From positions 1-34,415 of the IMG/VR virus record IMGVR_UViG_3300028553_000097: a stretch of DNA of 34,415 bases. One strand, given 5' to 3'. The stretch is from a virus. Under the pieces are notes generated by a model that searched no databases, was not told where the DNA came from, and worked only from the letters and a program-made list of their open reading frames with translations. Below are positions 1 to 34,415 of the stretch, one piece after another (positions within the stretch are counted from its first letter, which is position 1; each line of letters opens with the position of its first letter). Position numbers and translations under genes: made by a program.

Positions 1-86
1 GTCTGATCTGACCCTCTGACGTTCCACTAGCCCGGCGCGGATTGCGCAGGGACTACCGTTTTCAATCTTGCAAAAGGCATAAGCCG

Positions 87-983
87 ATGATCATCAATCA
101 AGGCAATCTCGCGAACCTGTTCATCGGCTACAAAGCCGCATTCAACAACGGGTTTGATGGCGTCAAGCCGAGCTATACGCGGATAGCGACCGTGGTCCCG
201 TCGACCACTAAGTCGGAAAAATATGCTTGGCTCGGGCAAGCCCCGCGCATCCGCGAATGGCTCGGCGACCGCGTCGTCACCAACATCTCGGCACACGACT
301 ACTCCATTGCCAACAAGAGCTTCGAGAGCACGATTGCGGTCGACCGCGACGATATCGAAGACGACAGCTTCGGCGTCTATGCGCCGCTGATGACAGAACT
401 TGGCCGCTCCATCGCCGTATTCCCTGACGAGTTGGTGTTCGGCATCTTGAGCCGGGGCTTTACGGAAACCTGCTACGACAAGCAGCCGATGTTCTCGGCG
501 AACCACCCTGTCACGAACGAAAAGGGCAAGGAAGTCGCCGTCTCGAACATGCAGGCTGGCGCGTCTGCGCCGTGGTTCCTGCTCGATACCAGTCGCGCCC
601 TGAAGCCGGTCATCTTCCAGAACCGCCGGAAGTTCGACTTTATCGCGAAAACGGACCCCAAGACCTCCGATGAAGTGTTCAACACCAAGCAGTTCATTTA
701 CGGCACCGATGGCCGCTGCAACGTTGGTTTCGGCTTCTGGCAGATGGCGTTCGGGAGCAAGGCAGCGCTCACGAAAGAGAACTTCCGCGCGGCCCGCACC
801 GCCATGATGAACATGACCGGCGACAATGGCCGTCCGCTTGGCCTCACGCCCAACCTGCTCGTCGTCGGTACGTCGAACTCTGATGCCGCCCGCGACATCA
901 TCCTCGCCGAACGGCTGCCGAACGGCGCGACCAACACCGACCGCAACTTGGTCGAGATTTTCCAGACCCCTTGGCTGGCCTGA
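87..983 (+). CDS. Major capsid protein, Mu gpT-like
   Basis: Probable major head subunit of 298 residues. The N-terminal half has the signature of the Mu gpT family: a short start region leading to an STT motif, YAWLGQAP, REWLGDRVV, YSIANKSFE, DRDDIEDDSFGVYAPL and the FSANHPV segment near residue 140. Many such capsids assemble without separate decoration proteins. I chose ATG 87 because it has an AAAAGG Shine-Dalgarno at 72-77 and because family members begin near this point; a TTG 45 bases upstream is also in frame. It is followed by a gp36-like gene, the usual Mu-like order. The scaffold/protease gene that normally precedes gpT would lie before the window. Confidence 0.93.
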   Translation: MIINQGNLANLFIGYKAAFNNGFDGVKPSYTRIATVVPSTTKSEKYAWLGQAPRIREWLGDRVVTNISAHDYSIANKSFESTIAVDRDDIEDDSFGVYAPLMTELGRSIAVFPDELVFGILSRGFTETCYDKQPMFSANHPVTNEKGKEVAVSNMQAGASAPWFLLDTSRALKPVIFQNRRKFDFIAKTDPKTSDEVFNTKQFIYGTDGRCNVGFGFWQMAFGSKAALTKENFRAARTAMMNMTGDNGRPLGLTPNLLVVGTSNSDAARDIILAERLPNGATNTDRNLVEIFQTPWLA

Positions 984-1119
984 TCTAGGCCCGCCCACGA
1001 CCTGCCCTTGCGGGCAGTAACCGGGACGCCCCGTATGAGGCGTGACTAGGGGGAGAGACCCCACCTGTTTTGTAGCGTCCGTTGCGTTCCGCGTCCCCGT
1101 CCCCCGCACGGGCTGACGG

Positions 1120-1157
1120 CCCGGCGGTCTGACCCCGCCGCCGGGTCCGTTTCTTGT
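1120..1157 (+). terminator. GC-rich hairpin downstream of capsid gene
   Basis: An 8-bp perfect stem (CCCGGCGG at 1120-1127 with CCGCCGGG at 1138-1145) is followed by the short T-rich run TCCGTTTCTT. It lies between capsid and gp36 and could partly terminate or attenuate, leaving more capsid than connector mRNA. A second weak hairpin (CTGCCC 1002-1007 / GGGCAG 1012-1017) lies just after the capsid stop and lacks a T tract. Confidence 0.4.
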
Positions 1158-1176
1158 CCTGAAAGAGCGCCCCGCC

Positions 1177-1635
1177 ATGCCCTACGCCAGCGAACAGGAC
1201 ATCATTGATATTTACGGCGCGCCCCGGCTCGATATGCTGGCGGACATCGACGCCAACGGCACCCGCGACGCCGCCAAGATCGAGCGCGCGCTGAACACAG
1301 CCTCCGACGTGATCGACGGCTACATCTCCAACCGCTATGCGCTGCCCCTTCCGCGCGCCTCCGGCGTGCTGCGCGATTGCTGTGTCTCCATCGCGGTCTA
1401 CCGCATGGCGAGCGACCCGACGCTGATGGGCGAAGACGTGCGTCAGCGCTACGAAGACGCGATTGCGTTTCTGAAAGACGTTGCCAAGGGCGTCGCCGGT
1501 CTGGGATCCATTCCAACCAGCGCGCAATCTGCCGCCGCAGCCGCCAGTGGCGCGCCGCCGCTGGCTTCGCCGCAAACCGTTCTCGTCGAAAGCACGCCGC
1601 GCCTTTTTGGTCGCGAACTGCTTCGGAGGCTGTGA
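1177..1635 (+). CDS. Gp36-like head-tail connector protein (DUF1320)
   Basis: A 152-residue protein of the Mu gp36/DUF1320 family. It opens with YASEQDIIDIYG, followed by helices with KIERALNTASDVIDGYISNRYALPL and the conserved helix around CCVSIAVYRMA. The last 40 residues are Ala/Pro-rich and end in FGRELLRRL. Members sit next to the capsid gene and are structurally akin to head-completion or adaptor proteins at the portal vertex. It starts at ATG 1177 after a 190-base gap holding a hairpin; its stop overlaps the next start by one base (TGATG). Confidence 0.88.
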   Translation: MPYASEQDIIDIYGAPRLDMLADIDANGTRDAAKIERALNTASDVIDGYISNRYALPLPRASGVLRDCCVSIAVYRMASDPTLMGEDVRQRYEDAIAFLKDVAKGVAGLGSIPTSAQSAAAAASGAPPLASPQTVLVESTPRLFGRELLRRL

Positions 1636-1841
1636 TGCCGTTCTCCCGACCGCTCACCGTCAGTAATCCGCCACCGCTTGCTGGCATCGCCAGCGCCATT
1701 GCTGCATTGATCTACGCGGCGCTGATCGGCCTGCTGGCACTCGCCGCGATGACCTGGCGTGAGGACGCCGTAGGCTCTGTCGCCCGTGTCATGGTGTCGA
1801 TGATCGGGACCGCGCTGCTTGTCGCGGGGCACCGGCCATGA
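1635..1841 (+). CDS. Small two-helix membrane protein
   Basis: A 68-residue protein of unknown function. Two hydrophobic segments are visible, about residues 15-39 (Ala/Leu/Ile-rich) and 48-64, separated by a short charged loop (TWRED). It is coupled to both neighbours: its ATG overlaps the gp36 stop and its TGA lies inside the ATG of the next gene. A membrane protein between two head-tail connector genes is unexpected for a virion component. The tight overlaps and sensible hydrophobic pattern argue that it is translated. Confidence 0.6.
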   Translation: MPFSRPLTVSNPPPLAGIASAIAALIYAALIGLLALAAMTWREDAVGSVARVMVSMIGTALLVAGHRP

Positions 1842-2326
1842 CCGGCGTCGTCCTCAACGTCACGATGGACGGCTCGTTCGACCGCCTCACGCGGCGGGTG
1901 GACAACCTTGCAGCCCTCAATCGCACACTCGTGCTCGACGGGCTGGGTCAGATCGGCGAGATGCAGACCAAGCGCCGCATCGCGTCTGAGAAGACCGCGC
2001 CGAACGGCACGCCGTGGCGGCCTAACCGCCGTGGCACTTCGATCCTCGTGCAACAGGGCTTCCTGCGCGACAGCATCCATCACGCCGTCGAAGGCAGCGC
2101 GTCCGTCCGCTGGGGTTCCAACCTCGTTTATGCCGCCATCCATCAGACCGGCGGGACGATCCTGCCAACGAGTGGCCGCTTCCTCGTGTTCCGCGCCGGT
2201 GACCGGATGGTGTTTGCAACCAGCGTCACCATCCCCGCCCGCCCCTATCTCGGGATCAGTGTGGCGAACCGCGCGCAGATGGAGCGCCACCTCGTGACCA
2301 TGCTTGGGAGACAGCTCAATGGTTGA
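1838..2326 (+). CDS. Virion morphogenesis / tail completion protein, Mu gpG-like
   Basis: A 162-residue protein with features of the phage virion morphogenesis family (Mu gpG, P2 gpS). Supporting segments are KRRIASEKTAPNGTPW near residue 45, the short stretch LRDSIHHAV, YAAIHQTGGTI around residue 95, and IPARPYLGIS near the C-terminus. Family members are small proteins of head-tail joining or tail completion. Its ATG overlaps the preceding stop by four bases, and the following gp37-like gene starts inside its last codons. Confidence 0.87.
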   Translation: MTGVVLNVTMDGSFDRLTRRVDNLAALNRTLVLDGLGQIGEMQTKRRIASEKTAPNGTPWRPNRRGTSILVQQGFLRDSIHHAVEGSASVRWGSNLVYAAIHQTGGTILPTSGRFLVFRAGDRMVFATSVTIPARPYLGISVANRAQMERHLVTMLGRQLNG

Positions 2327-2861
2327 CCAACCGCCGACCGGCAATTTCAACCGCTTTCATGAGGCCGTTACAGCCGATTTGAAGGCGGCGTTAACCGGCG
2401 TTGCCGTCGATGAGCACTTCGGCCCGTTTGAGCTGGATGAGTTGAAATCCTACGCCGTCAAAGCGCCGGCTGTGCGGGTGTCGATTGCCGGTCCATCGCA
2501 CACCGACGCAATGTCGACGGGTGGGCGCGAGGCGCATCTGGTCGTCGCCGCGTTCGTGGTGACCAAGGCCGCGCCGAACTGGCCTGCCCACAAATCCGCG
2601 ATGGACCTCGCCGAGCGGATCGCGGCGCGCATCCATCGCAACACGTTCGCGCTCGCGTTCGTCGAGCCGCCCCGCGATGTCATCATCGAGAACCTCTACA
2701 GCGGCAAGCTGCGCGAATTCTCGGGAAGCGTCGCGCTGTTTTCGGTGTCGTGGACGCAGCGGGTGCAGTTTGGCCTTGAGACCGCGCCGTTGCCAGTTCC
2801 CGCCCCGCCCCTGCCCGAGGGCTTCGCCTTTGAAATCGAAATTGAAGAGGTGCCCCAATGA
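2319..2861 (+). CDS. Gp37-like tail/connector protein (DUF1834)
   Basis: A 180-residue protein resembling Mu gp37 (DUF1834), which is found beside gp36 and gpG in Mu-like phages and probably acts as a tail terminator or connector. The pattern matches: an N-terminal helix with FHEAVTADLKAAL, a central part with AVRVSIAGPS and a beta strand HLVVAAFVV, then helices with AMDLAERIAARIH, and a C-terminal strand ALFSVSWTQRVQFG with an acidic tail. I chose ATG 2319, which overlaps the previous stop; a TTG 15 bases upstream is possible. The next gene overlaps by four bases. Confidence 0.8.
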   Translation: MVDQPPTGNFNRFHEAVTADLKAALTGVAVDEHFGPFELDELKSYAVKAPAVRVSIAGPSHTDAMSTGGREAHLVVAAFVVTKAAPNWPAHKSAMDLAERIAARIHRNTFALAFVEPPRDVIIENLYSGKLREFSGSVALFSVSWTQRVQFGLETAPLPVPAPPLPEGFAFEIEIEEVPQ

Positions 2862-5122
2862 CCATTCCAGTTCGTGCGAGCGAGATCGTTGCTGCGCTGC
2901 CAACGCCGCTTGCGCCGTTGACCGTTTACTACATCGAGCGCGCCGGTAGCGTTGGCTACGATGTGGTTGCGACCGATGCCGACGCGCTGCCCATCGCCAT
3001 GAACCTCGTGCTGGTCAAAGGTGACCCGGGTGGGGCCGACACGGTTGCCGCCTGCGAGGCGGCGCGCGACGAGGCAGAGGCCGCGCAGGCGACCGCTACG
3101 ACGAAGGCGCAGACCGCGACTGATCAGGCAGGCATCGCTTCGACGGGTGCGTCCACAGCGACGACGAAAGCGCAGGTCGCGACCGATCAGGCCACCATCG
3201 CCACGACTGGCGCGACGACGGCGACGACGAAGGCGCAGGTTGCGACCGATCAGGCCACCATCGCCACGACTGGCGCGACGACGGCGACGACGAAAGCGCA
3301 GGTCGCGACCGATCAGGCGACGGCGTCGGAAAACGCCGCCACGGCGGCAGCGGCCTTTGCCATGGCAGCGGCAGGCTCGAAAGATGCGGCGGTTGTCAGC
3401 GAGGGCAAGGCCGCAACGAGTGCGGCGCAAGCGCTGTCATCGAAGAACTCTGCAGCATCTTCGGAAGCGAACGCGGCAACCTCGGTGACAGCGGCAGCAA
3501 GCAGCGCAACCTCGGCTCTAAACTCTGCCAATCAAGCCTCGGCAACCGGGATTGTCATTGTCCAAAACCTTGTGTCGGCGCAAAGCGCAGCGACGGCGGC
3601 AGCAAACTCCGCGACCGCTGCCGCTACTAGCGCGACGGGGGCTGCTACCTCCAAGACCGGCGCTGATACGTCAGCCACCAATGCAGCTAACTCGGCGACG
3701 GCTGCTGCTGGCAGCGCCACCGCCGCATCGACACAAGCAACTAGCGCGGCCAACTCGGCAACAGCGGCGGCAGCCTCGGCGGCAGCGGCCTTGGCTAACC
3801 AACTTCCTGCCGACTGGGCCGTCTCGACCGGCGTCCAACGCATTGTCAACAAGCCCACGACACTCGCGGGCTACGGCATCACGGACGCTCTTGCGTCGGC
3901 GTCAAAGGGCGCGGCCAACGGCGTCGCGCCGCTTGACGCAACCTCGCGGGTTCCGGCAGCCTATCTCCCAGCCTACGTCGATGATGTGCTGGAATTCAAT
4001 GCGCTCGCTTCGTTTCCGGTGCCCGGCGAAGCTGGGAAAATCTACATCGCGCTCGACACTGGAAAAATCTATCGCTGGTCGGGCAGCGCCTACGTCGAGA
4101 TTTCGGCGTCGCCGGGGTCGACCGATGCGGTGACGGAGGGCGCTGTCAATCTCTACCATACGAACGCGCGCGTCACCGGCCTGATCGCTGCATCTCTCGG
4201 CGTCTCCGTTCAGGCGTACAGCGCAGTGCTCGCCGGTTGGGCTGGGATCGCTCAGATCGACGGATCGAACAACGTCGGCATCGGGATGGCGCCGACTGGC
4301 AGCTTCAAAATTGAAATATCCGGGTCACTAAAAGTATCGACTGCTCTCGTGGCCGGTTCCTGGACCATGAACTCTACGACCGGTGTTTATTTATCCGCCG
4401 GATCGCGCGGTAAGCTCCACGCTGGCGCTCTGGCTGCGGGCGGCGCCTATCCATTGGGGATCAGCTCCGGCGACGGCGTGACCATGACCGGCGGCCACTT
4501 GTTTTTCAACGTCGACGGCGTCGAGCAGTTACGCCTGACCTCAACAGAGGCCCGCTTCAGAGGCCCGATCTCCACCCCGAATGTAAACTCGTCGTCACAA
4601 TCGAACTTTCAGGGCAACCAGCAGGGGGGGATCTATCAGGCAGCGACCGTTGGTTATGGCACCGGTGGCCTGATGGTCCAGGGACTAGGCGTTGGTGCTG
4701 CGGCCTACATGTCGTTCCATCGTCCCGGCGCGTTCGCCATGTGCCTCGGTCTGGACGTTAACAACAAGTTGGCGTGTGGCGGATGGTCGATGGGCCTCAA
4801 CTCTTACGAGATATACCACGCTGGCAATCCGCCACCCAATCAGATCATGGCTCATGGGCGCGTCAATGGTTCCACCGGCGCGCTGTTGCGGTCGGTCGGT
4901 GTCACATCCTGCACCCGATTGGCTGCTGGAACATACGAGATCGTGCTCGCTGGAACGCTGCCCGCTAACGTTGAGGTGTTTGTCACCACGGCTCGGACAG
5001 CGAGCAACGTCCAAATTGGATTTGAGGACGACACGTTCCGGTCAGGCAACACGATCCGAATTTTCACGGTCAACAACGCCCACAACGCCGAAGACGCGAA
5101 GTTTTCGTTCGCGATCATTTAG
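2858..5122 (+). CDS. Tail fibre protein with Ala/Thr-rich repeats
   Basis: A 754-residue tail fibre, probably a trimeric host-binding protein. After a short anchor-like N-terminus (about 60 residues) comes a long Ala/Thr/Ser-rich shaft (residues 60-310) predicted as coiled coil, including three and a half near-identical 21-residue repeats. At about residue 314 there is the classical fibre motif KPTTLAGYGITDAL, then a module with GEAGKIYIALDTGKIYRW and SAYVEIS (about 390-410). The C-terminal 300 residues are Gly/Ser-rich and include YEIYHAGNPPP near 650, typical of fibre knobs. It follows gp37 directly, with no sheath, tube, tape-measure or baseplate gene between. No intramolecular chaperone motif was recognised. 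Confidence 0.9.
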   Translation: MTIPVRASEIVAALPTPLAPLTVYYIERAGSVGYDVVATDADALPIAMNLVLVKGDPGGADTVAACEAARDEAEAAQATATTKAQTATDQAGIASTGASTATTKAQVATDQATIATTGATTATTKAQVATDQATIATTGATTATTKAQVATDQATASENAATAAAAFAMAAAGSKDAAVVSEGKAATSAAQALSSKNSAASSEANAATSVTAAASSATSALNSANQASATGIVIVQNLVSAQSAATAAANSATAAATSATGAATSKTGADTSATNAANSATAAAGSATAASTQATSAANSATAAAASAAAALANQLPADWAVSTGVQRIVNKPTTLAGYGITDALASASKGAANGVAPLDATSRVPAAYLPAYVDDVLEFNALASFPVPGEAGKIYIALDTGKIYRWSGSAYVEISASPGSTDAVTEGAVNLYHTNARVTGLIAASLGVSVQAYSAVLAGWAGIAQIDGSNNVGIGMAPTGSFKIEISGSLKVSTALVAGSWTMNSTTGVYLSAGSRGKLHAGALAAGGAYPLGISSGDGVTMTGGHLFFNVDGVEQLRLTSTEARFRGPISTPNVNSSSQSNFQGNQQGGIYQAATVGYGTGGLMVQGLGVGAAAYMSFHRPGAFAMCLGLDVNNKLACGGWSMGLNSYEIYHAGNPPPNQIMAHGRVNGSTGALLRSVGVTSCTRLAAGTYEIVLAGTLPANVEVFVTTARTASNVQIGFEDDTFRSGNTIRIFTVNNAHNAEDAKFSFAII
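3098..3325 (+). repeat. 63-bp tandem repeats in the fibre shaft
   Basis: Three tandem 63-base units start at 3098, 3161 and 3224, with a partial fourth from 3287. Each encodes 21 residues beginning TTKAQ and containing ATDQA and ATTGA. Units 2 and 3 differ at only a few silent positions, so the duplication is recent. Because the unit is a multiple of three, gain or loss of copies changes fibre length without a frameshift. Confidence 0.92.
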
Positions 5123-5131
5123 GAGCCAGCG

Positions 5132-5878
5132 ATGTTTATAATTTATCAAGCGCCTGCGCATCCGATCACCACAGTCAGCGTTTCGCATGACGCGATGATT
5201 GCCGCTGTGTTTGAGGATATCCCGGCAGTGACGAGGGACGTTCCTGCTGTCACGCGCACCGTGCCGGCAGTCATGGATGGCGATACGATCATCACGCCGG
5301 AGAGTGAGGAAATCGTCACGCCTGCTACCGTCGAAATAGTGACGCCAGCGACGCAACGGGTTGTGACGCCAGCCGAGACCGATGCCGAGTTCGAGGCCCG
5401 CATGGTTTCCGCGCTCGTGCCACCCGGTGCCCAACACGTTATCGTTGATCCAGTCACGTTGCCGGGGGTACCCGTGGAACGATGGATTGTGGATTGGGGC
5501 ATGGGGGTTGTCACAACCCGAGCGGCGACAGTGACCGTCGCTGACATCGTGGCCGAGCGCGAGCGCCGCATGGCGCTCGGGTTTGACTATGTTTTTGGAG
5601 ACGCACGCGGCGTCCACCACATCGGCACAACACCAGCCGACATGAAGGGCTGGGACGAGGTCACGCAGGCGACCCAGGCCATGATCGCGCTCGGCGCGGG
5701 CGCTACCACTTTGACCGTCGTCACCGATACCGGCCCCGCGACGATCACGGCACTGGAGTGGCAGTACATCCTGATGGCGGCGACGGCATCGCGCCAGCCG
5801 CTCTGGGCGCACTCGTTCGCGCTCCAGGCAATGACGCCGATCCCGGCTGACTACGCCGACGATAGTTACTGGGCCTGA
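5132..5878 (+). CDS. DUF4376-type tail-fibre-associated protein
   Basis: A 248-residue protein. The last 110 residues resemble the DUF4376 domain common downstream of phage tail fibres: an ERERRMALGFDYVFGDARG segment, GTTPADMKGWDEVTQ, and ITALEWQYILMAA followed by RQPLWAHSFALQAM. The N-terminal half has degenerate short repeats (PAVTRDV/PAVTRTV at 30-45, then several VTPAT units at 60-85). A strong AGGAG at 5121-5125 precedes ATG 5132. It probably assists fibre assembly or is a minor fibre subunit; the sequence does not decide which. Confidence 0.75.
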   Translation: MFIIYQAPAHPITTVSVSHDAMIAAVFEDIPAVTRDVPAVTRTVPAVMDGDTIITPESEEIVTPATVEIVTPATQRVVTPAETDAEFEARMVSALVPPGAQHVIVDPVTLPGVPVERWIVDWGMGVVTTRAATVTVADIVAERERRMALGFDYVFGDARGVHHIGTTPADMKGWDEVTQATQAMIALGAGATTLTVVTDTGPATITALEWQYILMAATASRQPLWAHSFALQAMTPIPADYADDSYWA

Positions 5879-5940
5879 GACTCTTAACGCCTAACCGTAC
5901 CCGTTGCGTTTGCGTCCCGTACAACACAGGGGCAGATCCC

Positions 5941-6714
5941 ATGACCATCGTTCCGGCGTCGATACGCAACCGCAACCCAGGCGCTCAATATCCCGGCAAA
6001 AGCGCTCGCAAGTTCGGGTCCAGTTCCTACGAAACCTTGATGAGCAAGGACGGCAAGCATCTGATCGCGACCTTTCGTTCTGACATTCAGGGCGGGGCCG
6101 CACTTTTCGATCTGCTCAACGCCAAATACACCGGCATGACGATTGAGAAGGCCATCACCAAATGGTGCGGCGCGTTCTACGTTTCGACCTACATCAAGGT
6201 ACTTGAGGAGAAGGGCGGAATTAAGCGCTCCGACCTGCTGACCAAAGACCTGTTGCGCGATCCGTCCAAAGCTATCCCGCTGGCTAAGGCAATGGCCTTG
6301 CAGGAGGCGGGGCGGGATTACCCCATGACGGACGAACAATGGTCTCAGGCGCACGCCTGCGCGTTCCTTGAGCCGGTTGCGCCCGCGTTCAGTCCAGAGA
6401 ACGACGTGCCGACGCCAAAGGCTGAAATGCGGACGGCTGAGGCCGTGGCGACCGTCGCGAAAGTCGCCGCCGTTGTGGCAGGGACGGGCGGTTCGGCGAC
6501 CGTAGCGTTGACGCCCACGCTGCCACCAGTGCCGTCTGCTGTCACCAACAGCCTGACCAACGCCACAGCATGGCAAGGCATCGGGGAACAGATCGTCTCG
6601 TTTAAAGCGACGATCCTTGCCGCGCCGCTCACGTTCACGATGATTGCTGCCGTATGCGGTGTGCTGTGGTTTTTCCCGTCAATCGCTGAAAAACTTGGGG
6701 GCAACAAGTCATGA
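5941..6714 (+). CDS. Endolysin-like protein with C-terminal membrane segment
   Basis: A 257-residue protein. Residues 8-145 match my recollection of a rhizobial phage and prophage lysis-associated family (RNRNPGAQYPGKSARKFG near the start, FDLLNAKYTGM near 60, KWCGAFYVSTY near 80, then AIPLAKAMALQEAGR). A catalytic residue cannot be assigned by eye. A Pro/Ala/Thr-rich linker (150-205) leads to a hydrophobic segment at about 225-247, and the end is charged. A soluble muralytic domain tethered by a C-terminal helix would need holin-dependent or self-inserting export. It heads the lysis cassette, with AGGGGCAG as ribosome site, and its stop overlaps the next start. Confidence 0.66.
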   Translation: MTIVPASIRNRNPGAQYPGKSARKFGSSSYETLMSKDGKHLIATFRSDIQGGAALFDLLNAKYTGMTIEKAITKWCGAFYVSTYIKVLEEKGGIKRSDLLTKDLLRDPSKAIPLAKAMALQEAGRDYPMTDEQWSQAHACAFLEPVAPAFSPENDVPTPKAEMRTAEAVATVAKVAAVVAGTGGSATVALTPTLPPVPSAVTNSLTNATAWQGIGEQIVSFKATILAAPLTFTMIAAVCGVLWFFPSIAEKLGGNKS

Positions 6715-6968
6715 TTGAGGCTCTAATTCTCAAGTACGGGTACGATAAATTCAAGCAATTCTGCCGGTTTGCAGCTATTGGCTTTGGTATTGTTGCGTCG
6801 ATTATTGGGTTTGCGTGGAACCAGCAAACGAAGGGTGCGGCGAAGGCCACAGCCAAGATCGAAAAGCAGGATACAGCCAATGTCAATAAAGCGAATACTG
6901 TTGGCGCTAAGTCTCGTGACCCCCGTTCTTGGGGCGTGCTCGACCCAAATGTCCGCAACGACAACTAA
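6711..6968 (+). CDS. Inner-membrane spanin-like protein
   Basis: An 85-residue protein with one membrane segment (about residues 20-37), then a Lys/Ala-rich helical part and a C-terminal tail ending DPNVRNDN. Size, single N-terminal helix and location after an endolysin suggest an Rz-like i-spanin. The gene below is embedded in its 3' end in another frame and encodes a lipoprotein, as in lambda Rz/Rz1. The periplasmic domain is short for an i-spanin, so a holin accessory role remains possible. Confidence 0.58.
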   Translation: MIEALILKYGYDKFKQFCRFAAIGFGIVASIIGFAWNQQTKGAAKATAKIEKQDTANVNKANTVGAKSRDPRSWGVLDPNVRNDN

Positions 6969-7134
6969 AGGCGCTCTTGATGCCTTCAAGGTGATCAGCA
7001 TGAGCCGAAAGGACACATGCCAAACGCAAAAGGAAATTGCAGAGCACAATAGCCGCTATGAGACGCTTAAGAGCGGCAAAGAAACGGTGTTGAAAGCTCC
7101 ATGTGACGTAGAGCAGAAGGTGGCGTCCAAATGA
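6880..7134 (+). CDS. Outer-membrane spanin-like lipoprotein, overlapping
   Basis: An 84-residue lipoprotein. The signal peptide begins MSIKRILLAL and the lipobox is VLGAC with Cys at residue 20, so lipidation and outer-membrane location are expected. The mature part has ISMSRKDTCQTQKEIAEHN, resembling short phage lysis proteins with a conserved KDT...HN motif. Its first 89 bases overlap the 6711-6968 gene in the +1 frame, the hallmark of nested Rz/Rz1 pairs. ATG 6880 is preferred because it gives a complete signal peptide; the frame is open further upstream. Confidence 0.68.
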   Translation: MSIKRILLALSLVTPVLGACSTQMSATTTKGALDAFKVISMSRKDTCQTQKEIAEHNSRYETLKSGKETVLKAPCDVEQKVASK

Positions 7135-7271
7135 AAACGCTCGCCCTAATCCTAGCCCTATCGCTTGCAGGTTGCGCAATCCCCTTCGACTCCCGCCCAC
7201 CGTGGCAGCGCATGACGCCGACACATGATCCGTTGATGAGTGTCCCACATCCCAACCCCCATTGGCCATGA
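7131..7271 (+). CDS. Small lipoprotein (46 aa)
   Basis: A short gene for a 46-residue lipoprotein: MKTLALILALSLAGC gives a signal peptide and a canonical LAGC lipobox at Cys15. The mature part is about 32 residues, Pro- and His-rich (PPWQRM, PHPNPHWP). Such tiny Pro-rich lipoproteins are typical of Rz1-like o-spanins, so this and not the 84-residue neighbour could be the functional outer-membrane partner. The start overlaps the previous stop (ATGA). Confidence 0.62.
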   Translation: MKTLALILALSLAGCAIPFDSRPPWQRMTPTHDPLMSVPHPNPHWP

Positions 7272-7292
7272 GTAGAGCGATGATGGATACGC

Positions 7293-7538
7293 ATGCCCGC
7301 ACACTTGACGATGCTTTGGCAAACCTTAAGCGCTCGCTTGAGGCACGACCCGGAGATTTTGGCCCTTCGGATCGACCATCTGGAGGGCAGGGTCACGTCA
7401 CTCGAAACCAAGCCGGAGCCAGAAGCCCAAACGGTATCAACGCCAATGGGAAAAATACCCGCTCCAATCGTCATTCTGATCGTGTTGTGGCTGATCATTT
7501 ACAAGCCAGACGCAGCATTGAAGTTTTTAGGTTTGTGA
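7293..7538 (+). CDS. Small membrane protein in lysis cassette (holin-like)
   Basis: An 81-residue protein with an amphipathic N-terminal half (DPEILALRIDHLEGRVTSLE, predicted coiled coil), a Pro/Glu linker, and one C-terminal membrane segment of mostly Ile, Val and Leu around residues 57-72, ending KPDAALKFLGL. The position after the lysis proteins makes a holin or pinholin role possible, though single C-terminal helices also occur in other phage membrane proteins. Its stop overlaps the next start (TGATG). ATG 7293 is the first start in this frame with a sensible protein. Confidence 0.55.
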   Translation: MPAHLTMLWQTLSARLRHDPEILALRIDHLEGRVTSLETKPEPEAQTVSTPMGKIPAPIVILIVLWLIIYKPDAALKFLGL

Positions 7539-7678
7539 TGTGGGGGGCTGTCGCTGTCAGCGTTGGGATTGCTGGCTTCCGTTTGCTGGACGAGGCACGC
7601 CAGCGTCACGACCGGCAGCAATCAACGCTGACTCGCCTCCTATTTGCCCCTCCTGCTCTAGGTGATAGGGGGCTGTAA
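7538..7678 (+). CDS. Small membrane protein (46 aa)
   Basis: A 46-residue protein starting within the stop of the preceding gene (TGATG). A short hydrophobic N-terminus (WGAVAVSVGIAGFRLL) is followed by a charged Arg/Gln-rich helix and a short tail. It is probably made by translational coupling and may be a partner of the preceding holin-like protein. The same frame is open upstream to 7262, but that part is the shadow of the previous gene. Function unknown. Confidence 0.45.
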   Translation: MWGAVAVSVGIAGFRLLDEARQRHDRQQSTLTRLLFAPPALGDRGL

Positions 7679-7733
7679 GTGGTGCACGCATCGGCCAGGG
7701 TGTTTTGGCTGGCGATGTAACGGGTGTCCTTTG

Positions 7734-7973
7734 CTAGTCGTTGTCGCTTTGATCTTGCAGGTCTTGGTACGCGGCAATCATCTCCGTGACATCGCCGCTG
7801 GCCAGAGCAGCGACGGCGTTATCAATGCTATTTTGCATGATAAACAAGGCAGGCTTGAAGTTTGCTTGCGGGCCTGCCTCACGCTCATAGCCAAGCCAAC
7901 GCTCCCGTTTTTGCTGGACGCGCTTGATTTCTCTCGGCAGCGCATCCGCAATGCTTTCTGGGCTCGTGCTCAT
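7734..7973 (-). CDS. Hypothetical protein (79 aa)
   Basis: A 79-residue, largely helical protein with no recognised family. It has a basic N-terminal half (EIKRVQQKRERWLGYERE) and an acidic tail (QDLQDQSDND). An AGGAG ribosome site lies 8 bases before its start. It is the distal gene of a two-gene leftward unit read from the promoter at 8418-8446, convergent with the lysis operon. Confidence 0.6.
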   Translation of the reverse strand: MSTSPESIADALPREIKRVQQKRERWLGYEREAGPQANFKPALFIMQNSIDNAVAALASGDVTEMIAAYQDLQDQSDND

Positions 7974-7985
7974 GGCTGGAGCTCC

Positions 7986-8360
7986 TTATGCTTGATCTTC
8001 GGCGTCGAGTTCTGCGCATTCGGCAGCGTAGTCAGCATCTGTCATGACACGACAACCGCACCACCAGTCAGCCTTGCGAATGACGCTCCGGTAAATCTCG
8101 GCAGTCGCCAGCTCTTCGTCAGTGTGGCGACTAAAAACAACCGATTTGGTGAGGCCGTTGTAAGCTGTGGAGTTCCGACTGAATGACGAAGTCCAGAGAT
8201 CGAAGCCGCCGTCTGCTGGGCGGATTTCAAACTCATGACCGTCATAGCCCATGACGACATTTGCAGCACTGGCAAGCGTTTCACCAGCACCCAGTACCTC
8301 ACCGTGACGATTGAGGACCGTGTAGGTCGTGGCGCGTTTTGAATGGTTCGTCATTTTCAT
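7986..8360 (-). CDS. Hypothetical protein (124 aa)
   Basis: A 124-residue protein of unknown function. The N-terminal 75 residues form a small alpha/beta unit, TYTVLNRHGEVLGAGETLASAANVVMGYDGHEFEIRPADGGFDLW in outline, resembling short accessory proteins in rhizobial replicons. The C-terminus has a Cys pair (WWCGC) and an acidic end. ATG 8360 is chosen for the GGAGA just upstream; the frame is open to 8417, but that would pass the predicted transcription start. It is first in a leftward unit divergent from the 8471 gene, so it may be a lysogenic-conversion or accessory gene. Confidence 0.6.
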   Translation of the reverse strand: MKMTNHSKRATTYTVLNRHGEVLGAGETLASAANVVMGYDGHEFEIRPADGGFDLWTSSFSRNSTAYNGLTKSVVFSRHTDEELATAEIYRSVIRKADWWCGCRVMTDADYAAECAELDAEDQA

Positions 8361-8413
8361 TCTCCGCCCCTGATCCACGAGGCGCTGGTCAGCTCGGGTT
8401 GCCCGTCTGATAT

Positions 8414-8457
8414 TCACAACCTACACATTCGGCTTGCTTGTGTCAATAGGGTTGTGA
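8414..8457 (-). promoter_or_regulatory. Divergent promoter with flanking inverted repeat
   Basis: On the minus strand, TTGACA (8441-8446) is 17 bases from TAGGTT (8418-8423), a good sigma70-type promoter for the 7986/7734 genes. It is bracketed by a perfect 8-bp inverted repeat, TCACAACC at 8414-8421 and GGTTGTGA at 8450-8457. One arm covers part of the -10 box. The right arm lies 13 bases before the start of the divergent 8471 gene, so a regulator bound here could control both directions. Confidence 0.6.
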
Positions 8458-8470
8458 TACGTTTCTAAAC

Positions 8471-9049
8471 ATGACCTTTCAGAAACACCATGTTTGCATT
8501 ATACGGGCACTGCCCCGCTACCCCGAGGGTCCGCAACGGGCTGAACTTGAGGCAGGCGGCTGCGGCGTGACGTTCGATTTGTCGAGGCACGACGCACGGG
8601 TAGAAATGCTAATCACCCTGCGCCAGGGTGATGTGGTCAAGGTGCGCCACGCGCTGCTACTTGCCGAACCTAAGAAGCTGCGCACGGATAATCCACGGCG
8701 CGATTTGTGGGCGATTATAGCGGAAATAGAGGAACGCGGCGCGAGCGTTCTTGAGGTTTCCACCGGCAGAACGTCGTCAAACCCGCGCGAGCGTGACGGC
8801 ATGATTGCCGACGCCATCGAGCGGCTGACCAAGGGATCGCGGGCCTACAATCGCAAGCAGGCGCAAGCCCACGGCAAGCTCGGCGGACGGCCAAAGAAGG
8901 ACGTTGCGAAGGGTGAAGCCGACGCGCGATTGCTGTGGTTTGACCCGAAGCTAGACGACCGCGATAAACTGCGGCGGCTCCTACGTCTTACGGGATGGAG
9001 CGTCAGCCGGTGCTACAAAGAGTTCGGTGGGCGCGGTGAGCGCGAATAA
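8471..9049 (+). CDS. Putative DNA-binding / resolvase-like protein
   Basis: A 192-residue protein. Residues 40-110 (MLITLRQGDVVKV, then DLWAIIAEIEERGASVLEV and RDGMIADAIERLTKG) recall the C-terminal part of serine-recombinase catalytic domains, but no N-terminal catalytic serine motif is visible. GKLGGRPKK near residue 140 is an AT-hook-like basic patch, and the C-terminus (DKLRRLLRLTGWSVSRCYKEFG) could be a helix-turn-helix. No ribosome site precedes ATG 8471. It may be the regulator of the inverted repeat directly upstream. Family assignment is uncertain. Confidence 0.5.
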   Translation: MTFQKHHVCIIRALPRYPEGPQRAELEAGGCGVTFDLSRHDARVEMLITLRQGDVVKVRHALLLAEPKKLRTDNPRRDLWAIIAEIEERGASVLEVSTGRTSSNPRERDGMIADAIERLTKGSRAYNRKQAQAHGKLGGRPKKDVAKGEADARLLWFDPKLDDRDKLRRLLRLTGWSVSRCYKEFGGRGERE

Positions 9050-9061
9050 GGAGCAAGGGTC

Positions 9062-9442
9062 ATGGACCTGGAGCAGAGACTTAATCGACTGGGCCGCAGG
9101 ATGGACGACATGATCCTCGGCATGATGACTAGCAACATGACCCCGCCTGAACCAAGCAACCCACTATCGTTCGATAAGCTGAATCGAATGATCGCCGATC
9201 TTGGGTCGCCTCCCCCGCCGCGTCTCGGGCAGATCGTGGAAAGTGTTCACATGGTTGACTGTCATGAGGATTGGTCAAAGGTCAGATCGCCATCCCGCAC
9301 GCTTCGGCGGATGCGGCACAACGCATCCCGCATCTACACCTACGCGCCGAAGAAAGAAGCACTCCAAATGCCGGACGGCTCGCTCGTAATGCACCCGGTC
9401 ATGGCGCGCGAACTGCGCCGCAAGTTAGAAGCAAAGGACTAG
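9062..9442 (+). CDS. Hypothetical protein (126 aa)
   Basis: A 126-residue, Met-rich, basic protein of unknown function. An N-terminal amphipathic stretch (LEQRLNRLGRRMDDMILGMM) precedes a Pro-rich linker, and the C-terminal half is strongly basic (SRTLRRMRHNASR, ELRRKLEAKD). AGGAG about 8 bases before the ATG supports the start. It lies 12 bases after the 8471 gene and is probably cotranscribed with it. Confidence 0.58.
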   Translation: MDLEQRLNRLGRRMDDMILGMMTSNMTPPEPSNPLSFDKLNRMIADLGSPPPPRLGQIVESVHMVDCHEDWSKVRSPSRTLRRMRHNASRIYTYAPKKEALQMPDGSLVMHPVMARELRRKLEAKD

Positions 9443-9445
9443 AGA

Positions 9446-9523
9446 ATGCCAACGCCAGTCGAAATCACCGACAAGCACACGCCAGCGCTGCGCGAAGCGA
9501 TCGAACCACCGGCAAAGGACTGA
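9446..9523 (+). CDS. Possible 25-aa peptide
   Basis: A 25-codon frame (MPTPVEITDKHTPALREAIE...) fills the gap between two genes of the same unit, starting 3 bases after one stop and ending 3 bases before the next start. Only a weak AGAGA precedes it. It may be a real micro-protein or chance. Confidence 0.3.
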   Translation: MPTPVEITDKHTPALREAIEPPAKD

Positions 9524-9526
9524 CCT

Positions 9527-9793
9527 ATGAAACTGTTCGTGATCGAGACGAATGCCGGAACGGATTGGATAGCGGCCAACGACGAGGCCGAAGCCACGCG
9601 CACCTACATCAACATTTACGGTCTGCACGAGCGCGATATGGAAGGCGTTGACGTTAGCCTCGTTGATGATCCCGACACGGTTGAAGTTGATTTGGGTACG
9701 TTCGACGATGAGGACGAGGAAATGACGACCACGGCAACTGAGGTCATGACGAAGATGAAGCGCCCCGGCCTCGTCTGCTCAACTAACGTGTAA
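9527..9793 (+). CDS. Hypothetical acidic protein (88 aa)
   Basis: An 88-residue protein. Residues 1-60 look like a small alpha/beta fold with KLFVIETNAGTDWIAANDEAEA at the start. The middle is very acidic (DPDTVEVDLGTFDDEDEE), and the end is short and basic. Very acidic phage accessory proteins sometimes mimic DNA, but nothing here proves it. It starts 3 bases after the preceding micro-ORF. Confidence 0.55.
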   Translation: MKLFVIETNAGTDWIAANDEAEATRTYINIYGLHERDMEGVDVSLVDDPDTVEVDLGTFDDEDEEMTTTATEVMTKMKRPGLVCSTNV

Positions 9794-9827
9794 GAGGGAA
9801 GACCCAATTCGTTGGCTTGGATCGCCA

Positions 9828-10019
9828 TTGGACGACGACGAAAAATTCCGTCTCGCAGCGGCGATAATGCACGCCAGCAAGGATTCCCGCATCGCAGAGC
9901 TTGAGGCGGCGCTGCGCCAGCGCACAGAAGCCCTAATGCAAATCCGCGAGAAAGCAGCAACCATGCCAAATGGTGGCGCGTGGGCTGCTGGGTTGGCTGC
10001 GCTGTCGTTGGCAGGGTAG
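9828..10019 (+). CDS. Small coiled-coil protein, start uncertain
   Basis: A 63-residue frame: DDDEKFRLAAAIMHASKDSRIAELEAAL and following Arg/Gln-rich helix, then a short Gly/Ala-rich end. The only conventional start is TTG 9828, but protein-like sequence in the same frame extends upstream (DPIRWLGSPL) to about 9801. A GGGAAGA at 9796-9802 sits 4 bases before an ATT at 9807, so an unusual start is conceivable. It is the last gene before attP. Confidence 0.42.
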   Translation: MDDDEKFRLAAAIMHASKDSRIAELEAALRQRTEALMQIREKAATMPNGGAWAAGLAALSLAG

Positions 10020-10120
10020 ATGGCGGGTTGCAAAATCAGCCGTTTCCGAACCGCTAGCGATACCAGCGCCTTGCGCGGCTAGTTCGTGCGACACCTTCTC
10101 ATTCGAACGGCCCGCGGGAA

Positions 10121-10338
10121 AGTTTGGCATCCGTCGAATGTTCCATAATCTTTTCAATGCTGGGATATGCCACGCATTGCCATGATCTTTAGCCAAACCG
10201 CTCTGATTTCATGGAACAATCCCTAGACTTTTAATCAGAGGGTCGTGGGATCGTCCCCCACCGGGCTCACCAAGGATTTCAACCACTTGCTGTTAACTTC
10301 GTTTTGGAGTTTGGCAGGTGGCCTAGAGAGTTTGGCAG
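10121..10338 (+). repeat. Candidate integrase arm-type sites
   Basis: AGTTTGGCA occurs three times in the same orientation around the attP core: at 10121-10129 (left arm), 10308-10317 (with G, right arm) and 10329-10338 (with G). The two right-arm copies are 21 bases apart, about two helical turns. Apart from the core and these repeats, and an unconvincing 20-codon frame at 10020-10082, I see no gene between 10020 and 10340. Confidence 0.55.
10224..10272 (+). other. attP: attP core: tRNA-Lys (TTT) 3'-end identity
   Basis: This stretch reads as the 3' part of a tRNA-Lys gene: anticodon loop CTTTTAA at 10228-10234 (anticodon TTT 10230-10232), T stem GTGGG 10245-10249 with CCCAC 10257-10261, discriminator region and an encoded CCA end at 10270-10272. 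No 5' half is present and the T loop (ATCGTCC) departs from the TTCRA consensus, so it is not a functional tRNA. Lying 68 bases beyond the end of the integrase gene, it is best explained as the crossover region that rebuilds the host tRNA 3' end on integration. Confidence 0.72.
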
Positions 10339-10340
10339 AT

Positions 10341-11399
10341 TCACGTTTCGTCTCTGTTCCGCTCAAGCTTAACGACCGCGGATCCAGCCATGCGCCGTTG
10401 GCGGGCTTTCTTGGTGTAGCGCTCCACCATTTGCAGCGTTTTGTGGCCAAGTACCGCGGCAATCTCGTGCGGGCTGCACCCGGCTTCTGCTAAGGCCTTC
10501 CCCGCGGTGTGCCGCAATCCGTGCAAGTGCAACTCTGTGAGGCCTATGTTGTCGAGATGCTTACGCATGTCTTTGGACAGCCGCTCGGGACGGATCGGAC
10601 GGCCCGCGGCGTCGGCAATCAGGAACAGTGCAGGCGGCAAGGCGTCCAGATAGGCCTTAAGCCGATAGTGCACTGGCACTAGCACCGGGTTCTGATTCTT
10701 GGATCCGGCGACCGCAATAGCGGATCCACTATAGTGTGACCGCATGAGGGAAACGATATCGCCGCGGCGCGGGCCTGTGTATCGAGCCACCATATATGCC
10801 GTCATGAGGTGCAGAGGTGGGCTAGATGCCTCAAACAGGGCCATCTGGTCCTCTGACCAATCCAAGTAGCTTTCGGCCTCACCGTCGCGTTTCATGAGCC
10901 TAGCGGGGTTCAACATCTCTAGGTCGTGCTCGCGGATCCCGTAATTGAACAGCGCAGAGCAGACTTGCCCAAATAGCTGGCGCGTCCGCGGAGTGTCCGC
11001 CAGCGTATCGCGAATGACGTTGATGTGGCGGCGGCGAACATCTACCGCGGGGAACGTCCCTATGACCGATAGCCGGTCTAAAGCCTTGGCGTAGCTAACC
11101 TGCGTTGCCGCGGTGAGTTTTTGATACCTTGGCGCTGACTTGTAGGCCTCGATTAACCATCCCACAGTGCCGTCAGCATGTCGGATTGGCTTGGGATCGC
11201 TATGGATCCGGCGCATTGCCGCGGCGTAGGCCTCAAAAAACTCCGGCATATCCGGGTTTCCGGGTAGTTTGGCAATGCGCTCGCCTTTGACCCGCAGATA
11301 AAAGTAATCGCGCCCCTTAGCCCTGGTGCGCTCGACGTTTGGCGGCAGCTTGAGCTTCGGCGGCATGGATGGCAGCCATGATTGGGTCAACTGGTCCAT
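10341..11399 (-). CDS. int: Tyrosine recombinase integrase
   Basis: A 352-residue phage integrase that should catalyse attP x attB recombination in the cytoplasm. The N-terminal part (13-75) is basic and probably binds arm sites; a SAM-like core-binding domain covers about 75-165. The catalytic residues are visible: Arg211 in TGPRRGD, His293 and Arg296 in HLHGLRHT, His319 in LGHK, and Tyr328 in MVERYTKK. The start at 11399 has AGAGG upstream; Met12 (11366) is an alternative. Its 5' end overlaps the excisionase-like gene by 83 bases in another frame, tying both to the leftward transcript. attP lies just beyond its 3' end. Confidence 0.95.
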   Translation of the reverse strand: MDQLTQSWLPSMPPKLKLPPNVERTRAKGRDYFYLRVKGERIAKLPGNPDMPEFFEAYAAAMRRIHSDPKPIRHADGTVGWLIEAYKSAPRYQKLTAATQVSYAKALDRLSVIGTFPAVDVRRRHINVIRDTLADTPRTRQLFGQVCSALFNYGIREHDLEMLNPARLMKRDGEAESYLDWSEDQMALFEASSPPLHLMTAYMVARYTGPRRGDIVSLMRSHYSGSAIAVAGSKNQNPVLVPVHYRLKAYLDALPPALFLIADAAGRPIRPERLSKDMRKHLDNIGLTELHLHGLRHTAGKALAEAGCSPHEIAAVLGHKTLQMVERYTKKARQRRMAGSAVVKLERNRDET

Positions 11400-11583
11400 T
11401 CTGGATGCCTCTTATCGCGGCGTCAATTTCTGCCGGATCCCACAGTAAACGGCGACCTAGAGATTTCCCCGCTGGTAGCCGCTTTTCCTTGACGCGCTGG
11501 CTAAAGCTGCGCTCACACAGTCGGCACCTAGCCGCGGCTTCTGAGCGGGTCAGCCACTGGCCGCGCACCTCCCTCACGGTCAT
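11317..11583 (-). CDS. Excisionase-like / winged-helix DNA-binding protein
   Basis: An 88-residue protein. Residues 9-50 (WLTRSEAAARCRLCERSFSQ, then LPAGKSLGRRLLW and DPAEIDAAI) match the MerR/Xis-type winged helix in which a small DNA-binding protein is followed by a basic tail. Directly upstream of and overlapping integrase, it is the likely recombination directionality factor. ATG 11583 overlaps the stop of the PAPS-reductase-like gene by four bases; an ATG 12 bases upstream is also in frame. Confidence 0.72.
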   Translation of the reverse strand: MTVREVRGQWLTRSEAAARCRLCERSFSQRVKEKRLPAGKSLGRRLLWDPAEIDAAIRGIQNGPVDPIMAAIHAAEAQAAAKRRAHQG

Positions 11584-12107
11584 GAGCTTATCCATTGCCA
11601 GTCTCCCTGGAACCCCATGGCGTACATTGGAGGCAGTGCAATGCCTGCGTGTTCAATCATCGCTAAGCACGCTTCTTTGGTCAGCCCGCGATCAATCAGC
11701 GGCGTACGGATTGCCATTTCGAAATTATTCGACCGCAACCGCTTAGACCGTTCCACGTCAGGACGGTCTGCGGTGTATCCGAACACATTGATGTCAGCAG
11801 CTTCTTGCCATTCAAGACGGGGCCTAACTTTTAGCTCCATCGTGCATGGTGCGCCTTCGATGCCTGCCAAATAACGGCGCTTCTCGAACACGTCCCAAGT
11901 GCTGGCGAACCGATCTGACCGAATGCGCTCAATTGGACGCTTGAACCACGCTTGGCAGTCGCGCAGGAACCGCGCGTTGTCGGGGTGCTCTGCGCCTGTT
12001 TCGCAATACGCAACGACGGCGCTTGGGTTGTCCGCAAGCGTAAGTTTCGTTGCGACCGCAGACGCAGCCCCGGCGCTGAACCAGCAAACTGTGCGACGAT
12101 CAGCCAT
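11580..12107 (-). CDS. PAPS reductase / PP-loop family protein, C-terminally truncated
   Basis: A 175-residue protein of the phage phosphoadenosine-phosphosulfate-reductase-like family. The PP-loop is present near residue 10 as WFSAGAASAVATKL, followed by VVAYCETGAEHPDNARFL and APCTMELKVRPRLEW (about 85-99); FGYTADRPD matches the conserved substrate-binding region. Homologues continue past the PPMYAMGF position with a metal-binding motif of the NCIGCVK type; here the frame ends nine residues later. The end coincides with the overlap into the excisionase/integrase module, suggesting loss of the C-terminus by recombination. The substrate in phages is unknown; these genes are often linked to DNA or nucleotide modification. 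Confidence 0.72.
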   Translation of the reverse strand: MADRRTVCWFSAGAASAVATKLTLADNPSAVVAYCETGAEHPDNARFLRDCQAWFKRPIERIRSDRFASTWDVFEKRRYLAGIEGAPCTMELKVRPRLEWQEAADINVFGYTADRPDVERSKRLRSNNFEMAIRTPLIDRGLTKEACLAMIEHAGIALPPMYAMGFQGDWQWISS

Positions 12108-12393
12108 TGCCGCCCTCGCTGGAACGGGAACGGATGGCAGCGGCGATCTCGACTGCCGTATCAACCTTGATTAATTCCGCGTCTCGTTCTGGTCCGCTCT
12201 CAAGCGTGAAAACAACCAGCGAGGCGGATTCATGGTGGTCATCGGCAATCTTCGCGCACGCCTCACGTTCCGCTTTAACGGCGGCGTCGATCACTGCCTT
12301 GGCAACTGCAACAATAGAATCCTCGTATGAGGATCGGCTTGAATTGAACGCGGTGTTGAACTTGTCGAAAAGCGCTTTGTCTTTGTCGTCCAT
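12100..12393 (-). CDS. Hypothetical protein (97 aa)
   Basis: A 97-residue helical protein. An N-terminal acidic/basic helix (MDDKDKALFDKFNTAFN) is followed by KAVIDAAVKAEREACAKIADDH, a pattern frequent in small phage accessory proteins, and an IAAAIRSRS end. GGTGAGGAG precedes the chosen ATG. It overlaps the next gene by eight bases. Function unknown. Confidence 0.62.
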   Translation of the reverse strand: MDDKDKALFDKFNTAFNSSRSSYEDSIVAVAKAVIDAAVKAEREACAKIADDHHESASLVVFTLESGPERDAELIKVDTAVEIAAAIRSRSSEGGNG

Positions 12394-12397
12394 CTCC

Positions 12398-12616
12398 TCA
12401 CCCCCCCTCTTGCTGGGGAGGGGAGGGAAGAACTTCAACACCCAGTATTTGCCGCTCAACACAGCTATTGGTCTCTCCATCAAATTCGGACAGGAATTTT
12501 TCGACGTTAGGCGCATCAACATCAAATGTCTGATACGACGTTGCGATTGGTGTTCCTGGCCCGCCAAGATGATATGCCGTCGAACTGTCGACGGTTCGAA
12601 TGATGAGCCTAATCAT
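12398..12616 (-). CDS. Hypothetical protein (72 aa)
   Basis: A 72-residue protein starting MIRLIIRTVDSSTAYHLGG with no recognised domain. The ATG lies one base after the previous stop (GAGTGAGATG). The frame extends upstream to 12820, but that part overlaps the 12618-12965 gene and lacks protein character. Confidence 0.5.
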   Translation of the reverse strand: MIRLIIRTVDSSTAYHLGGPGTPIATSYQTFDVDAPNVEKFLSEFDGETNSCVERQILGVEVLPSPPQQEGG

Positions 12617-12617
12617 C

Positions 12618-12965
12618 TCACTCCCCCTTTGCGATCTTGAGCGCTGCGCGAGCGCGTTCGAGAGCAGCCCATGAAACAACCGAGGCATCATTCTCATGCG
12701 CCGATAGCAGGACCGGAATTGCCTTTTCCAGCGCATCCGCCATGGCAGGGCTTGCGGCGATAAGGCGGGCATCTGCCGCGCAAGGATCGGTTCCATTTTC
12801 ACGGTGAAGGGAAAGATCATCCTCCGTACAAAGCTTGAATGTGTTTGCCCGTGCTATTACGACTTTGTTTGCCAGCCGGATGTATCCCCAATCATCTCGG
12901 ATTGGGTCATAGGCGTAGCGCCACGGCCCCGGCGTCCACTTCCCGCCCGTCTCTGTCTCACTCAT
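12618..12965 (-). CDS. Hypothetical phage protein (115 aa)
   Basis: A 115-residue protein with the pattern of a widespread small phage family: an N-terminal WTPGPWRY motif, a central region, then DARLIAASPAMADALEKAIPVL. Members occur in early operons of temperate phages; their function is not established. It overlaps the upstream gene by four bases. Confidence 0.7.
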   Translation of the reverse strand: MSETETGGKWTPGPWRYAYDPIRDDWGYIRLANKVVIARANTFKLCTEDDLSLHRENGTDPCAADARLIAASPAMADALEKAIPVLLSAHENDASVVSWAALERARAALKIAKGE

Positions 12966-13216
12966 GGTTCAATCTCCATAGGTTCGCTCAGATCAAAAAC
13001 ATTCAGGCTTTTGATGTGCGCTTCGTACATTTCAATTGATGCTTGCCAGTCGGTGCGGGCCTCTCGCATCTGGTCACGGCATTCTAAAAACCTGGCTTTG
13101 TGTCGGGCGATTTCTCGCAATAGGCTGTCAGCGGTGATCGGTTCGATTTGCACCGGGTCGTTTGCGGCTTCCGCCCGTTCTGGTTCGATGGTGCGAAGCC
13201 GTTGCATGAGCCTCAT
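12962..13216 (-). CDS. Hypothetical helical protein (84 aa)
   Basis: An 84-residue, charge-rich, probably coiled-coil protein (SLLREIARHKARFLECRDQMREART in outline, then IEMYEAHIKSL). Four-base overlaps with both neighbours support it as an operon member. No family recognised. Confidence 0.6.
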   Translation of the reverse strand: MRLMQRLRTIEPERAEAANDPVQIEPITADSLLREIARHKARFLECRDQMREARTDWQASIEMYEAHIKSLNVFDLSEPMEIEP

Positions 13217-13515
13217 GGTTCACCGGCTTTGGCTTGAGCAAGGGTGGATCGGGCTCGCTCTAGCCCTGCCAAGTGATATTCATCGTTCGGCCCTGCATCG
13301 TCATGGTCAACGTACCATTCCAGCGCCTCTACCAGCGCAGCCTTATCGGCGCAAAACTCAACCAACTTTCTGCCGAGGATGGATTGCGCAATTTGAAGCT
13401 CGGCACGGAGGCGGGTGATTTCGGAAATGCACTCTTCGCTCTCGACAAACATCATGCCCGGAAGCGGGCTATCATTCTCAATCTCGAATTTCAGCCGTTC
13501 CACTATGTCGCTCAT
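13213..13515 (-). CDS. Hypothetical protein (100 aa)
   Basis: A 100-residue protein starting MSDIVERLKFEIEN. It has a central helix (ISEITRLRAELQIAQSILG) and a C-terminal part with ALEWYVDHDDAGPNDEYHLAGLERA. The general pattern resembles the many small phage proteins with a coiled coil and LERAR...LAQA end; there is no functional assignment. It overlaps both neighbours by four bases. Confidence 0.6.
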   Translation of the reverse strand: MSDIVERLKFEIENDSPLPGMMFVESEECISEITRLRAELQIAQSILGRKLVEFCADKAALVEALEWYVDHDDAGPNDEYHLAGLERARSTLAQAKAGEP

Positions 13516-13877
13516 CGCCTTACCGTCTCCCCATTGATCTTGCGCTTCCAGCCTGATCGCTTTGTCCCTGGCATTGCAGGGCCGCGCTTTTCTTTCGCGC
13601 CAAAATGCTTCTCAGCTATACGCTGGCCTTTCGCCCGATCTTTCGTCTCATCCGCTGATTTCTGTCTGGCGCAAGCAACATGCACAGGACGGCGGTTCTG
13701 CATGTCGTTCGTGCCGTCGCGCCAAAGCGGGTCAACGTGTTCGTCCCAAGCCTGCTTCACGCCGTCGATCTTGCCGCCGCACACGCAACAGATGCCGTTG
13801 TGCTCAACAAACATCTTTAGCTTCTGCTTGGCCGTGAGAGGCTTGCGCGACGTGACATGGTATGGGTCGTGGGTCAT
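13512..13877 (-). CDS. HNH endonuclease-like protein
   Basis: A 121-residue HNH-type nuclease. A zinc-binding Cys pair in CCVCGGKI (about residues 30-37) precedes the active-site region DEHVDPLWRDGTNDMQNRRPVH, which provides the His and Asn, and a second metal-binding element is HVACARQKSADE. The C-terminal tail is basic (GTKRSGWKRKINGETVRR). Embedded in the early leftward operon, it could act in recombination or host DNA degradation; free-standing HNH genes next to terminase help packaging, but this one is far from it. Confidence 0.78.
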   Translation of the reverse strand: MTHDPYHVTSRKPLTAKQKLKMFVEHNGICCVCGGKIDGVKQAWDEHVDPLWRDGTNDMQNRRPVHVACARQKSADETKDRAKGQRIAEKHFGAKEKRGPAMPGTKRSGWKRKINGETVRR

Positions 13878-14107
13878 GCCGGTTCCCTCAGCTTCACCTT
13901 GTCTGCCTTGTAAGAATATGTGCGCTCTTTTGACTTGCGGATCATATCCGCTTGTAACTCGCAGGTTTCTTGAAGCCGCTTTGACTTTGCGCGTTCTTTC
14001 CGCAAATCGTCTTTCAACAATGATACTTTATTTTTGAGTGCATTGATTGTTAAAGCGATCCGGCCTGCAATTAAGTTAACACTTTTTGATAGTTCAACTT
14101 CATCCAT
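13874..14107 (-). CDS. Coiled-coil protein (77 aa)
   Basis: A 77-residue Lys/Leu-rich protein predicted to be almost entirely helical (IALTINALKNKVSLLKDDL, then RKERAKSKRLQETCEL). ATG 14107 has a GGGAG site seven bases upstream; TTG and GTG codons just before it are alternatives. Function unknown. Confidence 0.55.
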   Translation of the reverse strand: MDEVELSKSVNLIAGRIALTINALKNKVSLLKDDLRKERAKSKRLQETCELQADMIRKSKERTYSYKADKVKLREPA

Positions 14108-14118
14108 CACCAAACTCC

Positions 14119-14574
14119 CTACGCTGCTCTTTCTGCCAACAGTTGCTCTACTTTAATTCCAGTCTCTTGCTCAATCGTCGTCTCGACTGCATCGCTCAAT
14201 GCGCAAAATTCCAAATGAGGCATCGTGTCGTATTTAATGGAGCGCGGCACCCAGATCACAAGTTCGCCTTTGTGGACGACTGGAACAGCGTGCGCCCCGG
14301 CTGCTTTGAACGCGGCTTCAGCAAACACCTTCAGCCGTTCCGGGTTGAGGCCGCTGATCGGAATACGAGCCGCAATGTCCCGCCACCCACTGCGCATTTG
14401 AAGCCACTTCCGGCACTCAGTTTCGGACGAGAACTGCACCGGATTTCCTTCAGGCCAATGGAAGAACGCAGCGCGGACCAGTGCAAAGTACCGCTTGTGG
14501 GCGTCATAGCTGCGAGGCTTACCGCCTTTGACCGGATCAAACTTGGTATCGCAGCAAGGGCAAGTGACGGTCAT
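14119..14574 (-). CDS. Hypothetical zinc-finger protein (151 aa)
   Basis: A 151-residue protein. The N-terminus TCPCCDTKFDP has a CxxC pair typical of a zinc ribbon with incomplete second half. The remainder (SYDAHKRYFALVRAAFFHWPEG, then CRKWLQMRSGW and IARIPISGLNPERLKVFAEAAFKAAG) resembles a phage early-operon family whose members lie near recombination genes. It starts four bases inside the preceding gene. Function not known. Confidence 0.62.
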   Translation of the reverse strand: MTVTCPCCDTKFDPVKGGKPRSYDAHKRYFALVRAAFFHWPEGNPVQFSSETECRKWLQMRSGWRDIAARIPISGLNPERLKVFAEAAFKAAGAHAVPVVHKGELVIWVPRSIKYDTMPHLEFCALSDAVETTIEQETGIKVEQLLAERAA

Positions 14575-14792
14575 TCAGCGGCCTCCAGTGCAGCCCTAAA
14601 CGCTTCCTCATGGTCCTGCCAAATTGAGATCGCATCTGCATCTGTCAGACGATACCCGGCAGCGCGGACCATGATCCCGATGACGCTTGGGGGCTTGCCT
14701 TGCATCGCCAGCTTGCGGGCGTAGCCAACAGCGGCGGCGCTTAAGGTTGTGTTTTCGTTCGCGTGGTTTTTCATGCGAGTGATCTGGCTCAT
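14571..14792 (-). CDS. Hypothetical protein (73 aa)
   Basis: A 73-residue protein starting MSQITRMKNHANENTT. The rest, YARKLAMQGKPPSVIGIMV with AAGYRLTDADAISIWQDHEEAF, looks like a small helix-turn-helix or regulator-type fold but is not recognised. ATG 14792 overlaps the previous stop (ATGA). Confidence 0.58.
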   Translation of the reverse strand: MSQITRMKNHANENTTLSAAAVGYARKLAMQGKPPSVIGIMVRAAGYRLTDADAISIWQDHEEAFRAALEAAE

Positions 14793-14983
14793 GGCTTCAC
14801 CCCGTCCAGCGCGTTCGCGGCCTTCACCAACAGATCCGTCTTGACGATGGCAAACCCGCCAGCGTTCAGAGCTTCGTAGGCAGCCCACGCGTAATCGGTC
14901 CACTTGGTGTCCATGTCGTGAGCGTTCGCCATCGCATCAGCGATAATGTCGAGGATGTCGTCTCTGGTTTTGTTGTCGCTCAT
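14789..14983 (-). CDS. Hypothetical protein (64 aa)
   Basis: A 64-residue acidic protein (DDILDIIADAMANAHDMDTKWTDYAWAAYEAL in outline). It starts on the last base of the recT stop (TGATG), so it is translationally coupled to recT. Function unknown. Confidence 0.58.
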   Translation of the reverse strand: MSDNKTRDDILDIIADAMANAHDMDTKWTDYAWAAYEALNAGGFAIVKTDLLVKAANALDGVKP

Positions 14984-15786
14984 CACTCAACCTCAAGGAT
15001 CGAAGCTGCCTTGCTCTGGCCAGCCGTAGACAGGCGAGCGATGATGTCGGCGTTCAGCTCTTTCAGTTCGGCAACATCCTCGACCGATGCGCAGAACGAA
15101 CGGTCATCTTCGAGCTTGGAAAGGAACCCGGCTTCGTCGGCAATCGGCTCTGGCGCGTCTTGAGCCTGTTCGACGGCGGTGACTTTCGGCGGCTCCGGCG
15201 CGTCTGGAATGTCCAGCGTTTCAGCTTTCTGCGGCGTGATATCCCGCATGGCGTCTTGCTGTTCTTCTGCCACTTGCAGGCCGCGCAACACGTCAGCCGC
15301 GCCATCCCGCACCGCCCACGAACGGGCGCGCATCTGCACCATACGTTGCGGATATTGCGTCCACGGGCCTGTTTTGGTCGCCAGACCGGCGCGCTTGGCA
15401 TCGGCCATAGAGAATGACCGCGTGACCGTATGCCCGTCACGGCGCGTTAAAACGCACGTAGCCTTGAGCGTTGCGCCGTCGCCTTCAATCGTCTCGTCCA
15501 GCTTGTGACCGGCCTTCGTCACCATTGCGGGAAGAATATCTCCCCAAAGACTTGGCCGTCCGTTGATGACGGCGATGCTTTGCAGGGAGACAATCGGGCT
15601 GATCCCGATCTCCATCCCCCACATGATCGCGGCGGCGGTGTCTTCCGGCTTGTCCTTGAAGCAAGCCGGTATCATGCCGGTTTTGCAAAGCACGGTGGAC
15701 ATGCGCCACACGCTTTCGAAGTCGGTCGGGATGATCCCGTGTGCGCTGGCCATGAGAGGGGCGCGAATTGGGCTGATCTCGTTCAT
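14983..15786 (-). CDS. recT: RecT family single-strand annealing protein
   Basis: A 267-residue RecT-type annealing protein for homologous recombination of phage DNA. The conserved core is visible: FESVWRMSTVLCKTGMIPAC, PEDTAAAIMWGMEIGISP, LQSIAVINGRPSLWGD (about residues 22-85), then RARSWAVRDGAADVL near 155. The C-terminal third is acidic and Pro-rich. The usual RecE-like exonuclease partner is not evident; the adjacent 324-residue gene is not an obvious nuclease. ATG 15786 lies two bases after the upstream stop. Confidence 0.9.
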   Translation of the reverse strand: MNEISPIRAPLMASAHGIIPTDFESVWRMSTVLCKTGMIPACFKDKPEDTAAAIMWGMEIGISPIVSLQSIAVINGRPSLWGDILPAMVTKAGHKLDETIEGDGATLKATCVLTRRDGHTVTRSFSMADAKRAGLATKTGPWTQYPQRMVQMRARSWAVRDGAADVLRGLQVAEEQQDAMRDITPQKAETLDIPDAPEPPKVTAVEQAQDAPEPIADEAGFLSKLEDDRSFCASVEDVAELKELNADIIARLSTAGQSKAASILEVE

Positions 15787-15787
15787 T

Positions 15788-16762
15788 TTAAACCGCGACC
15801 TTCTCATGGACCGTTTCTACACCCGGAACATTTGCCCCCGCCTTGGCTTGCGCCGCCGCAACCTTCTCGACAGCCGCCCGAACGTCGGGATGGTCTTTGA
15901 CGTGCGCGAGCGTCGCCGCATAATCGCGAACGATGTATTTCGTCACCGTACGCAGGCTCGTTTTCTTGCCGAACTGACCGCCAGCCGTGACCGGCTTAGG
16001 CGCTTCGAAGATCGGCAGTTCAGGCTCTGCCGGTGGCGGTGAAGTCATCGCGGCAATGGGGTCCGCCTTCATCAGCGCGGCTTGCTCTTTCGCGATCCGT
16101 TCGCGCTCGGCAGCCACACGGGCAACTTCGGCGGCATGCTTTGCGCGGGCCTCGTCCTCAATGCGCTTGTTCTCGGCATTGAGATAAACGGTCTGCGCAG
16201 CAAGCAACGATTTGACGGTCGTTTCAGCCTCGGCAATCGACGGCTTGAACTTCTCGTCCACCTCGCGGCCACCGTCCAAGAACGGTTGCTTTTCGACTTT
16301 GTGTTCGGCCTCGGCTTTCTTCTTGAGGCCGTTCAGTTGGTCGCGATAGTTCGCAATCGTGTCGCTCTCGACCTTGGTTTTGATCTTGCCGCCAAGGCCC
16401 TTGAGCCATGTCAGCGCTTCTTCGATCACAAGGCCGATCTGTTCGGCAATCGGTAGCGCTGCGGCGTTCCCGCCCAACGGCGCAACATCACCAGGGAACA
16501 AGCCGGTGGCAAACGCTTCCTTAGCGGCCTCGTTGCTGACCGGAAACTTGGCGCACGAAATCCAGATATCGTTCGGCGCGATCTGGTTGCTCTTGTTGCC
16601 GACCGCCGCAACGAGTTCGCCGGACGCCTTATTGCGCCAGGTCGCGACGGGCACCCATTGGCCGTTGCGCTTGGTCTTATAAAACCCGATCTGAGGGTTT
16701 CCCTCTTCGACCGTGAAAGAACCCGTTTCCAGCGCCGCGCGCCACCATGCATAATCGTCCAT
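15788..16762 (-). CDS. RecT-associated hypothetical protein with coiled coil
   Basis: A 324-residue protein directly upstream of recT. Residues 1-75 form a domain starting MDDYAWWRAALETGSF. A long helical stretch (about 130-225) includes KKKAEAEHKVEKQPFLDGGR and an Ala/Glu/Lys/Arg-rich coiled coil. A Pro-rich linker precedes a C-terminal domain (TSLRTVTKYIVRDYAATLAH). Similar proteins accompany phage RecT genes, possibly helping DNA annealing, but the function is not established. The start overlaps the upstream stop by one base. Confidence 0.68.
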   Translation of the reverse strand: MDDYAWWRAALETGSFTVEEGNPQIGFYKTKRNGQWVPVATWRNKASGELVAAVGNKSNQIAPNDIWISCAKFPVSNEAAKEAFATGLFPGDVAPLGGNAAALPIAEQIGLVIEEALTWLKGLGGKIKTKVESDTIANYRDQLNGLKKKAEAEHKVEKQPFLDGGREVDEKFKPSIAEAETTVKSLLAAQTVYLNAENKRIEDEARAKHAAEVARVAAERERIAKEQAALMKADPIAAMTSPPPAEPELPIFEAPKPVTAGGQFGKKTSLRTVTKYIVRDYAATLAHVKDHPDVRAAVEKVAAAQAKAGANVPGVETVHEKVAV

Positions 16763-16887
16763 CACTTCACCGCCATCGCCATCGCCAAAATCACGCCACC
16801 CATTGCGGCAAAACTTAAAATCACGGCCAGCCCTGCCATTAGGCCGACTAAATCAAGCGCCTTCGTCTGGTTTTTCGAAAGTTGCAC
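16762..16887 (-). CDS. Small membrane protein (41 aa)
   Basis: A 41-codon gene starting at GTG 16887 with a strong AGGGGG site five bases upstream. The protein begins MQLSKNQTKALDLVGLMAG and continues as a single hydrophobic Ala/Met/Val/Ile-rich helix ending AMAVK. Its stop overlaps the next gene's start (TGATG). Function unknown. Confidence 0.55.
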   Translation of the reverse strand: MQLSKNQTKALDLVGLMAGLAVILSFAAMGGVILAMAMAVK

Positions 16888-16940
16888 GTTGCCCCCTGAG
16901 ATTGAAAACGCATGACGCAACGCCACTAATTGATTTATTG

Positions 16941-17180
16941 CTAGGCTTGAATGCCTTCGCTCTTTTGAATTTTGTCCACTAGTCCAAGCAGGAACATGAC
17001 GACGTTGATGCTTGGTTCGGTCTTGCGCAGTTTTTCAACTTCGCGTTCGATCCAAAGAACGGAGTCCAGCACCGTTTCAAGCTCTAGAACTTCGGTTTCG
17101 TCGCCTCGCAGTTTCGGCTTGAACGCTGGCACTTCGCGGACTGGCGGCGCTCTGCCGGGAAGGGTGTGGATGTTGCTCAT
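16941..17180 (-). CDS. Hypothetical protein (79 aa)
   Basis: A 79-residue protein with a Pro-rich N-terminus (TLPGRAPPVREVPAFKPKL) and a helical C-terminal half (VLDSVLWIEREVEKLR, then INVVMFLLGLVDKIQ). ATG 17180 overlaps the previous stop by four bases. No family recognised. Confidence 0.58.
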   Translation of the reverse strand: MSNIHTLPGRAPPVREVPAFKPKLRGDETEVLELETVLDSVLWIEREVEKLRKTEPSINVVMFLLGLVDKIQKSEGIQA

Positions 17181-17389
17181 TCGTCCCATCCGTTGCCGCT
17201 AACGAATTGAATTGATCCATTCGTCGCTTCGGTTATCAACGCGCGTGCATCGTCAGGGCTTTTTGCTGCAAAGATGTCCTTCACCAGCTTGTCAGCCTTG
17301 TCTTTCTCACCTAGCTTTTTTAAAAAACGGGTTGCAATTCCACACGCAACCATCGTGTTGCCTTTTGGACTATTGATATCAATGACCAT
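17177..17389 (-). CDS. Hypothetical protein (70 aa)
   Basis: A 70-residue helical protein: MVIDINSPKGNTMVACGIATRF in outline, then LKKLGEKDKADKLVKDIFAAKSPDDARALI. It ends in an ATGA overlap with the next gene. Function unknown. Confidence 0.56.
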   Translation of the reverse strand: MVIDINSPKGNTMVACGIATRFLKKLGEKDKADKLVKDIFAAKSPDDARALITEATNGSIQFVSGNGWDE

Positions 17390-17399
17390 GTGTCAGCCC

Positions 17400-17594
17400 C
17401 TACGTTTTGAAATGGTCGGGTGCGATCTGGTACCCCTCAAACCGCACCCGGTTTATCGCCCGCCAATGAAATGGATGGGCAATGGTGAATTAGTGCTGGA
17501 CGGCCTGCTTAGATTCAAACCGTCCAGCCTTATCGCCGCCGTGCGTTTTGGAGACGCCCCTGGAGAGACAAGCGCGCACTGGCGGCAATTGGAA
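17400..17594 (-). other. Gap in the leftward operon with two hairpins
   Basis: This 195-base gap contains two perfect inverted repeats: GGGTGCG 17418-17424 with CGCACCC 17443-17449, and GCTGGACGG 17495-17503 with CCGTCCAGC 17520-17528. Neither has a T tract. A minus-strand frame (17453-17668, overlapping the upstream gene) and a plus-strand frame (from 17412) cross it, but neither has a convincing ribosome site or protein character. I see no supported gene here. Confidence 0.5.
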
Positions 17595-17915
17595 TTATAG
17601 CGCCCTCGCGTCGTGGGTGCCGTATTCGCGGTTGGCGTTAAAATTGGACCAGCCTTCGACGTCGTCACTGATCGTAGCCAAATCGTCCTTAAGGTGCTGC
17701 GAAAGGCTGTGGCTCAGCATCGACCAAATGACGCCGTCACCCCGGCGATACTCGGCCCGCTTCTTGCCAAATTCCATGTTGTTGAGAGAGACAATTTCAA
17801 TGTCCCCCAGCGTGTCGAGTTCGACGTACCCGCTGTGCAGATATCCGGCTGTAATGCCGTTGATCAGGAGCGGCGCTTCTTCAAAGCTGATGCGGTGTCC
17901 GTCGTAGCTGGTCAT
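17595..17915 (-). CDS. Hypothetical protein (106 aa)
   Basis: A 106-residue acidic protein starting MTSYDGHRISFEEAPLLING and containing YVELDTLGDIEIVSLNNMEFG, probably a small beta-rich fold. GGGAGAGAAA precedes its ATG; the same leader type (GGGGAGAGAG) precedes the first gene of the operon. It lies 36 bases after the repeat-protein gene. Function unknown. Confidence 0.6.
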   Translation of the reverse strand: MTSYDGHRISFEEAPLLINGITAGYLHSGYVELDTLGDIEIVSLNNMEFGKKRAEYRRGDGVIWSMLSHSLSQHLKDDLATISDDVEGWSNFNANREYGTHDARAL

Positions 17916-17951
17916 TTTCTCTCTCCCTGTGGTCTAATGCAGACTGATGTT

Positions 17952-18247
<296 letters not shown>

Positions 18248-18260
<13 letters not shown>

Positions 18261-18634
18261 TTTGACGCCTCGCATTTGAGAAGGCCAATCAGGGCGCGAC
18301 GTGGGGCTTTAATGGTGCCTCCCATGTCGAGTTTTGTTTCAGGCTGTGGGCCTTTGGCCGCAAGTTCGCCAAGCCCTTGCGAGGTGCCCCATCGGCGGAC
18401 GTTTTTAGCGTTGGTGATGATGACCCAATCACCTGAAATCTCGACATCGCCTACGTAAACAAAGCCACGATCAAGAATGACGATGTTGAGACCTTCCGAA
18501 GTGCTGTCTGATCTGCATGGAGCGCTTGACGTTGCGGTCTTGCCACCTAGCGCAGCTTCGATCTGCTTGCCGGTCTCGATTGCCTCTTTAGCCTGACCGA
18601 TAGCCTGACCGATAGTGAGTGTGTTGATGTCCAC
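18248..18634 (-). CDS. Hypothetical protein (128 aa), first gene of leftward operon
   Basis: A 128-residue protein starting at GTG 18634 with AGGGGAGAG about seven bases upstream. The frame is open to 18721, but that would place the start upstream of the predicted transcription start. The N-terminal part has a small duplication (IGQAIGQAKEA, from a 12-base tandem repeat), then KQIEAALGGK. The C-terminal half is beta-rich (LNIVILDRGFVYVGDVEISGDWVIITNAKNVRRW in outline), ending in a basic segment. It resembles short phage early proteins but no function can be given. Confidence 0.62.
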
Positions 18635-18677
18635 GTTTTCTCTCTCCCCTAGCGCCCTGTCTGTTGGGCATGGGGAG

Positions 18678-18731
18678 AGATTATTCACGCTGGGTGAAAG
18701 TGTCAATGGATAAAATTTCACGTAGCATGAA
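18678..18731 (-). promoter_or_regulatory. Leftward early promoter with two operators
   Basis: Minus-strand promoter: TTGACA at 18701-18706 (-35) and TAATCT at 18678-18683 (-10), spacing 17. Two 15-base partial palindromes lie on it: TTCACGCTGGGTGAA at 18684-18698, inside the spacer, and TTCACGTAGCATGAA at 18717-18731, just upstream of the -35. Their shared TTCAC-N5-RTGAA shape and positions suggest binding sites for the CI-like or Cro-like protein. The mRNA would start near 18671, before GTG 18634. Confidence 0.75.
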
Positions 18732-18776
18732 AAAATGTGGACGCTGACCTAACGCATGGTACGCACACATTTTTTC
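18729..18776. terminator. AT-rich inverted repeat, probable bidirectional terminator
   Basis: A perfect 11-bp inverted repeat, GAAAAAATGTG at 18729-18739 and CACATTTTTTC at 18766-18776, with a 26-base loop. On either strand the second arm ends in six T residues. It lies downstream of the repressor gene and upstream of the leftward promoter, so it could stop repressor transcripts from entering the early operon. The left arm touches the distal operator. Confidence 0.45.
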
Positions 18777-18834
18777 GTTGACGCACCGCATGGCAGCGAA
18801 CTAAATTAGAACGCACTAATAAGAGAGTGGGGGA

Positions 18835-19131
18835 TTAGTTGGTTTTGCGTAGTTGTCGCACAGCATGTATGGCGGCATGTATTTCACGACGTAAGGCGGA
18901 TTGGTCGCCTCGATAGATGTAATCGAGGGACAAACGATGGGCATCACAGAGAGCGTGAGCAAACTTCAAGTCCGGCATGTTTTTGCCGGTCTCATACTGG
19001 TTATACGTAGACGACGCTATGCCCGCCCGCGCCGCAAATTCTCGCTGATCAAGCCCAACGGCAGCTCGCACGAGCGCGAGGCGTCTACCGACGCCAGCTT
19101 TAGTCCGGTCGAATTCATCACTGTTTTCCAT
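18835..19131 (-). CDS. CI-like repressor (HTH XRE family)
   Basis: A 98-residue XRE-family regulator. The helix-turn-helix is RLALVRAAVGLDQREFAARAGIASSTYNQYETG in outline (about residues 17-50), followed by PDLKFAHALCDAHRLSLDYIY and a short C-terminal helix. There is no LexA-like peptidase domain, so induction by RecA-stimulated self-cleavage is not expected; an antirepressor or another route would be needed. I chose Met at 19131 because starting at 19203 would leave only 14 bases to the divergent gene and run across its promoter. Divergent orientation to a Cro-like gene marks this as the immunity switch. Confidence 0.83.
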   Translation of the reverse strand: MENSDEFDRTKAGVGRRLALVRAAVGLDQREFAARAGIASSTYNQYETGKNMPDLKFAHALCDAHRLSLDYIYRGDQSALRREIHAAIHAVRQLRKTN

Positions 19132-19182
19132 GGGGATGAAGATAATCCACAGCCGGACGGAGAAGAAATAGACCAGGCCAAC

Positions 19183-19222
19183 TTGACTTCTTTCATGCAC
19201 CATAAATATAATCGTGCATGAA
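19183..19222 (+). promoter_or_regulatory. Rightward promoter and palindromic operator
   Basis: TTGACT at 19183-19188 and TATAAT at 19207-19212 (spacing 18) form a strong rightward promoter. A perfect 9-bp inverted repeat, TTCATGCAC at 19192-19200 and GTGCATGAA at 19214-19222, brackets the -10 box. The right arm contains the ATG of the Cro-like gene at 19218. The predicted start site is at or next to that ATG, so the transcript would be leaderless or nearly so. Confidence 0.78.
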
Positions 19223-19460
19223 CACCATTACCACAATCCCTGAACTTGTGAAGGCATTCGGCGGCACGTGCCGGTTTGCTGAATTTTTAGAGATCGTGCC
19301 CGGCGCGGTTAGCAACATGCTGAGGGATGAATGTATTCCTCGCGGTTACCACCTTCAGGTTTACCTTGAGGCCAAGAAGCGCGGAATTACGCTGGATCTT
19401 CATGCCTTGGGGATGGCGGGCCGCCCTAAGCAGCGGCCTTTAGCGGGGGCCGCTGCATGA
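19218..19460 (+). CDS. Cro-like HTH regulator
   Basis: An 80-residue DNA-binding protein. Residues 6-50 (IPELVKAFGGTCRFAEFLEIV with PGAVSNMLRDECIPRGYHLQVYLEAKKRG) match the YdaS/Cro-like helix-turn-helix fold, and the tail is basic and Ala-rich (GRPKQRPLAG). It is divergent from the CI-like gene and first in the rightward operon, so it probably represses the repressor promoter and tunes early transcription. No ribosome site precedes ATG 19218, which fits a leaderless mRNA. Confidence 0.82.
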   Translation: MNTITTIPELVKAFGGTCRFAEFLEIVPGAVSNMLRDECIPRGYHLQVYLEAKKRGITLDLHALGMAGRPKQRPLAGAAA

Positions 19461-19591
19461 TCCACCTACTCGACTGGTCCAGCGTCATCCTCATTTGCGT
19501 GACTATTCTTGCCGTCAAGTGGCTCGCTGATGCTCTTTTCGACGGCGATGACACTGCAACTGAGATCGTCACTAAGCCTGGCGACGACTAA
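19457..19591 (+). CDS. Small membrane protein (44 aa)
   Basis: A 44-codon gene whose ATG overlaps the Cro-like stop (ATGA). The protein has one hydrophobic helix (SSVILICVTILAVKWLADAL, about residues 8-27) and an acidic tail (DGDDTATEIVTKPGDD). It is probably an inner-membrane peptide. Function unknown. Confidence 0.58.
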   Translation: MIHLLDWSSVILICVTILAVKWLADALFDGDDTATEIVTKPGDD

Positions 19592-19595
19592 CGCC

Positions 19596-19650
19596 AACCT
19601 TTAATAACGCCCATCATTATTAAAGGATACGGCCTGAACCTTTAGTAACA
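19596..19650 (+). promoter_or_regulatory. Repeated CCTTTAATAA element before the gcrA-like genes
   Basis: CCTTTAATAA at 19598-19607 and its exact complement TTATTAAAGG at 19617-19626 form a 10-bp hairpin with a nine-base loop. A near-copy, CCTTTAGTAA, follows at about 19639-19648. The element lies in the only untranslated gap (19592-19702) of this part of the operon. It may be an operator, an RNA hairpin or a replication-related repeat. Confidence 0.5.
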
Positions 19651-19702
19651 GCGTCCCCGTTTTTGTTGCGTGTGTTCAACCCTCAATCTCAGGGATCAAC
19701 CC

Positions 19703-19867
19703 ATGCTGCCTAAACTCTTGTGGCCACCATCAGATCGGATGCAACCAGATGCCGACGCCAGCACGGACCGAAAATGGGACGGAACTCAGTTTGAGCCCGT
19801 CACCGACGAAGAACTCGATGATCTCCTTACCCGTTGCGAACGGGGGCACTTCGGCCATGCTCACTAA
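19703..19867 (+). CDS. Small acidic protein (54 aa)
   Basis: A 54-residue protein (MLPKLLWPPSDRMQPDADAS, then GTQFEPVTDEELDDLLTRCERGHFGHAH). CAGGGA lies eight bases before ATG 19703; the frame is open to 19670. It overlaps the gcrA-like start by eleven bases. Function unknown. Confidence 0.55.
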   Translation: MLPKLLWPPSDRMQPDADASTDRKWDGTQFEPVTDEELDDLLTRCERGHFGHAH

Positions 19868-20381
19868 TTCGCATTGCTGGAATGATGAACGGGTTGAACT
19901 CCTCAAGAAGCTGTGGGCTGATGGCAAGTCGTGCGCAATCATTGCGCGTCAATTGGGGGGCGTCACCCGCAGCGCTGTCATCGGCAAAATCACTCGGCTT
20001 GGGTTACAGCAGCGCAGCACAACGCAACGTCAGAAGTTTTCGCGCCGTCGCGCCAACATCGAAAAAGCAACGATCATCCAGCGCCCTAAGGCTGGATTTG
20101 CCAGCATCCAGTACATCAGCAAATCGGCGACCAAAACGATTTGCGTTGATCCGCTTCCTTTACCTGTTGCGACCGACGCTGGTCGTGTTCGCTTTTCCGA
20201 CCTTCAAGCCGGTGCCTGCAAATGGATATGCAACGATCCTCGTGACGGCGCGATGGCGTGCGGTGAGGCCCAAGTTCCTGGTCTGCCCTATTGCCCCAGC
20301 CATTGCGCCCGCGCCTATCAGGCACCCGAAATCAAGCCGCGCGCAGCCAAACGCAAGGAGCTGGTCTATGTCCAGGCATAA
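19857..20381 (+). CDS. gcrA: GcrA-family cell cycle regulator homologue
   Basis: A 174-residue GcrA homologue. The N-terminal domain is clear: CWNDERVELLKKLWADGKSCAII, ARQLGGVTRSAVIGKITRLGL (about residues 7-50), the DNA-binding part. The C-terminal zinc-finger-like part has CKWICNDPRD and CGEAQVPGLPYCPSHCARAYQ (about 130-155). GcrA acts with sigma70 at promoters carrying CcrM-methylated GANTC sites and controls division and DNA-metabolism genes in Alphaproteobacteria. A phage copy could redirect host cell-cycle transcription or activate phage promoters in a methylation-dependent manner. The frame is open upstream to 19749; ATG 19857 gives the family N-terminus. Confidence 0.9.
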   Translation: MLTNSHCWNDERVELLKKLWADGKSCAIIARQLGGVTRSAVIGKITRLGLQQRSTTQRQKFSRRRANIEKATIIQRPKAGFASIQYISKSATKTICVDPLPLPVATDAGRVRFSDLQAGACKWICNDPRDGAMACGEAQVPGLPYCPSHCARAYQAPEIKPRAAKRKELVYVQA

Positions 20382-20598
20382 CCCAATCATGCACCGCGAA
20401 ACCGTGCTCGCCAGCCTCTCCAAAGCAGGACGGGTCAATCAGCCATTCACGCCGATTTGTGCGTTCGATCTGCCATTCGATGAATACCGGATTCCGCAAG
20501 CCCCTCTCCCGGAGTACGCGGATCGCCCGTCCAGTCATTCCCTCTGCAAAGCGCCCGCAGGACTGGACGGGCGAAATCTCACGATCACTAAGGACTGA
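20368..20598 (+). CDS. Hypothetical protein (76 aa)
   Basis: A 76-residue protein, overlapping the gcrA-like 3' end by 14 bases, with an AAGGAG site seven bases before ATG 20368. Sequence: MSRHNPIMHRETVLASLSKAG in outline, then PFTPICAFDLPFDEYRIPQAPLPEY. No recognised family. Its stop is followed by the 20608 hairpin. Confidence 0.55.
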   Translation: MSRHNPIMHRETVLASLSKAGRVNQPFTPICAFDLPFDEYRIPQAPLPEYADRPSSHSLCKAPAGLDGRNLTITKD

Positions 20599-20601
20599 AA
20601 C

Positions 20602-20630
20602 GAAAAACCCCACCGCTAGGAACGGTGGGG
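20602..20630 (-). terminator. Terminator hairpin facing the minus strand
   Basis: An 8-bp perfect stem, CCCCACCG at 20608-20615 and CGGTGGGG at 20623-20630. Read on the plus strand it is not followed by T residues. Read on the minus strand it is followed by TTTTTCG. It is therefore a better terminator for leftward, antisense transcription. Confidence 0.5.
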
Positions 20631-20673
20631 CTGGCGAAACACTAGAAAGCATCGAACAAGGAAACTTTAGCAC

Positions 20674-21018
20674 ATGACACAAATCAACGGCAAACCCTTC
20701 ACCGATACGCTCGGTGAAATCGAGGGAGGCCAAATCCTACGTGATTTGACGGAGGCTCTTCGCAACGTCACGCACGCCGTTCGCGAGACCCGCAAAAAGG
20801 GTAAGCTCACGCTTACGGTAGAGCTTGTCCCGACTGGCCGTGGATCAATTGAAGTCCACGCGGATTACAAAGCCGTGGAACCAGAACATGACCGCCCATC
20901 CACAACATTTTTTGTGGCGCCTGATGGAACGCTGATGCGGGACGACCCCAATCAGCCGCGTTTGCCTCTCCGAGAGGTCAAAGGCGCTGCGAATGAACCC
21001 ATCAAGACAGTCGGCTAA
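20674..21018 (+). CDS. Hypothetical protein upstream of DUF2303 gene
   Basis: A 114-residue protein (MTQINGKPFTDTLGEIEGGQ, LRDLTEALRNVTHAVRET, KGKLTLTVELVPTGRGSIEV). It probably has an N-terminal helix and a beta-rich middle. A small gene of this kind commonly precedes DUF2303 genes in phages. AAGGAAA lies about nine bases before the ATG. Function unknown. Confidence 0.65.
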   Translation: MTQINGKPFTDTLGEIEGGQILRDLTEALRNVTHAVRETRKKGKLTLTVELVPTGRGSIEVHADYKAVEPEHDRPSTTFFVAPDGTLMRDDPNQPRLPLREVKGAANEPIKTVG

Positions 21019-21032
21019 TAAGGATTTTTCAA

Positions 21033-21848
21033 ATGATCGACCAAACCGTGATTGATACGATTTTTGCTAAGGGTGTTGCAGCCGCTGGATTGCAGCCATT
21101 TGAGCAAGCTGACGGGCGCAAGACCTTCCTTGTTCCAGGGGGCTATCGAACCGAAACTGTGGAGCCTCTTGAACGCAATCTTTCGCGCATCGGGCAAGTC
21201 GTCATCGTCCACGACGTTGCGAGCCTCACGGGGTACGTCAACAAGTTCAAGGATGGCGGCAGCAGGTTATTTGCAGAGCCCTCTTTTTTGGCAGGTGGCG
21301 GCGTTTCGCATGTCACCGCAGCTATCGACTACCACGACACCGGTAAGCCTTCTCCGGTCAAGCATGTGGCTGTCTACAACCCGCGCTTCTCTGACCAATG
21401 GGAGCTGTGGCACGCGGCCTGCGCAAAGCCGATGGAACAAGCCGAATTTGCTGAGTTTATCGAAGAGAACCGCGCCGATATTTCCGAACCAGCAGCAGCA
21501 CAATTGCTGGACGTGGTGCGGACCTTCAAGGCCAATCGCAAAGTCTCGTTCGATAGCGTCACCTATCAGCCCAACGGTGACGTGAAGCTTGGCTACGAGG
21601 ACCGTACCGAACAAACCGGATCAAGCGGAAGTCTTCCTGAAAAGCTTACGCTCGGGATTCCCGTTTACTTCCGCGACCAGCTTTACGCGGTTCCGGTTTG
21701 GGTCCGTTACAAAGTCGGCAGCGGCGCTGTGAAGTTCCAATTGAAGATGGATCGTTCTGACCTGATCGAAGCGGCGGCGTTTGAAACAGTCGTGGCGAAG
21801 ATCGCAGAAGATACGGCGTTGCCCGTTCATCTTGGCCGTTACCGCTAA
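21033..21848 (+). CDS. DUF2303 family (YfdQ-like) protein
   Basis: A 271-residue protein of the DUF2303 family (E. coli prophage YfdQ is a member). Typical segments are QVVIVHDVASLTGYVNKF around residue 55, AAIDYHDTGKPSPVKHVAVY near 95, WELWHAACAKPMEQAEFAEFIEEN (about 120-145), and a C-terminal beta-rich part with IPVYFRDQLYAVPVWVRYKV. Members occur in early/replication regions of temperate phages; the molecular role is unknown. Terminator-like hairpins lie both upstream (20602-20630) and downstream (21852-21888). Confidence 0.82.
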   Translation: MIDQTVIDTIFAKGVAAAGLQPFEQADGRKTFLVPGGYRTETVEPLERNLSRIGQVVIVHDVASLTGYVNKFKDGGSRLFAEPSFLAGGGVSHVTAAIDYHDTGKPSPVKHVAVYNPRFSDQWELWHAACAKPMEQAEFAEFIEENRADISEPAAAQLLDVVRTFKANRKVSFDSVTYQPNGDVKLGYEDRTEQTGSSGSLPEKLTLGIPVYFRDQLYAVPVWVRYKVGSGAVKFQLKMDRSDLIEAAAFETVVAKIAEDTALPVHLGRYR

Positions 21849-21851
21849 AAA

Positions 21852-21888
21852 GCGAAAAACCCGCACGGGGGGCACCGGCGGGTTTCTC
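21852..21888. terminator. Terminator hairpin, stronger on the minus strand
   Basis: AAACCCGC at 21857-21864 pairs with GCGGGTTT at 21878-21885. Plus-strand reading ends in only TTTCTC. Minus-strand reading ends in GGGTTTTTCGCTTTTT, a strong rho-independent form. It may be bidirectional and partial in the rightward direction, since the operon continues. Confidence 0.6.
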
Positions 21889-21934
21889 AATTGTTTGAAC
21901 CGAACGCGGCGGCGTTCAATTCGGAGCGTTGACG

Positions 21935-22135
21935 ATGCAAAATATACCGTCAAAACACGACCAAATCAAGACGTTTGCCCCAACCGCAAGCTTGTCAATG
22001 CGGATTTCAGCAATCGCACTTGGGATAAGTGCGGTCGACATGCACGGCCTGACCGTTAAGGAAACGCAGGTCAAACTCCGCCGCGCTGCAAACACCCTCA
22101 TGGACATCGCCTTGTCGTTTGACGAGGTGAAGTGA
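21935..22135 (+). CDS. Hypothetical protein (66 aa)
   Basis: A 66-residue protein (MQNIPSKHDQIKTFAPTA, SMRISAIALGISAVDMHG, KETQVKLRRAANTLMDIAL). It is helical, with no recognised family. CGGAG lies eight bases before ATG 21935. The stop overlaps the helicase start (TGATG). Confidence 0.58.
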   Translation: MQNIPSKHDQIKTFAPTASLSMRISAIALGISAVDMHGLTVKETQVKLRRAANTLMDIALSFDEVK

Positions 22136-23547
22136 TGGACGGATCGTCACCAATTACGCGGCCTGTCCCGAACAGCCTCGAAGCCGAGCGGGCTTTGCTT
22201 GGCTCAATCATGGTTTGGAACGGCTCACTCGACAAAGTAGGCGAGTTGCATCCAGCCCATTTTTACCACCCATTGCACGGGCGCATCTTTGAAGCCGCTC
22301 GGCAAGCGTACCAAGGCGGTCGCGTAGTCACCCCTGTCACGCTCATGTCATCGTTTGAAAATGAGGAGCCGATCAGCGATGCGATGACGGTCCCGCAATA
22401 TCTCGGGTTGCTGGCGTCGCACGCCGTGAGCTTGGCCTATGTTGCCGACTACGCCGAAGAACTCCGCACCCTCTACACGCGGCGCGAGTTGATCGTATTG
22501 GGGCAAGAGCTGGCCGCAACGGCACAAGACCCGAAAGACACCAAGGTTCCTGAGATTATCTCCCAAGTCGAAACGGCGCTCTACGGCTTGGCCGAAAGCG
22601 ACACCTACGGGCGCGGATCGAAGCACATCGCAGACATTGTGTCTGATGTGCTGATTGAAGTGAACGACGCATACATGAACAAAGGCCCCAAGGGCATTAA
22701 AACGGGCTTTCTAGATCTTGATCGCAAGCTAGGCCCCCTTGCCCCCGGCAACCTGATTATCCTAGCAGGCCGACCGTCTATGGGCAAGACGGCGCTATGC
22801 CTCAACATGGCGTGGCAGATGGCGCGATCAGGCATCAAGGTTCAGTTCGATAGCCTTGAAATGTCATCGACGGAGCTCGGCTTTCGCTTGGTTGCCGAAC
22901 GGTCTGGAATTTCAACAAGCGCCATGCGTGAAGGCAAGGACCTCACAGACGACGACTTCCGCAAACTTAAGGCCGCTCAAAACGAAATCCGCCAAGCCCC
23001 GCTGTGGGTCGATGACGCTGGTGGTCTTAACATCGGCAGAATGACAGCTAGGGCACGGCGCATTAAGCGCCAGCGCGGGATAGAAGTGCTGTTTATCGAC
23101 TACCTGCAATTGATGGCCGGTAACTCAAGCAACCGCGTATCTGACGTGACTGAAATCACTACAGGCCTCAAGGCGCTGGCGAAAGATCTGGAAATCCCAA
23201 TTATCGCGCTCTCCCAGCTATCCCGCAAATGCGAGGAGCGCACAGATAAGCGCCCACAGTTGGCAGACCTGAGAGACAGCGGATCAATCGAGCAAGACGC
23301 AGATATCGCGCTCTTTGTGTACCGCGATGAATACTATCTGGATCGCTTAGAACCTAGCGATGCTGGGTCTACAGAGTGGAATGCATGGCACACCAAGAAG
23401 GGTGAAGCGGCTGGCAAGGCTGAAATCATCATTGCCAAGCAACGTCATGGTGCATGTGGTCCTGTCCAAATGGCATTTGACGCTAATCTGACCCGTTTCT
23501 CAGACCTTACAAAAGCACCACACCCGTCAGTTAGGAGGCACCAATGA
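22135..23547 (+). CDS. dnaB: DnaB-type replicative helicase
   Basis: A 470-residue hexameric replicative helicase. The N-terminal domain (NSLEAERALLGSIMVWNGSL, about residues 12-31) is typical of DnaB. The RecA-like C-terminal domain has Walker A GRPSMGKTAL (about 212-221), QFDSLEMSSTELGFRLVAE, Walker B VLFIDYLQLM (about 319-328) and the arginine-finger region KQRHGACGPVQMAFD near 440. It is somewhat longer than the bare minimum and lacks an intein. ATG 22135 follows an in-frame GTG at 22132. It precedes the initiator/loader gene, the usual phage replication pair. Confidence 0.95.
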   Translation: MDGSSPITRPVPNSLEAERALLGSIMVWNGSLDKVGELHPAHFYHPLHGRIFEAARQAYQGGRVVTPVTLMSSFENEEPISDAMTVPQYLGLLASHAVSLAYVADYAEELRTLYTRRELIVLGQELAATAQDPKDTKVPEIISQVETALYGLAESDTYGRGSKHIADIVSDVLIEVNDAYMNKGPKGIKTGFLDLDRKLGPLAPGNLIILAGRPSMGKTALCLNMAWQMARSGIKVQFDSLEMSSTELGFRLVAERSGISTSAMREGKDLTDDDFRKLKAAQNEIRQAPLWVDDAGGLNIGRMTARARRIKRQRGIEVLFIDYLQLMAGNSSNRVSDVTEITTGLKALAKDLEIPIIALSQLSRKCEERTDKRPQLADLRDSGSIEQDADIALFVYRDEYYLDRLEPSDAGSTEWNAWHTKKGEAAGKAEIIIAKQRHGACGPVQMAFDANLTRFSDLTKAPHPSVRRHQ

Positions 23548-24725
23548 AATCGAATGCGTGGTTTCGGATGTACTCCGAATTTCTGACTGATCCAAAAGTT
23601 CAGATGTTACCTGAAACGTTTCAGCGTCGTTACATCATGCTGTTGTGCATGCGTTGCAGTAACGGTGATGTAACGTTACAGGACGTTACCGTTGCGTTTC
23701 AACTCCGAATTACTGATGACGAGTGGGCAAAAACTAAGGCTGTATTGTTCGCTAAAAATCTCATTGATGAGGACAATAAACCTACTGCTTGGAACGCCCG
23801 GCAGTACATCACCGACACGAGCGGTGCAGCCCGTGTTGCCAAGCACCGCAGCAAGCGTAAGGAGATGGGCCTCACCGCTATTGACCACATTCATAAAGAC
23901 GTTCGTCGGGAAGTCTTTGAAACATGCGATAACGCCTGTGTTTATTGCGATTCAACCGATGATTTAACGCTTGATCACATTATCCCAACGCGCCGTGGCG
24001 GTACTAATTTAGCGGACAATTTGCAGGTCGCTTGCCGGGTCTGTAATTCCGACAAGCGGCACATGACCAGAGAGGAATATTTAGCGTGGCCTGGGCGTGT
24101 AACGTTGCGTGTAACGTTACTGAAACGCCCCCAGAATACAGATACAGATACAGAAAAGAAAGAACCCCCTAACCCCCAAGTGGGGGAATTGGCTGCCACG
24201 AGAAATGTTCGCTCAAAGCTGGACTATTCGGAAGCATTTGAGAACTTTTGGAAGTCGTACCCGTCACCGGCAGCGAGTTCTAAATCGGTTGCCTGGAAGT
24301 TTTGGGCGAAGATGACCGATTGCGAGCGGACGGCGGCGGCTGGTGCTGTGCCAGCCTATTGCGCAATCTTGCGAGCCAAGCCGGATCGCCCTGCATGCCA
24401 CGCTGCAACGTTCCTGAGCCAACGCCGCTGGGAAAACGTTGGAGTTGCGACGGAAGCGAGCGCCAAATCCAACGATTATTGGTGGAAGGACAAGGCCAAG
24501 GTCGCCAGCATGACCATTGATCGGTGGAGGGCTGGGATTGATAAATTCGCCAACGGAAAGTGGCCGATTGAGCACCTTGGTCCGTGGCCAGGGCATCCAA
24601 AATGCCTAGTTCCTGACAGCCTGATTAAAGATCTGCATTTGGCCGATAAATACGACACCGCAGGCCAAGCAAAAGGAGAATGGAAAAAGCAGCAAGATCA
24701 GAAACATGTGGAGTCAGCGCAATGA
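23544..24725 (+). CDS. Replication initiator-like protein with internal HNH domain
   Basis: A 393-residue protein with three parts. Residues 1-108 resemble phage O-like replication proteins (NAWFRMYSEFLTDPKVQMLP, RRYIMLLCMRCSNG, ITDTSGAARVAKHRSKRKE). Residues 112-182 are a complete HNH nuclease domain: Cys132/Cys135, LDHIIPTRRGGTNLADNLQ with the catalytic His and Asn, and Cys164/Cys167. From about 186 the replication-protein pattern resumes (RVTLLKRPQNTDTDTEKKE, EAFENFWKSYP, and CHAATFLSQRRWENV). Without the HNH the outer parts would form a normal initiator or helicase loader of about 320 residues. GGAGG precedes the ATG, which overlaps the helicase stop. Confidence 0.82.
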   Translation: MKSNAWFRMYSEFLTDPKVQMLPETFQRRYIMLLCMRCSNGDVTLQDVTVAFQLRITDDEWAKTKAVLFAKNLIDEDNKPTAWNARQYITDTSGAARVAKHRSKRKEMGLTAIDHIHKDVRREVFETCDNACVYCDSTDDLTLDHIIPTRRGGTNLADNLQVACRVCNSDKRHMTREEYLAWPGRVTLRVTLLKRPQNTDTDTEKKEPPNPQVGELAATRNVRSKLDYSEAFENFWKSYPSPAASSKSVAWKFWAKMTDCERTAAAGAVPAYCAILRAKPDRPACHAATFLSQRRWENVGVATEASAKSNDYWWKDKAKVASMTIDRWRAGIDKFANGKWPIEHLGPWPGHPKCLVPDSLIKDLHLADKYDTAGQAKGEWKKQQDQKHVESAQ

Positions 24726-24979
24726 TTTCTAAGGAAGATGTACAAGCTCTGGCATACTGTTTGAATGCTGTAGATGTTGGCGAATTAGGTGGCAAAAGCT
24801 CAAGTGATGCCGCCCGTCAAAAGGTCCGCACGATAGGCGAAGTGATTTACGCGCCTCATGGGTTGCAGGGACTCGACAGAGTTTACCAAGCGTGTGGCCA
24901 CGACGACGAAGGCAATGTTAATCGGCTGGGTATCGTCATGGACAAGAATTGGGATGGGATCGGTTCATGGCTAGCCTAA
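24722..24979 (+). CDS. Hypothetical protein (85 aa)
   Basis: An 85-residue protein (MISKEDVQALAYCLNAVDVG, IGEVIYAPHGLQGLDRVYQ, RLGIVMDKNWDGIGSW). No recognised family. ATG 24722 overlaps the previous stop by four bases; the upstream extension to 24680 is a shadow. Confidence 0.6.
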   Translation: MISKEDVQALAYCLNAVDVGELGGKSSSDAARQKVRTIGEVIYAPHGLQGLDRVYQACGHDDEGNVNRLGIVMDKNWDGIGSWLA

Positions 24980-25149
24980 TATCCATTGGAACGCAGGCGC
25001 AATTCATGCGCAGCCTGATCGCCAAATTTGAAAAAACGATGATCCGCCCGCCTAAGGGCTTTCGTGGCGACGGGGCCCATTATGAGCGCGAAATCATGAA
25101 AGCCATAGCCAAGAACCTAGAAGCGCAGATGACGGGAGGGGGAGAGTGA
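24967..25149 (+). CDS. Hypothetical protein (60 aa)
   Basis: A 60-residue basic helical protein (MASLISIGTQAQFMRSLIAK, then MIRPPKGFRGDGAHYEREIM and AKNLEAQM). It overlaps the preceding gene by 13 bases and its stop overlaps the methyltransferase start by three bases. Function unknown. Confidence 0.55.
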   Translation: MASLISIGTQAQFMRSLIAKFEKTMIRPPKGFRGDGAHYEREIMKAIAKNLEAQMTGGGE

Positions 25150-25778
25150 GCTACGTACTTTCGCTTTGCGACCGCACCGGCACCATGGTCCGCCCGTGGA
25201 TTGAGGCTGGATACTATGCCGTAACGGTCGATTTGCAGCCGCAGGAAAACCCACACAGGAACAGGACGCACTTCGTCGCTGACGTGACGAAGCTGGATTT
25301 GAAAGAATGGAACCTAGTTAATCCGGTAGTGGTGTTTGGCTTCCCGCCATGCACTCACCTGGCATCGTCAGGCGCTCGCTGGTTCAAGGGCAAAGGGCTT
25401 GGAAAAGTTATCGAGGCGTTGCAGATCGTGGAAGCCGTGCGAGACGCCTGCGAAAAGTCAAAAGCGCCTTACATGATTGAAAACCCTGTTGGCACGCTGG
25501 CGACCTACTGGCGCAATCCTGACCACACGTTTCATCCAGTTCATTATTCCGGCTATGCGCCAGACCCAACAGCCGACGGGTACACCAAGAAAACATGCCT
25601 TTGGACCGGCAACGGCTTTGTAATGCCTGACCGCAAGCCTGGCGTCCCAACGCTAGGTTCGATGATGCACAAGCTACCGCCATCTGATGATCGTGCTGAC
25701 CTAAGGAGCGCGACGCCCCTTGGCTTTGCTTATGCCGTATTCGCGGCCAATTCAAAACGAGTAGAGATCGCAGCGTGA
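25146..25778 (+). CDS. Cytosine DNA methyltransferase-like protein
   Basis: A 210-residue protein related to C5-cytosine methyltransferases. The SAM region opens with LSLCDRTGTMVRPWIEAGYYAVTVDLQ in outline; motif IV is FGFPPCTHLASSG with the putative catalytic Cys near residue 69; motif VI appears as ENPVG near 114. No clear target-recognition domain is present, and the protein is far shorter than restriction-type enzymes (over 300 residues). Such short phage forms may protect phage DNA or act on modified bases. GTG 25146 overlaps the previous stop (GTGA) after GGGAGGGGG. Confidence 0.75.
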   Translation: MSYVLSLCDRTGTMVRPWIEAGYYAVTVDLQPQENPHRNRTHFVADVTKLDLKEWNLVNPVVVFGFPPCTHLASSGARWFKGKGLGKVIEALQIVEAVRDACEKSKAPYMIENPVGTLATYWRNPDHTFHPVHYSGYAPDPTADGYTKKTCLWTGNGFVMPDRKPGVPTLGSMMHKLPPSDDRADLRSATPLGFAYAVFAANSKRVEIAA

Positions 25779-25939
25779 AGCACAGCGGTATCCAGATCAA
25801 GGGCGGATTCAGAGCCAAGGACACTAAGGACGGTCGCGTTGTTCTCGAAAAGATCAAGGGATACGGCCTGAGTTTTACGCAAAAGCTCGCAAAAAAGAAG
25901 CGGGCGTCAAAGTCTAAGTATGGGAAGCCTAGAACATGA
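25775..25939 (+). CDS. Small basic protein (54 aa)
   Basis: A 54-residue Lys/Arg-rich protein (MKHSGIQIKGGFRAKDTKDG, KIKGYGLSFTQKLAKKKRA). Its GTG overlaps the methyltransferase stop (GTGA) and its TGA overlaps the next ATG. It probably binds nucleic acid. No family recognised. Confidence 0.58.
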   Translation: MKHSGIQIKGGFRAKDTKDGRVVLEKIKGYGLSFTQKLAKKKRASKSKYGKPRT

Positions 25940-26202
25940 CGCACAGAGTTTTAACTGAGGCCGAAATTGAATTTCGCACCAAACGTGGGATCGCCTCGCA
26001 TGGGATTTATGAGCGGATGCATGAATTTCTGACGAAGGAGATCGAACCGCACATAAGGCCGGATGGCAAGGTCGATATGGTGCTGGTGAACGACGCGCTT
26101 TGTATGCTTGTCGCCAGCGTCAACAATGGAAAAGTCGCTGACTTCGTCACGCAGCTTGAAGGGCTTGCTGAGTTTAGAAAACTTTACCGGAGACCGAACT
26201 AA
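25936..26202 (+). CDS. Hypothetical protein (88 aa)
   Basis: An 88-residue helical protein (MTHRVLTEAEIEFRTKRG, YERMHEFLTKEIEPHIRPDG, LVNDALCMLVASVNNGKVAD). No recognised family. It overlaps both neighbours (ATGA before, TAATG after). Confidence 0.58.
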   Translation: MTHRVLTEAEIEFRTKRGIASHGIYERMHEFLTKEIEPHIRPDGKVDMVLVNDALCMLVASVNNGKVADFVTQLEGLAEFRKLYRRPN

Positions 26203-26270
26203 TGAACCTTCATATACTCAGCTTTGCAGCAATTCTCGCCTGCCTTGCTGCTCTTTGGGGGATGGATTGA
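26202..26270 (+). CDS. 22-aa membrane micro-protein
   Basis: A 22-residue frame with ATG in the previous stop (TAATG) and TGA in the next ATG (TGATG). The peptide MNLHILSFAAILACLAALWG plus MD is one short hydrophobic helix. Overlaps at both ends suggest it is translated, either as a membrane peptide or as a coupling leader. Confidence 0.45.
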   Translation: MNLHILSFAAILACLAALWGMD

Positions 26271-26464
26271 TGAGCGTTTTAAAACCAAGCGGCGGGCTTG
26301 CCGTGATGGCTGATAGGAGAGAAGCCGTCGATAGCCTCGACTTCTTTCCAACCCCACCATGGGCGACTCGGGCGCTGCTAAAGCACGTCATTGGAGACGT
26401 TAGCGGCTGTTCGTGCTGGGAACCGGCTGCTGGTGCCGGTCACATGGCCGATTTGCTGGCGTGA
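26270..26464 (+). pseudogene. Truncated SAM-dependent methyltransferase remnant
   Basis: A 64-codon frame matching the start of a phage DNA methyltransferase family: DSLDFFPTPPWATRALLKHV, then a SAM-binding motif WEPAAGAGHMADLL. Full-length members continue for more than 100 residues with an NPPF-type catalytic motif; here a TGA follows directly after motif I, and the next gene begins eleven bases later. The catalytic half appears deleted. A short product could still be made from the coupled ATG. Confidence 0.72.
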
Positions 26465-26474
26465 AGGAGGCCGC

Positions 26475-26618
26475 ATGATGCCCACCAAAACATCCGCCGC
26501 GATAGCCGACGCCCAAGCCCGCATAGATAACATCATTGCAGCGGGGCATACGCAGTTCATCACGATCCGGGCCGATACGGTGAAAGTTCTGATCGAAGCA
26601 GCAAGAGGCTCAAAATGA
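26475..26618 (+). CDS. Hypothetical protein (47 aa)
   Basis: A 47-residue protein (MMPTKTSAAIADAQARIDNI, AAGHTQFITIRADTVKVLIE). Strong AAGGAGG lies seven bases upstream, before ATGATG at 26475/26478. It overlaps the next gene by four bases. Function unknown. Confidence 0.55.
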   Translation: MMPTKTSAAIADAQARIDNIIAAGHTQFITIRADTVKVLIEAARGSK

Positions 26619-26827
26619 GCGGACTACGCAGAATTTGCAAACAGTTCGGATCGATCAAGGCGACCGGCGCTGATGGGAAAACCGTGGTTCACGTTTGGGA
26701 TTACGTTGCCGATGAGCCGTGCCTTCAAAGTGAAATGCCGCACGGATCGAATCGCCACAAGGCCAACGAGCGGGCGAAAATGGCGAAAATGAAAGCCGAA
26801 CTCGAAGCAGCAAGGGCAAAGCAATGA
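26615..26827 (+). CDS. Hypothetical phage protein (70 aa)
   Basis: A 70-residue protein (MSGLRRICKQFGSIKATG, KTVVHVWDYVADEPCL, then a charged Lys/Ala/Glu helix with KANERAKMAKMKAELEAAR). The N-terminal pattern is frequent in small proteins of temperate phages, without known function. Confidence 0.62.
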   Translation: MSGLRRICKQFGSIKATGADGKTVVHVWDYVADEPCLQSEMPHGSNRHKANERAKMAKMKAELEAARAKQ

Positions 26828-27027
26828 CCAACGTAGAAAAACTCGCCAGCGCTGAAACCGCTAGTTCGGTTCTTGCTAATTCATCATCAAAAAAGCTGAC
26901 CACCCTTATTGTGATTGGATGGAAGCCAGATGGTGACATGTTCATGGATAGTAACTGCGAAACCAGAGAGGCGCTATTTCTGCTTGAAGCGACTAAACAC
27001 AAACTGATGACTAACGCAGTCCCGTAA
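26824..27027 (+). CDS. Hypothetical protein (67 aa)
   Basis: A 67-residue protein (MTNVEKLASAETASSVLANS, TTLIVIGWKPDGDMFMDSN, then EALFLLEATKHKLMTNAV). It looks like a small alpha/beta unit common in phages and without known function. It overlaps the previous gene by four bases. Confidence 0.6.
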   Translation: MTNVEKLASAETASSVLANSSSKKLTTLIVIGWKPDGDMFMDSNCETREALFLLEATKHKLMTNAVP

Positions 27028-27060
27028 AGCGTGCCCACCCCACCAAGAAAGGACACGCCG

Positions 27061-27642
27061 ATGAATACCGCCCCCTGGTTCGTGCTTGTCGCGACACCCC
27101 AGCTTGAATTCAAAGCTGAAAGCGCCATCCGTGAGCGTGGCTATTCGGCTGTTGTCCCTTTCGAGGAAAAGGAATTGCGCGCGCAATTCAGCCGCAAGCT
27201 GAATGCCGTCCCTGAGCCAAAATTCCGCAAAATGCCGCTTTTTAGGGGTTACACCATCGTCCAGGCCGAACATCAGGACGACATTGGGCAACTGCTCTAC
27301 CAGATGAGCCGCGCACCTCGACGCCTCGTCTCCAACGTGCTACGCTATGATGGCAAATACGGCCCTCCCAGCCCGCTCCCGCCCCAGTGCATGGAATACC
27401 TCAACGAAATCTCAGGACGCCGCGTGCGGTCAAATTTGGAGATTGCGCCGCTCAAGATCGGTGACGTTGCTCGGATTGCCTCGGAACACGCATTCGCAGG
27501 CCAGCAATCGACGATGATTTCCAAGACCAAGACCGGCGCAAAGATGCTGATCGAGGTGCTCGCCTCAATGCGCGTTGTGGAAATTCAGGATCGGTATCTG
27601 CAACGGGTTGAAATTGCCCCGCAAATCAGGCAGAGTGCTTGA
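27061..27642 (+). CDS. NusG/RfaH-like transcription factor
   Basis: A 193-residue NusG-superfamily protein. The NGN domain covers about residues 5-95 (WFVLVATPQLEFKAESAIRE, RGYSAVVPFEEKELR, FRKMPLFRGYTIVQAE), and a KOW domain covers about 131-184 (KIGDVARIASEHAFAGQQ, KMLIEVLASMRVVEIQDRYL). NusG paralogues bind RNA polymerase and act in elongation, pausing or antitermination. Placed at the end of the replication block and before the packaging and structural genes, it may be the late-gene antiterminator. ATG 27061 has AAAGGAC upstream; the frame is open to 27031. Confidence 0.88.
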   Translation: MNTAPWFVLVATPQLEFKAESAIRERGYSAVVPFEEKELRAQFSRKLNAVPEPKFRKMPLFRGYTIVQAEHQDDIGQLLYQMSRAPRRLVSNVLRYDGKYGPPSPLPPQCMEYLNEISGRRVRSNLEIAPLKIGDVARIASEHAFAGQQSTMISKTKTGAKMLIEVLASMRVVEIQDRYLQRVEIAPQIRQSA

Positions 27643-27653
27643 AAGGTGTATCG

Positions 27654-27770
27654 TTGTGCGGTCCAGTAGACCCGACGAACCCGGCTGACGGTGAGGCAAA
27701 AGTAGCCTGTGATCCGATGTTTTCAGCACGATGGAGGCGTGTGCCTCAAATACATAGGTGGATAACTTGA
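27654..27770 (+). CDS. Possible 38-aa protein overlapping the HNH gene
   Basis: A frame from TTG 27654, with AAAGG about eight bases upstream, encodes MCGPVDPTNPADGEAKVACD and ends IHRWIT at 27770, inside the first codons of the AP2-HNH gene. It fills the gap after the NusG-like gene. The protein character is moderate and the start codon is weak. Confidence 0.35.
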   Translation: MCGPVDPTNPADGEAKVACDPMFSARWRRVPQIHRWIT

Positions 27771-28261
27771 GGCCAAGCGCCGATGACATTGGCTCATATC
27801 TTAGCTATGATCCTATATCTGGTAATCTGACTTGGATAAAACAGCGCGGGACGATACGCGTTGGACACGTCGTCCAAACAGTGGAGACCGGTGGATATTT
27901 CGTAGTCAGGTTTAGAGGCGTCTTATACTGCGCTCACGTAATCGCGTGGCTTCTGCACAGCGGCGTCTGGCCCGAGCAGAGCATCGATCATATCGATGGC
28001 AACAAGCAAAACAACGCTCTGAATAATCTTAGGCCAGCTTCGTTTTCGCAAAATATGCGGAACAGGGGCAAGAACAGGTCGAACACTTCCGGGCTTAAAG
28101 GTGTTTGGCAAAAGAAGTCTAAGCCATCAGTTTGGTTTGCCACTATTACATCTGGCGGAAAATGTGTTTGGCTTGGAACGTTTAAGTCTAAGGCCGATGC
28201 GCACGATGCGTATGTGCAAGCAGCTACGAAATTGCACGGCGATTTTGCTAATGTAGGCTAA
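27758..28261 (+). CDS. HNH endonuclease with AP2 domain
   Basis: A 167-residue HNH-AP2 nuclease. The HNH part (about residues 58-100) reads AHVIAWLLHSGVWPEQSIDH with IDGNKQNNALNNLRPAS, carrying His and Asn residues. The AP2/ERF DNA-binding domain (about 111-166) reads SGLKGVWQKKSKPSVWFAT, KCVWLGTFKSKADAHDAYVQA. This family is typical of free-standing homing endonucleases in phages. GTG 27758 is the assigned start without a near ribosome site; TTG 27767 is possible. It ends just before a strong terminator, suggesting a self-contained insertion. Confidence 0.85.
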   Translation: MDNLRPSADDIGSYLSYDPISGNLTWIKQRGTIRVGHVVQTVETGGYFVVRFRGVLYCAHVIAWLLHSGVWPEQSIDHIDGNKQNNALNNLRPASFSQNMRNRGKNRSNTSGLKGVWQKKSKPSVWFATITSGGKCVWLGTFKSKADAHDAYVQAATKLHGDFANVG

Positions 28262-28268
28262 GAATTAC

Positions 28269-28313
28269 GGCCCCGCTCTAGCACGCGAAACTGCGACAGA
28301 GCAGGGCCGTTTT
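28269..28313 (+). terminator. Rho-independent-like terminator
   Basis: GGCCCCGCTCT at 28269-28279 pairs with AGAGCAGGGCC at 28298-28308 (eleven pairs with one mismatch), followed by GTTTTAC. It ends the transcription unit of the HNH gene. It may be read through if the NusG-like protein acts as an antiterminator. Confidence 0.72.
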
Positions 28314-28338
28314 ACATACGCGAACATACACACGAACT

Positions 28339-28414
28339 CCGCTGGTTTTTCGCACACGCGCCCGAACACCTGACTGTTCGCGGCCAACACACACTGCAAC
28401 CAACCAGCGGTTTT
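28339..28414 (+). promoter_or_regulatory. Structured intergenic element
   Basis: CCGCTGGTT at 28339-28347 pairs with AACCAGCGG at 28402-28410, enclosing a second hairpin (CGAACA 28363-28368 / TGTTCG 28375-28380). The outer stem is followed by TTTT. It may be a second terminator, an attenuator or a leader RNA before the next operon. I could not identify a clear promoter between 28314 and 28490. Confidence 0.42.
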
Positions 28415-28490
28415 AAACTCACTGCCCAAATCATTAGCCCCAACACATGGCCGATTTAGGGCGCATCGCTGAACAAAACAGCAGGAACGC

Positions 28491-28652
28491 ATGACCGAAC
28501 TCAACAAGGCGCGCGGCTACATTCGTCCTATTGCTGGTATCGTCGGTATTTTCTTCGCCGCGTGCGCTCTGCTTAAGCCATTTATCGCGATCCGCATGGC
28601 AACGAGTGTCACCGAATTGGCCCTTGTCGCCATCGCTCTACTCGTCATCTAA
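28491..28652 (+). CDS. Small two-helix membrane protein (53 aa)
   Basis: A 53-residue protein (MTELNKARGYIRPIAGIVG...). Two hydrophobic stretches are visible, about 12-28 (IAGIVGIFFAACALL) and 38-53 (VTELALVAIALLVI). GCAGGA lies just before ATG 28491. It is followed after 39 bases by the large membrane protein and may work with it. Function unknown. Confidence 0.6.
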   Translation: MTELNKARGYIRPIAGIVGIFFAACALLKPFIAIRMATSVTELALVAIALLVI

Positions 28653-28691
28653 CCAGTTCCGCGTCCCTGATCCTGACCATCGGAGGACACC

Positions 28692-29795
28692 ATGCGATCT
28701 TTCCTTTCAAAATTCATGGACGGCTACACGACCACCGGCAAGTTTTGGCTTGCCCTTGGTGCGTTCGCTCTCATCGTTGACGCTGCCATCAGCTACAAGT
28801 ACGGCGTCACTCTGACCTGGCTTTACGGCGTCGGCTTCGCGCTGGTTGCCGTATTCTTCGCGCTCCTGCCCGATGCAGTGTACAGCGAAGTTGAAAACCG
28901 TCGCTTTGCCAGTGGCATCGTTTTGGCTGGCCTCTGCATTCCGCTTGGACTTGTCGCGCTCTACTCGCACCTTGGCTATGGTTCCAGCATTCGCGTCGGT
29001 GACGTCCAGCAAGCATCGGTGCAGAACGCCAAGTACGACGACGGTCGCAGCACCGTTGTTGAACTCAAGGACAAGATCAAGCTCTTGGAGGCCAACACGA
29101 AGCGCCTCGACGCTGACATGGACAAGTTGATTGGTGCAAAGGTTGGCCCCGATGGTTGGTCCATGACTGTCGCGCCAGCTTCGCCTGAGACGCTTGATGG
29201 TCCAATCGCCGCTAAACAGCTTGAGGTTGCCAATGAGTCCAAGCGCAACGGCTGCAAAGCCAAGTGTGAGGCACGCACCAACGAACTCGCACACCTTCAA
29301 TCGCTTCGCGCAACGGCTGTGAAGATTGCCGAAAACCAAAAACAGTACAACGCCACGCTGGAAGCGCTCGCCAACAGCCGCAACGCTTCTGCCGCCGTCG
29401 AATACAAGTCATCGGCAGTCGTCAACCAAACCAACGTCGCCGCTCAACTGTTCCTCGCCATGAGCGGCGCAACGCCTGAGAAGTCGATTGATCCTGACAA
29501 AGTGACATTCAGCTTCGTCAACATTTTCATCGCTGGCGCTGGCTCGCTCGCCTTCATGATCATGGCACCTGTTGGGTTCTTTGTTGCTGGCCGTAACCGC
29601 ATCAAAGAGCGCTCAAGCGCTTACGACTACACCCCAGCAAGCCCAAGCCTTCCAAAGCTGCCAGCGCCACAGCACATCCACACGCGCGAAGTCGTCAAAA
29701 CCGATAACGGATTTGCCGCTCGGGCCGTTGCTGCTCTAGACGATCCAAAGCTTCGCAACGCCATCGAAAGCCTGAGAGGGTTTAAAGCCGCATGA
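28692..29795 (+). CDS. Membrane protein with central coiled coil (367 aa)
   Basis: A 367-residue membrane protein. Three hydrophobic helices lie near the N-terminus (about residues 17-35, 41-60, 74-94). A long charged, coiled-coil-like domain (about 105-245) holds LKDKIKLLEANTKRLDADMD and two Cys in a NGCKAKCEART segment. A fourth helix is at about 274-300, followed by a basic and Pro-rich tail (NRIKERSSAYDY, SPSLPKLPAPQ). GGAGGAC precedes the ATG. No family is recognised; the topology would place the 180-residue domain on one side of the inner membrane. Roles in exclusion, DNA entry or lysis are possible but not shown. Confidence 0.78.
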   Translation: MRSFLSKFMDGYTTTGKFWLALGAFALIVDAAISYKYGVTLTWLYGVGFALVAVFFALLPDAVYSEVENRRFASGIVLAGLCIPLGLVALYSHLGYGSSIRVGDVQQASVQNAKYDDGRSTVVELKDKIKLLEANTKRLDADMDKLIGAKVGPDGWSMTVAPASPETLDGPIAAKQLEVANESKRNGCKAKCEARTNELAHLQSLRATAVKIAENQKQYNATLEALANSRNASAAVEYKSSAVVNQTNVAAQLFLAMSGATPEKSIDPDKVTFSFVNIFIAGAGSLAFMIMAPVGFFVAGRNRIKERSSAYDYTPASPSLPKLPAPQHIHTREVVKTDNGFAARAVAALDDPKLRNAIESLRGFKAA

Positions 29796-30025
29796 GCATG
29801 CCAGCGCCTAACCCAGCCGGTGGCTCGTTTATTCCTGCCCCGGCTGCAATCAAAAAGGTTGAACGCGACAACTGGCACGGCCTCAACAACACCAGCCTCG
29901 AAGTGCTCAAACTCGCTGTTGAAATGAACAAAGGCCAGACTATTTCAGCCGAAAATCTGGTAGAGTACGCTCAGAAACTCTACAAATGGACGACCGAATA
30001 CGACGCTGGAGAAAGCGGACCTTGA
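29792..30025 (+). CDS. Hypothetical protein (77 aa)
   Basis: A 77-residue protein with a Pro/Ala-rich N-terminus (MSMPAPNPAGGSFIPAPAAI) and a helical C-terminal half (LEVLKLAVEMNKGQTISAEN, LVEYAQKLYKW). It overlaps the membrane-protein stop by four bases and the next start by four. Function unknown. Confidence 0.62.
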   Translation: MSMPAPNPAGGSFIPAPAAIKKVERDNWHGLNNTSLEVLKLAVEMNKGQTISAENLVEYAQKLYKWTTEYDAGESGP

Positions 30026-30321
30026 CCTGGGATGATGTCATTCCGCATCACATTGCGAGCAAGCAAAAAGCATGGGAGCGCCGTTGTTCTATTCTTCGTG
30101 CCGTAGATGATGGCGCGTCGCAGGCTGATATTTCGCGGTCAATTGGGATTTCACAGTATAGAGTGCACTGCCTTGTACAGATGGCTAGGCGCGACAAGAA
30201 ATTCAATGTGGCACCACCAGTGATAGAATGGTGGTCAAACTCTGACGAGTTCATGGTTTGCAAACTTAGTAAAAAACGATTAGCGCGGTTGATGTTGAGT
30301 GTGGAAAGTGATCCCGCGTGA
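30022..30321 (+). CDS. Putative HTH DNA-binding protein (99 aa)
   Basis: A 99-residue protein with a likely helix-turn-helix (RAVDDGASQADISRSIGISQ, then YRVHCLVQMARRD, about residues 26-58). The N-terminal region is basic. TTG 30022 is preferred: GGAGAAA lies eight bases upstream and it overlaps the previous stop by four bases. ATG 29986 in the same frame is an alternative. Upstream of the terminase operon, it could be a late regulator. Confidence 0.58.
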   Translation: MTWDDVIPHHIASKQKAWERRCSILRAVDDGASQADISRSIGISQYRVHCLVQMARRDKKFNVAPPVIEWWSNSDEFMVCKLSKKRLARLMLSVESDPA

Positions 30322-30698
30322 AAGGCCAGCCCACATACGTCCAGATCGGCGTGACTGAAACCGGCACAGCAATCTATCGCAAGACCTCAACTCTTGCTGA
30401 GGAAATGGTTGCAGACATCGTTGAAGCTGTAGAGCGCAAGTCATCGAAAAAGCCGCCAGTGGTGCCAGTGGCAAAGCACCAAGCCGCACCGCACGTCGCG
30501 CTGGTTCCGCCGCAACTGACTAAGACAGCCAATGGCACAGTTCTCATCGTCACCAAGCCAACAGGCGTCAAGGTTCACGCCGTCTTGCCACCAGATGCCA
30601 GTAGCGACTTGATCAACTTCGCAGCCGAAACGCTGCTTCGTGTCAAAGCAGATCGCATCCCGACAGATTGGGCTAAGATCGCGAAGTTAGGGAAGTAA
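30318..30698 (+). CDS. Hypothetical protein (126 aa)
   Basis: A 126-residue protein (MKGQPTYVQIGVTETGTAIY, then EEMVADIVEAVERKSSKKP). A Pro/Val/Ala-rich linker (PPVVPVAKHQAAPHVALVPP, about 47-66) joins two small domains; the C-terminal one has GTVLIVTKPTGVKVHAVLP. The GTG overlaps the previous stop (GTGA). No family recognised. Confidence 0.6.
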   Translation: MKGQPTYVQIGVTETGTAIYRKTSTLAEEMVADIVEAVERKSSKKPPVVPVAKHQAAPHVALVPPQLTKTANGTVLIVTKPTGVKVHAVLPPDASSDLINFAAETLLRVKADRIPTDWAKIAKLGK

Positions 30699-30700
30699 AA

Positions 30701-30832
30701 ATGTTTGATCCAGTTGCATTAGGCATGGCGTGGTTCGCAGGTTTTATGACAAGTTATGGGGTGCTAGTGCTTGCCATGGCCACGTTCTTTTCCATTGGCG
30801 TTTCAGCATTTATATATGCAGTGCTCCCATGA
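30701..30832 (+). CDS. Small membrane protein (43 aa)
   Basis: A 43-residue hydrophobic protein (MFDPVALGMAWFAGFMTSYG, then VLVLAMATFFSIGVSAFIYA) that spans the membrane once or twice. GGAAG lies nine bases before ATG 30701, and its stop overlaps the next start (ATGA). Function unknown. Confidence 0.6.
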   Translation: MFDPVALGMAWFAGFMTSYGVLVLAMATFFSIGVSAFIYAVLP

Positions 30833-31020
30833 AGAGTGCGCCACACACATCATTCCATGGAGGCTCCAAAATCAGAGTGGTGCTCACGTCTGGTAAGGTC
30901 ATCATCACGAAGTTCATCGAAAAAACTTCTAATAGGTTCATCACCACGGCAGACGGCAAGATCGCAGCAAAAGACATCAGCTCGGCGTCGTATTACAAGC
31001 CGCTACCGCACGAACGGTAG
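30829..31020 (+). CDS. Hypothetical protein (63 aa)
   Basis: A 63-residue basic, beta-rich protein (SFHGGSKIRVVLTSGKVIIT, KFIEKTSNRFITTADGKIAA), possibly an SH3- or Sm-like barrel from the strand pattern. The ATG overlaps the preceding stop by four bases. Function unknown. Confidence 0.58.
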   Translation: MKSAPHTSFHGGSKIRVVLTSGKVIITKFIEKTSNRFITTADGKIAAKDISSASYYKPLPHER

Positions 31021-31036
31021 AAAACCATTCCACCAA

Positions 31037-31110
31037 GTGCCAAAAATAACGGCTTGGCACCCCACACTCTGGAATAATATTCCATCAATCGGACCTCACC
31101 GGCAAGCCGG
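31037..31110 (+). promoter_or_regulatory. Leader upstream of the terminase genes
   Basis: This gap has three short inverted repeats: GTGCCAA 31037-31043 / TTGGCAC 31054-31060, GGAAT / ATTCC around 31071-31083, and CCGGC 31099-31103 / GCCGG 31106-31110. TTGGCA (31054-31059) and TAATAT (31075-31080) could form a weak promoter with a short 15-base spacer. It is the only untranslated gap of any size in this packaging block. Confidence 0.35.
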
Positions 31111-31133
31111 ATGCTCTGGAAGGACAAACGCCA

Positions 31134-31439
31134 GTGACGGATATTCACGTTGCCATGGATTTGGGATGCGCCGACGCCGTGACTGGAGCGATCTGGTCTT
31201 ATGAAGGCGGTAAAGCAACAAATGCGAAAGGCTTCACGTTTCAGGCGCTTACCGTCAAGCAGGTAGCTGAACAGCTAATGGCTATGGGTAACGTAAAGAC
31301 ATGCGTTCTGTCTGAGGACACCAAGACTAAGGCGTGGGGATCAAGCAAGTCCCTGTTCGACACGCTGAAAGAAATAGTCCCGCAATGGACTATTGGCACT
31401 GTCTCTTCCCCAGTTCTTGGCAAGCTGGTGAGCGCATGA
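31134..31439 (+). CDS. Hypothetical protein (101 aa) before terminase
   Basis: A 101-residue protein starting at GTG 31134 with GGAAGGAC about nine bases upstream. The opening IHVAMDLGCADAVTGAIWSY looks like the first strands of an RNase H-like fold with an Asp at the end of strand 1, but other catalytic positions cannot be assigned. The rest includes LTVKQVAEQLMAMGNVKTCVL. Stop overlaps the next start (ATGA). Family unknown. Confidence 0.5.
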   Translation: MTDIHVAMDLGCADAVTGAIWSYEGGKATNAKGFTFQALTVKQVAEQLMAMGNVKTCVLSEDTKTKAWGSSKSLFDTLKEIVPQWTIGTVSSPVLGKLVSA

Positions 31440-31759
31440 CTGCCCAAGCCGCACCAATGGTTAAAGTAGAGGAAAACAGCCAAAAACGCACACGAGGCGG
31501 CGCTAAGAAGGGCGAACGCCGTGGTGGCCGTCAGAAGGGCACGCCCAACAAAACGACCGGCGAACTCAAGGATATGATCCTTCAGGCTCTCGCAAACGAA
31601 GGCGGCGTAAAGTACCTACGCCAAGTAGCCAAAGAAGACATGAGGGCGTTTTGCTCATTGATTGGCCGCGTGCTTCCGTTGACAGTCGCAGGCGATCCCG
31701 ACAATCCAGTCGAGACGCACAACGTCATAGAATACCGCGTTGTCCGTTCTCAGGGTTGA
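31436..31759 (+). CDS. terS: Putative small terminase subunit
   Basis: A 107-residue basic protein directly upstream of and overlapping the large terminase. The N-terminal half has KRTRGGAKKGERRGGRQKGT plus PNKTTGELKDMIL, a motif typical of DUF5681-like phage proteins located at the small-terminase position, with a likely helical DNA-binding segment after it (VKYLRQVAKEDMRAFCSLIGRVLPL). It should recognise packaging sites and regulate the large subunit. The assignment rests on position and the basic motif, so a related packaging accessory protein is possible. Confidence 0.65.
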   Translation: MTAQAAPMVKVEENSQKRTRGGAKKGERRGGRQKGTPNKTTGELKDMILQALANEGGVKYLRQVAKEDMRAFCSLIGRVLPLTVAGDPDNPVETHNVIEYRVVRSQG

Positions 31760-33164
31760 TGTCCCCGAAAAGTTAGAGCCGCTTTTGTACCCGGCTCGCT
31801 ATAAGGGCGCACATGGTGGACGAGGCGGGGCTAAGTCTCACTTCTTTGGTGAGCAGGCCGTTCTCAAGACCTTCGAAGGCAAGCGCGTTGTTTGCATCCG
31901 CGAAGTCCAGAACTCCATTAAGGATTCGGTTAAGCAGCTCGTTGAAAGTAAGATCGCCAAGCTAGGGCTTCAATCCAAGTTTGAGGTTCTTCGCGATGAA
32001 GTCAGAGGCCCACGCGGCGGTCTGATGGTCTTTCGAGGGATGCAGGATTATAACGCGGACAACATCAAGTCGCTTGAAGGGTTCGACGTTGCGTGGGTTG
32101 AGGAAGCGCAAAGCATATCGGCCCGCAGTTGGCGGTTACTTCGCCCAACGATCAGAAAGCCTGAATCCGAGATTTGGTGCAGTTGGAACCCTCGTTGGGA
32201 TACGGACCCGGTAGACGAGTTCTTCCGAGGCGCGAACAAGCCCAAGGATGCGGTTTGCGTCGAAATCAATTGGCGCGATAACCCTTGGTTCCCTGGCGTT
32301 CTCAAAGACGAAATGGATCGCGACTTTTCCGCTGATCCCGAGATGGCCGAACACGTATGGAACGGCGGCTATGAGATCGTTTCTGAGGGCGCTTACTACG
32401 CTCGATTGTTAGCCCAAGCGGAGAAGGAAGGCCGAATAGGTCACTTCCCGCACGATCCGCGCCGCAAGGTCTTTACGAGTTGGGACTTAGGAATATCGGA
32501 CTACACGACGGTTTGGTTCTTCCAGCACGACGGCACCTACGTAAACGTCATCGACTACTACGAAACCAACGGCGACGGCTTTGATGATGTGGTTGGGTAT
32601 GCACTGCCTGAGCAGTTTATCCCGCCGCCGCTAGAGCATAAGTTTGACGGCTGGTCACAGCCAATGGCTATGGAGCGCCTAGGGCGAACAGAACCGTTCC
32701 GCTATGAAAAGCACTTCCTTCCACACGACGTTCGCGTTCGTGAGCAAGGCGCGGGCGGGCGACATAGGCACCAAATCTTGGATGCGCTCGGCTTGAAGCC
32801 CTTGGCTAAGGGCGTGCCAGACCGCAACGACAACCGCATTCCGGCAGTGCGTTCGATGCTGCCAATCACGAGGTTCCACAATACGCCGCGCGTTCAGGCA
32901 GGTTTAAAGCGCCTTCGCCGGTTCCGCCGCAAGTTCAACGATGCGCTCGGAACCTACACGACGCCGATCCACGATGAAGCCTCGCACGCGTCCGACAGCT
33001 TTGGTGAGTTCGCGGTCAACTGCCCTATCAAGATCGAAGTGCCCAAGGTCGTGAATAAACCCGCCCGAGACTACGGCTTCGAGATCGGCCACGGCGGCGC
33101 ACTCATTCCGTCTATGGACATCGACCAAATCATCAAAATGCAACGCCGCTTAAAGGAACTCTGA
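31740..33164 (+). CDS. terL: Large terminase subunit, PBSX-type
   Basis: A 474-residue packaging motor. The ATPase domain has Walker A GGRGGAKS at residues 26-33, an adenine-binding region near VCIREVQNSIKDSV, and Walker B FDVAWVEEAQ with Glu121/Glu122. The RNase H-like nuclease domain has Asp249 in FTSWDLG, an acidic cluster around VIDYYETNGDG, and a late Asp in SHASDSFGEF. Layout matches the PBSX/Terminase_3 group, often used for headful packaging. The start is TTG 31740, overlapping the small subunit by 20 bases; TTG 31785 lies too close to Walker A to be likely. Confidence 0.93.
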   Translation: MSVLRVDVPEKLEPLLYPARYKGAHGGRGGAKSHFFGEQAVLKTFEGKRVVCIREVQNSIKDSVKQLVESKIAKLGLQSKFEVLRDEVRGPRGGLMVFRGMQDYNADNIKSLEGFDVAWVEEAQSISARSWRLLRPTIRKPESEIWCSWNPRWDTDPVDEFFRGANKPKDAVCVEINWRDNPWFPGVLKDEMDRDFSADPEMAEHVWNGGYEIVSEGAYYARLLAQAEKEGRIGHFPHDPRRKVFTSWDLGISDYTTVWFFQHDGTYVNVIDYYETNGDGFDDVVGYALPEQFIPPPLEHKFDGWSQPMAMERLGRTEPFRYEKHFLPHDVRVREQGAGGRHRHQILDALGLKPLAKGVPDRNDNRIPAVRSMLPITRFHNTPRVQAGLKRLRRFRRKFNDALGTYTTPIHDEASHASDSFGEFAVNCPIKIEVPKVVNKPARDYGFEIGHGGALIPSMDIDQIIKMQRRLKEL

Positions 33165-33168
33165 GCGC

Positions 33169-34415
33169 TTGAGCCACGACTACGCCTCTATCGATAGCGA
33201 CGAGCAAGCACTCGGCACCGGCAAGACACAGGTTGAGCTGTGGCTGTCGAAGATTGAGCTTGCGCGCGAAGAGGAAAAGGATTGGCGCACGTCGGCTGAG
33301 AAGGCCGTCAAGATTTACAACGGCAAAGAAAAAACCGCGTTCAACATTTTCTTCTCGAATATCGAGACGATTGTTCCGGCGCTGTATTCGGCTACGCCCA
33401 AGGTTGACATTCGCCGCCGTTTCCAAGACGAGGCTGAACTTGACCGGATGAACGCGCTAAATGGCGCGCAACCGGCGCAACAGCCAGTTCCAGGCGCTGC
33501 ACCCGTTAACGACCGTCAACCATCGCGCATCGCAGCTCAAGTGCTTGAGCGTGCGTTGACCGCGACACTCGACATGATCGCGTTTGACGACATCATGCTT
33601 GAGGCCGTCCGTAGCCACAAGACCCCAGGTCGCGGCGCTGTTCGCGTTCGCTATCAGCCGTTTCACGATCAGCAGAACATGCAGACGGACCCGACAACGG
33701 GTGAGCATTTCGCGCCATTGGTCCATGAAGAGTGCTACCCTGAGAACGTCCCTTACAACCGATACATTCGCGGCCCCGCCAATACGTGGTCGGCAATGCC
33801 GTTTGAGGCATACGAGCACGATCTAAAGCGCGAAGAGGTCCAGCGCCTTGTTGAGCGCTCGATTGCAACGGCAACGCATGATCCGAATGCGCCAGTGGTG
33901 CCAGTGGCAGACCCCAAGGCTGCCCTTGAAGAGCGGATGAAGAAGTTTTCGTTTGGCACCAAGCGGACTGACATCACCGAAACAAAGGACGGCAAGCCAG
34001 CACGCGGCGTTTACAACACGATCAAGGTTTATGAGATTTGGGACAAGGCTTCACGGTCTTGCTTCTTCATCTCGGACCAAGACAAGACGCAGCCGCTGTT
34101 GGTTGAACCTGATCCTCTAAAGTTGCGGGACTTCTTTCCCGGCGAAGTGATCCAGCAATCAGAAGTCGGCTCACTGGTCCCGATTTGCCCCTATGAAATC
34201 TGCAAGCCGCTCATGCAAGAGCTTGAGCGTGTCACCAAGCGCATCACGGCCCTTACCAATCAGTTGCAGGTCAAAGGGGTTGCGAACGGCGCGGCAATGC
34301 CAGACATCGCGCGCCTCAAGGATATGTCAGACGGTGAGTTCGTCGCGGCTGAGGACGTGTCCGAGTTCTTAAAGGGTGGCGGTGCCAACTTTGAAAAAGC
34401 CGTCATGTGGTGGCC
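33169..34415 (+). CDS. Portal protein, P22-type, 3' end outside window
   Basis: At least 415 residues, open to the window end. It starts at TTG 33169, four bases after the terminase stop. The N-terminal part has RTSAEKAVKIYNGKEKTAFN, then FFSNIETIVPALYSATPKVDI, characteristic of large podoviral (P22-like) portals of 600-750 residues. Later segments (SHKTPGRGAVRVRYQP, EECYPENVPYNRYIRGPANTW, FEAYEHDLKREEVQRLV, YNTIKVYEIWDKASRSCFF) continue this pattern. The portal forms the dodecameric DNA channel at the head vertex. It differs in type from the Mu-like capsid at the other end, which suggests a mosaic head module. Confidence 0.86.
   Translation, partial: MSHDYASIDSDEQALGTGKTQVELWLSKIELAREEEKDWRTSAEKAVKIYNGKEKTAFNIFFSNIETIVPALYSATPKVDIRRRFQDEAELDRMNALNGAQPAQQPVPGAAPVNDRQPSRIAAQVLERALTATLDMIAFDDIMLEAVRSHKTPGRGAVRVRYQPFHDQQNMQTDPTTGEHFAPLVHEECYPENVPYNRYIRGPANTWSAMPFEAYEHDLKREEVQRLVERSIATATHDPNAPVVPVADPKAALEERMKKFSFGTKRTDITETKDGKPARGVYNTIKVYEIWDKASRSCFFISDQDKTQPLLVEPDPLKLRDFFPGEVIQQSEVGSLVPICPYEICKPLMQELERVTKRITALTNQLQVKGVANGAAMPDIARLKDMSDGEFVAAEDVSEFLKGGGANFEKAVMWW

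Follow-up and report, generated by a model that had tools for sequence, protein, structure and literature searches.

The window, by which we mean the whole stretch of DNA analysed here, is a 34,415-base IMG/VR virus record that holds genes for a Mu-like major head protein, a terminase and an integrase, leftward-running RecT-like and exonuclease genes, a repressor/Cro-like pair, DUF2303, DnaB and a NusG-like antiterminator. Judged by this gene content, it is a temperate-type phage. The record is probably incomplete because, read as a circle, it offers no whole portal-length ORF between the terminase (ending at 33164) and the head gene. Genes were called with a simple purpose-made caller, and the calls are rough. 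The following features are central to the analysis:

10341 to 11399, minus strand: integrase (Phage_integrase, 1.6e-16)
18835 to 19203, minus strand: HTH repressor-type gene (HTH_31, 6.4e-12; HTH_3, 1.3e-11; PHROG repressors)
19183 to 19212, plus strand: promoter-like site of the rightward operon, TTGACT-18-TATAAT, 11 of 12 matches
19194 to 19220, no strand: operator-like 7-bp inverted repeat across the -10, CATGCAC-N13-GTGCATG, read from the sequence
19218 to 19460, plus strand: Cro-like gene heading the rightward run, assigned by position and a P22_Cro match below the Pfam cut-off (E 0.0079)
19703 to 19867, plus strand: ORF of 54 aa, sharing its last 11 bp with the start of gcrA
19857 to 20381, plus strand: gcrA-like gene, 174 aa
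19875 to 20006, plus strand: N-terminal DNA-binding domain, residues 7-50
20187 to 20330, plus strand: C-terminal sigma-interacting-type domain, residues ~111-158
21033 to 21848, plus strand: DUF2303 gene downstream of gcrA (PF10065, 1.6e-49)
22132 to 23547, plus strand: DnaB-type helicase (DnaB_C, 4.1e-91)
27031 to 27642, plus strand: NusG-like antiterminator (NusG, 2.7e-06; phrog_6386)

The promoter-like site sits between the leftward HTH gene and the Cro-like gene, and the run behind it comprises the ORFs 19218-19460, 19457-19591, 19703-19867 and 19857-20381, making gcrA the fourth. Since promoter-like matches are no commoner in the region than in shuffles (3 versus a mean of 4.7), the assignment of the operon promoter rests on match quality and place. 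The ATG of gcrA at 19857 overlaps the stop of the small upstream ORF (ATGCTCACTAA), an arrangement that suggests coupled translation. A longer start at 19749 (210 aa) was rejected because the ATG/stop overlap recurs in a divergent relative, L022 (IMG/VR UViG_3300028571_001570), where a homologous upstream ORF with the same C-terminal motif likewise overlaps gcrA by 11 bp. Elsewhere in the window, the minus strand carries a low-complexity ORF of G-N-G-Y-G-D repeats (17952-18260) and an ORF with a weak PAPS-reductase match (11580-12107, E 0.021); a coral-associated gcrA phage is reported to carry cysH too (PMC11309003).

The ORF at 19857-20381 encodes a GcrA with both domains. The match of its product to the Pfam GcrA family PF07750 scores 107.1 bits (E 1.4e-30; the family cut-off is 26.9), the alignment joining residues 8-158 to profile positions 3-149 of 155 and thus covering both domains. 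Alphaproteobacteria use GcrA to control transcription over the course of the cell cycle, and it belongs to a small set of bacterial transcription factors able to read DNA methylation. When compared with PDB sequences by phmmer, the protein matched C. crescentus GcrA (7ye1, E 1e-23), the DNA-binding domain (5yiu, 2.8e-14, over residues 7-50) and the sigma-interacting domain (5yix, 2.1e-05), the two domains being those described for sigma70 and methyl-DNA binding in the parts of the literature consulted (PMC7403470; PMC3667746).

An AlphaFold2 model, built from an alignment of nine phage GcrAs, is confident in the DNA-binding domain (~7-50, pLDDT ~88-91) and the C-terminal domain (~111-155, with pLDDT ~85-90 over residues 111-150), with a poorly modelled linker between them; at a mean pLDDT of 69 and a pTM of 0.32, the relative orientation of the domains carries no meaning. 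The top five Foldseek matches in the PDB (7ye1, 5yiv, 5yiu, 5yix and 7ye2) are all C. crescentus GcrA, the first three (7ye1, 5yiv, 5yiu) being the only ones with E <0.001. The N-terminal fold superimposes on 5yiv with a TM of 0.95 by target length, an rmsd of 0.5 and 70% identity over 44 columns, and the C-terminal fold matches 5yix_B with a probability of 1.00 and a TM of 0.79 by target length, at an E of only 0.11.

Conservation was gauged against 39 chromosomal GcrA rows (the usable ones of 40 places, hand-picked in a spread from the PF07750 listing of the 385-genome sample described below, second or weak copies included), in which 39 positions carry the same residue in at least 75% of rows. 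The window protein keeps 32 of these 39. The seven exceptions are N9 (34 of the 39 rows have T) and C26 (A in 30); within the recognition helix, S39 (N in 37) and T46 (H in 35); and within the sigma-binding domain, I124 (P in 38), N126 (G in 38) and M133 (F in all 39). DNA or sigma binding may therefore have changed. In the C-terminal domain, the residues C121, C135, C146 and H149 are invariant across ten phage GcrAs, and each is found in at least 38 of the 39 chromosomal rows; one guess is that they form a zinc site. An earlier conservation test on 80 chromosomal GcrAs was discarded, as its loci had been found with patterns including NAVIGKVH, which fixed some of the residues under test. A preliminary description had named a phage-encoded GcrA homologue early in the rightward operon with both termini intact; the family, PDB sequence and fold matches bear out the identification, the position behind the promoter-like site bears out the placement, and the claim of intactness holds for the folds but is too strong for the sequence.

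Three loci (L002, L007 and L020) come from a single record that is almost the same as the window, at 99.7% over 11 kb. The gcrA of L002 differs from that of the window by two substitutions, both non-synonymous, and L002 has N39. The more distant L022 belongs to the same lineage, as its terminase is 95% identical to that of the window, and the right part aligns at 86-89% DNA identity in long blocks and at 74-100% in shorter stretches. Its GcrA (184 aa) occupies the same place and is 41% identical, but the recognition helix is host-like, with the N and H kept, an S24-type repressor is present, and a helicase and a Toprim primase stand where the window has its DnaB and HNH genes.

In a 70-row GcrA tree, the GcrAs of the window, L002 and L022 (row L057) group with a support of 100/93, and the wider placement of this group is unsure, falling weakly beside a Hyphomicrobium MAG GcrA (89/55 and 90/73). 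Five changes are needed to account for the ten phage rows, which make up one side of a branch in 0 of 200 bootstrap trees; this suggests several acquisitions by phages, although the well-supported branches force no more than one and shuffled labels do about as well (180/500). Several phage rows are long, and the window lineage is itself a long branch. This branch, together with S39 and T46 in place of a nearly invariant N and H and I124, N126 and M133 in place of P, G and F, would fit an altered or antagonistic GcrA that binds sigma70 but reads another motif, or that competes with the host GcrA and shuts methylation-dependent host promoters. Given that the sister phage L022 keeps the recognition-helix N and H, that L002 keeps N39 and that the window protein retains most other conserved residues, we consider such a change of function fairly unlikely.

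Among 47 related viral records, chosen by terminase or DUF2303 similarity, PF07750 was found above its cut-off in ten and at E 0.01 in 12; the other 35 gave no match at that level, many being fragments in which absence means little. A tblastn search of annotated phages with the window GcrA (P0001) returned 29 records, all below 60% identity, from phages of Caulobacter (18), Brevundimonas (7), Synechococcus (2) and Phaeobacter (1) and one unclassified phage. As to domain make-up, there are variants among the phage GcrAs: the match of the ORF at L062 1432-1893 is confined to the C-terminal half of PF07750, the sigma-binding one, and those at L063 1327-1920 and L006 1288-1995 (Brevundimonas phage) apparently have two tandem N-terminal DNA-binding units. 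Scanning genome contigs with P0001 revealed no relative, and the window terminase found matches in 13 of 385 alphaproteobacterial genomes, the best at 53% over residues 19-220.

On the chromosomal side, PF07750 occurs at E 1e-5 in 241 of the 385 sampled alphaproteobacterial genomes, and two or more matches occur in 8 of 25 genomes, all chosen for holding GcrA. Scored against the viral proteins gathered in this analysis, stretches with at least three virus-like ORFs surround 2 of 14 extra copies (L228 and L240) and none of 80 main copies; PHROGs in L228 include replication genes, and those in L240 a repressor, primases and a DUF2303-type protein. A control search with PF07750 unexpectedly matched the archaeon Sulfolobus acidocaldarius in two runs, and not under a stricter E-value limit. 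With alphaproteobacterial genomes so ready a source, sometimes including extra divergent copies, the phage gene could be a captured host gene that is neutrally carried and of little function to the phage. We hold this to be very unlikely, for gcrA recurs in several phages and has stayed at one place in the operon while the protein diverged by 59% and a neighbouring module was exchanged.

No CcrM-type gene (N6_N4_Mtase, PF01555) was found in the probably incomplete window record, and Pfam scans covering most of its called genes hit no methyltransferase family. The product of 25146-25778 on the plus strand (210 aa) matches phrog_757, 'DNA methyltransferase', and contains PPC and ENP stretches that we take to be reminiscent of cytosine-C5 enzymes; having neither a Pfam family match nor a PDB methyltransferase match, it was rejected as a CcrM partner. 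In the prophage-like stretch L240, which belongs to the genome of L137 (titled Chelatococcus sambhunathii), an N6_N4_Mtase gene ends three bases upstream of a GcrA-like ORF whose match is weak (43.7 bits, beginning at profile position 20), making this stretch (L240 6663-8510) a possible, putative phage-borne methyltransferase-GcrA pair.

GANTC is the site of CcrM. The window contains 22 such sites, compared with 141 (sd 12.5) in dinucleotide shuffles, and a maximal-order Markov estimate gives GANTC an observed/expected ratio of 0.25. No other of the 256 XYNZW patterns is as low, the next being TANCA at 0.63 and CCNGG at 0.68; the depletion is thus 4- to 6-fold. In 16 window genes, seven sites were seen where 500 shuffles preserving the proteins and the codon pool gave 31.7 (sd 4.2, minimum 17), meaning that the loss was made with synonymous codons. 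Several 6-bp palindromes are strongly depleted in the window too (for example CGGCCG 0 versus 15.7 expected, CGATCG 1 versus 21.1), as in restriction avoidance. In CcrM-bearing alphaproteobacterial genomes, GANTC is under-represented at least 2-fold on average, according to the part of the source consulted (PMC3973325), and the depletion in the window suggests long residence in CcrM-bearing hosts. Strong GANTC avoidance may be a simple sequence sign of such a host for unassigned phages.

The depletion is not evidence for GcrA function, as it is seen in L018, L026 and L027 (0.09-0.13 of order-1 expectation), where no gcrA was detected, and is missing from L015, which has a GcrA match yet holds GANTC at 1.05 of order-1 expectation. 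That gcrA carriage causes the depletion was likewise rejected: the median observed/expected ratio was 0.27 in 11 GcrA-bearing and 0.57 in 32 other loci (Mann-Whitney p 0.15), in a comparison confounded by the entry as 'without' of L019 and L021 (near-identical fragments of the window phage that miss the gcrA region) and of L016 and L051 (weak matches), and by the entry of L020, nearly the window's own phage, on the GcrA side. Contigs <8 kb were dropped from this test, and loci rather than whole records were used.

The distribution of the remaining sites bears on the suggestion, also made in the preliminary description, that a phage GcrA couples phage promoters to methylation state. On this account, the protein serves the phage's own promoters, with the few retained GANTC sites marking those that fire only if methylated by host CcrM. 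Some sites do lie shortly upstream of called genes (5879, which is 62 bp before 5941, as well as 17512, 20490 and 26365). However, there are only 22 in 34 kb and none at the operon promoter, and the intergenic excess is not significant, with seven of the 22 intergenic or, in one case, partly so (p 0.09, on rough gene calls). Of the two window sites within segments alignable with L022, just one (31923) is shared, and it lies inside the terminase gene. Broad use of methylated phage promoters is unlikely given the depletion, and the listing of GANTC sites speaks against the suggested coupling; overall, we judge service to the phage's own promoters to be distinctly improbable.

Because of the GANTC avoidance, the likely targets shift from phage to host promoters. 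The reading that we favour, whose chances we see as evenly balanced, is that an early-expressed phage GcrA directs the host's RNA polymerase to host promoters of the GcrA type, the phage's own GANTC-poor genome remaining largely outside this regulation. Expression would start early from the rightward promoter under Cro/repressor control; going by what is known of the family, the C-terminal domain would then bind region 2 of host sigma70 and the N-terminal domain methylated GANTC near promoters. Early in infection or induction, polymerase would thereby be brought to promoters of replication and S-phase genes, irrespective of how much GcrA the host itself has, presumably to the benefit of the phage. 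In favour of this reading are the family and fold, the 32 conserved residues kept, the repressor/Cro placement, the retention of that place in L022 despite 41% identity and another replication module, the PF07750 matches in ten of the 47 records, the depletion that points to a CcrM-bearing host, and the finding, in the consulted part of the source, that GcrA orthologues of other alphaproteobacteria can substitute for C. crescentus GcrA (PMC3667746). Against it count the seven changed residues, a depletion not tied to gcrA and the 35 related records in which GcrA was not found. The phage GcrA may shift the host cell cycle, as the preliminary description proposed.

The changed residues in the recognition helix and sigma domain, combined with the purging of GANTC from the phage genome, also allow an early GcrA switch with altered reading, which would move sigma70-polymerase off methylated host promoters, or differently onto them, as phage promoters escape, so that the host cell-cycle stage would influence lysis or lysogeny; we regard this version as unlikely. 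Kept beside cro while relatives swap neighbours, gcrA offers a compact natural experiment on whether lysis and lysogeny are steered by the host cell cycle.

GcrA proteins of phages and prophages have been in print since 2012, when phiCbK gp222 was proposed as a lever on the host cell cycle (PMC3556154), an idea repeated in 2022 (PMC9437464). GcrA also appears in a gene table of S. meliloti phiLM21-like prophages (PMC12429752) and is reported from a coral-associated phage that has been tied to a Rhizobiales MAG (PMC11309003), these papers having been consulted in part; among the titles and abstract openings that literature searches found, none reported a functional test of any phage GcrA. Compared with C. 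crescentus GcrA (7ye1, 7ye2, 5yiu, 5yiv and 5yix), the window protein is alike in the sequence and predicted fold of both domains but is phage-borne and carries seven changes at conserved positions. Like phiCbK gp222 and related homologues of Caulobacter phages, it is a phage-encoded PF07750 protein, but identity is only ~30%; the phiCbK genome exceeds 200 kb, as against a small phage of temperate type here, in which gcrA neighbours cro. The phiLM21-like prophages likewise place GcrA in temperate alphaproteobacterial phages, a likeness by listing rather than by sequence. The window thus provides a further, well-placed example, to which the present analysis adds a gcrA position beside cro that is kept through module exchange, an overlapping upstream ORF, a list of changed residues and the avoidance of GANTC.
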